Source: a virus. Taken from it: a stretch of 46,890 bases of DNA. Position 1 is the stretch's first letter, and the number at the start of each line of letters is the position of its first letter. Of this stretch, positions 1 through 46,890 are shown piece after piece. The DNA lies in the IMG/VR virus record IMGVR_UViG_3300035209_000036, positions 1 through 46,890 of that record; one strand, given 5' to 3'. Below the pieces are notes generated by a model. It did not search any database. It was not told the origin of the DNA and saw nothing but the letters and a program-made list of their open reading frames with translations. A program made the translations under genes and the position numbers.

Positions 1-127
1 AGAGGAATGCGCAGAGAGGAATGCGCAGAGAGGAATGCGCAGCATTCACCCTAGCTTATCCTCCTCCTCCTCTTCTGGTTTCTATGCTAGTGTTAACAAA
101 ACGAAACAACAAAATAAGAATTGTTAT
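1..127. repeat. Terminal direct repeat, left copy
   Basis: Identical base for base to 46764-46890. The length of exactly 127 bp equals a common assembler k-mer, so the repeat is probably the overlap of a circular contig. The genome would then be about 46,763 bp, with the 14-bp tandem repeat continuing leftward as four copies rather than the three visible here. A true short terminal repeat of packaged DNA is not excluded. Confidence 0.95.
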
Positions 128-425
128 GAAAAGCGAAATAGACCAACAAAGAGGCTCTCCCTCTCCCGAGTTATCACCACGCCAAGCAATGGGTTTGTAC
201 CTCTATGCCATTCCTACCGAAGGGATACCATCGAGTTATCTTTGGATGGGAGTCAACGCCAAGTTTCCAGAGCTGACTTGCGATAGGCATATGAGCCTAC
301 TAATCCTTATGCAGGAGGTCAAATGGTTAGAGGTCAGAAACCACTACGTAACCCTAACAGCGAAGGGATTAGAGCTGCGGAAATTAATCGAGAACGCCAT
401 GGAAAAGAACGAAAAAGGAGAATAG
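126..425 (+). CDS. Hypothetical protein, winged-helix-like C-terminus (99 aa)
   Basis: No family is recognised with certainty. The C-terminal third reads VEVRNHYVTLTAKGLELRKL-like (hydrophobic strand, TLTAKG turn, charged helix), which resembles the wing and last helix of MarR/PadR-type winged-helix proteins, so a small DNA-binding regulator is possible. The first in-frame ATG upstream would lie inside the tandem repeat at 21-42; I place the start at 126, where ATG follows AATTGTT, because upstream codons run through the repeats. It is the first gene after the origin-like region, so it is well placed for an early regulator. Function is inferred only from the C-terminal pattern. Confidence 0.6.
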   Translation: MKSEIDQQRGSPSPELSPRQAMGLYLYAIPTEGIPSSYLWMGVNAKFPELTCDRHMSLLILMQEVKWLEVRNHYVTLTAKGLELRKLIENAMEKNEKGE

Positions 426-445
426 ATAAGGCCAAGTTTACCTCT

Positions 446-473
446 AGGGGAAAGGGCTTATGCCTTTTCCCCT
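446..473 (+). terminator. Strong stem-loop between early genes
   Basis: AGGGGAAAGGGC pairs with GCCTTTTCCCCT over 12 bp (one G-U) around a TTAT loop. It follows the stop at 425. The T-tract after it is weak (TTCTTACC), so it may be an RNA processing or stability hairpin rather than a classical terminator. The outer stem shares its sequence with the hairpin at 3571-3604. Confidence 0.55.
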
Positions 474-495
474 TCTTACCTCAAACAAAACTAAC

Positions 496-666
496 ATGCC
501 AACAGTAAAAGCCGCTATCGCGGACCCCTTCGGGTATACCTTAACTTATAGCGTCCTTGGCCCGAGCTTGCAGTCTCTTGACGATCCTAATGGGTTCTCA
601 ACACTAATCACGATGGAAGAATTCGATGCGATTAGAACCGCAATGGATAACGCAAAGGACGGATAA
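496..666 (+). CDS. Hypothetical small protein (56 aa)
   Basis: Small acidic protein beginning MPTVKAAIADPFG and ending EEFDAIRTAMDNAKDG. An upstream in-frame ATG at 460 lies inside the hairpin at 446-473, so I prefer the ATG at 496, which is preceded by CTAAC as at many starts in this genome. No domain is recognised. It sits in the block of small early genes. Confidence 0.6.
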   Translation: MPTVKAAIADPFGYTLTYSVLGPSLQSLDDPNGFSTLITMEEFDAIRTAMDNAKDG

Positions 667-671
667 ACATC

Positions 672-842
672 ATGACTAAATCTCACTGTCCAGAATGGAC
701 TATCATCTTCGTTCACAACGGGTATCAACATGTTTTTAGTATCTACGCTTGGGACGCGATTCAAGCCGCGAAAGAAGCAGTGATAGTATCTCAATATAAC
801 TCCGAAGAAATAATCAAAGTGATTAGAACGGATATAATGTGA
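672..842 (+). CDS. Hypothetical small protein (56 aa)
   Basis: Open frame from ATG at 672 to TGA at 840-842, beginning MTKSHCPEWTIIFVHNGY and ending IIKVIRTDIM. It starts five bases after the preceding stop. Its end is interlocked with the next gene in the string ATGTGA, where the next GTG start lies at 839; this coupling is the main support that it is real. No family is recognised. Confidence 0.6.
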   Translation: MTKSHCPEWTIIFVHNGYQHVFSIYAWDAIQAAKEAVIVSQYNSEEIIKVIRTDIM

Positions 843-1153
843 AAAAATACAACATCCACGCAGAGCCTCTTAGTCCCACTATCCACGCGCTTCGATGGTT
901 TTCCGAGCCACTAGGACAAATAGACCTCGAAACAGGTCAACCTTGGCAAGAATACGAAGCAAGTGCGGTACTAGTCTTGGAATCACCAAGCAAAGCGAGG
1001 CTGGTGCTTATGCAACAGAACAAAGCTGGCGCGCAAGCGTTACCAGCCCTCCGCCGACACCTACGCCACCACCATCCTAGGATAAAGCAAGTGATCTGGG
1101 AGCGGTGGGAAATTGACCAAAAGAGGAAAAAGGAAGTAACCCTTCCAGTCTAA
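839..1153 (+). CDS. Hypothetical basic protein (104 aa)
   Basis: GTG start inside the stop region of the preceding gene (ATGTGA), which suggests translational coupling. The N-terminal half is a mixed strand-rich segment (LSPTIHALRWFSEPLG, ASAVLVLESPSKARLVL). The C-terminal half is very basic with an Arg/His cluster around residues 72-81. Nucleic-acid binding is possible, but no family is recognised. Confidence 0.6.
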   Translation: MKKYNIHAEPLSPTIHALRWFSEPLGQIDLETGQPWQEYEASAVLVLESPSKARLVLMQQNKAGAQALPALRRHLRHHHPRIKQVIWERWEIDQKRKKEVTLPV

Positions 1154-1167
1154 CCTCCCCCACCTCC

Positions 1168-1251
1168 CTATTTCATAGCCGATAGCTATGGAGTAGGGTT
1201 CAGTTCATGAACTCAACTAGCGAGCGAAGCGAGGAAGCTCGCGTAAGCGAG
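1168..1251 (+). repeat. Cluster of three repeated elements in an intergenic gap
   Basis: The 154-base gap 1154-1307 holds CTATTTCATAGCCGAT (1168-1183, also at 45606 and 46345), then copy a of the dispersed palindrome family (1197-1220), then TAGCGAGCGAAGCGA (1218-1232, also at 1512-1526), then a hairpin CTCGC-GTAA-GCGAG (1238-1251). The ATG in the palindrome at 1207 opens a 28-codon frame starting MNSTSERSEEA and ending at 1293; it is too short to call as a gene. Confidence 0.7.
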
Positions 1252-1307
1252 AAAGATCAACACTTTCCTAACTCGCTTACACAACGAAATTAGAAACTAA
1301 AAATGTT

Positions 1308-1514
1308 ATGAAATCTCAAGTAGTTTATATAGTGTCTAGTGGTGAAAGGTACGAAGGTAGCACTATCGTCGCTGCTTTTTGGGACCTCCCAAAAGCGGTA
1401 GAGTATGTGGAAAAGAACTGGCCGGACAGAAAGCAGGATAAGGAGCGTGGGTTAATTTGGAGAGACGAAAGTGGAATAGATTATACGGTGATAGAATCAA
1501 TTGTGGTAAAATAG
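1308..1514 (+). CDS. Hypothetical small protein (68 aa)
   Basis: Begins MKSQVVYIVSSGERYEGSTI and contains WDLPKAVEYVEKNW and W-R-D-E-S-G. This strand-helix-strand pattern is common among small phage and bacterial proteins of unknown function that start with VYIV or similar. Its stop codon (1512-1514) lies inside a repeated 15-mer, TAGCGAGCGAAGCGA. It probably acts in the cytoplasm early in infection; no function is known. Confidence 0.7.
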   Translation: MKSQVVYIVSSGERYEGSTIVAAFWDLPKAVEYVEKNWPDRKQDKERGLIWRDESGIDYTVIESIVVK

Positions 1515-1526
1515 CGAGCGAAGCGA
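1512..1526 (+). repeat. 15-bp repeat TAGCGAGCGAAGCGA
   Basis: Exact second copy of 1218-1232. The first three bases are the stop codon of the preceding gene. A related sequence, TAGCGAGCG followed by CAGCTCGC, occurs at 46286-46302 where it forms a perfect hairpin. Confidence 0.75.
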
Positions 1527-1557
1527 TACAGAAAGTAAATTTAACCAAACCGAGTTA

Positions 1558-2166
1558 ATGACTAACTTTAACACAACCGCTCAAGACGCGTATACTAGGG
1601 CGATTCAAACCTTGGTAGCGCAAGAGTATGACATCAGTGATATTATTCGCCAAAACAAAGAGAAAGAAACGCGAAACGCGCCTCAACCGACAGACCTCGA
1701 TCAACTCTATCCTTTGACCACTCCTGAAAGTTGGGTGCCACACTTTGACATTGGGGCATCTGATCCGATGGAGAATGTGCCGATACTATCCACCTCCACT
1801 CTTCGTATGGGTGGGCGGTTTTTGCTAACTCCCGGTCAAAGAGCGACTATTCGGGCAAGATACAATCTTACACCCACTAAGGTGGTAGAAATCACTCAAC
1901 TAGAATGTTATGAAGGCACCAGGATTATAAAAGACCTGGTCATCAAATCAGACCTTCATGTGCCCGAACACCAAAGAAAGCACGTTTTAGTATGCTGTCG
2001 AATATCTGATTTTGGTAAATGGTATAGCGAAGCCAAAGCTATAGACGAGGAAATAGAAATTGAAAGTTCTAACCTAGACGAGGAGTATGGTGTAAAAACC
2101 AAACCTGCCACTAAACCCACCAAACCCTCGGTTTTGAGTCAACAAATCTTATCACAATATATATGA
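1558..2166 (+). CDS. Hypothetical protein (202 aa)
   Basis: No family is recognised. The N-terminus is helical and charged (residues 1-45). The middle is strand-rich around LRMGGRFLLTPGQRATIRARYN. A run VLVCCRISDFGKWYSEAKAI follows, and the tail (about residues 175-190) is rich in Lys, Pro and Thr. Start: ATG after GAGTTA, with no Shine-Dalgarno site. Its stop overlaps the next start in ATGA at 2163-2166, so 1558-2827 reads as a three-gene unit. Confidence 0.75.
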   Translation: MTNFNTTAQDAYTRAIQTLVAQEYDISDIIRQNKEKETRNAPQPTDLDQLYPLTTPESWVPHFDIGASDPMENVPILSTSTLRMGGRFLLTPGQRATIRARYNLTPTKVVEITQLECYEGTRIIKDLVIKSDLHVPEHQRKHVLVCCRISDFGKWYSEAKAIDEEIEIESSNLDEEYGVKTKPATKPTKPSVLSQQILSQYI

Positions 2167-2423
2167 GCATTCGAGAATGTTTACTTCAACTAGACGCAAA
2201 TAGCGGGTCTAATCTAGACCTAAAAGACGCATTAGCCACTTTGGAGAAATTCAAACAATCAATTATTGAAGAAGGTTGTAAAGACACTCTACGCTTGAAT
2301 TGGTTAAACGACCAAGACGGTGCTATCTCGTCTTGTGGTAGTGGGGACTACAGGTATTACTTTGGTCCCCCTTTTCAAGACGCAAGAATAACAATCGACC
2401 TAGCAATTAACCAAACAACATGA
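2163..2423 (+). CDS. Hypothetical protein (86 aa)
   Basis: Coupled to both neighbours by ATGA overlaps (2163-2166 and 2420-2423). An N-terminal helix of about 40 residues (LDLKDALATLEKFKQSII) is followed by CKDTLRLNWLNDQDGAI and Y-R-Y-Y-F, then a short strand. The LNWLND pattern occurs in many small phage proteins of unknown role. No function is assigned. Confidence 0.7.
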   Translation: MSIRECLLQLDANSGSNLDLKDALATLEKFKQSIIEEGCKDTLRLNWLNDQDGAISSCGSGDYRYYFGPPFQDARITIDLAINQTT

Positions 2424-2827
2424 ACATCACTTCTAGTGAACTAAAAAAACTAGATCACATGGTCAAAGAGTTTGACCAATTGTTTATAGAAACAAAGAAC
2501 CTAGACTCCGCGACCAAACTAATCCGCATCATTAAAAATGGTATCGAGCCTTTTCTTGACGAACCCGCCACCACCCCACTAGGTGAAGAAGCACAGGCGA
2601 TGTTAATTATGTTAAAGATACTCGACCCAAACGAACACGCTCGTAAATGTCAATTCCGCGCACTAACCCTGGCTTTAATCTTATTGAGGTTGGTGTCAGT
2701 CCCCGTTGACCAAAAGAAAAAGCTAGCCTTAGAAGTCCTATCTCCTTCTTTTGACTTTTCTTCGTGCACTCCCTCCTCCCACTTCCCTATTTCTTGCCCG
2801 ATTCCTTTTAATGAAGAAGCAAATTAG
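2420..2827 (+). CDS. Hypothetical helical protein (135 aa)
   Basis: Mostly alpha-helical by composition: SSELKKLDHMVKEFDQLF, a long leucine-rich segment around residues 65-100, then a Ser/Pro/Cys-rich tail. No catalytic motif is seen. The start overlaps the upstream stop (ATGA). The Ser/Pro-rich tail of about 25 residues looks weakly constrained. Confidence 0.65.
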   Translation: MNITSSELKKLDHMVKEFDQLFIETKNLDSATKLIRIIKNGIEPFLDEPATTPLGEEAQAMLIMLKILDPNEHARKCQFRALTLALILLRLVSVPVDQKKKLALEVLSPSFDFSSCTPSSHFPISCPIPFNEEAN

Positions 2828-2912
2828 CTTCGTCTCATGGTGAACACGCATGTTACTCGTGTTCAAGGCCGAAGTGAAGACCGCCTTAATATTCTTCACA
2901 AAACAAGTCCCC

Positions 2913-3509
2913 ATGCAATCACAAACAGTAAAAACGTTAGGTTACGAGATCCAGGTCCAAGTTCCGTCAAGTGTTGAAGAGTTTGACTCTTTGGCGAAGA
3001 AACAAGGAGTATGCCTTGAGCAGGCTATCCTCAACATTATCTACCGGAGCGTGCTCGCGAAGGTGCGGACCACCTTTGTGGAAGTCCTCGAAGAACAGAC
3101 GGGTATTGCCAGGCTGACCAAGGATTCTGGTAAGAAACGTAAAAACGAAGCAGGGGTGGAAGAACCCGTGCTTGTGTTCACCGAAACCGAGGGCGAGTTC
3201 GTCGACCGTGTGTTGGTCGAAACCAAATCTTCGAAGGAAAACTTCGAGGCTTTGATGGTCTCCGTTGCTTCAAAGGTGACCTTCGACCCATCCGAGACCG
3301 AAGCGAAACCTTCCGGCCCCAAGAAGGTCGCGCAGGCGTACCTCGATGCCGCCAAGACCATCATCGACAAGGGTCAAGGAGACTCTGTTGCTGCAAAACT
3401 CACCTCCAAACTTGGGTTCCCCGTCGAACCCACCATCGAATCCCTCGGTCGGGCCATTGCTGAGGACCAACGCAGAAAGAAGGCAGAAATCGCCGCCGAG
3501 TATGCATAA
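2913..3509 (+). CDS. Hypothetical protein, probably highly expressed (198 aa)
   Basis: I start at the ATG at 2913 (MQSQTVKTLGYEIQV); an upstream start at 2850 would add 21 residues that overlap a hydrophobic, unlike sequence. The protein is charged, with K/R-rich turns (SGKKRKNEAG) and a helical C-terminus ending DQRRKKAEIAAEYA. Codons are visibly more G+C-rich and C-ending than in neighbouring genes, which often marks high expression. A strong hairpin follows at 3571. The repeated pattern of helices suggests a nucleic-acid-binding or scaffold role, but no family is recognised. Confidence 0.75.
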   Translation: MQSQTVKTLGYEIQVQVPSSVEEFDSLAKKQGVCLEQAILNIIYRSVLAKVRTTFVEVLEEQTGIARLTKDSGKKRKNEAGVEEPVLVFTETEGEFVDRVLVETKSSKENFEALMVSVASKVTFDPSETEAKPSGPKKVAQAYLDAAKTIIDKGQGDSVAAKLTSKLGFPVEPTIESLGRAIAEDQRRKKAEIAAEYA

Positions 3510-3570
3510 AAACCACGGGTTTTACCCGTTCTTATGGCCGCGCTAGGGCACCAAGCCTAGCAAACTGCTT

Positions 3571-3604
3571 AGGGGAAAGTGAGACGCAAATCTCGCTTTC
3601 CCCT
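3571..3604 (+). terminator. 14-bp stem-loop after a highly expressed gene
   Basis: AGGGGAAAGTGAGA pairs with TCTCGCTTTCCCCT (one G-U) around CGCAAA. It is followed by TTGCC rather than a run of T. Its first nine bases match those of the stem at 446-473, so the two hairpins probably share an origin or function. Confidence 0.65.
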
Positions 3605-3625
3605 TTGCCAGTGCCAAAAAAGAAG

Positions 3626-3757
3626 ATGAACATTCTACCGCCAGTAATGATAGTTTGTTGGATGATCTTCTTTGGTGGTTGGACTGATCCACCAACCAAA
3701 CAACCAAATAGGCCACCAAGGAAGCCTATACTTTGCATATGGGGTTGGACCATATAA
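3626..3757 (+). CDS. Possible small membrane protein (43 aa)
   Basis: ATG after AAAAAAGAAG, ending at TAA 3755-3757. It begins MNILPPVMIVCWMIFFGG and continues with a Pro/Lys/Arg-rich segment and a short hydrophobic end. One membrane-spanning helix is plausible. Support is only the open frame, the amphipathic layout and its position in an otherwise empty gap. It could equally be chance. Confidence 0.3.
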   Translation: MNILPPVMIVCWMIFFGGWTDPPTKQPNRPPRKPILCIWGWTI

Positions 3758-3795
3758 GCAAAGAATAGTCTTATCTATATAAGGATCAAGTAAAT

Positions 3796-3830
3796 AAACC
3801 CACATCACGCTTTCCGCGAGGTGTGGGTTT
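3796..3830 (+). terminator. Rho-independent terminator-like hairpin
   Basis: AAACCCACA pairs with TGTGGGTTT, with an inner CGC/GCG pairing around TTTCC, followed by TTAT. It lies just upstream of the gene at 3843 and probably ends transcription from 2913 and its partners. Confidence 0.7.
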
Positions 3831-3842
3831 TATAGGTGAAGA

Positions 3843-4418
3843 ATGAAAATAGAACCACAACTCTTCCACGCTGCTGCTGAAGGTGTAGACGCAGGTTTAT
3901 ACTGTTTCTGTTGCAACACAATAGATTTTGAGGCCTTTCGTCATAACACAGGGCCTAAAGAACACTTTTCTTTGTTTACTGAGTATTTTAAACCTGAAAA
4001 CATTGTAGATACATCTCCTTGGTGGCCTTATAGTTTATATAACCTTTTGTCAGACCAAGAAGAGAGAAATAAAAACTATCGTGTGATTGCTTTACTTTTA
4101 TGGAACAAATTGCTATTGATCTTAATATTAAAACTCGATGAAAAAATACCTCCTCAAATTTCTACTCACCTACTTAATCCCCAAACTAACCAGCAATTTC
4201 GTTGTCTCTCGCCCTTTGCTCCCTCTTTCAGCCGAAAAAAGAGAAGAACTAATCACCAAACTAAACGCGATGGCTGCTTACGAACAGAACCTGGTTCAGA
4301 TGTTCCCAGAAATGACAGACATTCAGAAATCTTTCTATCAAGGTACCGCGAGAGGGATTCTCCTAACAATTCACATTGTAGAAACCTATTAATTTCTTTA
4401 GTCGAGTTCATCTCGTGA
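3843..4418 (+). CDS. Hypothetical protein with a read-through tail (up to 191 aa)
   Basis: The first 85 or so residues look like an ordinary acidic protein with Cys and aromatics (GLYCFCCNTIDFEAF, PWWPYSLYNLLSDQEERNKNYR). From about residue 98 the frame overprints the next gene (4138-4392) and the sequence becomes a Ser/Arg/Asn-rich string, typical of an unselected frame. A -1 frame from about 4100 would instead end at TGA 4137-4139, directly interlocked with the next ATG. The C-terminal half is therefore doubtful: it could be an old indel or a programmed shift. No family is recognised. Confidence 0.55.
   Translation: MKIEPQLFHAAAEGVDAGLYCFCCNTIDFEAFRHNTGPKEHFSLFTEYFKPENIVDTSPWWPYSLYNLLSDQEERNKNYRVIALLLWNKLLLILILKLDEKIPPQISTHLLNPQTNQQFRCLSPFAPSFSRKKRRTNHQTKRDGCLRTEPGSDVPRNDRHSEIFLSRYRERDSPNNSHCRNLLISLVEFIS
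4138..4392 (+). CDS. Hypothetical protein (84 aa)
   Basis: Begins MKKYLLKFLLTYLIPKL, a basic and hydrophobic N-terminus that could be a membrane anchor or signal-like segment. It is followed by a well-formed helical domain (EKREELITKLNAMAAYEQN, FPEMTDIQKSFYQGTARG). It lies in a different frame inside the 3' part of 3843-4418. Its composition is more natural than the overlapping frame, so I regard it as the real gene in the shared segment. No function is known. Confidence 0.7.
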   Translation: MKKYLLKFLLTYLIPKLTSNFVVSRPLLPLSAEKREELITKLNAMAAYEQNLVQMFPEMTDIQKSFYQGTARGILLTIHIVETY

Positions 4419-4428
4419 ACTCTACTAA
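4404..4428 (+). repeat. Dispersed palindrome family, copy b
   Basis: GAGTTCA and TGAACTC form a perfect 7-bp stem around TCTCG, followed by TACTAA. The GTG start of the gene at 4415 lies at the loop/right-arm border, so folding of the RNA would bury the initiation site. Confidence 0.85.
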
Positions 4429-4996
4429 TCTCCCGTTTTCTTCTTGGTCAGAGCCTATGCTCTACCTGAGACGGGGACTCACCAAAACCCCATCACATAT
4501 GCATGACGATAGGTTAGCATATTACGCAGAGCAGATATTTCACCTATTTAATAGGTGGATGGCTTTGCAAGAGTGTAAGCTCGAACAGATTAACCTTTGT
4601 TCGGATTACATAACCAAACACGACCTACGGGTCACAGAAGAAAGATTAACTATGTTACAATCAGAAGCAAAAGCACTAATCGCTACGGCGGCAGCGCAAA
4701 ACAAAGAAGCGTTGGGTGAGATCAAAGCTCGTTTGACCTCTTTGCAGCAAAAAATCGACGACTTGATCGCGGGGGCTGGGGACCCAGAGATCACCGACGA
4801 GGCTTATCTTGTGTCGTTGAATGCGTTGCGTACCGACGCCGAAGCATTGGCGAACTTGGTTCCTGGAGCGTTACCGCTCCCCACTCCCGACCTTCCAGGT
4901 CGTCCAACCACCCCAGTTTATCCACCAAAAGTGGACGAGCCCGTGGCGTTTGATAATCCGAAACCGTTTGTAAGCAAACACCACACGAAACCCTAA
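4415..4996 (+). CDS. Hypothetical coiled-coil protein (193 aa)
   Basis: GTG start within a palindrome copy, giving MNSTNLPFSSW; an ATG at 4456 is an alternative. Residues 75-135 form a heptad-like helical stretch (ERLTMLQSEAKALIATAAAQ, EIKARLTSLQQKIDDLIAG), followed by a Pro-rich tail (LPTPDLPGRPTTPVYPP). Fibrous or scaffold-type proteins share this layout, but its early position speaks against a virion role. The second half is G+C-richer than its surroundings. It is followed by a long structured non-coding stretch. Confidence 0.7.
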   Translation: MNSTNLPFSSWSEPMLYLRRGLTKTPSHMHDDRLAYYAEQIFHLFNRWMALQECKLEQINLCSDYITKHDLRVTEERLTMLQSEAKALIATAAAQNKEALGEIKARLTSLQQKIDDLIAGAGDPEITDEAYLVSLNALRTDAEALANLVPGALPLPTPDLPGRPTTPVYPPKVDEPVAFDNPKPFVSKHHTKP

Positions 4997-5002
4997 ACAC
5001 TT

Positions 5003-5069
5003 AGGACAAACCAGCGGTAAGAGGAAAGTTGTCATTCCTCCACGAAAGCTTAATGTTCTGGTTTGTCCT
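5003..5069 (+). terminator. Large stem-loop, possible terminator or structured RNA
   Basis: AGGACAAACCAG (5003-5014) pairs perfectly with CTGGTTTGTCCT (5058-5069) over 12 bp. Inside, GAGGAA (5021-5026) pairs with TTCCTC (5035-5040). The string TTTCACTTT follows. It lies directly after the stop at 4996. Confidence 0.65.
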
Positions 5070-5215
5070 TTCACTTTGGTGTTAGTAACGGCCTAGACAA
5101 TAACGCTATGAACTAACGATGCGCGGTTATATTAAAGGTCATTGTGTCGTTATCAGCTGTCTATTATAACTAACCAAACGTCGAATCTAGTGCTCTTTGC
5201 GACGTAAACTATGAA
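5070..5215 (+). promoter_or_regulatory. Leader region with a possible promoter
   Basis: These 146 bases hold no gene. TTGTGT at 5142-5147 and TATAAC at 5165-5170 are 17 bases apart and could be a sigma-70-type promoter for the gene at 5216. ATAACG near 5100 can pair with CGTTAT near 5150. The match to a promoter is weak and the start context is unproven. Confidence 0.3.
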
Positions 5216-5707
5216 ATGCACTCAGCCTACCTTCGTGCTGCGAAAGTTGGTCGCCTGGCCCACGTTACGGGCTACCATTTTATGTCCCCCATACAAAAAC
5301 AAAACCAAGACGAAGCAACACAACACTGCTTAGTTGTCGAAGAAGCACTGGCGAAGTCGTTAATCAACTCAAAATACACAAGTAGAGTTCTTCTTCCACT
5401 TCTCGCTAAAACCGCAAACAAAGTATCCATCAATTGTGCTGGTAGCGGACCGATTTGGATCGACGTAGTCTGTCGCGAGGATGTGCAGTTGTTTATGACA
5501 CTAGCTAAAACCTGGACTAAACATTCCTATTCCTCCGGGATTAGTTATGATGGAGTAACCGTTGACCATGTCGAACTCGCCATTCGGGCTTCTGACGAAG
5601 CATTGCCACCAACTTGTAAGTTGGTCAAGAAAACCCGTATGGTTCCTGCACATGAAGAGGAATACAACGAGGTGGTATGCGATTCTCTTTCCTCCACACA
5701 AACCTAA
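5216..5707 (+). CDS. Hypothetical protein (163 aa, or 141 aa from 5282)
   Basis: Start is uncertain: ATG at 5216 gives MHSAYLRAAKVG, while ATG at 5282 gives MSPIQKQNQDEATQHC, a more usual N-terminus. The body is mixed alpha/beta (EEALAKSLINSKYTSRVLLP, VSINCAGSGPIWIDVVCR, KTWTKHSYSSGISYDG). No known family is recognised. A good terminator hairpin follows at 5738. Confidence 0.6.
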   Translation: MHSAYLRAAKVGRLAHVTGYHFMSPIQKQNQDEATQHCLVVEEALAKSLINSKYTSRVLLPLLAKTANKVSINCAGSGPIWIDVVCREDVQLFMTLAKTWTKHSYSSGISYDGVTVDHVELAIRASDEALPPTCKLVKKTRMVPAHEEEYNEVVCDSLSSTQT

Positions 5708-5737
5708 CTTATTGACTGTCGACACGTGTGGAGCACG

Positions 5738-5770
5738 AGACCAAGAGAAGTAAAATTTTCCTGGTCTTTT
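5738..5770 (+). terminator. Rho-independent terminator
   Basis: AGACCA pairs with TGGTCT, extended inward by GAGAA/TTTTC with one mismatch and one G-U around GTAAAA, then TTTTAATTT. It lies 31 bases after the stop at 5707 and before the gene at 5790. Confidence 0.75.
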
Positions 5771-5789
5771 AATTTAAAACTTGAATAAG

Positions 5790-6002
5790 ATGAAAACCAA
5801 GATCAAGAAACCAACGGTTGAGCCGATGGTGAAACTCCACGTCGATCTTAGCACGGGCAAGTGGGGCTACTTTATCGCAAATAAGGACCTTCCGCGCATC
5901 GTGGAGACATTTGCTATCATCATTTACTCGGGTGTTGCTCATGCCACATTAATGCACCGTGTAGTTTTTGCACAAGTCAAACTGAAGGTTAAATTAAAAT
6001 GA
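5790..6002 (+). CDS. Hypothetical basic protein (70 aa)
   Basis: ATG at 5790 (MKTKIKKPTVEPMVKLHVD); a TTG nine bases upstream is in frame but less likely. The Lys-rich N-terminus and C-terminus (QVKLKVKLK) flank a strand-rich middle that ends in a hydrophobic helix (TFAIIIYSGVAHATLMH). The stop overlaps the next start in ATGA at 5999-6002. No family is recognised. Confidence 0.6.
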   Translation: MKTKIKKPTVEPMVKLHVDLSTGKWGYFIANKDLPRIVETFAIIIYSGVAHATLMHRVVFAQVKLKVKLK

Positions 6003-6961
6003 ACGAACGAGAGAGATTACTAAAAGCTATACAAGACGCAGGTGTTGATGGTGGAATGACAACAAGTGATGCTATTGAGGATTTACAGGAGTTTGATAAA
6101 ATGACCAACATCGACGAGATTATTGAAAAGATAGTTTACCCCTATCGTGATGGTGATGTTTATTTCAACAAAGATGCCATTCGTGAAATACTCACCGAGT
6201 TCAAGCAAGCGGCGCAGGCTGAGTATCCTTGCCGAAAGAAGCCACTGCAACAAAGCGATATTCAATACCTCGTGTCGCTACCTCAATATGCCATAAGCCC
6301 GACGATACTCGACGCAATTACTAGAGTAGCGGACGAACTCGTCACCCTGCGCGCGAGGGTATCCGAGCTTACCGGCCAGGTTTCGGAGGCGAATACGGAG
6401 AGCGATTCTGACGTTAAGGTACTCGCTGATCTAGTGCGCTCCGAAAAAGCCCGCGCCGATGCGTTGGTGAAGGAATTAGAAGAGGCGAACAAACGCAATT
6501 ATCACAACGAATATACTAAGGCACTCGAAACCCTCTCTGATTCGGCTGACGAGAACCGGCATCTTCGTGCGCATTGGGAGGTAAGAGAGGAGTCATTGAA
6601 TAAGCAACTCGCCGCCAAGACCGCCGAGGTGGAGGCGTATAAGAAAGCAAAGCAGGAGAATGATGAGCGATTCATGAATGAGCGCGACGAGGCACGCGAG
6701 CAACTAACCGAATCCGAATTACAGCTAGCCGGCGCGAATCTACGCGCAGACAAAAACGAAAAGCAACTGGCGACAGCGCGGACGGCGTTGGATGAAATGA
6801 AGCGCAATGTCGTTGATGTGATACTGCCTAACGCGAAACAAATCACGCTAGATATGGGTCAATTAGCCCTTTGGCATCAGTGCTGTAATGATGTGGATAA
6901 AGTACTATCTCAGCTCGCGCCGGTTGTTACGGAGGATAAACCATGTCCCAACGAAACCTAG
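5999..6961 (+). CDS. Long coiled-coil protein (320 aa)
   Basis: Residues 1-105 are a globular acidic domain. From about residue 110 to 275 the sequence is a nearly unbroken heptad-rich coiled coil (TLRARVSELTGQVSEAN, SEKARADALVKELEEANK, EREQLTESELQLAGANLRAD-type repeats). The end is a short Cys/His-containing segment (LALWHQCCNDVDKVL). SMC-like or scaffold-like architecture without any ATPase motif. It overlaps the following gene by 19 bp. The role is unknown; it may organise phage or host components early in infection. Confidence 0.7.
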   Translation: MNERERLLKAIQDAGVDGGMTTSDAIEDLQEFDKMTNIDEIIEKIVYPYRDGDVYFNKDAIREILTEFKQAAQAEYPCRKKPLQQSDIQYLVSLPQYAISPTILDAITRVADELVTLRARVSELTGQVSEANTESDSDVKVLADLVRSEKARADALVKELEEANKRNYHNEYTKALETLSDSADENRHLRAHWEVREESLNKQLAAKTAEVEAYKKAKQENDERFMNERDEAREQLTESELQLAGANLRADKNEKQLATARTALDEMKRNVVDVILPNAKQITLDMGQLALWHQCCNDVDKVLSQLAPVVTEDKPCPNET

Positions 6962-7392
6962 CCCCCACCACCATCACACTTCGTGAATACATCGATCGTG
7001 TTCTCGAAGAACGTGACAAACGCTACGCTGCGGCTTTCCTCGCTCAAGAACGGGCGGTGGAAGCAGCCTTTCTGGCTAGTGAAAAAGCGATAGTGAAAGC
7101 CGAAATCGCACAAGCGGCTTACAACGAACGCAGCAACGAGTTTAGAGCAGCACTCGACGACCAAGCAAAACTATTCATCCCTCGCACCGAGATGAATATC
7201 CAAACCCAAGAACTGCGAAATTTAATCGCCGCCTTAACCTCCCAAATCGTCGCCCTTCAACGTGGTGAATCTGCGGATGAAGGGTCTAGCCGTGCCGCGG
7301 AGACCAACAAAACCCAAATCCAATGGTTAATTGGGTCTTTACTTATTTTAGGTGGTACAATTTTAACTGTATATTTAGCAATCAAAAAATAA
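6943..7392 (+). CDS. Coiled-coil protein with C-terminal membrane anchor (149 aa)
   Basis: The N-terminal pattern LREYIDRVLEERDKRY is followed by alanine-rich repeats (AQERAVEAAFLASEKAIVKAE) and PRTEM. The last 25 residues form one transmembrane helix (WLIGSLLILGGTILTVYLAI) ending in Lys. Proteins with this exact layout occur in many phages and are usually left as hypothetical or called holin-like; the family is widespread but its role is not established. Here it sits among early genes, away from the lysis-like block. It overlaps the end of the coiled-coil gene before it. Confidence 0.7.
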   Translation: MSQRNLAPTTITLREYIDRVLEERDKRYAAAFLAQERAVEAAFLASEKAIVKAEIAQAAYNERSNEFRAALDDQAKLFIPRTEMNIQTQELRNLIAALTSQIVALQRGESADEGSSRAAETNKTQIQWLIGSLLILGGTILTVYLAIKK

Positions 7393-7393
7393 C

Positions 7394-7627
7394 ATGACTC
7401 CATACACTCGTAGTTTTGTAATAAAAGGACACTGGTTAGTTTGTGACGAACTTCGTTTAAATTTAAGACAAGTAGATTACTATAAACCGATGCGACATCA
7501 GACCAGTATTGGTTTTTCTTTAATAGGCGCTCCTGACGGTTTAACAATAAAAGTCTCTTCTTTAGTCGAACTCGAAGACATGTTGGAAGCGTTTGACAAC
7601 TTCTTCTTTAATGAACTCGACTCCTAA
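7394..7627 (+). CDS. Hypothetical protein (77 aa)
   Basis: Starts one base after the preceding stop. Mixed strand/helix composition (SFVIKGHWLVCDELRLNLRQ, LTIKVSSLVELEDMLEAFDNF). The final codons ELDS overlap the start of the next gene. No family is recognised. Confidence 0.6.
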   Translation: MTPYTRSFVIKGHWLVCDELRLNLRQVDYYKPMRHQTSIGFSLIGAPDGLTIKVSSLVELEDMLEAFDNFFFNELDS

Positions 7628-8093
7628 TCGGTTGTCAGAAAAATCCTTTCGCCGTTATGAACCTTTCATCTCCGAGGCTATAATAAGTTACGCCCCTGTT
7701 TTAGTCTCTATCGACAACCTATCACCCAACACTATTGAAGCCCGCCTTCGTGATGCTTTAGTCTCCCTTCGCGTATATCAATGGGAGGTTTCTTGGCCGT
7801 ATACTAAAAAGGTTGAAGATTTGAAAGTCTTTCGGACCGAGAAGGGTGTATATTTAGGTACACAGTCACCAAACAAAGCGGTTGTCGTCCCCAGTATAAC
7901 AGAACTCAAATCCACGGGTTCACCCCTTCCTTGGACAATGTCAGAGCTGGTAATGATTTGTAGTTTGATTACCCAAAAAAAGATCCAAGGCGAGGTTGTG
8001 GTTCCACTAATCCCTTCGGAGGACCAGAAAACCCTCGAATCTATGTTCGACATTGCGATAATTTCTTCTGATACCACCTCGACTATAATCTAA
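7611..8093 (+). CDS. Hypothetical protein (160 aa)
   Basis: I choose the ATG at 7611, giving MNSTPNRLSEKSF; an in-frame ATG at 7593 would add six residues and deepen the overlap. The 7611 start matches the right half (ATGAACTCGACTC) of the dispersed palindrome family, as at 4415, 18289 and 44420. The protein is strand-rich with PWTMSELVMICSLITQKK near the C-terminal third. The sequence around residues 20-60 pairs with similar short proteins of unknown function. No known domain is seen. Confidence 0.6.
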   Translation: MNSTPNRLSEKSFRRYEPFISEAIISYAPVLVSIDNLSPNTIEARLRDALVSLRVYQWEVSWPYTKKVEDLKVFRTEKGVYLGTQSPNKAVVVPSITELKSTGSPLPWTMSELVMICSLITQKKIQGEVVVPLIPSEDQKTLESMFDIAIISSDTTSTII

Positions 8094-8099
8094 TTTCTT

Positions 8100-8531
8100 A
8101 TGTCTCAAAAATATCCAGAACCCTACAAACACATCCCGCCCACGGGCATGGATCGTTTACAAACCGAAATCTCAATCGAACACAAACAACTAATCCAATC
8201 CCTTTGCCCCGGACGGGGAATCCTCAACTATGTCATCCAATCCTACATCACCTCCCTCGTCGCCGAGTGCAAACAGCGAAACATCACCAACTTCAGTCTC
8301 GAAAACCGTGACGCTTTCCTCGAAGTTATTCGCAACCGCACCAATCCACGCCCTGATCTCCCAGTCAGTGGACCAAATGGATGCGGACCAGTTGAGAGCG
8401 TACATACTCCACACTCGGACTCTGCGGACCTCGCCCCCAACGTTCTCAAAGACTCTTCGAGACGAAGCGGACTCGGACGAGGATCTACAGGAAGCAAAAC
8501 CAAAAAGCGCGCCAAAGTCGAAAAAGCCTAA
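8100..8531 (+). CDS. Hypothetical protein, possible DNA-binding N-terminus (143 aa)
   Basis: Residues 15-80 form a convincing helical unit (MDRLQTEISIEHKQLIQSLC, PGRGILNYVIQSYITSLVAE, FSLENRDAFLEVI), like the phage proteins with a ribbon-helix-helix-like layout that end before residue 85. From about residue 83 the tail is Pro/Ser/Arg/Lys-rich and overprints a second gene in another frame (8230-8559). The tail probably evolved by loss of an earlier stop. Function is unknown. Confidence 0.6.
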   Translation: MSQKYPEPYKHIPPTGMDRLQTEISIEHKQLIQSLCPGRGILNYVIQSYITSLVAECKQRNITNFSLENRDAFLEVIRNRTNPRPDLPVSGPNGCGPVESVHTPHSDSADLAPNVLKDSSRRSGLGRGSTGSKTKKRAKVEKA

Positions 8532-8559
8532 AAAAGACATAGCAGGAGAATATCTGTGA
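8230..8559 (+). CDS. Hypothetical protein overlapping out of frame (109 aa)
   Basis: The convincing part runs from about residue 45: VDQMDADQLRAYILHTRTLR followed by TSPPTF and an acidic then Lys/Pro-rich tail. The D-A-D-Q-L-R-A-Y pattern with T-S-P-P-T is typical of a short phage protein family of unknown function. The first 40 residues are Ser/Thr/Pro-rich because they overprint the gene at 8100. The true start may be the internal ATG at 8379. Its stop is interlocked with the next gene in GTGA (8556-8559), which supports it. Confidence 0.6.
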   Translation: MSSNPTSPPSSPSANSETSPTSVSKTVTLSSKLFATAPIHALISQSVDQMDADQLRAYILHTRTLRTSPPTFSKTLRDEADSDEDLQEAKPKSAPKSKKPKKDIAGEYL

Positions 8560-8777
8560 AACCGACAAAATTTTTCTTCTTCACCGGGGGGATATTATTC
8601 CTTCTCGGAACTTACGTCTTCATTATAGGAATGTCCATAGACCCGTTTGCTGTATTGTGTGGATCTGCTAGTTGTATCCTCACTTTCAGTTCTGCTGTTT
8701 TCTTAATTCGAGGGTATACTAACCACACCGACAACAAAACTTATGCCCCCACTAAGCGCTGGACTTCCGTTGATTGA
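8556..8777 (+). CDS. Small membrane protein (73 aa)
   Basis: GTG start overlapping the upstream stop. Two hydrophobic segments: residues 6-26 (FFFTGGILFLLGTYVFIIGM) and 33-52 (VLCGSASCILTFSSAVFLI). The C-terminal tail is short and polar. It is probably an inner-membrane protein with both ends on the same side. The 3' end overlaps the nuclease gene by 35 bp. No function is known. Confidence 0.65.
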   Translation: MKPTKFFFFTGGILFLLGTYVFIIGMSIDPFAVLCGSASCILTFSSAVFLIRGYTNHTDNKTYAPTKRWTSVD

Positions 8778-9720
8778 TAACACACTGTTTATCGACAACA
8801 CCACGTTAGAAACCATGACCACCTGCCCCAGGCAGTACCAGTATTATGGTCTGGTCAAACGCGAAAGCACTAAAGAACGGCCTGCATTAAAATTCGGTGA
8901 CATCGTCCATCTTATTTTGGAGGTCAAGTACCGCAATCTACACCTCCCTCCTGAACAGCAAACAAAGTTGATGGTTGAAAAAGCGGTGTACTTGTTTTCG
9001 ATTTACTCCCCTCCCGAAGACGACTACCGTAACCTCAACCTCACCGTTGACGCGATTGAACACTACCAAAAACTCTACTCCTTCGAGCCCTTCACCATTG
9101 CGACACAAAACGGCAATCCACTCATTGAGATACCGTTTGCTGTGCCTATTACAGAGTTCGAGGTCAATGCAAACATTCCAATCCGAAACCCTGACTCCAC
9201 CATCGAGGTTAGGTGGGTGGAAAAGATCAAGGTTGTGTGGACGGGAAGAATAGACATAGTCTACGACCTTAATGGTAAACTCTTCGGCATGGACCACAAA
9301 ACCACCTCCATGATGGGTCCAACGTTCTTTCGTGAGTTCGACACTTCTTCCCAATTCCCTGGTTACTCTTGGGCTGTGACCGCTATGGGAATTCCACTGT
9401 CTTCTTTCATCATCAATGCCCTAGGCATAAGAAAGCCAACGAAAACGGGTAAAGGGTTTGAGTTTACTCGCCACACAATAAACTTCACCCCCAACTCCCT
9501 CGAAGAGTGGAAACGAGACACCACCTTCATCATCTCTGACCTTATCAGCATGTTGCTTCGGGATTACTTCCCTCGCCACACGAAGTGGTGTGTGGGTAAA
9601 TATGGCGAGTGCCAATATTACAACGTTTGTGTCCTCCCCGAAGAACAACGAAGTATGATGTTGGGTACAGGGGATTATAAACCCGTCGTTTGGAATCCTT
9701 TAGACGAAAGAAAAGTATGA
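8743..9720 (+). CDS. PD-(D/E)XK nuclease with probable Fe-S cluster, Cas4/RecB type (325 aa)
   Basis: Exonuclease of the PDDEXK_1 superfamily, likely to process DNA ends for recombination or to degrade host DNA. Visible motifs in order: CPRQY with C28; FGDIVH with H56; GRIDIVYD with D171; the MDHKTT core with D184 and K186; QFPGY with Q204 and Y208. Three further cysteines, C283, C290 and C296, together with C28 match the four-cysteine iron-sulfur arrangement of Cas4 and AddB nucleases. All catalytic residues are present. It is followed through two small genes by a Sak4-like ATPase, as in many phage recombination cassettes. Confidence 0.85.
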   Translation: MPPLSAGLPLIDNTLFIDNTTLETMTTCPRQYQYYGLVKRESTKERPALKFGDIVHLILEVKYRNLHLPPEQQTKLMVEKAVYLFSIYSPPEDDYRNLNLTVDAIEHYQKLYSFEPFTIATQNGNPLIEIPFAVPITEFEVNANIPIRNPDSTIEVRWVEKIKVVWTGRIDIVYDLNGKLFGMDHKTTSMMGPTFFREFDTSSQFPGYSWAVTAMGIPLSSFIINALGIRKPTKTGKGFEFTRHTINFTPNSLEEWKRDTTFIISDLISMLLRDYFPRHTKWCVGKYGECQYYNVCVLPEEQRSMMLGTGDYKPVVWNPLDERKV

Positions 9721-9947
9721 AATCCACCTACATCCACCACGATTGGATCGAGTTCAACAACGACGAACTCTACGTCGAATGCCATTGTGAAATCTATTGC
9801 GGTTCTAACACTCCCGATGATCCTTCTGACGTCAAAGACATCGAGGTTTACCGCAACGACAACAAACACAACATCACCGTCCACCTCTCCGACTCACAAA
9901 TCCAAACCCTCTCAAACAACGCGTTTGAAAAATTCAAATCAAGATGA
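9717..9947 (+). CDS. Hypothetical small protein (76 aa)
   Basis: ATG interlocked with the nuclease stop (ATGA at 9717-9720). Acidic, strand-rich and with three Cys/His near the middle (YVECHCEIYCG), which could bind a metal. It lies between the nuclease and the Sak4-like ATPase with overlaps on both sides, so it is probably co-translated with the recombination genes. No family is recognised. Confidence 0.65.
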   Translation: MKSTYIHHDWIEFNNDELYVECHCEIYCGSNTPDDPSDVKDIEVYRNDNKHNITVHLSDSQIQTLSNNAFEKFKSR

Positions 9948-10132
9948 TTATAACCAAAGTTACTGTCGGGATTACTAAAAATACAGGCAACTACGAATCT
10001 CTTCGCCTAGACCTCACCGCCGATATTGGTCCTAACGAAACACATGAAATGGTTTATGAGTTCCTACGTCAAGAGCTTAACAACCTTGCTAACAAAACGA
10101 TCAAGCACGACACGTCTCGTATCTTTCGATGA
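9944..10132 (+). CDS. Hypothetical small protein (62 aa)
   Basis: Begins MIITKVTVGITKNTGNYESL and ends in a helix (VYEFLRQELNNLANKTIK). ATGA overlaps at both ends (9944-9947 and 10129-10132). The strand-strand-helix pattern resembles small proteins found before Sak4-like ATPases in phage operons. Function is unknown. Confidence 0.65.
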   Translation: MIITKVTVGITKNTGNYESLRLDLTADIGPNETHEMVYEFLRQELNNLANKTIKHDTSRIFR

Positions 10133-10896
10133 AATCTGCTAATGACTTCAACCTCAAACCCTCACTGGCCGTACTCCTTGTGGGTGAACAAAAGACTGGA
10201 AAAACTCGCACAATGTTCGCCTTCCCAGACCCCTGGATTCTCGACATTGACCGAAACCTTACCTCCGGAGTCCGGGTCTCCAAGGGTAAAAATTTCTGGT
10301 TTGATGATCCCTACACCGACGCGGCAGGAAAACTCATTTCTGAAGACCCGAAAGAAATCCCAAATAAACAATCTACCCACTGGGCTCGTGCTGTTGACCT
10401 CATTAAACTCGCCGCAAAGGCTCCCGAAGTCAAAGCATTATGTATCGACGGCCTCGCTGGACTTTGTGATATGCTGGTCTCGCATATCATATATTGTGCT
10501 CTCAAAGACGAAGGCAAAGCATTGGATCGTTTACGCATCCAAGATTACCAACCATTAAAAACAGGACTCACTAGTCTCATCATGGGGCTCCGCAACACCG
10601 GAAAGGTGATCGTCTTCACCTCCCACCAAAAAGCAGATAAAGATGAACTTACCGGGCGAATCAGATACACACTTAACATGCCAGGCTCTCTTAACGAGAA
10701 TTTTGGGGGATTTTTTACGGATGTTTGGGCCACACACGCATCTAACATCGGAGGCAAGTTGAAGTACGAAATTCTTACTCGACCCTCAGGGTTACACGTA
10801 TCACTTGGTACTTCGTTCGACATCCCAGCAGCCATTGACATCACCGACAAAGACCCTGCTGCCATCTGGTCCATCCTTGCCCCCAAACTAACCTAA
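10129..10896 (+). CDS. Sak4-like RecA-fold ATPase (255 aa)
   Basis: P-loop ATPase of the AAA_24/Sak4 type, expected to promote single-strand annealing or recombination with the phage single-strand-binding protein. The Walker A motif GEQKTGKT lies at residues 19-26, the Walker B strand ALCIDG at 103-108 with D107, and a sensor-like strand VIVFTSHQKAD near residues 158-168. Length is typical for the family. The next gene encodes the usual DUF669/SSB-like partner, and the nuclease lies just upstream, so the three form a recombination module. Confidence 0.8.
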   Translation: MKSANDFNLKPSLAVLLVGEQKTGKTRTMFAFPDPWILDIDRNLTSGVRVSKGKNFWFDDPYTDAAGKLISEDPKEIPNKQSTHWARAVDLIKLAAKAPEVKALCIDGLAGLCDMLVSHIIYCALKDEGKALDRLRIQDYQPLKTGLTSLIMGLRNTGKVIVFTSHQKADKDELTGRIRYTLNMPGSLNENFGGFFTDVWATHASNIGGKLKYEILTRPSGLHVSLGTSFDIPAAIDITDKDPAAIWSILAPKLT

Positions 10897-10906
10897 CCTA
10901 ACCCTT

Positions 10907-10932
10907 TTATGTGAGGTTTTCACTTCACATAA
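10907..10932 (+). terminator. Hairpin after the Sak4-like gene
   Basis: TTATGTGA pairs with TCACATAA over 8 bp around GGTTTTCACT, in the 61-base gap between the ATPase gene and its partner. No T-tract follows; it could tune relative expression by processing or attenuation. Confidence 0.45.
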
Positions 10933-10957
10933 CAAACAAACCCAACCAACAAAACAT

Positions 10958-11392
10958 ATGTCCGAAGAAATCGATATCACACAAAACCTAGACAGCCTAG
11001 ACCTCACCAACGTCGAAACCGGAATGCCTTTACTTCCCGAAGGTATTCATGGTGTCGAGGTAATCGAGGCAAAGCTCGAACCTAACAAAAAGGGCACCGG
11101 GAAGAACCTGAACCTGAAGTTCGGCCTCACCGAAGCCACAGAATCAGTAGAAGGAAAGCTACTTAATGTGGGGTTTCCACTGTTCCACACCATCTCGATG
11201 GTTCAGACCCCCAAATACGATCCTCGTCAAAACCTTGCTGCTTTCAAGGAATGCTTTACCGGCACCAAGGCTGGTAACTTCTTCCCCGTCGAGCAATACA
11301 TCGGGGCAACGGGAATCGTACGCACCAAGAACCTGACCAGCGAAGAGTTTGGTACCCAAACCAAGCTTGCCCGGTTCGTTAAGAAAGGTTAA
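10958..11392 (+). CDS. DUF669/SSB-like protein (144 aa)
   Basis: Probably a single-stranded DNA-binding partner of the Sak4-like ATPase. The pattern LLPEGIHGVEVIEAKLEPNK, then GKNLNLKFGLTEA and PLFHTIS, followed by an FKECF helix, is typical of DUF669-type proteins that form an OB-like fold and sit next to Sak4 ATPases in phages. The acidic N-terminus (SEEIDITQNLDSLDL) is at the opposite end from the usual acidic SSB tail. A strong terminator follows at 11400. Confidence 0.7.
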   Translation: MSEEIDITQNLDSLDLTNVETGMPLLPEGIHGVEVIEAKLEPNKKGTGKNLNLKFGLTEATESVEGKLLNVGFPLFHTISMVQTPKYDPRQNLAAFKECFTGTKAGNFFPVEQYIGATGIVRTKNLTSEEFGTQTKLARFVKKG

Positions 11393-11399
11393 CTTCTAT

Positions 11400-11433
11400 A
11401 CCCAGGGGGAGGAAAACCTCCTCTTGGGTTTTT
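11400..11433 (+). terminator. Rho-independent terminator
   Basis: ACCCAGGGGGAGG pairs with CCTCCTCTTGGGT over 13 bp (two G-U) around AAAA, followed by T5. It ends seven bases after the stop of the SSB-like gene. The next start at 11437 is only four bases downstream, so later genes need read-through or a promoter not seen here. Confidence 0.9.
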
Positions 11434-11436
11434 AGT

Positions 11437-11640
11437 ATGGAAAAGTATCACTACACTATCGGAGACAACGCAGGCACCGATGGACTATATTTAAATTTCC
11501 ACGATCCTGTTTGGGACGCGAAGTATAAAGACGACCCAATGGCTATGCCATTATACTATCTTCATATCTCAGTCCAAACCGAAGCTCATATGTTAGAACT
11601 CCTTAAACTAGCCCAGAAATGGAACCGTGGTGAACTATGA
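11437..11640 (+). CDS. Hypothetical small protein (67 aa)
   Basis: Begins MEKYHYTIGDNAGTDGLYLN; aromatic and acidic, ending with a helix (EAHMLELLKLAQKWN). Starts immediately after a terminator and overlaps the next start in ATGA at 11637-11640. No family is recognised. Confidence 0.65.
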   Translation: MEKYHYTIGDNAGTDGLYLNFHDPVWDAKYKDDPMAMPLYYLHISVQTEAHMLELLKLAQKWNRGEL

Positions 11641-12038
11641 GTACAGCGATAGAAATCCAATTTCGTGACAACCAGCTCTGCTTACCCGCAGACCTTCCCG
11701 ATGATTGGGAAGTCACAATCTCTGAAAATCTTATAGTCTTAAACCCAGATTACGACAGACCTATTAGTTACGGAGCGTTTATTAACTTACTAAACTCCTT
11801 CATCCAACTAGCTGTCTCTAAAGGCTACAAAGTTCTTTCCCGCCACGACGCTTCCAACCGCCAATTTATAATCACCGGCACCAAATGCAAAACGACCCCG
11901 CTCCCCAGTCGAGTTCAGGGAATGAACCCAACTCTCCCCGAATCGTTGCCTCTCCTAGTCAATTCACTCCCGAAGACCTTGAAGGATGTCTCGCCAGACT
12001 CCATGACAGAAAAGCAGATGAGATATTTGTCATCATGA
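11637..12038 (+). CDS. Hypothetical protein with overprinted tail (133 aa)
   Basis: Residues 1-83 look like a compact alpha/beta domain (ELQFRDNQL-like strand, LPADLPDDWEVTISENLIVL, YGAFINLLNSFIQLAVSKGY). From residue 84 the sequence shares DNA with the next gene (11885-12199) in another frame and becomes Pro/Ser/Leu-rich. The last 50 residues are probably not under strong selection. No function is known. Confidence 0.6.
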   Translation: MSTAIEIQFRDNQLCLPADLPDDWEVTISENLIVLNPDYDRPISYGAFINLLNSFIQLAVSKGYKVLSRHDASNRQFIITGTKCKTTPLPSRVQGMNPTLPESLPLLVNSLPKTLKDVSPDSMTEKQMRYLSS

Positions 12039-12199
12039 ATAAGTCCCGCACAACCGTGCTAAAAGATCCGGGGTTAGGTCGTCCATTTTCTACTACCCTG
12101 CGCAAACGCGCGGAGCAAGTCCAACGCGAAGCCGGGGGTGTGGTGGTTACTCTTGGTGAAGCTATCAAAATTCTAATCACCAACCAGTCCTCGCAATGA
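11885..12199 (+). CDS. Hypothetical protein (104 aa)
   Basis: Begins inside the preceding gene in a different frame. The N-terminal 25 residues are Ser/Pro/Asn-rich. From QFTPEDLEGCLARLHDRKAD onward it is a well-formed helical protein ending VVVTLGEAIKILI. The stop overlaps the ParB/methyltransferase start in ATGA. The C-terminal VQREAGGVVVTLGEAIKIL recalls helix-turn-helix packing, but no family is recognised. Confidence 0.6.
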   Translation: MQNDPAPQSSSGNEPNSPRIVASPSQFTPEDLEGCLARLHDRKADEIFVIMNKSRTTVLKDPGLGRPFSTTLRKRAEQVQREAGGVVVTLGEAIKILITNQSSQ

Positions 12200-13695
12200 T
12201 TACCAGCACCAACGCTCTTCTTGTAGATTGTAACTTAATCGATGATTCCAACCGCATCCGTGCGGATTACTCCCATGTCGAAGAACTTGCTAATTCGATT
12301 AGCGACCACGGTCAGCTTCAACCTGTGGTACTTACAGCAGACTATAAACTTATTGCGGGAGGCTCACGCCTACGCGCGGTGCGTGATGTGCTCAAGCAGC
12401 CCCAAGTGCTGGCTGTTTTCATGGAGACTATGTCTGAAGATCGTCAGCGCATGTTGGAAGTTGAAGAAAACATCCGTAGGAAAGATTTTACCTGGCAGGA
12501 ACGTGTACTTGGAGTTGCGCGTGTACACGAACTTAAATTCCGCGATTCCATTTTGTCTGGAAATACAAAGCGTTGGACTCAACAGCAAACGGGGGAACTT
12601 CTGGGACAATCAGTGGGAAATGTCTCAAACTGTATGTTACTTGCTTCCCTCATTCGAAGTAATGACACTGAGATCATTGCCAGCGCAGGACCAACAGAAG
12701 CATTAAAGGTTGTTCTTCGTCGGAAGGAAGAAGAAGCGGCGAGGAGACTAGCGAAGTTGACCTTGGGTTCCCAACTAGCACCATCAATTGATGTAGTTCA
12801 ACAACTAGCCACTGCTGTTGATCCCGAGTCTTTTTTTACCACTCTCCCTGCCAGCACCACCATCTTTCGTAGTGGAGAGGGGATAGTAGCACCAAGTCTG
12901 GTAGACGAAGACCCCGGTGCACCAACACCTACCGAACCCTCGCCCACCGAGGAGTGCACCATCATCTCGTTAACTAAAATCTTATTTCAAGGGTCTTGTA
13001 TAGACCATATGACCAATGGAATCATCCCACCAGAATCCATCGACCACATCATCACTGACATGCCATTCGGAATTGATATGTCAATGTTGTCACAACCAAA
13101 TAGCGGAATGGATGTTAGAGCTACAGCCAACGAACACACCGTTGAAGGCAACGTTGAGATTATGTCTGCGTTGTTTCCAGCAGCGTACCAAGTTCTCAAA
13201 CCCAATTCTTTCTTCGTGTTATGGTATGACCTTGACTACCATCAATTTTTACAAGATAGAGCGCGTGCGGCAGGATTTACAGTCCAACGGTGGCCAGTGT
13301 TTTGGATTAAAACTCACTCCTGTCTTAACCAAGCGGCCCAGGTTAACTTTACTAAAGCTGTGGAAACTTGTATGGTCTGTCGTAAGGGAAATCCAACACT
13401 CGTAACACCACAAAGTACTAACTTCTGGATGGGGTCAAATGAGGACACCAAAAAAAGATTCGAGCACCCGTTCGCAAAGCCGGTTAAACTCTGGCAGTGG
13501 TTGGCCCGAGCGGTGGCGATCCAAGGTCAAACCATCTATGATCCTTTTGCTGGAGTTGGGTCTGGTCCTATTTCTTTTTTGGAGGCTGGTTTTGGTGTGG
13601 TGGCAAGCGAACTCAACCCCGATCACTACTCCCGATTGGTTATCAACACGGCCAAGCATTACACTTCCGCGTTTAAACATGTCAAGTTTACTTAA
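12196..13695 (+). CDS. ParB-like domain fused to an N4/N6 DNA methyltransferase (499 aa)
   Basis: Residues 1-110 are a ParB/Srx-type domain: LADSISDHGQLQPVVL-like strand-helix, AGGSRLRAV near residue 54, and EENIRRKDFTWQERV near residue 92. A helix-turn-helix follows (TQQQTGELLGQSVGNVSNCM). After a low-complexity linker (about 205-255), an adenine/cytosine-N4 methyltransferase starts: catalytic motif IV TDMPFG at 287-291 and the S-adenosylmethionine-binding motif DPFAGVGSG from D449. The motif order (IV before I) is that of the beta class. The motif is DMPF instead of the usual DPPY/F. It probably modifies phage DNA against host restriction, with the ParB part guiding binding. No restriction enzyme is nearby. 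Confidence 0.8.
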   Translation: MITSTNALLVDCNLIDDSNRIRADYSHVEELANSISDHGQLQPVVLTADYKLIAGGSRLRAVRDVLKQPQVLAVFMETMSEDRQRMLEVEENIRRKDFTWQERVLGVARVHELKFRDSILSGNTKRWTQQQTGELLGQSVGNVSNCMLLASLIRSNDTEIIASAGPTEALKVVLRRKEEEAARRLAKLTLGSQLAPSIDVVQQLATAVDPESFFTTLPASTTIFRSGEGIVAPSLVDEDPGAPTPTEPSPTEECTIISLTKILFQGSCIDHMTNGIIPPESIDHIITDMPFGIDMSMLSQPNSGMDVRATANEHTVEGNVEIMSALFPAAYQVLKPNSFFVLWYDLDYHQFLQDRARAAGFTVQRWPVFWIKTHSCLNQAAQVNFTKAVETCMVCRKGNPTLVTPQSTNFWMGSNEDTKKRFEHPFAKPVKLWQWLARAVAIQGQTIYDPFAGVGSGPISFLEAGFGVVASELNPDHYSRLVINTAKHYTSAFKHVKFT

Positions 13696-13696
13696 A

Positions 13697-13900
13697 ATGT
13701 CGATTTCACCAGGCAAAGTAGTTAAGATGAAGTATAATGGCGATCTTTATGAGATCTTTTTGACTGAAGATGGGAAGGTTTCTACGTGTGTGGTCTTTTT
13801 CTCTGACCGCCAAACGGGCAATATTATCTTGTTCTCTGATCTTCCCTGGCCGGTCAGGTCGAGGGTGGAGCAGGAAGAACTAGAAACGGAGAACGGCTAA
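13697..13900 (+). CDS. Hypothetical small protein (67 aa)
   Basis: Starts at ATG 13697 after CTTAAA, two bases after the methyltransferase stop; an in-frame ATG at 13679 would overlap that gene. Strand-rich (GKVVKMKYNGDLYEIFL, STCVVFFSDRQTGNIILFS) with an acidic tail. It fits a small beta-barrel but no family is recognised. The polymerase starts two bases after its stop. Confidence 0.65.
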   Translation: MSISPGKVVKMKYNGDLYEIFLTEDGKVSTCVVFFSDRQTGNIILFSDLPWPVRSRVEQEELETENG

Positions 13901-13902
13901 CC

Positions 13903-16407
13903 ATGGTCCCTAACCTCTTCCCTTCTCGCCCACCTACCGACTTCCGACTCGCCATCGTTGGCGACTGTCCTTCGCGGGACGAGGAGGTGATAGGAACCCC
14001 TTTCTGCAGTGCCGCTGGAAATCTCCTTCGTAGTGTACTTGGTCAAACAGGTACAATCACTAGCATGTGTTATTTTGGTAACGTTTGTCAAACCAACGTG
14101 GTTGACCTTGGCGAGGTTAGTTGGCAAGATGATAAAATACAAAATGGACTCTCCCAACTCACTCTCGACCTTCACGAATTTAGACCTAACTGTGTTTTGG
14201 CTTTGGGACGGTACGCACTCCGTGCATTTAAACCTTCTCTTGTTCGTGCCACTAAGTCAGGAGACTTTATCGCTATCGGCAACTACAGGGGAAGTATTTA
14301 CTGGGCTGAAACCGAAGTCCTACCTCACGACAACAGAAAACTTGTTGCTTGTTACCACCCTACGTACATCCAACAACAGTACGGAGACCTACCTCTCTTC
14401 AAATCCGACGTTGCCAGAGCAGTCAAGCAGTCTAAGTTTCCCGAGCTACGATCAACCGAACGTGTTATTAATATCCGTCCAGCGCGGACAGAGGTACTTA
14501 TTTATCTTGACAACATTCGTGCCAGAAGATTAAAAACCGCGTTCGACATCGAGGGTTATGCGGACAACATAGGAGTAACCATGATTAGTATTGCGGTTAC
14601 TCCCCGCGAGTGTTTAGTCATTCCTTTCTTTATTGACGGCCAGCATTATTGGTCGTTGGAAGACGAGATTCAAATTTGGAAAGCACTGGCGGAGTATTTG
14701 TTTGATCCCGAGTGTGAGAAAACCTGCCAAGCGGCTATGTATGAGTTATTTGTTCTCGCCTGGTCTCATAGGTTTCGTATCTCTGGTGTTACCTCTGATA
14801 CCATGTTCAAACACGCTGAGTTGTCTCCCGAGATGGAGAAGTCGCTAGCCTTGCAAACCTCTATCTACACCGAAGAACCGTTTTATAAAGACGAAAGGTT
14901 ATCGGATAACACAGACACAAAATTGCTTTACAACGGTAAAGACTCCTGCGTTACCTACGAATCCGACGAGGTAGTGGAAACCTACTTACGTAAATACCCT
15001 CGTTCTTACGAACACTACCAATTCAACATGTCCCTACTCCCTGTAATAAACTACATGGGACTACGAGGCTGTGCCTTCAACCGTGAACGTGCTTACGCCC
15101 ACCTTGTTCAAACTCAGCAACAAATTGACGAGTTAAACTCTAAAATGGAGGGAATGCTGGGAAGAAAGTTTAACGCCAAATCCGTTCCCGACAAACAATG
15201 GTTGCTCTACGACCACCTAGGTTATGAACCCTACAAAAAATATGGCAAAACCACCAAAGAAGAAGTCCTCTTACGTTACTATGCAAAGCACCGCGATCCA
15301 ATACTCAAAACCCTCATTGAACTTATTTCTGTCCGTACTCGCAAATCGGATATTGGAAAATTTGACACCGATCCCGACGGCCGTATTCGTTCCAATTATG
15401 ACCTCGTCGGTACTAGTACTGCCAGAATATCGTCTTCTGCTTCCTCAGCACGTTTTTATTATTTTACTAAATCAGGACTTGTCAAATGGGATAACACAGG
15501 TACAAATATGCAGAACGTCACTAAAGAACTACGCGACTGTTGTACCGCAGATAGCGCCGACCATGCCTTTTTCCAGTGTGATCTTTACGGCGCCGACGGG
15601 TGGACTGTTGCCGCCGACCTTGCGGCATTGGGGAATACCACCATGCTGGACGACTATCTTGCCGGCATCAAGCCAGCGAAAGTTTTGCTCCTTATGCTTG
15701 AAGAACACGAGCAAGGGAGAAATCCTGCAACTATCAACAACTTGGATAGAGCAGTCTTGCGCGAACGAACAAACGCCCTTAAATTCCCGGAAGGTCGTGA
15801 CGTGCATGGTAGACCGGGTGATTGGAAATATGTGTGTGCTAAGCGATGCCAGCATGGAACCAATTACGAAATGCAACCAGACAAACTCTCAGCAACCATA
15901 TTCAAAGACTCAGAAGGTTTAATCGACCTCACCACCCATGAAGCAGCCATCTACCAACATTTGTACAAGCTCAGGTATAATCCTCAAGCCCGTATTGATT
16001 GGGTACAGCGCGAGCTACGAGACAAAGGATATATTCAAACTGCGTGTGGATTTAGGCGACAGTTTTTTGGACTTAGAAGTCGCACAAACCCCGACCCAAA
16101 CATTGTACGTGAAGCACTTGCAGTTGAACCCCAAGCGATTACGACGTATTGCTGTAACGCAGCAGCCAAAAAACTTTGGTATGACCCAGATAACCGGACC
16201 TCTCGTAACACCTTGTTCATCGAACCCCTCCTCCAAATCCACGATGCCATCGCTGGACAGTTCGCTAGGAAACACATCGAGTTTGCAAGAGCAAAAATTC
16301 CCACCTGGTTCGACAACCCCATCACCATCCACGGTATCCAAATCCGAATCCCGTATGACGGAGGCTATGGGACAGACTGGCTTAATTGCCACGAAGGCCA
16401 CCTGTAG
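13903..16407 (+). CDS. Family A DNA polymerase with N-terminal uracil-DNA glycosylase-like domain (834 aa)
   Basis: Replicative polymerase. Residues 1-190 match the family-4-type UDG fold: VGDCPSRDE, PFCSAAGNLL, VLALGRYAL and CYHPTYI near the end of the domain. I see no Fe-S cysteine set. A 3'-5' exonuclease follows, with FDIEGY (D214, E216). The polymerase domain has motif A DLYGADG with D560, motif B AKRCQHGTNYE with K647 and H651, and motif C QIHDA with H780 and D781. Compared with E. coli Pol I, the motif A Glu position is Asp and the Phe762 position is His. UDG-PolA fusions are known from SPO1-like phages. The 3' end overlaps the next gene by about 50 bp. Confidence 0.88.
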   Translation: MVPNLFPSRPPTDFRLAIVGDCPSRDEEVIGTPFCSAAGNLLRSVLGQTGTITSMCYFGNVCQTNVVDLGEVSWQDDKIQNGLSQLTLDLHEFRPNCVLALGRYALRAFKPSLVRATKSGDFIAIGNYRGSIYWAETEVLPHDNRKLVACYHPTYIQQQYGDLPLFKSDVARAVKQSKFPELRSTERVINIRPARTEVLIYLDNIRARRLKTAFDIEGYADNIGVTMISIAVTPRECLVIPFFIDGQHYWSLEDEIQIWKALAEYLFDPECEKTCQAAMYELFVLAWSHRFRISGVTSDTMFKHAELSPEMEKSLALQTSIYTEEPFYKDERLSDNTDTKLLYNGKDSCVTYESDEVVETYLRKYPRSYEHYQFNMSLLPVINYMGLRGCAFNRERAYAHLVQTQQQIDELNSKMEGMLGRKFNAKSVPDKQWLLYDHLGYEPYKKYGKTTKEEVLLRYYAKHRDPILKTLIELISVRTRKSDIGKFDTDPDGRIRSNYDLVGTSTARISSSASSARFYYFTKSGLVKWDNTGTNMQNVTKELRDCCTADSADHAFFQCDLYGADGWTVAADLAALGNTTMLDDYLAGIKPAKVLLLMLEEHEQGRNPATINNLDRAVLRERTNALKFPEGRDVHGRPGDWKYVCAKRCQHGTNYEMQPDKLSATIFKDSEGLIDLTTHEAAIYQHLYKLRYNPQARIDWVQRELRDKGYIQTACGFRRQFFGLRSRTNPDPNIVREALAVEPQAITTYCCNAAAKKLWYDPDNRTSRNTLFIEPLLQIHDAIAGQFARKHIEFARAKIPTWFDNPITIHGIQIRIPYDGGYGTDWLNCHEGHL

Positions 16408-16657
16408 TCAAGCCGGCGCAGATGTTCGTTTTATTGATTTAGTGATACAAGATCTGTTGGGCTTAAAACTTATGCCAGAAGATCGTGAAGAGTTTAATAA
16501 TTTGAATATAGCAACAGTTTACACCCTAGGTCATTATGAATTTTGTGTAAGAATGGTCAACAAATACGGCCTTAGAGTTCCTCAAATAATTGAAGCGGCA
16601 CAAATAAATCTTCTTCCAGCACAGTTAAATTTAAAACCTGAATATAGACAGTTATGA
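16355..16657 (+). CDS. Hypothetical protein (100 aa, or 96 from 16367)
   Basis: Starts within the 3' end of the polymerase gene in another frame. The N-terminal 20 residues (MTEAMGQTGLIATKATCSQA) precede a helical domain: VRFIDLVIQDLLGL, EDREEFNNL, TLGHYEFCVRMVNKYGL. No family is recognised. It overlaps the next start in ATGA at 16654-16657. The true start could also lie after 16407, but no good ATG is seen there before conserved-looking sequence. Confidence 0.55.
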   Translation: MTEAMGQTGLIATKATCSQAGADVRFIDLVIQDLLGLKLMPEDREEFNNLNIATVYTLGHYEFCVRMVNKYGLRVPQIIEAAQINLLPAQLNLKPEYRQL

Positions 16658-16839
16658 TAATTCCCAATAACGAACAATGTCGTCGCATCATTGACGAATG
16701 TGGTGAGTTTATGGATGAACTTACCGAATTTGAATTTGATTTTGTCGAGTCTAACGTTTATCGTCCTACTTTTACTGATAAACAAAAAGAAGTTTGTGCA
16801 AACCTAGCAACGAAGTACTCATTAAAATCTTTCCCATGA
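16654..16839 (+). CDS. Hypothetical acidic small protein (61 aa)
   Basis: Begins MIIPNNEQCRRIIDECGEF with many Glu/Asp, ending KQKEVCANLATKYSLKSFP. Helical and acidic. Coupled to both neighbours by ATGA overlaps. It lies between polymerase and helicase-like genes, so a replication accessory role is possible, by position only. Confidence 0.6.
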   Translation: MIIPNNEQCRRIIDECGEFMDELTEFEFDFVESNVYRPTFTDKQKEVCANLATKYSLKSFP

Positions 16840-17054
16840 CCCCAAACACAACAGAGAAAAATGTCAAGTCTTTACAAAGTCTGATCGACTACTGCCGTAG
16901 TGCACTAATAGAAGACGGGCATGGTAGAATTTATACTACCCCCGAAGGTTTAGTTATTGTACATAATAACGAAGATTATACCAGACTAATCCTACTCCCT
17001 CCCACACACCCAATCGAAACCTATCCCAAAACCCTCCCACTACCCGGTTTTTGA
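16836..17054 (+). CDS. Hypothetical small protein (72 aa)
   Basis: ATG at 16836 in the string ATGA with the preceding stop; an in-frame ATG at 16794 is inside the upstream gene. Contains a helix (VKSLQSLIDYCRSALIED), a strand pair (GRIYTTPEGLVIVHNN) and a Pro-rich tail. Ends one base before the helicase-like gene. No family is recognised. Confidence 0.6.
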   Translation: MTPNTTEKNVKSLQSLIDYCRSALIEDGHGRIYTTPEGLVIVHNNEDYTRLILLPPTHPIETYPKTLPLPGF

Positions 17055-17055
17055 C

Positions 17056-18273
17056 ATGAGCTTTCTTTCCGACTACCGCCTATACACTGATGGTACCGAA
17101 GCGCACCCCACATACCATACGTTTTCTGCGTTAGTCGCGCTGAGTAGTATCATCAGCCGCCGAGTATGGGTAGAACAAGGCTACTTCAAAGTCTACCCCA
17201 ACCTCTACGTTGTTTTGGTTGGTCCTCCAGGCAACCGCAAAACCAGTGCAATGTCAATTAGCAAAGGTTTAATCCGCGAATTAAAAGTCATCCCTTTCTC
17301 CGCTGAAGCCTCAACCAAAGAAAAACTCGTCCTCGATATGTTTGACCAAGAACGAGCGATCGAGAACATCCGTCCAGAATGGATAGCCCAAAAAATCTAC
17401 TCCCCTATGGCGGTGATAGTCACCGAACTCTCGGAATTTCTAGGCGCCAACTCGGTTGGTATGATTAACTTCCTAACCACTGTCTATGACCAAGATTTTT
17501 ACGAAACTCGTACCAAAAACAAAGGAGATGTTTTGGTGTCTGGTCCTTATCTTAATCTCCTCGCTTGCACTACTCCTGATTGGATTACTACTTATCTCCG
17601 TGGTGATGTGATTAGTGGGGGGTTTTCTCGTCGTGCAATTTTTGTACTCGAAACTGGTAAATCTGGTCGTAACCCCTTCCCACAAGTAACCCCCGAGGCC
17701 AGACTCGCCTGGTCCCGCATTTTAGACTACTCTCAAAAACTTCTAAAAATCCATGGACAATTTAATTGGGAACCCTCCGCACGAGCATTTTATTCTCAAT
17801 GGTATACAACTCTTGAAATGCCAACGGACGAAACTACCATTGGGTACTTTGAGACTAAGCACATGCAGTTACTTAAAATTAGCATGTTGCTTTCACTATC
17901 GGAATCAACAGATCTTATACTCAAAAAGGATCACCTATTATTCGGTCTCGAATTACTCAAACTGGCCGAAACCAATCTTTCGCGTGTTTTCTCCGGCATT
18001 GGTCGCAACGAACTTAACTCTGCGGCAACTAAAGTCGTTGAGTTACTTTCACGACTACCGTTTTCACAAGTTGTTCTCGACGGTAGGACCCTAAGTCTCC
18101 AACTCATCCCCGAGAAAAAACTTCGGGGCATACTTTTTTCCAGCGTAAACCAACAAGAGATGGATGGGATACTTCACCATCTAATCGATACAGATAAAAT
18201 TGCCAGAATCACTACACCTGGAGCCCCTGGCACCACAACCCGCACACTTATATACCTAAAACCAACAAATTAG
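17056..18273 (+). CDS. DUF3987-like replicative helicase/ATPase (405 aa)
   Basis: P-loop ATPase resembling the DUF3987 and RepA/DnaB-like proteins of phages and plasmids; probably unwinds DNA or loads the replisome for the polymerase upstream. The Walker A motif GPPGNRKT lies at residues 56-63 and the Walker B strand AVIVTE at 119-124, followed by LSEFLG. A later strand (YLNLLACTTPDW) matches the sensor region, and the GGFSRR motif may hold the arginine finger. The C-terminal 100 residues are helical with a winged-helix-like end. No primase zinc domain is visible. Confidence 0.75.
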   Translation: MSFLSDYRLYTDGTEAHPTYHTFSALVALSSIISRRVWVEQGYFKVYPNLYVVLVGPPGNRKTSAMSISKGLIRELKVIPFSAEASTKEKLVLDMFDQERAIENIRPEWIAQKIYSPMAVIVTELSEFLGANSVGMINFLTTVYDQDFYETRTKNKGDVLVSGPYLNLLACTTPDWITTYLRGDVISGGFSRRAIFVLETGKSGRNPFPQVTPEARLAWSRILDYSQKLLKIHGQFNWEPSARAFYSQWYTTLEMPTDETTIGYFETKHMQLLKISMLLSLSESTDLILKKDHLLFGLELLKLAETNLSRVFSGIGRNELNSAATKVVELLSRLPFSQVVLDGRTLSLQLIPEKKLRGILFSSVNQQEMDGILHHLIDTDKIARITTPGAPGTTTRTLIYLKPTN

Positions 18274-18295
18274 AGTTGAGTTCATGAAATGAACC
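18274..18295 (-). repeat. Dispersed palindrome family, copy c
   Basis: On the - strand GGTTCATTTCATGAACTC then AACT. On the + strand it begins directly after the TAG stop at 18273, and the ligase ATG (18289) lies in the right arm of the GTTCAT/ATGAAC stem. Confidence 0.85.
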
Positions 18296-19068
18296 ATACA
18301 ATGGATTTATCCACAAGACAAGATTATTACGACGTTTCCCCCGACCAAGCAACTAGGATCGGGTGTGATGTTGTGCAATTAAAATACGACGGATGGTGGT
18401 GTAGACTAGCCGTCGACATCCTCGGAAACTGGAACATGTATTCTCGCACAGGAAGGAGGTTAAAAAATGGTACCACCCATCCTTCGGCGTGTGGGTTATA
18501 TATTGGCGAGTATATGTTTGGAACCCAATGGGCACAAGACCCGGCGAGGAAAGAGAAGTTGTTTTTGTTTGATTGCTGGCAGAGAGGAGATACAGAAATT
18601 ACAGATTTCCCCTACCGTGACCGTTTTGCGCTGTTAAAAATCGCAAAGCAGTCGTTGCCGGATTGGTGTGTGTTGGTAGACAATTACCCTATTAGCGAGA
18701 CAAACAAGTTATGGGAAACTTATGTAGAAAAAGGAAACTTTGAAGGTCTGATTTTTAGGACTTCCAGAGACTCCGCGATACAAAAAATCTACCGCCACAA
18801 AAAGACCATCACCGACACCTACAAAGTTGTTGGGGTTGAGGTTGGGGAGGGTAAGTATGAAAAAACCTTAGGTGCTTTGCTCTGCACTACGCCAGACGGA
18901 AAGCACGCTAAGGTTGGAACTGGGTTTACTGATGACTTCAGACACCTGATTTGGACTAATGCGAAGGATTACATCGGTAAATTTATTGAGGTTGAAGGTA
19001 AGGCTAGGTTTGATGATACAGGGTTACTTCGCCATCCTGTGTTTGTTAGAATTGAGGATAAGGACTAG
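18289..19068 (+). CDS. ATP-dependent DNA ligase (259 aa)
   Basis: Joins nicks in DNA using ATP; it acts in replication and recombination. The catalytic lysine motif is KYDG with K32; LFLFDCW is motif III, EGLIFR is motif IV, and KIYRHKK is motif V. The C-terminal 90 residues fit an OB-fold domain (FIEVEGKARFDDTGLLRHPVFVRI). It is a minimal ligase with no extra DNA-binding domain. The start ATG lies in a palindrome; ATG at 18301 is an alternative. The last 23 bases overlap the end of the giant late gene on the other strand. Confidence 0.85.
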   Translation: MNHTMDLSTRQDYYDVSPDQATRIGCDVVQLKYDGWWCRLAVDILGNWNMYSRTGRRLKNGTTHPSACGLYIGEYMFGTQWAQDPARKEKLFLFDCWQRGDTEITDFPYRDRFALLKIAKQSLPDWCVLVDNYPISETNKLWETYVEKGNFEGLIFRTSRDSAIQKIYRHKKTITDTYKVVGVEVGEGKYEKTLGALLCTTPDGKHAKVGTGFTDDFRHLIWTNAKDYIGKFIEVEGKARFDDTGLLRHPVFVRIEDKD

Positions 19069-22000
19069 CGCCTAATAACACCTCGGCTTGCCTAGCAGCT
19101 TCAGACCGCGTCAAGCCTTGTTGTTGAATTAACTCATCTGTAATCGCAGCCACGTTAAAATCCCTAGAAGAAGAAGGTTGAGTGCCGTATGGATACCCCA
19201 AACTTTGAAGCATCTGTTCTCGAAACTCCAGACGCTTTACTTCACTTCTTCGTGAGGTCACAGCTCCCGGCATTGCGCTGGCAATCAACCTTCGAGACTG
19301 TGCGTTTGACCTACTCCCTTCTGACAGAAGATCAGTTGGTGTCTGCATATCAGCAGCTCTATCGAGTATCGAACGCACAAGCGCGCGAGGGTCGGTATTT
19401 GGATCGTTGGCTGTCACGGAATCGATATAATCTCTTACGCTCACTACGTCTCCTTGCATCACCGCTTGTGCCAAGCGATCCAAATCGCGACTTCTACTCT
19501 TTGATGCCAATTTATCTGAAGTCTGCATCAGGTTGGATGCTATTTGTTGTTGGCGAAGTTCACGAGGTCTAAACCCTACTGCGTATAACACGCTTTGCAA
19601 CTTCGTCGGATTCATTATTAAATTTTCTTGCTTGTCCATAAACTGAACCTTACCATACTTATGTACACTATCACCCTCCTGAACAAGATTCTTGAAGCCC
19701 TGAGGTACCAACGATTTAGCTGCGGACATATATTCACCCTGTGCGGCGCTGCTTACAGCCTCAACGATATTTTGAACCGTGCTTGGCAGGGGTCCAGCCA
19801 TGTCTTGCAGTTGGAAACCGTTATATGGACTGGTTCCAAGTATGTTACTCAATCCCGTGCGGCCGCTTACATCAACACCAAGGATTTGGTTGGCGGCACC
19901 ATTGAGTATGAGGTCGCTTATCGTGGCCCCGAGTTCTTCGTCGTCCCCGCCCAACTTTGCCAAGCCCTGCCTGACGGCTGCATTCGCTTGAAGGCCTGTG
20001 ATTTTCTCAAACGCTGCGAGACTAGCGGCCACGAGAGGGAACCCGAGAGCACCAGCGAGAGCGAATTGGGTAGTAGCCATGACGCCGAAGGCTTTTAGGG
20101 CTTGTTTGCGCTCGATGGGGTTGAGAGATTTGTTACTCATAAACCCTTCTCGGGCGTAGTTAGCCATCAGGGTAGTCATCGAAAGACTATAATTTTGCAA
20201 GGTACTAGCTATCCCTAACACAGGTTTCATGAAGCCGGTATCTTTTGACAGCACTTGACTAGCGTTAGCTTTTCCTCCACCAAACATAGTACTATAAACC
20301 ACATTACGTGCGTAATCAAATGCCTTTTGACCACTTAAACCAACCGAGTATGCTTTCTCAAATCCAGCAACAAAAGCAGCCCGTGAATTTAGCCGACTTG
20401 CAACTGAATAAAGACTCAACCCTTTGCTCGCTACTTGGTAAAGTCCGTTCAAAGCAAGAGTCTTTAAAGGCAGATTTGTGTCAAAATCTTGCCCTGACCG
20501 AGCTCTTAATACAGCTTGATGATCGCCTGAAAGTGTGTTATCGCTATACGGATTCTGTTCTGGACTCTCATCCCGAAACTTACGAAAATAATATGCAAGT
20601 TGGTCTTCGTATGGAAGCGATGCTTTGTCAAGTACTCGACTTGCTGAATCTGCACGAGCAGATAATTCAGAACCGGATAGCAGCTTTACGGCAGTTTTCA
20701 GTCCACCAGCCAACCTTCCATAAGCTTTCATGACACTGTCGCCTTGGCGCACTAAGTGAGGCACCAAGGTTAGGAAGCTTTGAGTAGGTTCAACGATAGC
20801 GGAAGAGATATTACCACCCAACCAATACGCGGTTAGGGTGGTTTTTAGTTTACCATACAACTCGCTTTGCGGGGTCAACACGTGTTGGGTGTTGGTGTCC
20901 AGCATCTGACTAAACTCAGGAATATCCTTCATCCTCGGGTCATTTTGCATTAACCTCACTCCCACCTTCGTTTGCCTATTCGCAACCGAGGTACCCAAAC
21001 TATGAGCATAGTGCTCCAAAACATCCAGATAGTCCAATCTCTCACGACCACCAACCAATTTGCGGTGTTGGAGTTTACCGCCGATGCCTGCCACGAGCGC
21101 CTGCTTTTGCACATCAATAGCTGGCTTAAACTCGGCGGCGAGAACAGAGGCTACATTGTCCCCGACAAGCGCACGAATACGCTCAATTGCTCGGTCTGTG
21201 GCAGCCTGCTCCATTTGAGTATAGCGCTCGACGAGATCCATAGGCACACTGGCTGCGACATCTCCAAAACGTTCAGACTTGTCAAAGATTTGGAAACTAT
21301 GATTTCCCTCTTTCTCCAGGCGGCGTTGGAGAAGTTCAGCGTGCGCCTTAGACTCAGCGCCGTCGACCTCCCGTGTACCGTCTCGATTGACACTATCAAC
21401 CATCCAAGTCCCTGGGCGCTGTTCGGACATAAACCATGGACGCCCGGCGATGTCTTGCTGCAGCGCCTCCAGCGGGGTCTTGAGTTCAGCGGCGAGGGAG
21501 AGTAAATATTCCGACCGCTTTGGGTCTATTCCTACCAACGCTTCGGGTAGACCCATTAACAAACCTTTGCCACGAGACATGGCCTCGTCGTACGGCATGG
21601 GTTGTATAGACTGTAAAATACGACCCAACTTATTCGATGTGAATTCGTGTTGGGCTTTAAGCAGAGTTGCACCAGCATAGCCGTAGGATTGGAGCATACT
21701 GTTTAACACGCCGATTACCACCGTGCGATCAGAAGGTCTTAACCGTTTTAATTCCCTCTCAGTCTCCTTCGCTACGTCTGGGTGCTGCAACAGTTGTTCA
21801 TAGACATTATCTTGCTGCGCAGGATCTATGGTAGTTTGTTTTAGTTTACCAGCTTCACCCAGATCCTGAAGGTTTTTAGCAAGTCTATTAACCACCTCCC
21901 TTGCTCGTGGGTTTTTACCCTCACGGATTTGTTGCACTGGGTGATTGGGATCAAGAGTTAGTTTGTCCCTACTATTTCTGGTCAAAAACGGGGCCAGGAT

Positions 22001-25000
22001 ATTATCAACTAACTGCCTGCGCCTGGATGAGTTACTCATCAGGAGGTTGGCGCTATCATGTGCTATCGCAGTGCCCACTCTACCAGCAGCCAGCACAAAC
22101 GGACTGAACCATCTGTCCCAGACATTGAGTTCACCGGGTTTCTTACCCAGCACGTGTTGAAACGCTAGGTCTACAGCTTCGTTATTTGGTGCAAATTCCT
22201 CAGAACTCAAATCGCCTTTGGTTAGTTTGGTTCTGTCTTGAGAGGCCATTAGACTAGGTCCTGCACCGGGTTCGAGATTGGTGGTAAGTTTGGCTAACGA
22301 CTCCTTAGCTTGCAAAACCCTAACATCGGGTTTAGCCAGTAACCTCATCGCATCGTGTACTGGTCCATACGAAGCCGCAACCAACGGCGCGTTGTAACTT
22401 GTCATCAAGGTTTTTAGGTCTGTTGCGGTTTGCATTGGATTTTGTGTCATCTTAGCAAACCCTTCCTGGAAATCACTCACATCGCGGAACAGCCCACGCA
22501 AAAAGTCTTGCACGTCGTTGTGTTCCCAAGCCAACACCTCACGGAGTTTTGAAGCATCGAGTTTTTTACCGCCAGAAACCAGACCCCCAATATACATCTG
22601 GGCGTAGGTGGCCACAAACTCGCTTTCAGAACTCGCTCCGTGTTTGATATAGCCAGCGATTTCAGGCACGATGCGGCGAGTGGATTCATCGCGAGTTAAA
22701 GACGTGGGGACCGAAACATCCATGACGTTGCGAAGCATAGCGTATCTGTCTTCACGCGAGAGGGTAGATGCGAGGTTATACATATTGATATAAGCCTCTG
22801 CTCGTTGACGAATCCCAGGATCAGCACTTTTCAGGTCCTGCGCGGCTTGTTTTTCCACACCATGCACAAGTTCATGGGCAATCGAAGTGCTAAACAACCA
22901 ATCAACCACGGGTTGAAGTTTTGAGTCTTTAGCGATATGTTTAGTGGCTAACCCAATAAACGGATTCTGTTGTTTCTGTCCCGCGGAATCGATATAATAA
23001 TTCCCGTGCAATCCCATAACCACCAATTGCTCGGAGATTTGTTGTATCACCTGTTCACCCGTCAACGGATCGAGTATTTTGATATCCGAAATCCCCGTTT
23101 TATCACTAACATCTTTAAACACTTTACCCATTCTCTCCATCATAGAGGAGAAGTGTTCAACCAACTCAGGCCCATACCCAAGTTGACGAAAATGCGAAAC
23201 CGCGAGTTCTTTCAACCCCATGGTCACATTATCCATATTCCCACCACGAATTCTAACATCATGGGTAATCGGATCATAGTGTAATTGCGTCATCAAATCC
23301 ACATTCGATGGATCAATGCCAGCGAGTTCACCAATTTTCTTCTGTGTCGCTAACCACTTATCATTATTAAGTCCCCAATATCCTCGAAAAGCGTCTTGTT
23401 TATCTTGATTGGTGATAGTGTCTTTTTGTAGATATTTCTTGGTGAACTCAACCGCAGCTTCAGACCCCTTCCCACGAAGTTTCGCCTCCACTGCGGACAC
23501 AAAAAGCGCCCGCTTGCGTGGTTCTTTTCTTATCCCACCTTTATCGTCGGCAAAAATACTACGAAACGCACCCCAGGTTTGTCTTTCCTGTGCCGGGTCA
23601 AATAAACTTTGATAAACCTCGCGCACCCGACTCAACATCCCCGATTGCTGGTTGGGTTCAGCTAATGAACTCAACTTAGATCCGAGGTCTGGGGTTTCAA
23701 CGTCTAAAGACGGTAAACCCATGTTACCAACTTCGTCTGGGTTGGTGACTAGTTTGGTTTTAACATCTTCGAAGTCAGAAGGGATTTGAGATTCTGCGAC
23801 GGTACGAGCGGCTTGAAGCCCTTTTTCTTGTAACGCGTCAAGGCTGACTTCTTTTGTGCTACCTTGACCTGAGAGAAGACGGTTTTTGGTGGTGTATTTT
23901 ACTGCGTCCTCTAAAGGCATTACTAGTTTTTTGGCATTAGCCTTGCCTTTACCACCAACTTGGATGGTTATGGTGGTTTGACCTGTGGAGGGATCGAGGT
24001 TGTCAATTGCTTGTTTAACTAGTTCACGTCTAGACTTCCACCCCGATTGCTCTTTATCACCTTTGGTTTTGGTGATTGCGCGGTCTGCAGTTTCTTGTTG
24101 GGTTAACCAGGTTTGAAGTTCGGTAGGTAGTCTTTTTACACGGTTATAGTGCTCAACGTCTAGTTGTTCTTGTGTGGGTTTGGTGGGGAGAGTTTGCTGG
24201 AGTTCTAAAGCTTTTTGTTTCTTGGCAACCTCAGAGAGATCCAACATTAAGTTGGCCGCTTTTTGGACTGTGTGTTGGTAAGCCTCATCAACGCTTCCTG
24301 TTGGTGATCTTTCGATGAAGAATTTGAGGTGGTCAGAATACCATTCTGGCGTGATCTGAGGTACCCGTCCTTCGGTTTGAAGGGATTTTACAACCTCGGG
24401 GTTTAGCATTTTTGGTGCTTGCTGCTCACGGCCTGGACGGTTCTCATCGGCGAAGAAATCTGCGCCCTCGGAGTTTTGGGCGTGGATTTGTTTTAATTCG
24501 TCGCGGTAACGAGCGGATAAAGTCTCGTTGACGTCGTGAGTGAATTTGGTCAGCGCAGCCACGTCGGTTAAACCCTTAGCGTTGGCTTTGGACAAAGCCT
24601 CGGCGATAGCGGGGTCAAATTCTACTGGCCCTTGAGAAGAGTCGGGTTTAGAAAAAGCGTTAGCCATTTCTTCTTTTGTGAGTTTGTCTAATTCTCTTTG
24701 GTAAGCAGTAGCACCTTCTTGTCTAATAGCATTAACTGCTTCCCGTTGGTCTTTAGAGGGTTTAATTGCTGTTACAAACTCCTTCGCTTCGTCCTTAGGT
24801 AACGTCTGCATCAACTTGCTAGTCGCTACTTCCGACAATCCTACATCTTCTAAAGCCCGAGCGGGTAACTTGTTAACCAACTCTGCGTTGTGACGTAGTT
24901 CTGCCTCATTTGCGGTTGCAGAAAGAACTGCTTCGCTATTGGCACTTTCGGGCATGGACGCATCCGCGACACTAAGTGCTCCTGCGGTTTTGTCACGTTC

Positions 25001-25897
25001 AGCAAGATTGTTTTGGTACTTCTGCAAAATCTTCGCTCGCTCTTGTGAAGCGTGGAAGGAACTTGGAAGGGTGGCGGCGTCGTGAATGGTCTTAGGCAGA
25101 AATGGCACTAGTCCTGCAGCCTGACCAACTACATTTTCTGTAGTAAACGGATCAAAAATCCCCTGTCCTGTGGCTAGGCTTTGTGCTTCCTGCACCCCAG
25201 TCATTGCCCCAGCAGCACCTATGTTAGAACCAATAAACGCAGCCAAATGATCTCGTGCACCGTTGACAAATGTTTCTGGTGCGAGTTTAGCTCCTGTCGC
25301 TGCTGAGGACTCTGCTGCGCGAGAAAGATTCCGAGTCACCAATCCCGCCGCAGCGCGTTCGCCCAACTCGGAACCAGCACCACCTACAGGAAGTGTGGCT
25401 GCGCTAGCAAGACCACCAATTACTGGGTGGTCTGGATTTTCTGCGGCACCTTTTAAAGCACTAGACGCTAGTCCAGCCCCAGAAACAAAACGAGATATTG
25501 GTCCTGCAGCCTTGGACAAGAAGGGTAAAAGTCTTGCTGCTCCTGAAGCTTCACCAGCCCCAGTAAAATACGCTGCGGTTTCAGCAGCGAATCTCGGCGC
25601 CGCACGCAATGCTTCGCTAGCTGCCTCACCTTTGTACGAAGGAATGAGGCTACTAACAGCCTGGTCAATTGGTTGACCTATTGCGTCTGCGGTGAAGTTG
25701 CTGACTGGACGAAGGAATCTGTCGATTCCCGCGTTGGCTTGTTGAAGAATACTATCGTTATAGGCTACCGCTCGTTGGTTTCCACCTTCTGCAATATCCT
25801 TTAACTGCGCATAGCGAGAAAACGAAACAGGTTCACGATTACGATCTGCACTTTTCCAAGCCAGGTACTCGTCTCGAATTGTGTTGTAATCAGGCAT
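19046..25897 (-). CDS. Giant polyvalent/ejection protein with metallopeptidase motif (2283 aa)
   Basis: Largest gene, at the end of the late arm. It probably enters the host with the DNA, as for T7 gp16-like and polyvalent proteins. Residues about 60-270 are Ala/Gly-rich and hydrophobic (membrane-active). Residues 280-720 are charged and helical. A zinc metallopeptidase motif HELVH lies at 1008-1012, with a plausible third ligand in SESEFVATYA near residue 1092; this resembles the polyvalent-protein-associated metallopeptidases. The C-terminal 400 residues (PIERKQALKAFGVMATTQFA, then Gly/Leu-rich helices) resemble conserved ends of other phage polyvalent proteins. It is coupled by TAATG to 25897-26838. 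Confidence 0.8.
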   Translation of the reverse strand: MPDYNTIRDEYLAWKSADRNREPVSFSRYAQLKDIAEGGNQRAVAYNDSILQQANAGIDRFLRPVSNFTADAIGQPIDQAVSSLIPSYKGEAASEALRAAPRFAAETAAYFTGAGEASGAARLLPFLSKAAGPISRFVSGAGLASSALKGAAENPDHPVIGGLASAATLPVGGAGSELGERAAAGLVTRNLSRAAESSAATGAKLAPETFVNGARDHLAAFIGSNIGAAGAMTGVQEAQSLATGQGIFDPFTTENVVGQAAGLVPFLPKTIHDAATLPSSFHASQERAKILQKYQNNLAERDKTAGALSVADASMPESANSEAVLSATANEAELRHNAELVNKLPARALEDVGLSEVATSKLMQTLPKDEAKEFVTAIKPSKDQREAVNAIRQEGATAYQRELDKLTKEEMANAFSKPDSSQGPVEFDPAIAEALSKANAKGLTDVAALTKFTHDVNETLSARYRDELKQIHAQNSEGADFFADENRPGREQQAPKMLNPEVVKSLQTEGRVPQITPEWYSDHLKFFIERSPTGSVDEAYQHTVQKAANLMLDLSEVAKKQKALELQQTLPTKPTQEQLDVEHYNRVKRLPTELQTWLTQQETADRAITKTKGDKEQSGWKSRRELVKQAIDNLDPSTGQTTITIQVGGKGKANAKKLVMPLEDAVKYTTKNRLLSGQGSTKEVSLDALQEKGLQAARTVAESQIPSDFEDVKTKLVTNPDEVGNMGLPSLDVETPDLGSKLSSLAEPNQQSGMLSRVREVYQSLFDPAQERQTWGAFRSIFADDKGGIRKEPRKRALFVSAVEAKLRGKGSEAAVEFTKKYLQKDTITNQDKQDAFRGYWGLNNDKWLATQKKIGELAGIDPSNVDLMTQLHYDPITHDVRIRGGNMDNVTMGLKELAVSHFRQLGYGPELVEHFSSMMERMGKVFKDVSDKTGISDIKILDPLTGEQVIQQISEQLVVMGLHGNYYIDSAGQKQQNPFIGLATKHIAKDSKLQPVVDWLFSTSIAHELVHGVEKQAAQDLKSADPGIRQRAEAYINMYNLASTLSREDRYAMLRNVMDVSVPTSLTRDESTRRIVPEIAGYIKHGASSESEFVATYAQMYIGGLVSGGKKLDASKLREVLAWEHNDVQDFLRGLFRDVSDFQEGFAKMTQNPMQTATDLKTLMTSYNAPLVAASYGPVHDAMRLLAKPDVRVLQAKESLAKLTTNLEPGAGPSLMASQDRTKLTKGDLSSEEFAPNNEAVDLAFQHVLGKKPGELNVWDRWFSPFVLAAGRVGTAIAHDSANLLMSNSSRRRQLVDNILAPFLTRNSRDKLTLDPNHPVQQIREGKNPRAREVVNRLAKNLQDLGEAGKLKQTTIDPAQQDNVYEQLLQHPDVAKETERELKRLRPSDRTVVIGVLNSMLQSYGYAGATLLKAQHEFTSNKLGRILQSIQPMPYDEAMSRGKGLLMGLPEALVGIDPKRSEYLLSLAAELKTPLEALQQDIAGRPWFMSEQRPGTWMVDSVNRDGTREVDGAESKAHAELLQRRLEKEGNHSFQIFDKSERFGDVAASVPMDLVERYTQMEQAATDRAIERIRALVGDNVASVLAAEFKPAIDVQKQALVAGIGGKLQHRKLVGGRERLDYLDVLEHYAHSLGTSVANRQTKVGVRLMQNDPRMKDIPEFSQMLDTNTQHVLTPQSELYGKLKTTLTAYWLGGNISSAIVEPTQSFLTLVPHLVRQGDSVMKAYGRLAGGLKTAVKLLSGSELSARADSASRVLDKASLPYEDQLAYYFRKFRDESPEQNPYSDNTLSGDHQAVLRARSGQDFDTNLPLKTLALNGLYQVASKGLSLYSVASRLNSRAAFVAGFEKAYSVGLSGQKAFDYARNVVYSTMFGGGKANASQVLSKDTGFMKPVLGIASTLQNYSLSMTTLMANYAREGFMSNKSLNPIERKQALKAFGVMATTQFALAGALGFPLVAASLAAFEKITGLQANAAVRQGLAKLGGDDEELGATISDLILNGAANQILGVDVSGRTGLSNILGTSPYNGFQLQDMAGPLPSTVQNIVEAVSSAAQGEYMSAAKSLVPQGFKNLVQEGDSVHKYGKVQFMDKQENLIMNPTKLQSVLYAVGFRPRELRQQQIASNLMQTSDKLASKSRSRDLDRLAQAVMQGDVVSVRDYIDSVTANDPNTDPRALVRSILDRAADMQTPTDLLSEGSRSNAQSRRLIASAMPGAVTSRRSEVKRLEFREQMLQSLGYPYGTQPSSSRDFNVAAITDELIQQQGLTRSEAARQAEVLLGASPYPQF
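23655..23677 (+). repeat. Dispersed palindrome family, copy d (inside a gene)
   Basis: GGTTCAGCTAATGAACTC then AACT, the only full copy inside a coding region (the giant gene). On the - strand it encodes part of the S-S-L-A-E-P stretch. The core TTCA-N5-TGAAC and the flanking AACT are intact. Confidence 0.7.
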
Positions 25898-26838
25898 TAG
25901 GGCATTCTTTGACTAGCCATTGGGTTGGCATTACCAGAATCAATAAAAGACTTCAAAGCATCACCCCAGGCACCGCCAGCGGTTCTACGCTTTTCAAGTT
26001 TTGCTGCACCAGCGATCCCTTCGCCAGTCTCACCCTTTGCCACGTTTTGAAGAGATGACCTCAGATCACTGCGGAATTTCTCGTCCGTGGTATAGTCGAG
26101 TTTAGAGCCCAAAGAGTCCAGGACAAACGAGGCAGATTCGTTCCCAGGAAACTCCTTTTTAACCTCACTCACAATCGCTTGCTTTCTACGAGATGTAGCA
26201 TCACGGTTCATGTTTTCAACCTGTGAAGCCGCAGCGTTGTTGTGTCGTGCGGTGGACTCGTTCACCACAGCACGATTTTGAGCTTCTTTGGCGTTAGTGT
26301 CCTGAGCAAGTTCTGATACCTTAACCACTCTATCCCCTCGTGCGTTTTCTTTATCGGCTTGACTTGCACGAAGAGTAGCATCGTTGTGGTATTGATTACG
26401 CTTGTCTTGGGCTTCTTGTGACGCAAGGGACATTCTTTGTTTGTCCGACTCACGAGCATCAGCAGTGCGCGTAACCTCGTTGCCTAGACGCTTCTCGTCT
26501 AGACCAACAACTTTATTATGATAATTTTTGTCCTCGGCTATTGCTTTTGCACGCTGGAATTGTTCCTCGCTCATGGGAGTAAACATTCTACCCATGGCGC
26601 CTTGACGTTTTTCAGGAGCCATACCTGCGGATTGAAGTTCTGTGTCAGCCGCAGCGCGACCAGAAACATCACGAGTCAAAAGCGCGTCGGTGCCCTTGTT
26701 GGCTACGCTGCCAGCCACGCCAGAAATAAACCCTGCTAGGGCTTGTTCTAGCACCGAAGGTCTGCGTTGCGCGGCGGGAATAAAACCACCAAGATTAATT
26801 GATGGTGATGAACCTAAAGAGGCTTGTTGAAGTTCCAT
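25897..26838 (-). CDS. Probable internal virion/ejection protein (313 aa)
   Basis: Start at MELQQASLGSSPSINLGGF. The first 75 residues have a hydrophobic Ala/Gly segment (VLEQALAGFISGVAGSVANKG). Residues 100-270 are long charged helices rich in Ala, Gln, Arg and Asn (ESDKQRMSLASQEAQDKRNQ, VNESTARHNNAAASQVENMN). This matches internal core or ejection proteins of podoviruses such as T7 gp15 in composition, not in detectable motif. It is coupled to the giant gene by a TAATG overlap. Function is inferred from position and composition. Confidence 0.6.
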   Translation of the reverse strand: MELQQASLGSSPSINLGGFIPAAQRRPSVLEQALAGFISGVAGSVANKGTDALLTRDVSGRAAADTELQSAGMAPEKRQGAMGRMFTPMSEEQFQRAKAIAEDKNYHNKVVGLDEKRLGNEVTRTADARESDKQRMSLASQEAQDKRNQYHNDATLRASQADKENARGDRVVKVSELAQDTNAKEAQNRAVVNESTARHNNAAASQVENMNRDATSRRKQAIVSEVKKEFPGNESASFVLDSLGSKLDYTTDEKFRSDLRSSLQNVAKGETGEGIAGAAKLEKRRTAGGAWGDALKSFIDSGNANPMASQRMP

Positions 26839-26839
26839 G

Positions 26840-27232
26840 TTACATTGCTCCTTGTTGCTGTTGGCCCAGTAGTTGACCCCAGTAAAGTTGAGGTGCTTGG
26901 TTTTGCATAGCCATAGGTTTACGGGTTGAGACGGTTGATCCTCCAAACGCGCGCTGGGTTTGATCAACGCCGGAGTCATCTTTGATTGCCTCACCCCATG
27001 ACTGGCCATCACGACGACCAGCAAGACCGAGAGTACTGATACCTGTAAGGTCATGTGCGAGTTCCTTGAATGTTAAAGCCCGACCTTTCTTTTGGACTTG
27101 GTCGGTTTGTTTGTCCTGAATTAGCGGTTTTTGCTTTCCTGACATTCCCGCTAACCAAGAGTTCATTGCTTCTTGTGCGGCGGGGTTTGCGGCTACTGCC
27201 ATTCCTCCCGCGCTGTTTTGTTGTGGTAACAT
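26840..27232 (-). CDS. Probable virion protein (130 aa)
   Basis: Low-complexity ends (MLPQQNSAGGMAVAANP and GQLLGQQQQGAM) flank a charged middle (KKGRALTFKELAHDLTG). It is placed between ejection-type proteins in a tightly packed late unit, one base from each neighbour. A Y-W-G near its end recurs at the very end of the next upstream protein. No family is recognised. Confidence 0.55.
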   Translation of the reverse strand: MLPQQNSAGGMAVAANPAAQEAMNSWLAGMSGKQKPLIQDKQTDQVQKKGRALTFKELAHDLTGISTLGLAGRRDGQSWGEAIKDDSGVDQTQRAFGGSTVSTRKPMAMQNQAPQLYWGQLLGQQQQGAM

Positions 27233-27233
27233 A

Positions 27234-27686
27234 TTATCCCCAATACATTGGTTGAGGTTGAGAAAACTGAGGTAAAGTGCCGTAGGTAGTCTGTTGCTGT
27301 TGAGGGGTTAACATAGCTTTTCCTCCTGCGAGAGTGCCTTGAATAGCGCCTTGTTTTATAAGGTCACCCATAAACGCTTGACCCCCCGCAGCTGGCGCAA
27401 CCGCACCTCCAGCACCTAGGCTAGCGGTGGTCCCCGCGCCTACGGCACCTTCGCCAACAGCGCCAGCAGTGCCTGCGGCCCCAGTTCCCGCAGCAGCGTT
27501 TGCCCCTGCAACAGAACTAGCACTTCCCCCAGCACCCGTCAACGCGGCACCACCAAAGCCCAACGCCGCACCTAGCGCAGCACCTTTTAGTGCTCCAGAC
27601 CAAGGATTTTCTCCCCGATCGCTAGCGTGTTTGGCACCAGCAGCGCCACCCCCAGCAGCCATCATAAGAGGTAAAAACCAAAGCAT
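27234..27686 (-). CDS. Gly/Ala-rich hydrophobic virion protein (150 aa)
   Basis: Starts MLWFLPLMMAAGGGAAGA. Almost the whole length to residue 105 is Ala/Gly with few charges (ALKGAALGAALGFGGAALTG), then a Gln-rich tail ending PMYWG. Such proteins in podoviruses are usually internal head or ejection proteins that may insert in the host membrane. No motif gives a firmer call. Confidence 0.6.
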   Translation of the reverse strand: MLWFLPLMMAAGGGAAGAKHASDRGENPWSGALKGAALGAALGFGGAALTGAGGSASSVAGANAAAGTGAAGTAGAVGEGAVGAGTTASLGAGGAVAPAAGGQAFMGDLIKQGAIQGTLAGGKAMLTPQQQQTTYGTLPQFSQPQPMYWG

Positions 27687-27687
27687 G

Positions 27688-29088
27688 TTAGGAGAAGTTG
27701 AGTTCTAGGTGAGCGTTTTGAAGCATTTGACGAATTTCGGCATCCTTGACAACCGGTTCACCAGGAATGAAAAGCCCGATAAAAAAGTTGGAGAGGAAGA
27801 AGGTGTAATAACACAAAGCAGGACCGAGGAAAAATGGCAGGTTTCGACTCGCGTCTTGTCTCGCAGCTTCGTATGCACAGCCTTTGGCAAACGGGAGACA
27901 GAGATAAGCGATAAGTTTGGATTTTCGAACCATTTTTGCCAAACGTACTCCGTAGGAATAGTATCCTTTTGCGGCGGTTTTGAATTTTTCAGGGTTATTT
28001 TGCACATGCACCAGCTCCGCTTCCAACATCCAACGAGGTAGAAGCCCACGTTCGCCTAAAGCAGTGCAAACCACGCTTCCACCACCCCCAGATGTTTTTT
28101 GTTCTGGAGCGTCGCCATAAGCGACTTGACGGTTGCTAGCGTTAGAAGTGCCAGTACTGGATTGATTGTTTAGTAGGTCCGAAAATCCTGACATCGCTGC
28201 TTCGTTGGTGGCAGAACCAGTGGTGTTTGAAGCAGTAGTACCTGTGGTAGAGGTTTTGCCTAGGTTGGTGCCAATGTTGGAGGTATCGTTAGTTTGACCA
28301 AGATATGCATTACCAGCACCCGCGAGGTTGGTGGTTGCCGTCGGCCCCGCGAGTTGATTCGAGGCTGCTAATCTTTCGCCCTGGTTGTTTCTGGCTACCT
28401 GCGATACTGCACTACCCACCGCTCGTCCTTGTGCGGCTTGGCCTACACCTTGCATCCCCGGTCCGCTCATAGCTTGGTTAGTTGCTGCGGCTACTTGGTC
28501 GTTGAAATTAGAACCACCAGTATTGACCAAATCAGAGAGGTAAGCGTTGCGAGTTGTGTCGTTGGTAGTAGCTGCACCTGCTTGGCCTTTTAGTAAGTCA
28601 CCAAAACCTAAGGTGTCTACCACTCCCGTGGTTGATTTACCAGTCTGCGCGGTTAAACCCTGACTTTCACCTGCTTGAGTTTGTGTTCCCGTAGTAGCCT
28701 GGTTCATTGTGTTTGAACCAGAGGAAACCTGACCAGTATTCGAGGTTTGGGCTTGCGTGCCTGAAGAATCAAAAGTTCCTGTTTGATTACCTCCTTGGAC
28801 TTGGCGAGTATTGCCTCCTGTACCAGAAGCCACAGCACCAGTATACAAAGCGTTATCGATCGCTGAGTTTAGTGGCGAAGTTGGTTGGTTTGTACCTGAA
28901 GGAGAATAAGGATTCTCCGAGGTGGGTGGGCGGTAGGTAGAGGGGTTTTGGACTTTATCCCAATTATCCACCCCCTGGGTTTGGGCTAATCCGTCCGCCC
29001 ACTTATTAAACGCGTCGTTTTCTTCAGGCTTACCTGAAAGTTTTCCACCATTGGATTTGTAAAGAGAGATTAATTCTGCTTGTGTCAT
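27688..29088 (-). CDS. Thr/Gly/Asn-rich virion protein with conserved C-terminal module (466 aa)
   Basis: Residues 55-335 are low-complexity Thr, Gly, Asn, Ser and Gln, typical of extended virion proteins. After a GGGGS linker, a compact module starts with VVCTALGERGLLPRWMLEAE and contains YYSYGVRLAKMVRKS. Similar modules (Gly linker, Cys-T-A-L or Cys-x-T-A, then helices with Met-Arg-Lys-Ser) end many phage structural proteins of unknown role. A second hydrophobic helix follows near residue 420. It is probably a tail or ejection component. Confidence 0.6.
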   Translation of the reverse strand: MTQAELISLYKSNGGKLSGKPEENDAFNKWADGLAQTQGVDNWDKVQNPSTYRPPTSENPYSPSGTNQPTSPLNSAIDNALYTGAVASGTGGNTRQVQGGNQTGTFDSSGTQAQTSNTGQVSSGSNTMNQATTGTQTQAGESQGLTAQTGKSTTGVVDTLGFGDLLKGQAGAATTNDTTRNAYLSDLVNTGGSNFNDQVAAATNQAMSGPGMQGVGQAAQGRAVGSAVSQVARNNQGERLAASNQLAGPTATTNLAGAGNAYLGQTNDTSNIGTNLGKTSTTGTTASNTTGSATNEAAMSGFSDLLNNQSSTGTSNASNRQVAYGDAPEQKTSGGGGSVVCTALGERGLLPRWMLEAELVHVQNNPEKFKTAAKGYYSYGVRLAKMVRKSKLIAYLCLPFAKGCAYEAARQDASRNLPFFLGPALCYYTFFLSNFFIGLFIPGEPVVKDAEIRQMLQNAHLELNFS

Positions 29089-29543
29089 TGGAGGTATTTA
29101 ACGAATGTTATGTAATGTTTACGAAAGCCATACTTTTCTGATTGAAAACAACGAATTGCGGCACCGGTGTTGCGTTTGGTGGTAACTGTGTAGGAGGACA
29201 CTCCATGTTCTCGTGCCCATTGCTCAAAAAAATCCATCAACTGAGTGGTTGCGACCAGGTTACCAAACTGATGCCAGAAAGCACGACAAAAAAAGGTGTG
29301 TTCGGTGGAAAAAATTGGACTCACATCCTCCATAATACCAAAACCCTCCAAAGTAGAACCAGAGGATACTGTGGCGACGAAGCCTTTTATGGGGTCTGCG
29401 GCAAGTGCACAAGTGCTTTTCAGCAACTCGTCCATGTCATAAAACTCGCCATGTTTTTTATAGAAAGACTGAAAACCTTCTAGAAAAAATGGCCACAAAA
29501 GAAGAACTTCAGTGGCTTTGGTGACTCGATGGCAAGTAATCAT
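29085..29543 (-). CDS. GNAT-like protein, possible T7 gp13-type internal virion protein (152 aa)
   Basis: The C-terminal half fits the acetyltransferase fold: FFCRAFWHQFGNLVATTQLM, then SYTVTTKRNTGAAIRCFQSE and a final strand pair (GFRKHYITFVKYLQ). The N-N/T-x-A-x-R-x-F pattern is usual for GNAT domains. T7-like phages carry a small internal virion protein (gp13 family) with a similar fold at this place, upstream of the ejection proteins. Catalytic activity is not shown. It overlaps the next gene in ATGA. Confidence 0.55.
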   Translation of the reverse strand: MITCHRVTKATEVLLLWPFFLEGFQSFYKKHGEFYDMDELLKSTCALAADPIKGFVATVSSGSTLEGFGIMEDVSPIFSTEHTFFCRAFWHQFGNLVATTQLMDFFEQWAREHGVSSYTVTTKRNTGAAIRCFQSEKYGFRKHYITFVKYLQ

Positions 29544-29544
29544 G

Positions 29545-31407
29545 TTAGCACAAACCGTGGTAGAGCAACACAGTTCGAATGTTGTTGATGGAGCTGGTAA
29601 CAGGGCCCTGGTCTGAAGTCCAGTTACTTGTTGGGGAAACGGAGTTAACTACGGTGCTAGAACGATTTCGTACTACCTGAGTACCGCCAATTTTAAAAAC
29701 ACACCCAGAAGCTAGGTTAAGCCCTGAAGCATCGTTCCAGGTGCTTTCGGAACCAGCAGGACCAATAATAATCGACGCAGCCGCAGCGCCACCGGTAATA
29801 GTCACAGGATAAGAGTAGCTAAAATAGATAGTGTTCTGAGTACCTGTTCCGTCGATTGTGATTTGTCCAACTTTTATACCAGTACTGTTAAGTTGTACAC
29901 GATTACCGGAGGAACCAATATCAATAGTACCAGCAGTAACAGAACCCAGATTCGCGGTTAGTGCTGAAAGCGAAGAAACACTTATTTGTGTGGCGGTTAT
30001 GGTACCTGTAGTAATCCGACTACCATCAATGGTGGTTCCATACGCATTGACATCCGCGGTTGCGCCACCAACAGGGATTTTACCTGTAGGATCGTAGCCA
30101 GCAGAAAAAGTAGTCGATCCGTTGATGGCAATTCTAGAACCTGTGATTTGAATACCCTCACCACTCGCGTTAATAGAAGCAATAACGTTAGTGTTTTGAA
30201 CAGGTGTGAAATTTAATAACGAGGTGGTGATAGTACCTGCGGTGATTTGCGCGGCAGTGATGGAGTTCGCAGTAATTTTACCTCCACTAATTGTCGTTGC
30301 GTTTGCATTAACATCAGCAGCAGCACCACCTGAGGTAATTTTTCCAGTGGGGTCATAACCAGCAGAAAAGGTAGTGCTACCGCTGATGGAAATGCGAGCA
30401 CCCGAGATTTGAATGCCTTCTGCACTAGCGTTAATAGAGGCTACCACGTTTGTGTTTTGGACAGGCGTGAAGTTTAGCTTCGCTGTGGTGATGGTGCCAC
30501 CAGCAATTTCATTTGCGGTGATAGTACCAGCTAAAATCTTCGATGCTGTGATTGCGTTGGCTGCAATTTCGTTACCTGTAATGGTCAAAGCGGCAATTTG
30601 TGCCGCCGTAATCGTGTTAGCCACAAGCTTTCCTGCTGAAATAGTGCCAGCTGCAATCTCAGCGCCAGTGATAGTAAGCGCAGCGATTTTTGCTGCTGTA
30701 ATAGTGTTACCAGCGATCTCGTTTGCTGTAATTGTGCCAACAGCGATTTTTGCAGCAGTAATAGACAAAGCAATCAACTCAGCTGTACCAATAGTATTCG
30801 CTGCAACCTTACCAGCAATTACAGAATTTGCTTGAAGTTTGCCCGAAGTGATAGATAAAGCAATTAGTTCGTTTGTTCCAATAGTATCCGCTGCTACTTT
30901 TCCCGCCACCACAGAATTGGCTTGCAACTTAGGAGTCGAGATTGCGTCGTTTGCGATTTGGGTAGTGGTTACCGCGTTGTTGTCAATTTTAAGAGTGGTA
31001 ATTGCCAAGTCTGCAATTTTGACAGATGTAATACCTGCGTCGGCAAGTTTGGCAGTGATCACCGCGCCATCGATAATCTTAACTGCTGTGATCGCGTTTG
31101 CAGCCACCTTCGCAGCAGTTACCGCCGCGTCAGCGATTTTTAACTCGGTAATAATTCCGTCTAAAATCTTCGATCCTACCACCGCGCCGTCAGCGAGTTT
31201 TGCAGTGGTGATGCTTCCATCAGGAATGGTACCACCAAGGTCAGGAACGAAACCATTCTTGAGATAAGCCCCATCAGTTAGTCTTTGTAACTGTTTATTG
31301 ATGGTCAAAAACCTATTATTCGCTGACCTAGCAAGATCAGTGATAGTACCAATAGATAAATCCCGCGGAAGGGGTATAGCAATAAATGGCTGTTGTTCAG
31401 TGGTCAT
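29545..31407 (-). CDS. Tail fibre or spike with repeated strands (620 aa)
   Basis: Residues 60-320 repeat a strand motif of the form TITAAKIA / TITANEIA / GAEIAAGTI about 20 times, each about 10-12 residues, as in trimeric fibre shafts. Residues 311-484 hold two copies of an 87-residue block that starts LNFTPVQNTNV and contains GSTTFSAGYDPTGKI. The C-terminal 130 residues are non-repetitive and would form the receptor-binding tip. The N-terminus (FIAIPLPRDLSIGTITDLAR) probably docks to the tail. It overlaps the tail tubular B gene in ATGA. Confidence 0.75.
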   Translation of the reverse strand: MTTEQQPFIAIPLPRDLSIGTITDLARSANNRFLTINKQLQRLTDGAYLKNGFVPDLGGTIPDGSITTAKLADGAVVGSKILDGIITELKIADAAVTAAKVAANAITAVKIIDGAVITAKLADAGITSVKIADLAITTLKIDNNAVTTTQIANDAISTPKLQANSVVAGKVAADTIGTNELIALSITSGKLQANSVIAGKVAANTIGTAELIALSITAAKIAVGTITANEIAGNTITAAKIAALTITGAEIAAGTISAGKLVANTITAAQIAALTITGNEIAANAITASKILAGTITANEIAGGTITTAKLNFTPVQNTNVVASINASAEGIQISGARISISGSTTFSAGYDPTGKITSGGAAADVNANATTISGGKITANSITAAQITAGTITTSLLNFTPVQNTNVIASINASGEGIQITGSRIAINGSTTFSAGYDPTGKIPVGGATADVNAYGTTIDGSRITTGTITATQISVSSLSALTANLGSVTAGTIDIGSSGNRVQLNSTGIKVGQITIDGTGTQNTIYFSYSYPVTITGGAAAASIIIGPAGSESTWNDASGLNLASGCVFKIGGTQVVRNRSSTVVNSVSPTSNWTSDQGPVTSSINNIRTVLLYHGLC

Positions 31408-33371
31408 TTTTGAATATCCTTTTTCTTACCATAAACCAACTCTCCCCAAGCACGAAGGATAGCTCCGACAACCTGGGTACCACGAAAGATGAAAATATAC
31501 CTAAAAACCTTGCCTGAAACTCTGGGTAGACTCAAAGCGCTTTCGGGTAAGGTTTGGTTCCAGAAACGTGCAAGATAGTTAAAAACTATAGCCGAGCCAA
31601 AGATTGAGTTTCTGTTGTTGATTAAAACTTGTATCCCATCGCACCCAATCCAGTCAGCATCGAGGTATAAACCATCTAACTCCTTCACCAACACAGCATC
31701 GTCATAAACAAAGTCCTGTGTCATGATTGTTGGTTCTGTGTAGGTTTGTGTTCCCGCGGCATCTACAGCATCCTTGATTGCGGTACCAGGGTTCGCGGAG
31801 GTATAGTCCGCTGGGCTTAAAAGCCTTGTTAACACCCCAAAAGGAGCGTTGTAAAGTTGAGTATCTTCTACACTACCCACAGCATCACTAAGAAGTTGAG
31901 CAGTACCACCATAGGTAAGCTGTTGCCACTGGGAGTATTTGCGCTCGATGGCTCGAATTTCGTGAGAACCAGATTGTGTAGAAGGAAGGTTACGAAAAAA
32001 GAAATCGCCTTTACTAATAATATAAACTAGTTGACGACATTGGTAAACTCCGGTGTTTTGAAGCTTCCAATACGTCCAAAGAACTTCCTGTTTTTCGCGG
32101 TCATAAGTACCAAACAAGTATTGGCGTTTTGAGTCTCCTTCTGGAGCAACGTCAGTAAAAAACACAGCAGCGACTTTATTCCCTATGGCTTGTACTTGTT
32201 GACCATTAAAGAAACAAATGTTATCACGAGAAATGAAATAGTGACCTGTGGGTGTGGCAACCACACCACCCTGAAACAAACTACCAACCTTCAAATTCAA
32301 ACTCTCTAATTGCATTACGTTGGGTAAACCTACGTAATTCATCACCCAAATCTCGTCAGAGAGGTAGATATAGTTTTGGTTATTAAGTCCGGCCATTCCA
32401 GTAACCCCAAGCGCAGCAGCGTTACTTAAACTCTCAGAAGTTACATCATAAGTATCAGCTTCGTTGATGTCAGTAGCCCAAAATTCGTCAGGATTGTTTA
32501 GGTCTGACCATCCCACGTGCCAGGGAGTGGTGGTTTGGTCGTAGGTGTCTGCTACTCCAGTAACCGCGCTATAAGTGCCCTCAGCAAAATGAGCAACCAC
32601 AAGGTGGTTGTAAAAAACACCAACATATTTACCATAAATACGTTTATAACCTACTGAGGTAAGCATATTATCACGTAAACGTAAAACATGCCTGTCATAA
32701 CCAGCAAAATAACAATCTCTTCGAGAGAAGGCGGTTTGAACTTGAAATGAAGGATAAACACCTTGATAAGGGGTTAGAGTTCGTGTCCAAGTCCAGGTAT
32801 CTCCGGCTGTGTACCCCGAGGTTGCGAGAAAACTAGCATACATTCCAGTTACACCCAAGGCCACCGCAGGACCGATGAGTAGACTTGCACTATATCCTCC
32901 CCCACTTTGTTGGTATTTGAAGTGGGTGGAGTCTACGATTTGAATATCTACAGAAGTGTTTAGGACTAAAAACCCTAAAGTAGAAATACCATAAAGAAGG
33001 CATTGGCCCGTGATATCAGAACGATTAGGAACAGCGGTCTGGAGAACGAAAGGGACTTGTACTTGCGTACCAGTAGACGGATCTAAGAACCGGCCATGCG
33101 ATTCGTCAAGTGAGAAATAACGAAGTTGCGCACCGATGTTTAATAAGAGTTTTAACGCACGTACTGTCCCGGAGGCCACAGAATTATAAGTAGTGAAATT
33201 AGAAAATAGTGGATAAATTAGCGGAGTTTGGTTTAGTTGTCCTCCATCAGGACGCAAATTAAGTAAAACCTGAAAACTCCCAGGGTCCAGTAAAAAGGAC
33301 TGCTGAGAGCGATCAATCCCACCCGTGGGTACACGAAATTGTTGTTCTTTAGTCGAGGCCATTGGCACCAT
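31404..33371 (-). CDS. Tail tubular protein B-like (655 aa)
   Basis: Large strand-rich protein directly downstream of a tail tubular A-like gene, as in T7-like phages (gp11-gp12 order). The N-terminus VPTGGIDRSQQSFLLDPGSF and LLNLRPDGGQLNQTP matches the N-terminal signature of podoviral nozzle/tubular B proteins. Repeated Tyr/Trp and VGWSDLNNPDEFWATD type loops are beta-propeller-like. Start: ATG at 33371 or 33362; the upstream TTG at 33374 is unlikely. The gene overlaps the preceding gene by 23 bp. Confidence 0.7.
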   Translation of the reverse strand: MVPMASTKEQQFRVPTGGIDRSQQSFLLDPGSFQVLLNLRPDGGQLNQTPLIYPLFSNFTTYNSVASGTVRALKLLLNIGAQLRYFSLDESHGRFLDPSTGTQVQVPFVLQTAVPNRSDITGQCLLYGISTLGFLVLNTSVDIQIVDSTHFKYQQSGGGYSASLLIGPAVALGVTGMYASFLATSGYTAGDTWTWTRTLTPYQGVYPSFQVQTAFSRRDCYFAGYDRHVLRLRDNMLTSVGYKRIYGKYVGVFYNHLVVAHFAEGTYSAVTGVADTYDQTTTPWHVGWSDLNNPDEFWATDINEADTYDVTSESLSNAAALGVTGMAGLNNQNYIYLSDEIWVMNYVGLPNVMQLESLNLKVGSLFQGGVVATPTGHYFISRDNICFFNGQQVQAIGNKVAAVFFTDVAPEGDSKRQYLFGTYDREKQEVLWTYWKLQNTGVYQCRQLVYIISKGDFFFRNLPSTQSGSHEIRAIERKYSQWQQLTYGGTAQLLSDAVGSVEDTQLYNAPFGVLTRLLSPADYTSANPGTAIKDAVDAAGTQTYTEPTIMTQDFVYDDAVLVKELDGLYLDADWIGCDGIQVLINNRNSIFGSAIVFNYLARFWNQTLPESALSLPRVSGKVFRYIFIFRGTQVVGAILRAWGELVYGKKKDIQK

Positions 33372-34032
33372 CAAAGTTACTTAATCCGTTATCATAACGT
33401 AAAAGTGAATCCCACGCAGCTGCCACCGCGGAGTTAGAAATCGCCACTCTTTGGTCTTCTTTGAGGTAGAAATTTAACAACTGCATAGTTTTCAACATCA
33501 TCCAATCTCGTCCTTTGTCTAAGAAAAAGTCTTCAGCACCACCATTAACATAGTCAGGCAGAAAATTGTAACTAGACAAATATAAGCTTGTCGAAGCAGC
33601 AGTTGCGGTAAGGAATAATTTACTCCCATCCACGTAGATGAATTGCTGAGTAATCGGAGAGTAAACACTGGACGTCGTAGCAACTGAAGGTAGTTGGTCC
33701 TTCTCATAAGACTCAGGAGTAGTCCAGCGAAACTTAGCGGTCCGAGTATACACACCGCCAGTAGTAGAATATGTGAAAGCATTACGAACGCGTTTTACTT
33801 TTACCGCAATACCCCCAGGGGTAACTGTGGCTGCGGTGGTAAAATCTGCACCGTCAGCATTGGTTACTAAAAAAGCCCTACCTTTCATGACGTTGAAGTC
33901 TTGGTCTCTCTGGGCAGTAAGCTTCGCCATGTTTATAGATTCGAGTAAACAGTCTATACTGTTTAGTATAAACGAACCGGCATCTCGATTCATAAAACCA
34001 GAAACCAAAAGCTTAAAATTATCAACATTCAT
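33349..34032 (-). CDS. Tail tubular protein A/adaptor-like (227 aa)
   Basis: Probably forms the ring that joins portal and nozzle. The C-terminal helical region (FFLDKGRDWMMLKTMQLLNF, LKEDQRVAISNSAVAAAWDS) is typical of podoviral tubular A or adaptor proteins. The N-terminal half contains a strand-rich domain. It lies just before the tubular B-like gene and after capsid genes, with the expected size. No sequence signature proves it. Confidence 0.6.
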   Translation of the reverse strand: MNVDNFKLLVSGFMNRDAGSFILNSIDCLLESINMAKLTAQRDQDFNVMKGRAFLVTNADGADFTTAATVTPGGIAVKVKRVRNAFTYSTTGGVYTRTAKFRWTTPESYEKDQLPSVATTSSVYSPITQQFIYVDGSKLFLTATAASTSLYLSSYNFLPDYVNGGAEDFFLDKGRDWMMLKTMQLLNFYLKEDQRVAISNSAVAAAWDSLLRYDNGLSNFDGANGLD

Positions 34033-34045
34033 GAGAAAGGGAAAA

Positions 34046-34080
34046 AGCTAGTAGAGTTCAGATAATGAACCCTACTAGCT
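34046..34080 (-). terminator. Palindrome copy e embedded in a terminator-like hairpin
   Basis: AGCTAGTAG (34046-34054) pairs with CTACTAGCT (34072-34080); inside, GTTCA pairs with TGAAC around GATAA. On the - strand a T5 tract follows directly, so this is a good rho-independent terminator between the gene at 34115-34297 and the tail genes. The core 34054-34078 belongs to the dispersed palindrome family. Confidence 0.75.
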
Positions 34081-34114
34081 AGTTTGCTGTATGGTTAAGT
34101 GTTAGCTAAGGCTA

Positions 34115-34297
34115 TTACTTACCAGAAGGTAGACCACCATATGGACCCTTGCAACCACCCGCGGTGTCATATTGCTTGAGTTCATTTTTGCCGGACAAAG
34201 AGTCAGAAGCCTGACCCGAGAGCATTTTGGTGTCACGGACGTCTTTACCAGTTTCAGTGGTAATTACCATGTCACGAAGATTTGTATCACGTTCCAT
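34115..34297 (-). CDS. Hypothetical small late protein (60 aa)
   Basis: Polar, charged protein (MERDTNLRDMVITTETGKDV, ending GGLPSGK). It lies between the 115-aa capsid-associated gene and the tail tubular genes. A minor head or connector role is possible by position. No family is recognised. A terminator-like hairpin follows it. Confidence 0.55.
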   Translation of the reverse strand: MERDTNLRDMVITTETGKDVRDTKMLSGQASDSLSGKNELKQYDTAGGCKGPYGGLPSGK

Positions 34298-34311
34298 TGT
34301 TTTTCTTTTGT

Positions 34312-34659
34312 TTAGGTTGCGCGACCACGAACGGTCACGAATAATACGCCAGTAACATTTGCACGATCGCCACGAGTAGCGTCGGTTGCTTGGTTGATGT
34401 CAACGGTGACGAGTTCGGTGCCCAGAAGGTCCACACAAACAATCACGCCTTTTGGCACGTTAGCCACCATAAGAGTAGCTGCGTAAGCATCGTAGATTTC
34501 ACGAAATCCTAACGCAGCAGCAGGGATGTCACCGATAGTGGCACCCTGGGCGGCTAGGGTAATCTTGAGTCTGCGAACTGAGGAGGTCCATTTCGAGCTA
34601 CGATCACCGTCTTCCCAACTTTTTACGACTACAACATTTGCTGAAGTAATTGCTGCCAT
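34312..34659 (-). CDS. Probable head decoration/capsid-associated protein (115 aa)
   Basis: The N-terminal strand MAAITSANVVVVKSWEDGDR followed by RRLKITLAAQGATIGDIPA is typical of small strand-rich phage proteins found directly after the major capsid gene. The protein has good length and position for a decoration or stabilising protein. It starts four bases after the capsid stop. Evidence is position and fold pattern, not a unique motif. Confidence 0.6.
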   Translation of the reverse strand: MAAITSANVVVVKSWEDGDRSSKWTSSVRRLKITLAAQGATIGDIPAAALGFREIYDAYAATLMVANVPKGVIVCVDLLGTELVTVDINQATDATRGDRANVTGVLFVTVRGRAT

Positions 34660-34663
34660 AGAG

Positions 34664-36034
34664 TTAGGCGAAGTCTAGGACGTTTTGAATGTACATGTGA
34701 GATTCCGGGAATCGAACTTCCAACCCAGCTTCTGTCAGCCATTCATCTTTGCGGTAATCTGCGTCGTTCGCTTGACGGTTCTTGAGGAGCGCGGTGTCGC
34801 GTCCATCGAGGAAGCGATAGACGAAGTTTTGGATATCCAAAAACAATGCGTTGTTGCGAAGAGCAGCATTTTGACTCATCAAAGGATGGGTCTTGTAGTA
34901 GATGGTACCGAAAGGAGTGGTGTGTTTGACCACATTCATTCCGTAGGTAACATTCAAAGGCATATCTGCGGTCAGACAAGCCTTGCTTTGGTAGAGCTGG
35001 TTGATGACACTGAGGAAACCAGAACCACAAAGAACCAGTTTTTCGTTGGTTTTGTTGTTGGTAACACGGAACAAACGCTCCAACCAAGTGTTGTATTGTT
35101 TGTCCGTCATCAAACCAGAGGTGTTGGTGATGATGCGTTTGTTGTCGTCAGCGTCAGTGGTGGCTGCAGTGTTACCGTAGGTGGTACCAAGTTCCCATTG
35201 ACGGAGATACCAGAGGATACCGCCCATGGTACGGATGATAGAACCACCAGAGTTGAACAAATTGCGTTCACCAAAGATGTAGTTCTTTTCCAACTCGATC
35301 ATGTGGTTGATCGAAGCTTCTTTGGACTTGTCCTTGTAGGGACCAGTCTCATCGAATTTTGCACTCGTTTTCAACGCCGTACCAGTCAACTGGAAAGGAG
35401 AGCGGAAGATTTGAGTGTAGTTGAAGGGATTGATTGGGAGGTTGTAGATGTCGGAGGAAATGTCCAAACCACCTTCAGCGAAGGCAGAACCAACTACCAA
35501 AACCTCAGCACCAAGATCACCAATGTCATAGTCAACAGCGGAAGCAACGGTGCGGGTAGCGACAAAACCAAGCACGTTTGCAGGAGTGTCAGCGTTGGTA
35601 TTGATCGCGTTTACACGACCAATAACCTCTTCGTAAACACCAGCGGTAACTTGTGCGCGGATACGAATTAGGTGACCAATGCGAAATACGTTTTCAGGTC
35701 CAGTAGCGACCTTAACAGCGTATTGAGTATCAGCCGTGAATGTGACATTACCTGCGGCGATGGTAGCAGCAGTAATTTTGCCAGCGACGATGGTGATGCC
35801 TGTGGCGTACCATGGGATTGTGGTACTGATGTAAGCAACCGTGGTTCGCTGTTCAGCGAGGCGCTTTTCATACCACTTATATTCTGGATCATTGGTGACC
35901 TCTTCCTTTAACATCGAGATCAAACCAGTAAGAGGAGCCGCGCCGTTTGGGTAGAAGTAAAAAACACTCCGACGAATGTTTTTGAATCTTTCCGTAGAGA
36001 ACGACTCCGAGTTGAGTAAGCCAAGAATGGCCAT
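34664..36034 (-). CDS. Major capsid protein (456 aa)
   Basis: The position after scaffold and before decoration and tail genes, and the sequence, fit a HK97-fold coat protein. The string TNDPEYKWYEKRLAEQRT near residues 48-65 is a hallmark of the DUF5309/SU10-like coat family, where this segment precedes the E-loop. The middle is rich in Ala, Thr and Val strands, and the end contains a helical LYQSKACLTADMPLNVTYGM region. It would form the icosahedral head. Start after CAAATACTAAA, with no Shine-Dalgarno site. Confidence 0.75.
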   Translation of the reverse strand: MAILGLLNSESFSTERFKNIRRSVFYFYPNGAAPLTGLISMLKEEVTNDPEYKWYEKRLAEQRTTVAYISTTIPWYATGITIVAGKITAATIAAGNVTFTADTQYAVKVATGPENVFRIGHLIRIRAQVTAGVYEEVIGRVNAINTNADTPANVLGFVATRTVASAVDYDIGDLGAEVLVVGSAFAEGGLDISSDIYNLPINPFNYTQIFRSPFQLTGTALKTSAKFDETGPYKDKSKEASINHMIELEKNYIFGERNLFNSGGSIIRTMGGILWYLRQWELGTTYGNTAATTDADDNKRIITNTSGLMTDKQYNTWLERLFRVTNNKTNEKLVLCGSGFLSVINQLYQSKACLTADMPLNVTYGMNVVKHTTPFGTIYYKTHPLMSQNAALRNNALFLDIQNFVYRFLDGRDTALLKNRQANDADYRKDEWLTEAGLEVRFPESHMYIQNVLDFA

Positions 36035-36064
36035 TTTAGTATTTGTTTATCTGAGATTAGTAAC

Positions 36065-37006
36065 TTATCCAAATATAGCTTGCGCGTCATTCATGCGGGT
36101 CGCAGACCCTACTGATGCAGAAACTTGCCCTCCGACGGATGTCGGGGTCATTGTACGCGTGGAAGTTACTGGCTGTTGCGGAGTTGAACTATTCGGTTGG
36201 GTACCAGGTTGACCTGGCTGCACGGCTTTACCTAGCAAAACATGTGCACGGTCTGCGACAAATTTGAACATCTGGTCAGGGGTGTCGAAAGAGTTTCCTG
36301 AACGCTTTGCGCCAGAAACGATTTCTTGGACCAGTTCTTTAAACTCACCAAGGTGAGGATATTGAGTGAAAAATTGACCCTTCAAATGATCGTCGGTCTG
36401 GCGACGGTGCATTTGCGCGACAGGTTCCATTTGAGATTGGACCTCACGTTTGGTTTGTTCAATTTGAAACATCGCCATGGTGACGGCTTGACGGACGATG
36501 TTTTGTCCCCAGTTGTGGAGAGATTGAACTTGGGAAGGGTTATCGGGTTTGTAACCTACAATGCTTTCAAAAACACTAGCATCGGTTACAGGGACGTTGA
36601 AGGTTTTGTTGAAGTCAGCGTCAGTGAAAGCGGGTTCAACGGGGGCAGAAGGTCTTGTGGTTCCAACTACGTTTTGGGTGGTGCGGCTGACTAACTCGGA
36701 AATTTGTTCCGGGGTGAGAGTAGGCGCGGCAACAGGGGGAGGAGGAGTAGTAGGAGTAACCGGAGGAGTTACTGGGGCCTTGGGCGTAGGAGTAACTACA
36801 GGAGGAGTAGTCGGAGAAGTATCTACTTTCTTCTCGGGTTCGACTGTAGGCTCGACTGATGGTGTTTCCGTATTATGTGATGTCCACGGATTAGCTTCTT
36901 CAGGCGTGGACGTAGATGGGGCGGAAGTATCACTTCCACTACCAACTGACGAATTCTCGCCTTCGATGGCACGAAGAATCGTGCGGAGGTTATATGAGGA
37001 TTTCAT
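36065..37006 (-). CDS. Scaffolding protein (313 aa)
   Basis: Between portal and capsid genes, where phage scaffolds lie. The N-terminal half (residues 20-120) is very rich in Pro, Thr and acidic residues, and the C-terminal half has charged helices (MAMFQIEQTKREVQSQMEPV, RQTDDHLKGQFFTQYPHLGE). Such long Pro-rich then helical proteins bind the coat during assembly and then leave. Conservation is expected to be low. It has no Shine-Dalgarno site. Confidence 0.65.
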   Translation of the reverse strand: MKSSYNLRTILRAIEGENSSVGSGSDTSAPSTSTPEEANPWTSHNTETPSVEPTVEPEKKVDTSPTTPPVVTPTPKAPVTPPVTPTTPPPPVAAPTLTPEQISELVSRTTQNVVGTTRPSAPVEPAFTDADFNKTFNVPVTDASVFESIVGYKPDNPSQVQSLHNWGQNIVRQAVTMAMFQIEQTKREVQSQMEPVAQMHRRQTDDHLKGQFFTQYPHLGEFKELVQEIVSGAKRSGNSFDTPDQMFKFVADRAHVLLGKAVQPGQPGTQPNSSTPQQPVTSTRTMTPTSVGGQVSASVGSATRMNDAQAIFG

Positions 37007-37054
37007 TAGTGTTTATGGGCTGACAAATAGGATATCAAAGTGGTTAGAACCGAT

Positions 37055-37103
37055 CCGGCCTGCGGCCGGCTCAAGGCAGAGTCGCAGGAGGCGCTTCGCG
37101 CCT
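37055..37103 (-). terminator. Two tandem GC hairpins between portal and scaffold units
   Basis: CCGGCC-TGC-GGCCGG (37055-37069) and AGGCGC-TTC-GCGCCT (37089-37103) lie in the 174-base gap between the gene ending at 37181 and the scaffold gene. Both are perfect 6-bp stems with 3-base loops. No T-tract follows; they may be RNA stability or processing signals. Confidence 0.5.
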
Positions 37104-37180
37104 GGCCATACTACCAACGCGGACGGAGGCTATTCGGAGTTGCTGGGGAGAGAAAAGTAGGACGGGCCGCGTTGCGAGGT

Positions 37181-37366
37181 CTAGGAGTCTAGAATCTTTA
37201 CTTGTTCTTTCAGGTCTTCGATCTCGAAACCCACCGACCTAGAAAGTGCTCTAAGCCCGCGCATTTCACCAATAGATTGTTCGCGCAACAAAAGTTGGTA
37301 ATCATCCTTTGGGACGTGGTTGTTGACCACCTCCTGGAGCTGGTCCGCTTCCAGTTTGAGCTTCGA
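37181..37366 (-). CDS. Hypothetical small protein overlapping portal (61 aa, up to 93 aa)
   Basis: Helical protein with MSKLKLEADQLQEVVNNHVP and ESVGFEIEDLKEQVKILDS-like end. An in-frame start at 37462 would give 93 residues but would overprint 161 bases of the portal gene; from 37366 the overlap is 65 bases. Similar small helical proteins after portal genes may be head assembly factors. Start choice is uncertain. Confidence 0.55.
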   Translation of the reverse strand, partial: SKLKLEADQLQEVVNNHVPKDDYQLLLREQSIGEMRGLRALSRSVGFEIEDLKEQVKILDS

Positions 37367-39230
37367 CATTTGCAGTTGCGTTTCGGGCAAGTCCAGCCAG
37401 GCTGATAAGTTCCTGAGCCGACTGTGGGGTGAGTCTAAATTGGTCGATGTTTCGGATTCCACGGAGTATCATGATTTCGTTGAAAAGTGGGCGAGGATCG
37501 ATTCCTAGCACAAAAGTCAACTCGGGTTTTTGTAACAGGTTGATTAGAAGTTCTTGAAGGGTTTGGGCAGTGGCCCCGCGCTGGGAGGGCAGAGTGCCGT
37601 CGAAAACGAGGAAGTCGTAGTTACCCAGGAGTTGGGATTTGTCAGCAAGTATGAACTGCGGCACCGCCTGCTGGTTATTCATAACATTGGATTGGCCAAC
37701 GATACGAACGAGTTGTTCGACGGTCATGCCATCGCGAATGTTAGTCAACATATGCCGACCAAGAGGAAGCAGGGCAACTTCCCAAATAGAGTAGGCCGTG
37801 AGAAGTAATCTTGCAGCAGCTGAGTTGTTGACATTACGGTTCTCCGTTGCAGACCTACGTCCGCTAGAAAATTGCCCCAAAATGTTTTCGGTCACCCCGG
37901 TGGCGGTTTTAGCAAAATCCTCCATTAACTTGGCGTCGGTGATGTGGTTGGTGGTAACGTCTTGGAGTTGGAGTTGGGTGATCCATTTTTCAACACCCGA
38001 GCCTTGAACGGTGGGTTTTAGACGAATTACAGGATTGCGATCACGTAGATCCTGCATTTCCACACCCTTAGGGTCTACGATAAGTTTGTTACCAATGATT
38101 TGACGAACGTTTGTGATTCGAGAGTTGATGAACCAGTTTTGTACATCTTGAAGTTGTTCTAGTATCTCCGCCATACCGAAGTTGATAAATCGGATTTGGT
38201 CGTTGTTGTATTGGGTAACGTCATAGGTGAACTCGGAGTGGAGGTAGCCCATAGGCTCGAACCGCACAATGCGGGAGTCGTTTAGAATCCAAACTAAAAA
38301 CTTCTCGGGTTCTTTCGACTCCCCGATGGGTTTGCCGTTAAACTTGGTTTCCGCCGGAATCATCTCCAGTTGGACCTCGGTGCAAATGTAAAACCTTTTA
38401 GTGTTCGTGGACATAACCCCCGAATCCTTAAGGGAGTCAGCGAAACTAACACGCCTGTCGGTTTCGACTATGTTGTCGGCAGTTAGTTGTTTCACAAACT
38501 CTAACCCCGCAATCATACCTCTAGCTTCCATTTTCTTTAGTGAGAATTCAGAGTATTCATCCTCACTCGCACAGAACTCACCCTCTTGAAACCGGGTTAA
38601 GGGTAACCGCGGGTCCGGGAAGAAACGGTAGGGGCTGGTAACGACAATCTTATTCCCCTGATACTTAACCTCGTCTACCAACTGTGTAGTCATTGGCCCT
38701 TGCATCATCGGCATACCAGGGATAGGGGGTAGCGCCATGGGGACTTGTTTTTCGCATTTAACCGTATCCACATGCCAGGAATGCTTAAAAATGCCTAGTC
38801 CAAACCTACCAATATCAAGCAAAAACTGTTGGAGTTTATCACCCTTGAACTTGTTATAATCCAAGTTATACTCCAACACGTTTTCTGCCATCTTTGCCGC
38901 CGCGATGTCTTCGGCCCCCGTACCACTAAGTTCAAAAAACGTAGCGCGTTGAGTGTAAACCTGATAACAAAAAGCCACAAACGTGTTGATTTGGCTCATG
39001 GTCAACGGCAAAGCCATCTTTACCGGTTCCTTTTTGTCTGCTGCTTTTTTGTCCTCAAGATCCGCTTCCTTCTCCGCGCGGTATGCTCGGTCATATTTAT
39101 CCCACTTAGGATAATACGTTGTCATCCTGTCCCTAGAAAGCTTGACCAAGTCTTTGCACTTTTGCAACAACTCGTCGTGCTCTTTACCTGGATGCTCTTG
39201 CGCAAGAAGTTTAATCAATTCAGGGGACAT
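37302..39230 (-). CDS. Portal protein (642 aa)
   Basis: Ring protein at the packaging vertex. The length and helical N-terminus (KLSRDRMTTYYPKWDKYDRA), then TFVAFCYQVYTQRATFFELS, PYRFFPDPRLPLTRFQEGEF, and the long C-terminal region with GVTENILGQFSSGRRSATEN and NNSAAARLLLTAYSIWE are typical of portal proteins in podovirus-like phages. The order terminase, portal, scaffold, capsid is as expected, though the terminase lies 4 kb upstream, separated by fibre and lysis-like genes. The C-terminal tail is Gly/Pro-rich. Confidence 0.8.
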   Translation of the reverse strand: MSPELIKLLAQEHPGKEHDELLQKCKDLVKLSRDRMTTYYPKWDKYDRAYRAEKEADLEDKKAADKKEPVKMALPLTMSQINTFVAFCYQVYTQRATFFELSGTGAEDIAAAKMAENVLEYNLDYNKFKGDKLQQFLLDIGRFGLGIFKHSWHVDTVKCEKQVPMALPPIPGMPMMQGPMTTQLVDEVKYQGNKIVVTSPYRFFPDPRLPLTRFQEGEFCASEDEYSEFSLKKMEARGMIAGLEFVKQLTADNIVETDRRVSFADSLKDSGVMSTNTKRFYICTEVQLEMIPAETKFNGKPIGESKEPEKFLVWILNDSRIVRFEPMGYLHSEFTYDVTQYNNDQIRFINFGMAEILEQLQDVQNWFINSRITNVRQIIGNKLIVDPKGVEMQDLRDRNPVIRLKPTVQGSGVEKWITQLQLQDVTTNHITDAKLMEDFAKTATGVTENILGQFSSGRRSATENRNVNNSAAARLLLTAYSIWEVALLPLGRHMLTNIRDGMTVEQLVRIVGQSNVMNNQQAVPQFILADKSQLLGNYDFLVFDGTLPSQRGATAQTLQELLINLLQKPELTFVLGIDPRPLFNEIMILRGIRNIDQFRLTPQSAQELISLAGLARNATANVEAQTGSGPAPGGGQQPRPKG

Positions 39231-39239
39231 AGAAAGTAG

Positions 39240-39263
39240 GATTCAGTTAATGAACTCAACTAA
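39240..39263 (+). repeat. Dispersed palindrome family, copy f
   Basis: GATTCAGTTAATGAACTC then AACTAA, in the 29-base gap between the holin-like gene and portal. On the - strand it starts at the TAG stop of the holin-like gene. The outer pair is weaker than in other copies. Confidence 0.8.
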
Positions 39264-39523
39264 TGAGGGAGTTGGATAATAAGATATTTGTTGGAAAGAA
39301 GCCAACCCAGGATGGTGCCGATGATTAGAAGCATAGAACCTAAAGAAAGAAGGACTTTGTATTGTAGACGAATTTCGTAGACTACCTTTTTAATTGTCTG
39401 CATGTCAACTTTCAGCTCTAACAGCGCGTCGTCTTGTTGGTCCAAGCGAAAGAAGATTGAGGTTACTTGGTCCCGGCGGTTTTTTGGGTCGAAAAAAGGA
39501 GTGGAGACTGTTTCTTTACTCAT
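39260..39523 (-). CDS. Holin-like protein, XhlA-type layout (87 aa)
   Basis: Probably forms the membrane lesion in lysis. The start MSKETVSTPFFDP is chosen because upstream codons overlap the preceding gene. A coiled-coil N-terminus (FFRLDQQDDALLELKVDMQT, TIKKVVYEIRLQ) is followed by one transmembrane helix (LLSLGSMLLIIGTILGWLL) and a short tail, as in XhlA/hemolysin-type holins. It lies in the same block as a spanin-like lipoprotein. Activity is inferred. Confidence 0.6.
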   Translation of the reverse strand: MSKETVSTPFFDPKNRRDQVTSIFFRLDQQDDALLELKVDMQTIKKVVYEIRLQYKVLLSLGSMLLIIGTILGWLLSNKYLIIQLPH

Positions 39524-39834
39524 GGGCAGGGGGCAATGCCTAGTTGATCGAGTAGGTCGCATAGCCACGGACTTGGTGTGGCTTTTTCTATTGCGTATTT
39601 TACAGACTTGATGCAACATTCGAGTTCTTTGTCCGTGATTTCAAATGCGGCGCAGTCGGTTTTATTGGCCCAGACACGAAACTCTCCCTCACGAGAACTA
39701 GGTTCTGGTAAGCGTGAAAGAAGTTTTCCACTGCAATAAATGTCATAGATATCTTTACACCATCCAGGGGAGTTGAGGTTGGAGATGAGTACACTTAGTG
39801 CACCATTATTTAGTACTAGGATTTTGTGAGACAT
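39520..39834 (-). CDS. Hypothetical protein in the lysis block (104 aa)
   Basis: Six cysteines (W-C-K, Y-C, D-C-A, E-C-C, L-C, P-C-P), a mixed alpha/beta layout, and no signal peptide or membrane segment. It starts inside the spanin-like gene and its stop overlaps the holin-like start in ATGA, so the three are coupled. No murein hydrolase motif is seen. The Cys content could reflect disulfides or metal binding. Function is unknown. Confidence 0.6.
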   Translation of the reverse strand: MSHKILVLNNGALSVLISNLNSPGWCKDIYDIYCSGKLLSRLPEPSSREGEFRVWANKTDCAAFEITDKELECCIKSVKYAIEKATPSPWLCDLLDQLGIAPCP

Positions 39835-40489
39835 AATCTTGTGCTGTTTTTAGGGCTGACATTGGAATTTGTTTTTGAGCCCAAAGAATGTCTTTTTTGT
39901 TTGTGTTGTCCATGTTTTCAGCCTGCCAGTCTTCAAGAGACGAGGCGGCTTTGGGGTCTTCAACACGAAATTGCTCCATCGAGGTGGCGACGTGAACGAG
40001 GGTGGTGCGGAGTCGGCGGATGATTAACATCAACACAGTGACAGCGCCAGGGACAAAGATTAACACAGCAACGAGGGCGAGGACTCCTGTGCCGCCTAAC
40101 CACCCAGTGATGTCCCAGCCGGTGTCTTCGATTTTATTACCTGCGTATTTGCGGAGGAAGGTCTTTTGTTTTTCGAGTTGCTTGTGGAGTTTGATGTTCT
40201 CAGCACGAAGGGAGGCGATAACAGCGTCTGCGGATTTTGGGAGGTCGGAGACAGAAAGGGGATAGTTAGGGTAACCTAGTGATTGGCTAAGCTCTTTCGC
40301 TACGGGGACAAGCTCGACGGGGGTTTCGATGGTGGAAGCTATGAGGTCTGCGGCTTGACGTTCAGCCTCCTGTAAAGCTGGAGCTTTTTCGACAGGAGGA
40401 GGAACAGTCTTTTGGCCAACGACTACACTTGGAAATCTACACCCAGCCACCAAACAAAATAGGAGTAAGATGGCTAGGAGGGGTTTCAT
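39806..40489 (-). CDS. Lipoprotein with C-terminal membrane segment, unimolecular-spanin-like (227 aa)
   Basis: A clear lipoprotein signal: LLLFCLVAGC with the lipobox cysteine at residue 17. A Pro-rich stretch, a helical periplasmic-type part (ADAVIASLRAENIKLHKQLE) and one transmembrane segment near 135-158 (VLALVAVLIFVPGAVTVLML) follow, then about 65 charged cytoplasmic residues. A lipid-anchored N-terminus plus a membrane-spanning C-terminal part is the layout of unimolecular spanins, which disrupt the outer membrane in the last step of lysis. The long cytoplasmic tail is unusual. This implies a Gram-negative-type host. Confidence 0.6.
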   Translation of the reverse strand: MKPLLAILLLFCLVAGCRFPSVVVGQKTVPPPVEKAPALQEAERQAADLIASTIETPVELVPVAKELSQSLGYPNYPLSVSDLPKSADAVIASLRAENIKLHKQLEKQKTFLRKYAGNKIEDTGWDITGWLGGTGVLALVAVLIFVPGAVTVLMLIIRRLRTTLVHVATSMEQFRVEDPKAASSLEDWQAENMDNTNKKDILWAQKQIPMSALKTAQDYVSQNPSTK

Positions 40490-41286
40490 GTCAGAACGTC
40501 TACAGGAGTAGAGATGGTCACGCCGTTTAGGATTTCCTGCGCCCGTGCTAACATACGAGCGGGGTTAACATATCCGTAACCAAACCGAACTTTGTCCATC
40601 CAAGACTCCAGATCGCAGGTGCCTTTGGTGATAGAGAATAGGGTATAACGGTCACATTTTTTACCCCTGCGTTCAAACTCACACATTACGGCTACCATCG
40701 CCGACACTACCCGAGGGATTCCGTAGGAGGTCCAAACCTCTTCGCGGGTAACACAATCCATGCTACCAAAAGATCCTGACCATTCGATAGAACCGTTTGA
40801 GGAACCAACACGGAAGACATTAGCGCACTTGGCATAGGAGAGGTAGTAGTTTCCGTCACTATCTCGCATCCCAGCATCGCCAGGACCAGTGACCACAGGG
40901 ATGTCGTATTTGTCGATTAAGTAGTCTAATCTCGCGTTTGCGTTGTTACTCCACAAAGGATCTGTCATACCAAACGACATGTTCACGATGTCGTAGTCCG
41001 GTTGAACCGGGGACCAAATAGAAATAGGCAAAAGACTAACTCGTAATCCTGGACGGCCTATGAAGTTTCCAGCTTCTTGGAACTGGATGTCTCCTCGCCA
41101 ACGACTAGCAGGAGACCCCACACCCACCAACCTCTTCGCTACCTCTGTTGCATGAACGCTGCGTTTTGGTAGGACTGAGATGGTAGCGGGAGTAGCTTTG
41201 TCTACCGCTTTCCAATTAGGTGAAATAACCGATAGGTCGGGTCTGAACCCTCCGTCTCTTTGCCATTCTATTTGTAGTAATCGCAT
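40486..41286 (-). CDS. Subtilase-like (S8) protein, possibly degenerate (266 aa)
   Basis: Several S8 peptidase landmarks occur in order: HATEVAKRLVG with H45 (compare HGTxVA), DIVNMSFG at 99-106, VVTGPGDAG at 131-139 (the AGN oxyanion region, Asp137 in place of Asn), TSYGIP with S187 at the catalytic serine position, and FGYGYVNPARML at the end. The catalytic Asp lacks a DTG motif; D11 (RDGG) has a possible spacing. There is no signal peptide. It lies where an endolysin would be expected. It could be a lysis or virion-maturation protease, or an inactive fold. Confidence 0.65.
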   Translation of the reverse strand: MRLLQIEWQRDGGFRPDLSVISPNWKAVDKATPATISVLPKRSVHATEVAKRLVGVGSPASRWRGDIQFQEAGNFIGRPGLRVSLLPISIWSPVQPDYDIVNMSFGMTDPLWSNNANARLDYLIDKYDIPVVTGPGDAGMRDSDGNYYLSYAKCANVFRVGSSNGSIEWSGSFGSMDCVTREEVWTSYGIPRVVSAMVAVMCEFERRGKKCDRYTLFSITKGTCDLESWMDKVRFGYGYVNPARMLARAQEILNGVTISTPVDVLT

Positions 41287-41287
41287 G

Positions 41288-41656
41288 TTATATTATATTT
41301 GCTTTTTTACACGCTCGAAAAAGTAGAAAACTAAACCTCTCATTGCGAGCTATGCGTTCAGCGTTGGTGCCAACACCATTTTTGAGGTCTGCTTTCAAAA
41401 GGTCTAAGGCAGCACGCTCTGCACTATCCGCAAGATCATTCAATTCGTTTTGGGATAATGGTACCACACTCCAGGTTTTGCGGGCAGTACCATTTGTAAT
41501 AATCGGGGTCCCTTCCACCACCTTTTGTGTGTTTGGATCAAACCCAGGAAATGAATCAATAGTCGCGGGCTTGTAACCCGTTGGAACGGTTGAGCCCGAA
41601 TAGTCCACCCACTGGACAAAAACGTTTGAAGTGTCTGTAGCCGCGTAAAGACTCAT
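41288..41656 (-). CDS. Hypothetical protein, possible fibre assembly or tail-associated (122 aa)
   Basis: Strand-rich N-terminal half (VFVQWVDYSGSTVPTGYKPA) and a helical C-terminal half (ELNDLADSAERAALDLLKAD). It lies next to a fibre-type gene and one base after the subtilase-like start side. The pattern recalls small tail accessory or fibre assembly proteins but no family is certain. Confidence 0.5.
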   Translation of the reverse strand: MSLYAATDTSNVFVQWVDYSGSTVPTGYKPATIDSFPGFDPNTQKVVEGTPIITNGTARKTWSVVPLSQNELNDLADSAERAALDLLKADLKNGVGTNAERIARNERFSFLLFRACKKANII

Positions 41657-41658
41657 GT

Positions 41659-42387
41659 TTAATCTGCGTTGAAAAGCCCACCTGAAAAAGCATTATACTG
41701 ATTCGAGGTTACAAGAATGTTTTGGTTTGTTGCACTTCCATGGAAAATCCAAACCTCTGCGTAGTCGGTAGAACCGTTGAAATACAAATGCCCGCTTCCC
41801 GAAAACCCTGCAATATTGACTCCAGAGCCAGCACCGCGACCACACAAAATACACTCAGCCGTTGGGCTAGCACCAGGCGATGCTCCATTTTTTCCAATCC
41901 CCATCACCGCGCGGGCTTGGTCGTCTAGTCCAGCCAGCACCACCGAAGAACTCAAAGAGTAGTATCCCGCAACCTGTGGTTGGTATTTTGCATTTGCTGC
42001 ATCATACCACCCTTGTCTATCCACCATTTCAACATTGAAAACCGCGTTTGTAATCTTTGTCCATGTAAGCGGAGTAATCGCTTGTCCAGTGGCTGAATTA
42101 TTCTGTGTCGCTTTAAACATCCCATAGCCAGCGGCTTTGCTAGCCAACACCACGTTGGCAGGAAACACCGGAGAACCACCAAAAATACAACTCCCACCAA
42201 ACACCGCATCGTTAATAAACGGGGCATCGAGAGTTTTATTGGTTAGGGTTTTCAGCGTGGCACTGATATACACATCCAACAAATTCGGGGTTAACCTTCG
42301 GTCCGCTGCTCCCTGTGAACAATAAATATTCTCCACACCAGTCAATGCACTGGCCAGGGTCAATGGGTCTACTTTTGAATCAGGCAT
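41659..42387 (-). CDS. Fibre-type protein with C1q/TNF-like tip (242 aa)
   Basis: N-terminal 75 residues form an attachment part (TLKTLTNKTLDAPFINDAVF). From about residue 95 the strand pattern GYYSLSSSVVLAGLDDQARA, GSGHLYFNGSTDYAEVWIFH and NQYNAFSGGLF is that of C1q-like trimeric head domains (final F-S-G-G-L-F type strand). It probably binds a receptor or caps a short fibre. It lies in the late unit near the terminases, unlike the main fibre. Confidence 0.65.
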   Translation of the reverse strand: MPDSKVDPLTLASALTGVENIYCSQGAADRRLTPNLLDVYISATLKTLTNKTLDAPFINDAVFGGSCIFGGSPVFPANVVLASKAAGYGMFKATQNNSATGQAITPLTWTKITNAVFNVEMVDRQGWYDAANAKYQPQVAGYYSLSSSVVLAGLDDQARAVMGIGKNGASPGASPTAECILCGRGAGSGVNIAGFSGSGHLYFNGSTDYAEVWIFHGSATNQNILVTSNQYNAFSGGLFNAD

Positions 42388-42388
42388 T

Positions 42389-42553
42389 TTAGTTGTTCAA
42401 CAACAAATGGTTTGTTCCATCATTGAGAAGAAGTTTAGACACTCCATCGTTAAGAAGGAGGTAAGGCCCACCTCCACCACCCCCACCACCAGATGGGATA
42501 CTGGTGATAGGAAATATCTTCCGTAGTCGAAAGAATTTGATAAGCCAGGCCAT
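42389..42553 (-). CDS. Small Gly-rich protein with LLLNDG repeats (54 aa)
   Basis: Starts MAWLIKFFRLRKIFPI, then an 8-Gly run and three short repeats of the form YLLLNDG / KLLLNDG / HLLLNN. The same LLLND repeat ends many short proteins in phage tail regions, where it is thought to be structural. The start overlaps the preceding stop in TAATG. The basic hydrophobic N-terminus may contact a membrane. Confidence 0.6.
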   Translation of the reverse strand: MAWLIKFFRLRKIFPITSIPSGGGGGGGGPYLLLNDGVSKLLLNDGTNHLLLNN

Positions 42554-42945
42554 TAGACGGTGGTTTCGACTGCAGTAGCGGTAAGGTTGCCGAGGTAGGA
42601 TGGACAGTCGAACCAACAATAAACAAACCCACCGTTAACGACCATTGGGTTTGATTGCATGATGATGATGGCACCGGATTTGCAAAATGGAAGGTCACAG
42701 ACATAAAGACTAGCGGACCGGCCTAAGGCGAAGGGAGCCGCAGCAGCGGACAAGTTTTCAGGACTGGTGCACACATACATGTTAAGCTTCGCGGCTTGTG
42801 TGGTGGGAGCGGCTGCGGCCACCACTTTAACCGTTACGCCTACAGCATTAGTCGCTGCTTGAAGTGCGAGGACGGAAGGTTGAAAGGGAGAGCCTCCAGC
42901 AGTCATCGCTGAGTTGTTTACCATTACTGTAGATGTTAAAGCCAT
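42553..42945 (-). CDS. Hypothetical virion-type protein (130 aa)
   Basis: Ala/Thr/Ser-rich, strand-rich protein (TAGGSPFQPSVLALQAATNA, IIIMQSNPMVVNGGFVYCWF). It lies directly after the large terminase, coupled to the small Gly-rich protein. The composition fits a capsid- or fibre-surface protein. No family is recognised. Confidence 0.55.
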   Translation of the reverse strand: MALTSTVMVNNSAMTAGGSPFQPSVLALQAATNAVGVTVKVVAAAAPTTQAAKLNMYVCTSPENLSAAAAPFALGRSASLYVCDLPFCKSGAIIIMQSNPMVVNGGFVYCWFDCPSYLGNLTATAVETTV

Positions 42946-42947
42946 AA

Positions 42948-44420
42948 TTAGAAGTCTTGAATTTTGGGTAGATCTAAACTAGAACCAGAAATTTCCAACT
43001 CACGAACCGGACCAGTATCCGCGTCAGGATCAAACCACACAGGATCGTTGATAAAAATTCGATACATGCACTCCATGAGATGGTCATCGCGGTCAATAGG
43101 TTTGTTTTCTTTGTCATAACAATACCGATTGATTTCGTAGAGGAACTGCTGACACAAAGGAGAAACAAAAATGTTAGGTTTCTTCCACTCACCTTGCATT
43201 TTTAAAATGCCATGAGTCTTCGATTTCGACGCGGGGTCAACATAAAGCCCGTGTTTGGCTAGTTCTTCTGCGATGCAACTACCTGACACCGGATCACTGA
43301 TCCACGCAATAGGATCACATTTGACAGTAGAAAAGAAGTAGCTTTCTAACTTCCATTGCACGAGCTTAGATAGTTCTTCCGCCGAGCATTTAACCCAAAG
43401 CTCGTCAAAAATAAACCGTTGACCTAGTTGGTTAACCGCCACAAACAAAACCGCATGGGGAGTTTGGGGGTGTGGGTCGATGGCGGTGTAGATGATGTAG
43501 TCTCTGGGGGGCTTGTCATAAGACTCCCAGCCCCGAGGAACACCTGCAAGAACATGGCGATCATAAGAAAAGTTCTTGTACACCAACCCCGAGAGTTCCA
43601 ACGGTATCCCCGCAAGGCGGCATTCCTGTTCATCCGGGGTTAAGAGTTTTATAAACTCTTCAATAGATTCTTTCGTGAGGTGGGGGTTGTCTCTGGTGTT
43701 TCCTTGTGCCGCCCACAGCTGCTCCGGTGACCACTTGCTCTCTGTTCCTTTACGAGGAAAAAACATATCGTTAATCCAGAACTCAGAAAGGGGAGTAAGT
43801 GTAAACCAATCCGAACCTCCTCGGTCAATAAGTCCCCGAGCGTTGGCTTTGAACATCTGCTCTGGGCAGGGCTCGTCAACATGAATAAAATCCCAATCGC
43901 TCGACTCCGAGCCCATAGGATTCTTCTTAAACGACTCAACCGTATCGAATCTCAACATCGATCCGTTTTCGCCGATGATTTGTTCTATAGCACCAGAGTG
44001 ATTACGTTTGGTCTTCTTAACATACCCCCTTGGCGCCAGCTGCCAAATCTTTCCCAACGAAGACCCCAACCCATCCTGATTAGTCCATATCTCATGAACC
44101 TTATCCCAGTCTGCACAAATAACCAAACCTTTGTTGGGTCTTTGTGGTATGCCGGCCCTGCGGGCTACATCCGCGATAGGATACCACGGACGTTCACCTA
44201 ACATCCAGGCCAGATCTTCCGCACAGCCCATGGTGCTCTTACCAAACCGATTGCCGCTTCTCACCATTCTGTGCTTGCGCGTCCCCGCACGATGGAAAGA
44301 GTCCTGACCTGGATGGGGGACATAAAAAGCCAGACCAAAATCGCGTTTGATAGTAAGCCGTTGAGTCAACAACTGCTTCTCACGTAACAACGCGTATCTT
44401 TGTTCTTGAGTCGAGTTCAC
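42948..44420 (-). CDS. Large terminase subunit (490 aa)
   Basis: Packaging motor ATPase and nuclease. Walker A RSGNRFGKST at residues 54-63 and Walker B DFIHVDEP near residue 175, followed by TLTPLSEFW (motif III type). The RNase H-fold nuclease shows IYTAIDPHPQTPHAVLF, IFDELW and DRDDHLME. The GTG start (MNSTQEQRYALL) lies in a palindrome copy. The gene begins 10 bases after the small terminase stop. The length fits. Confidence 0.85.
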   Translation of the reverse strand: MNSTQEQRYALLREKQLLTQRLTIKRDFGLAFYVPHPGQDSFHRAGTRKHRMVRSGNRFGKSTMGCAEDLAWMLGERPWYPIADVARRAGIPQRPNKGLVICADWDKVHEIWTNQDGLGSSLGKIWQLAPRGYVKKTKRNHSGAIEQIIGENGSMLRFDTVESFKKNPMGSESSDWDFIHVDEPCPEQMFKANARGLIDRGGSDWFTLTPLSEFWINDMFFPRKGTESKWSPEQLWAAQGNTRDNPHLTKESIEEFIKLLTPDEQECRLAGIPLELSGLVYKNFSYDRHVLAGVPRGWESYDKPPRDYIIYTAIDPHPQTPHAVLFVAVNQLGQRFIFDELWVKCSAEELSKLVQWKLESYFFSTVKCDPIAWISDPVSGSCIAEELAKHGLYVDPASKSKTHGILKMQGEWKKPNIFVSPLCQQFLYEINRYCYDKENKPIDRDDHLMECMYRIFINDPVWFDPDADTGPVRELEISGSSLDLPKIQDF

Positions 44421-44430
44421 GAAATGAACC
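44409..44430 (-). repeat. Dispersed palindrome family, copy g
   Basis: On the - strand GGTTCATTTCGTGAACTC then GACT, beginning directly after the small terminase TGA (44433-44431). The large terminase GTG start at 44420 lies in the right arm. GTTCA and TGAAC are separated by TTTCG. Confidence 0.85.
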
Positions 44431-45075
44431 TCACGAAAGGGGAGGGGAAGATTCAGCTAGTCCGTTTTGTGCACGTAGTGCTTGGACTTGGCGTTCGAGG
44501 TCTTCGCAAGTGGCCCTCGCATCGTCGAGACCTTTGGCGGTGGATTCGGTTTCTACTCGGACAGTGGGTTTGCCTAAGAAGCGGTCTAAGAGGGAGTTCG
44601 CCGCGGTTATACGGGTAGCGGCTTTGGCCCCTTCGCTGTCACGGATAGCGACCAACGTCTCTAAACTCGGCATCACTTCCGCCTTCAAGAAGGTGTCCAC
44701 CGCGTCTCTGCCTGCAAGTTCAGTTTCCTCGATGAACTTGGTGCGGAACCAAGGTTGGCGGACAATTTGACAAACCCAGTTGTAGGAGTAGTCTAGGCGG
44801 TCAGCGCATTCTTGGTTGGTGAGGCCTTGGGCTTTTAGGTAGACCAGCATTCGGTGTTCTGGTCTTTCGGACTCGATGGCGAAGTTGGGTGGCTTGTCGT
44901 TATAAAGCCCTTTGCCTTCTTCATACATCTCTCGGGAAACTGGTGCGTTGCGAAGCTCGTTTTGGTCAAACATTTGTTTGTTGCCTACCATCGTCCTCGC
45001 CTGGGGTTTCACCGAAGCGGTGATGTATTCGATGCCTGAAGGGGTTTCAAACTTAGAAGGGTCGAGGTTGTCCAT
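44431..45075 (-). CDS. Small terminase subunit-like DNA-binding protein (214 aa)
   Basis: It lies directly before the large terminase and carries a helix-turn-helix: LKAQGLTNQECADRLDYSYN-type pattern near residues 78-100, followed by WVCQIVRQPWFRTKFIEE. A helical region (FLKAEVMPSLETLVAIRDSE) ends in a coiled coil. Small terminases recognise packaging sites and form rings. The packaging site may be in the neighbouring repeat-rich region. Start is ATG after TAAT. Confidence 0.7.
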   Translation of the reverse strand: MDNLDPSKFETPSGIEYITASVKPQARTMVGNKQMFDQNELRNAPVSREMYEEGKGLYNDKPPNFAIESERPEHRMLVYLKAQGLTNQECADRLDYSYNWVCQIVRQPWFRTKFIEETELAGRDAVDTFLKAEVMPSLETLVAIRDSEGAKAATRITAANSLLDRFLGKPTVRVETESTAKGLDDARATCEDLERQVQALRAQNGLAESSPPLS

Positions 45076-45076
45076 A

Positions 45077-45223
45077 TTAGGGAATAGAGGTTAGAACTAG
45101 TTTCTTCATAATTTGTTTTACTCTATCACTCAACTCGTGTCCTCGAAGGCTTGTTGGTTGTGGTTTGATTCCTACGCTAAGCCTAGTAGGCTTCTGTACT
45201 CGTTCTTTTTCTTTCTCTGCCAT
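45077..45223 (-). CDS. Small basic protein upstream of terminase (48 aa)
   Basis: Frame from ATG 45223 to TAA 45079-45077, one base before the small terminase ATG. Begins MAEKEKERVQKPTRLSVG and ends VKQIMKKLVLTSIP. Very basic. If real, it is the first late gene. Support comes only from the tight spacing and natural composition; a chance frame is possible. Confidence 0.45.
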   Translation of the reverse strand: MAEKEKERVQKPTRLSVGIKPQPTSLRGHELSDRVKQIMKKLVLTSIP

Positions 45224-45447
45224 ACCTTCGTTTATGGCATATTTTTTCGTTTTTGCAGTCGCAAAATGAGAATATTTTTATCTTGCTGCGCCACAGGCGC
45301 TTGCGCTTTCAAGCCTCTTATGAGGTCACCCTCTTAGGAGCGTAAGCTCTCTTTCTCACTTTTAGGATTCTAGAATTCTAAACCGGCCGGAGAGAGGACC
45401 TAAGTGATACTCACACCCCTCCTGGGCAAGGGTACCCCTTTGGAAGA
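45224..45447. promoter_or_regulatory. Divergent control region, left part
   Basis: No gene is seen. The - strand carries TTGCGA and TATGCC 17 bases apart upstream of 45223, a weak promoter candidate for the late arm. Palindromes: TAGAATTCTA (45371-45380), CCGGCCGG (45383-45390), and hairpin AGGAGC-GTAA-GCTCTC near 45336-45351. An open frame on the + strand at 45113-45337 is Phe/Cys/Ser-rich and judged spurious. Confidence 0.4.
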
Positions 45448-45599
45448 AGGGGAGGCTAAGAGTGTTGGGTGAGGTGAAGAAGTTTAGGTAGACCTAAGAA
45501 GGGCAGGCGGAGCCAAGAAGACCAGGAGAAATTAAGAAAGTTAGGGAGAGCTAATAGGTTGAGGGAGGACTAAGGAAGTTAGAGGATTCGCAGTGCAAA
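45448..45599 (+). repeat. 19-bp degenerate tandem array (8 units), iteron-like
   Basis: Units start at 45448, 45467, 45486, 45505, 45524, 45543, 45562 and 45581, spaced exactly 19 bases. Consensus AGGGRGANCTAAGAARGTT; the first-strand composition is strongly purine-rich. Units 3, 4, 6 and 7 are the clearest; the last unit is the most degenerate. A related unit is near 45393. No reading frame is maintained. This is typical of initiator-protein binding arrays (origin) or of multi-site operators. Confidence 0.8.
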
Positions 45600-45605
45600 T
45601 TAGTT

Positions 45606-45618
45606 GCTATTTCATAGC
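45606..45618 (+). repeat. Hairpin repeat GCTATTTCATAGC
   Basis: A 5-bp perfect stem GCTAT/ATAGC with loop TTC. The same 13-mer is at 46345-46357, and a close form is at 1168-1183. Each copy lies shortly upstream of a small + strand gene. Confidence 0.75.
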
Positions 45619-45635
45619 GGATGACTAAGGGTATC

Positions 45636-45806
45636 ATGTTTAACATTTACATATTCAAGAGCCGGGTTGAGAAGACCCAAGAGGCAATGACCATCCAGGT
45701 CGTTGCCAAGAACGAAGCTGAAGCAAGACGGCTTGCTCGCGAGACGACGGATAACTTCGGGTATGCAATTCAAACGCTAGTGTTGTCCAGTGTGGAGGCG
45801 GTATAG
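45636..45806 (+). CDS. Hypothetical small protein (56 aa)
   Basis: Begins MFNIYIFKSRVEKTQEAMTI; an in-frame ATG at 45621 would add five residues. The body has strand-strand-helix layout (QVVAKNEAEARRLARETTDN, FGYAIQTLVLSSVEAV), like small proteins with an N-E-A-E-A-R helix seen in many phages. First + strand gene on the right of the divergent region. No function is known. Confidence 0.55.
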   Translation: MFNIYIFKSRVEKTQEAMTIQVVAKNEAEARRLARETTDNFGYAIQTLVLSSVEAV

Positions 45807-45837
45807 ACCATCCCTACACCTCGACACCTCAAGACCG

Positions 45838-45987
45838 ATGAAAACCAGAGACCAAAACTACGCGTTCGCCTGCTCTTGGTGGCAAGAGGAGGCGTTTAGA
45901 CAGGAGAAAGCCGAAGCGCAAAGGTTTGAGTATGGCTATGAATACGAGTGGTTCTATGCTTTCTTTCAATACTATTATAATTCCTAA
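45838..45987 (+). CDS. Tyr/Trp-rich tiny protein (49 aa)
   Basis: Starts MKTRDQNYAFACSWWQEE and ends EWFYAFFQYYYNS, with an unusual concentration of aromatic residues in the second half (QRFEYGYEYEWFYAFFQYYY). ATG at 45838 is preferred over a GTG at 45790 that overlaps the previous gene. Function is unknown; it could be a small inhibitor of a host protein. The frame could also be chance. Confidence 0.45.
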   Translation: MKTRDQNYAFACSWWQEEAFRQEKAEAQRFEYGYEYEWFYAFFQYYYNS

Positions 45988-46002
45988 GCCTCTTAGCTTC
46001 GA

Positions 46003-46026
46003 GTGGGTGGGTGCGTGGGCCACCCA
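46003..46026 (+). repeat. 24-nt inverted repeat, left arm
   Basis: Matches the reverse complement of 46236-46259 at 23 of 24 positions. Both arms contain the inner GGGCCACCC string and GGGTG-type complement, so each arm can also fold on itself. The pair encloses 209 bases including T13 and C12. Confidence 0.9.
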
Positions 46027-46134
46027 TTCCCCCTCCTCTCTCGCTGGGGCGAAAAATTCGCGCCTAAGCGCAAAGCGCCAAGACTAAGAAAGAATCTCAC
46101 TAGCCACTAACCTCGGTTCTATATACTTATAAAA

Positions 46135-46167
46135 TTTTTTTTTTTTTCCAGTATACCCCCCCCCCCC
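46135..46167 (+). repeat. T13 and C12 homopolymer tracts
   Basis: T13 at 46135-46147 and C12 at 46156-46167, separated by 8 bases, both on the + strand. Preceded by ATATACTTATAAAA, an AT-rich element that could melt easily. Homopolymer lengths may carry sequencing error. Confidence 0.85.
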
Positions 46168-46235
46168 TACTAGTCGCTTGGTGTAGGGCCAATGCTTGCG
46201 GCATAAAAATCGCCCTAGAGATATATGGCCCTAGG

Positions 46236-46259
46236 TGGGTGGCCCACGCACGCACCCAC
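46236..46259 (-). repeat. 24-nt inverted repeat, right arm
   Basis: Reverse complement of 46003-46026 with one mismatch (C for G at arm position 8). It lies 160 bases before the gene at 46419. Confidence 0.9.
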
Positions 46260-46285
46260 TTCAAATCATTTGCATTGCAATTCAA

Positions 46286-46302
46286 TAGCGAGCGCAGCTC
46301 GC
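46286..46302 (+). repeat. GCGAGC hairpin related to the 1218 and 1512 repeats
   Basis: TAGCGAGCG begins it, as at 1218 and 1512. GCGAGC (46288-46293) pairs with GCTCGC (46297-46302) around GCA. A second GCTCGC follows. Confidence 0.75.
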
Positions 46303-46344
46303 AGCTCGCAAATCAATCCCAATAACCCTTTCCGCAATCAAATT

Positions 46345-46357
46345 GCTATTTCATAGC
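46345..46357 (+). repeat. Hairpin repeat GCTATTTCATAGC, second copy
   Basis: Identical 13-mer to 45606-45618, followed by CGAT as at 1168-1183. It lies 62 bases upstream of the gene at 46419. Confidence 0.75.
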
Positions 46358-46418
46358 CGATTCCTAGTCCTGACAAAGAAGCGCTAACGCGCAAAACAAA
46401 ATCAAATCAAAAATCATC

Positions 46419-46730
46419 ATGAATACCAACGAAACAACCAAAGAAGCCCAAGTCATTGAAATTAGAGATAATGTGTGGATAGCGACGAAGGAATACGTGA
46501 AAACGCGAAAGCTAACAGAGTTCACCAAGCTAGCCCATGCGGGAGCTATGGTTAACGCGTTATTAGAGCTGGGGCTCCTAGTCGAAGACATCGAAGGACA
46601 GATGACAACGAAAGAAACAGCGTTCCACGCGTTGTGTGAACTGGAGAACGGGAGTCAAGTCAGGCAAACCTTAGAGAAGGCCGGCGCAATGCCGAAGAAG
46701 GCAACAGCGTTGGTAGACTCCTACGTTTGA
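46419..46730 (+). CDS. Hypothetical protein (103 aa)
   Basis: Begins MNTNETTKEAQVIEIRDNVW; helical and mixed charge, containing VKTRKLTEFTKLAHAGAMVN and ENGSQVRQTLEKAGAMPKKA. Start ATG follows an AATC-repeat A-rich leader without Shine-Dalgarno. The position between origin-like repeats suggests an early gene, possibly binding the nearby DNA. No family is recognised. Confidence 0.65.
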   Translation: MNTNETTKEAQVIEIRDNVWIATKEYVKTRKLTEFTKLAHAGAMVNALLELGLLVEDIEGQMTTKETAFHALCELENGSQVRQTLEKAGAMPKKATALVDSYV

Positions 46731-46739
46731 CACTACCTC

Positions 46740-46845
46740 GAAACCAGAAAGAGGAATGCGCAGAGAGGAATGCGCAGAGAGGAATGCGCAGAGAGGAATG
46801 CGCAGCATTCACCCTAGCTTATCCTCCTCCTCCTCTTCTGGTTTC
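46740..46845. repeat. Inverted repeat enclosing the 14-bp tandem repeat
   Basis: GAAACCAGAA (46740-46749) pairs with TTCTGGTTTC (46836-46845); AGAGG/CCTC next to them extends the match with a one-base bulge. The region between holds the tandem repeat and a perfect hairpin GAATGC-GCA-GCATTC at 46796-46810, followed by CCTCCTCCTCCTC. Confidence 0.8.
46750..46805 (+). repeat. 14-bp tandem repeat, four exact copies
   Basis: AGAGGAATGCGCAG repeats at 46750, 46764, 46778 and 46792 without change. Because 14 is not a multiple of three and both flanks are non-coding, this is a DNA-level signal (initiator, packaging or recombination site) rather than a protein repeat. The last three copies are also seen at 1-42. 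Confidence 0.95.
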
Positions 46846-46890
46846 TATGCTAGTGTTAACAAAACGAAACAACAAAATAAGAATTGTTAT
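46764..46890. repeat. Terminal direct repeat, right copy
   Basis: Identical to 1-127. In the closed genome the first gene (126-425) starts directly at the end of this segment. The whole segment is non-coding. Confidence 0.95.

Follow-up and report, generated by a model that had tools for sequence, protein, structure and literature searches.

A conserved inverted-repeat element at the divergence of late and early genes in a tailed phage: a candidate replication origin with tetramer arrays and a central A/T tract

Gene content and setting

The window is the whole 46,890-nt stretch analysed, positions 1 to 46,890 of the IMG/VR virus record IMGVR_UViG_3300035209_000036. It carries a podovirus-type genome in which a non-coding gap separates two divergent operons. 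On the minus strand, the small-terminase/late operon runs leftward through the genes for the small and large terminase subunits (TerS and TerL), portal and capsid, while the early/replication operon on the plus strand runs rightward from 46419, through the numbering origin, to 19068. The early block encodes a PD-(D/E)XK nuclease, an AAA_24 ATPase, a ParB-methylase, a uracil-DNA glycosylase (UDG)-polymerase A fusion, a DUF3987 protein and a ligase, and the phage has a replication set of its own, comprising polymerase, primase/helicase, nuclease and ligase.

Two of these proteins are domain fusions. The glycosylase domain of the family A polymerase (PF03167, E 2e-13) is an unusual fusion that may have a bearing on uracil in the phage DNA, and the product of 12196–13695 (plus strand) is a DNA methylase fused to a ParB-like domain, with relatives in Microcystis phage Mel-JY34 and the Desulfofustis phage. 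A 127-bp stretch is shared by the two ends of the window; as this looks like an assembly k-mer overlap, it is no evidence for physical ends. Beside the contig junction, the 14-bp unit AGAGGAATGCGCAG occurs in head-to-tail copies (46750–46805 and 1–42). GC skew along the genome gave no origin signal separable from gene orientation.

An inverted repeat around two homopolymer tracts

The divergent gap contains a non-coding element of 259 bp, bounded by two inverted arms and enclosing an AT-rich segment, a T13 tract and a C12 tract (Table 1). A sequence-only reading of this DNA had described a near-perfect 24-nt inverted repeat matching at 23 positions; a repeat search confirmed it and extended it by one base, to 25-nt arms complementary at 24 of 25 positions across a 209-nt spacer. 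The two tracts and the nested pair TAGGGCCA / TGGCCCTA that the same reading had listed are likewise present, the latter at about 46184–46191 and 46226–46233. T13 is the sole A/T run of at least 9, and C12 the sole C/G run of at least 8, in the entire genome. When a genome of 46,890 nt was simulated five times under a Markov-1 model, the best arm pairing at such distances was 19–20 of 25, against the 24 observed, and the element segment folds 7.25 standard deviations better than its dinucleotide shuffles (z = -7.25). The record contains no second copy of the arms.

An exact search of IMG/VR with the arm sequence, and a blastn search of the intergenic region against phages, both returned no match, indicating that the arms are not conserved as sequence. 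On either side of the element, 739 bp apart, lies an imperfect 33-bp direct repeat (79%; 45595–45627 and 46334–46366) containing TTGCTATTTCATAGC, whose copies are possible regulatory or binding sites.

Table 1. Positions of the element, its parts, neighbouring genes and the corresponding elements of named phages
Feature	Genome	Position	Strand	Remarks
Left inverted arm	Source	46002–46026	+	AGTGGGTGGGTGCGTGGGCCACCCA; tetramers GTGG GTGG GTGC GTGG at 46003–46018
Right inverted arm	Source	46236–46260	-	Minus-strand reading AGTGGGTGCGTGCGTGGGCCACCCA; tetramers GTGG GTGC GTGC GTGG
Central AT-rich segment	Source	46120–46170		TATATACTTATAAAA-T13-CCAGTATA-C12; proposed DNA unwinding element
T13 tract	Source	46135–46147	+	A13 on the TerL strand; at 0.46 of element length
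C12 tract	Source	46156–46167	+	
Large terminase subunit (TerL)	Source	42948–44420	-	
Small terminase subunit (TerS)	Source	44431–45075	-	HTH; phrog_2538 by 9 of 12 homologues
Small ORF, 103 aa	Source	46419–46730	+	Adjoins element; homologues found in L008 and L084 only
219-aa early protein	Source	2850–3509	+	Homologue in RTNN-element phages with early region covered
Family A DNA polymerase	Source	13903–16407	+	N-terminal uracil-DNA glycosylase domain; phage replisome
DUF3987 primase/helicase-type protein	Source	17056–18273	+	Phage replisome
Element	Microcystis phage Mel-JY34	44129–44291		Inverted repeat; T9
Element	Caulobacter phage Kuura	43046–43248		A12
Element	Vibrio phage ABTNL-3	40665–40790		T8 at midpoint; arms are an AT-rich repeat
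Element	Desulfofustis phage, record OP947158	43071–43417		A17, G9

The same architecture in related phages

Searches of IMG/VR with TerL recovered 4 loci and then 80, many of which have an inverted repeat of similar span upstream of TerL, typically by 1.5–1.8 kb and by up to about 6 kb, with arms that differ between loci. A search with the capsid protein added named phages that share the arrangement. Together, these searches revealed more than 20 related phages (at least 23 distinct in all) with the same architecture in a different sequence: two inverted arms spanning 126–347 bp, a run of 7–22 A/T near the midpoint and, in many relatives, a C/G run of 5–9. The related loci contain 131 A/T runs of length 7 or more, 28 of which are flanked by inverted arms, against 0.8 with shuffled flanks; the 28 correspond to about 21 distinct phages, as some were counted in several contigs, and include doubtful matches in L053 and in the second case from L084. 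In 22 of 23 cases the tract falls between 0.40 and 0.60 of the way along the element. Contig G001 (locus L004) has one arm at each end and breaks inside the core, at a C run. A degenerate element occurs at L017:5124–5431, with arms 72% paired and A10 at 0.53 of the span.

No convincing element was seen in several loci in which the region is covered (L048, L053, L063 and L081), nor in PaMx41, Tiera, Aeromonas P5 or CRP-810, and a scan of genome contigs found no bacterial relatives of TerL.

The sequence-only reading had regarded relatives lacking both arms as evidence against a function, and the comparison had the opposite outcome, the relatives carrying the arm architecture near the same place. 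It had also considered a small inserted element, which is not borne out. Terminal inverted repeats with no gene between them are what a MITE-like element would present, but a single copy in the genome, and relatives with the architecture in the same neighbourhood and unrelated arms, are difficult to reconcile with mobility; as the repeat also stands far above chance, by both shuffled flanks and simulation, a small mobile element or functionless chance repeat is extremely improbable.

Tract orientation bears on a further alternative, in which recombination between the arms would flip the core and switch transcription of the divergent operons. The TerL strand carries the A run in most phages but the T run in L009, L010, L030, L036, L084, L107 and L109, and inverted arms are the substrate that such a switch needs. 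However, no recombinase was found nearby, the core holds no promoter-like site, the arms are entirely different between phages, and the tract is symmetric in position, so that its strand may simply not matter. An invertible segment is accordingly held to be highly improbable. The regulatory role preferred in the sequence-only reading gained no specific transcriptional support, no sigma-70-like site having been found inside the element.

Tetramer arrays in the arms

Although the arms share no sequence, they share a pattern. In 17 of 21 elements tested, they are arrays of RTNN tetramers (GTGN, GTCN, GTAA, ATCA and others) in a fixed 4-bp register. The mean array score is 7.8 at period 4, compared with -1.4 to 0.5 at periods 3, 5, 6 and 7, and exceeds the 95% null in 16 of the 21. 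Mismatches between the two arms are concentrated at the fourth base of the tetramer (37 of 83 repeats, versus 17 of 83 at the third), with the register kept; RT was a search criterion, so the low mismatch at bases 1 and 2 is partly built in, which does not apply to the contrast between bases 3 and 4. In L015 all six fourth bases are unpaired, with GTG retained on both arms. By type, the 120 arm mismatches comprise 31 A-C, 27 G-T and 62 that are neither, and neither strand shows wobble tolerance. The fourth-base mismatches, the kept register, the L015 arms and the lack of strand-specific wobble together are better explained by a protein reading the repeats than by a hairpin or an RNA helix.

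The same mismatches weigh on the idea of a structured non-coding RNA, about 260–330 nt long, with the arms as its terminal stem. The strong folding of the segment, and the existence of long phage RNAs with closing stems, would suit such an RNA, but the one-strand changes compatible with wobble pairing are not seen, element interiors have only the A/T tract and the GC-poor core in common, and Rfam gave no match near threshold (only Chlorobi-1, at 19 bits against a gathering score of 50), leaving this explanation very unlikely.

RTNN is not kept in the outgroup elements (Mel-JY34, Kuura, Desulfofustis and Vibrio phages), which keep the inverted repeat and central tract. Conversely, at least 240 other viral stretches in IMG/VR contain six GTGN/GTCN repeats, and among those listed a single one, L342, combines them with an inverted repeat and a central tract; this locus encodes homologues of the nuclease (30% over 322 aa), the ATPase and the 219-aa early protein of the source phage. 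Period-4 arrays alone thus do not predict the architecture, which is specific to the lineage and not a property of simple repeats generally.

The sequence of the element turns over quickly while the architecture stays. Two of the related loci, L041 and L045, share 94% DNA identity across the terminase region, yet their elements are not matched by blastn; the arms of both consist of GTCG and GTAA units whose order differs between the phages, in both arms, and the left arm of L041 has one tetramer more than the right.

A core prone to melting

Nearest-neighbour energies place the core at or close to the bottom of the stability ranking of 50-bp windows in each genome or locus. In the source genome, only 0.03% of positions are less stable than the lowest-ranking 50-bp window around the tract. 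Across the loci, 86% of 22 element tracts fall within the least stable 0.1% of their locus, compared with 10% of 51 other A/T runs (median rank 0 versus 0.08), and the flanks are also unstable when the A/T run itself is left out (p = 2e-8). The core is at or near the stability minimum in the five complete genomes, including that of Kuura, which is 63% GC.

Replication origin or packaging site

The element thus combines inverted tetramer arrays of strict period 4 with a central and exceptionally unstable core, in an architecture conserved in more than 20 phages despite unrelated arms, near the point at which early and late gene blocks diverge. The sequence-only reading had named origin and packaging structures among its guesses; a conserved cis-acting site is upheld, with an origin the best supported function and packaging the main rival. 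We consider it marginally probable that the element is the phage's replication origin, of a design not previously described. An array of short repeats in fixed register, and an AT-rich unwinding element beside it, are the hallmarks of iteron origins; the first is present, and the core is a strong candidate for the second. The phage's own set of replication genes also suits an origin. A putative phage-encoded oligomeric initiator would bind the RTNN arrays of both inverted arms, one unit to each 4-bp repeat, and melt the A/T-tract core halfway between them, at which the phage primase/helicase and family A polymerase could then be loaded. Protein reading of the arrays, and the start of melting and of replication at the core, are what we infer from this arrangement.

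Pfam scans of most early proteins gave no match to a known initiator (HUH or SF3 Rep), and PHROGs gave none. This result counts against an origin, as do the GC skew, the outgroup elements that lack RTNN and the covered loci in which no convincing element was seen. The 219-aa early protein, which was not detected in the outgroup phages, is a weak candidate for the array-binding protein; its structural model (pLDDT 81.7) had no significant fold match. Two other candidates were set aside: the 103-aa ORF, kept by only two relatives, and the HTH of TerS, for which reading the arrays at 4-bp spacing is likely to be sterically unfavourable.

The principal alternative is a packaging or concatemer-processing site, at which terminase, or a hairpin of the inverted repeat, would create the TerL-proximal virion end in or beside the element. 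An inverted-repeat hairpin has been proposed for T7 concatemers. The element often lies 1.5–1.8 kb upstream of TerL, and in LUZ24 and tf, more distant TerL relatives, the terminal repeats lie in the corresponding gap, with TerS on one side and the early genes on the other. In Kuura, PhageTerm mapping placed direct terminal repeats of 606 bp at the genome ends (PMC9959647). The left terminus, at 43208 of its record, lies inside the element, 55 bp past the A12 tract (43141–43152) and just ahead of the right arm (43219–43248), a position that suits packaging better than an origin. Kuura is, however, a single mapped case, and a non-coding gap is a likely place for ends in any event. Its 606-bp repeat is not delimited by the two arms, which span 203 bp, and a model in which they set its limits was abandoned over this difference in length. 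In addition, the end regions of LUZ24, tf, NV1 and T7 have no comparable inverted arrays or central tract, other genes lie between the element and terS in L030 and Mel-JY34, packaging does not require a central melting tract, and an HTH terminase would be unlikely to occupy every 4-bp repeat simultaneously. An origin at or near the terminus would give the Kuura observation too, and both functions may share the place. An origin is preferred mainly for the instability of the core, which is as expected of a DNA unwinding element, and a packaging site is judged rather unlikely.

The 184-bp terminal repeat of LUZ24 (L111:1–184, L114:1943–2126) opens within a C run, and a G run lies close to its end. 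C/G runs, which recur in the elements described here, might mark nick sites.

A more general proposal, put forward tentatively and with less than even confidence, is that these elements represent a previously undescribed class of tailed-phage origin, in which a putative initiator reads RT every 4 bp in two inverted arrays around a central unwinding tract. The arrays would change rapidly and in concert, by slippage or by conversion between arms, under conserved spacing. Searches of open-licence papers found no description of such an element, and nothing specific on phage origins of this design.

A few models apart, the origins of most virulent tailed phages are not known, since their sequences do not align; the element described here can be recognised from its architecture alone, even between phages whose arms have no sequence in common. 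It provides a defined candidate in isolates whose hosts are known (Microcystis, Caulobacter and Vibrio), making origin function, packaging and the tetramer-reading protein accessible to experiment, and the fast turnover of both arms poses the evolutionary question of how the two halves change together.

Comparison with known systems

Among phage origins, that of P4 carries iterons of the alpha protein, and the iterons of lambda and P4 are longer direct repeats. In lambdoid phages, according to a passage of PMC7466680, O protein iterons lie beside an AT-rich region. The present element resembles these origins in having short repeated sites, presumed to bind protein, beside a long A/T-rich melting segment, with a phage-encoded initiator assumed; it differs in its 4-bp repeats, in the symmetric arrangement of two inverted arrays about the A/T core, and in lying outside genes.

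A parallel to the tetramers themselves is found in AAV and other parvoviruses, in which Rep subunits occupy successive GAGC tetranucleotide repeats (PMC2900306). Tandem tetranucleotides in a fixed 4-bp register, degenerate positions and inverted-repeat DNA are common to both, and the parvoviral site is a replication origin. Unlike that site, the element is built of RTNN and not GAGC, has arms about 210 bp apart as opposed to terminal hairpins, and belongs to a dsDNA tailed phage whose scanned early ORFs gave no HUH/SF3 Rep match in Pfam.

Herpesvirus oriS and the SV40 origin have inverted initiator sites around a central A/T tract. They share this layout with the element, their arms being much closer together and the viruses and initiators unrelated. 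Lastly, the terminal repeat regions of LUZ24-like and T7-like phages have a similar position, between terminase and early genes, and the Kuura terminus lies inside the element; the inverted arrays and central tract set the element apart from the end regions of LUZ24, tf, NV1 and T7.
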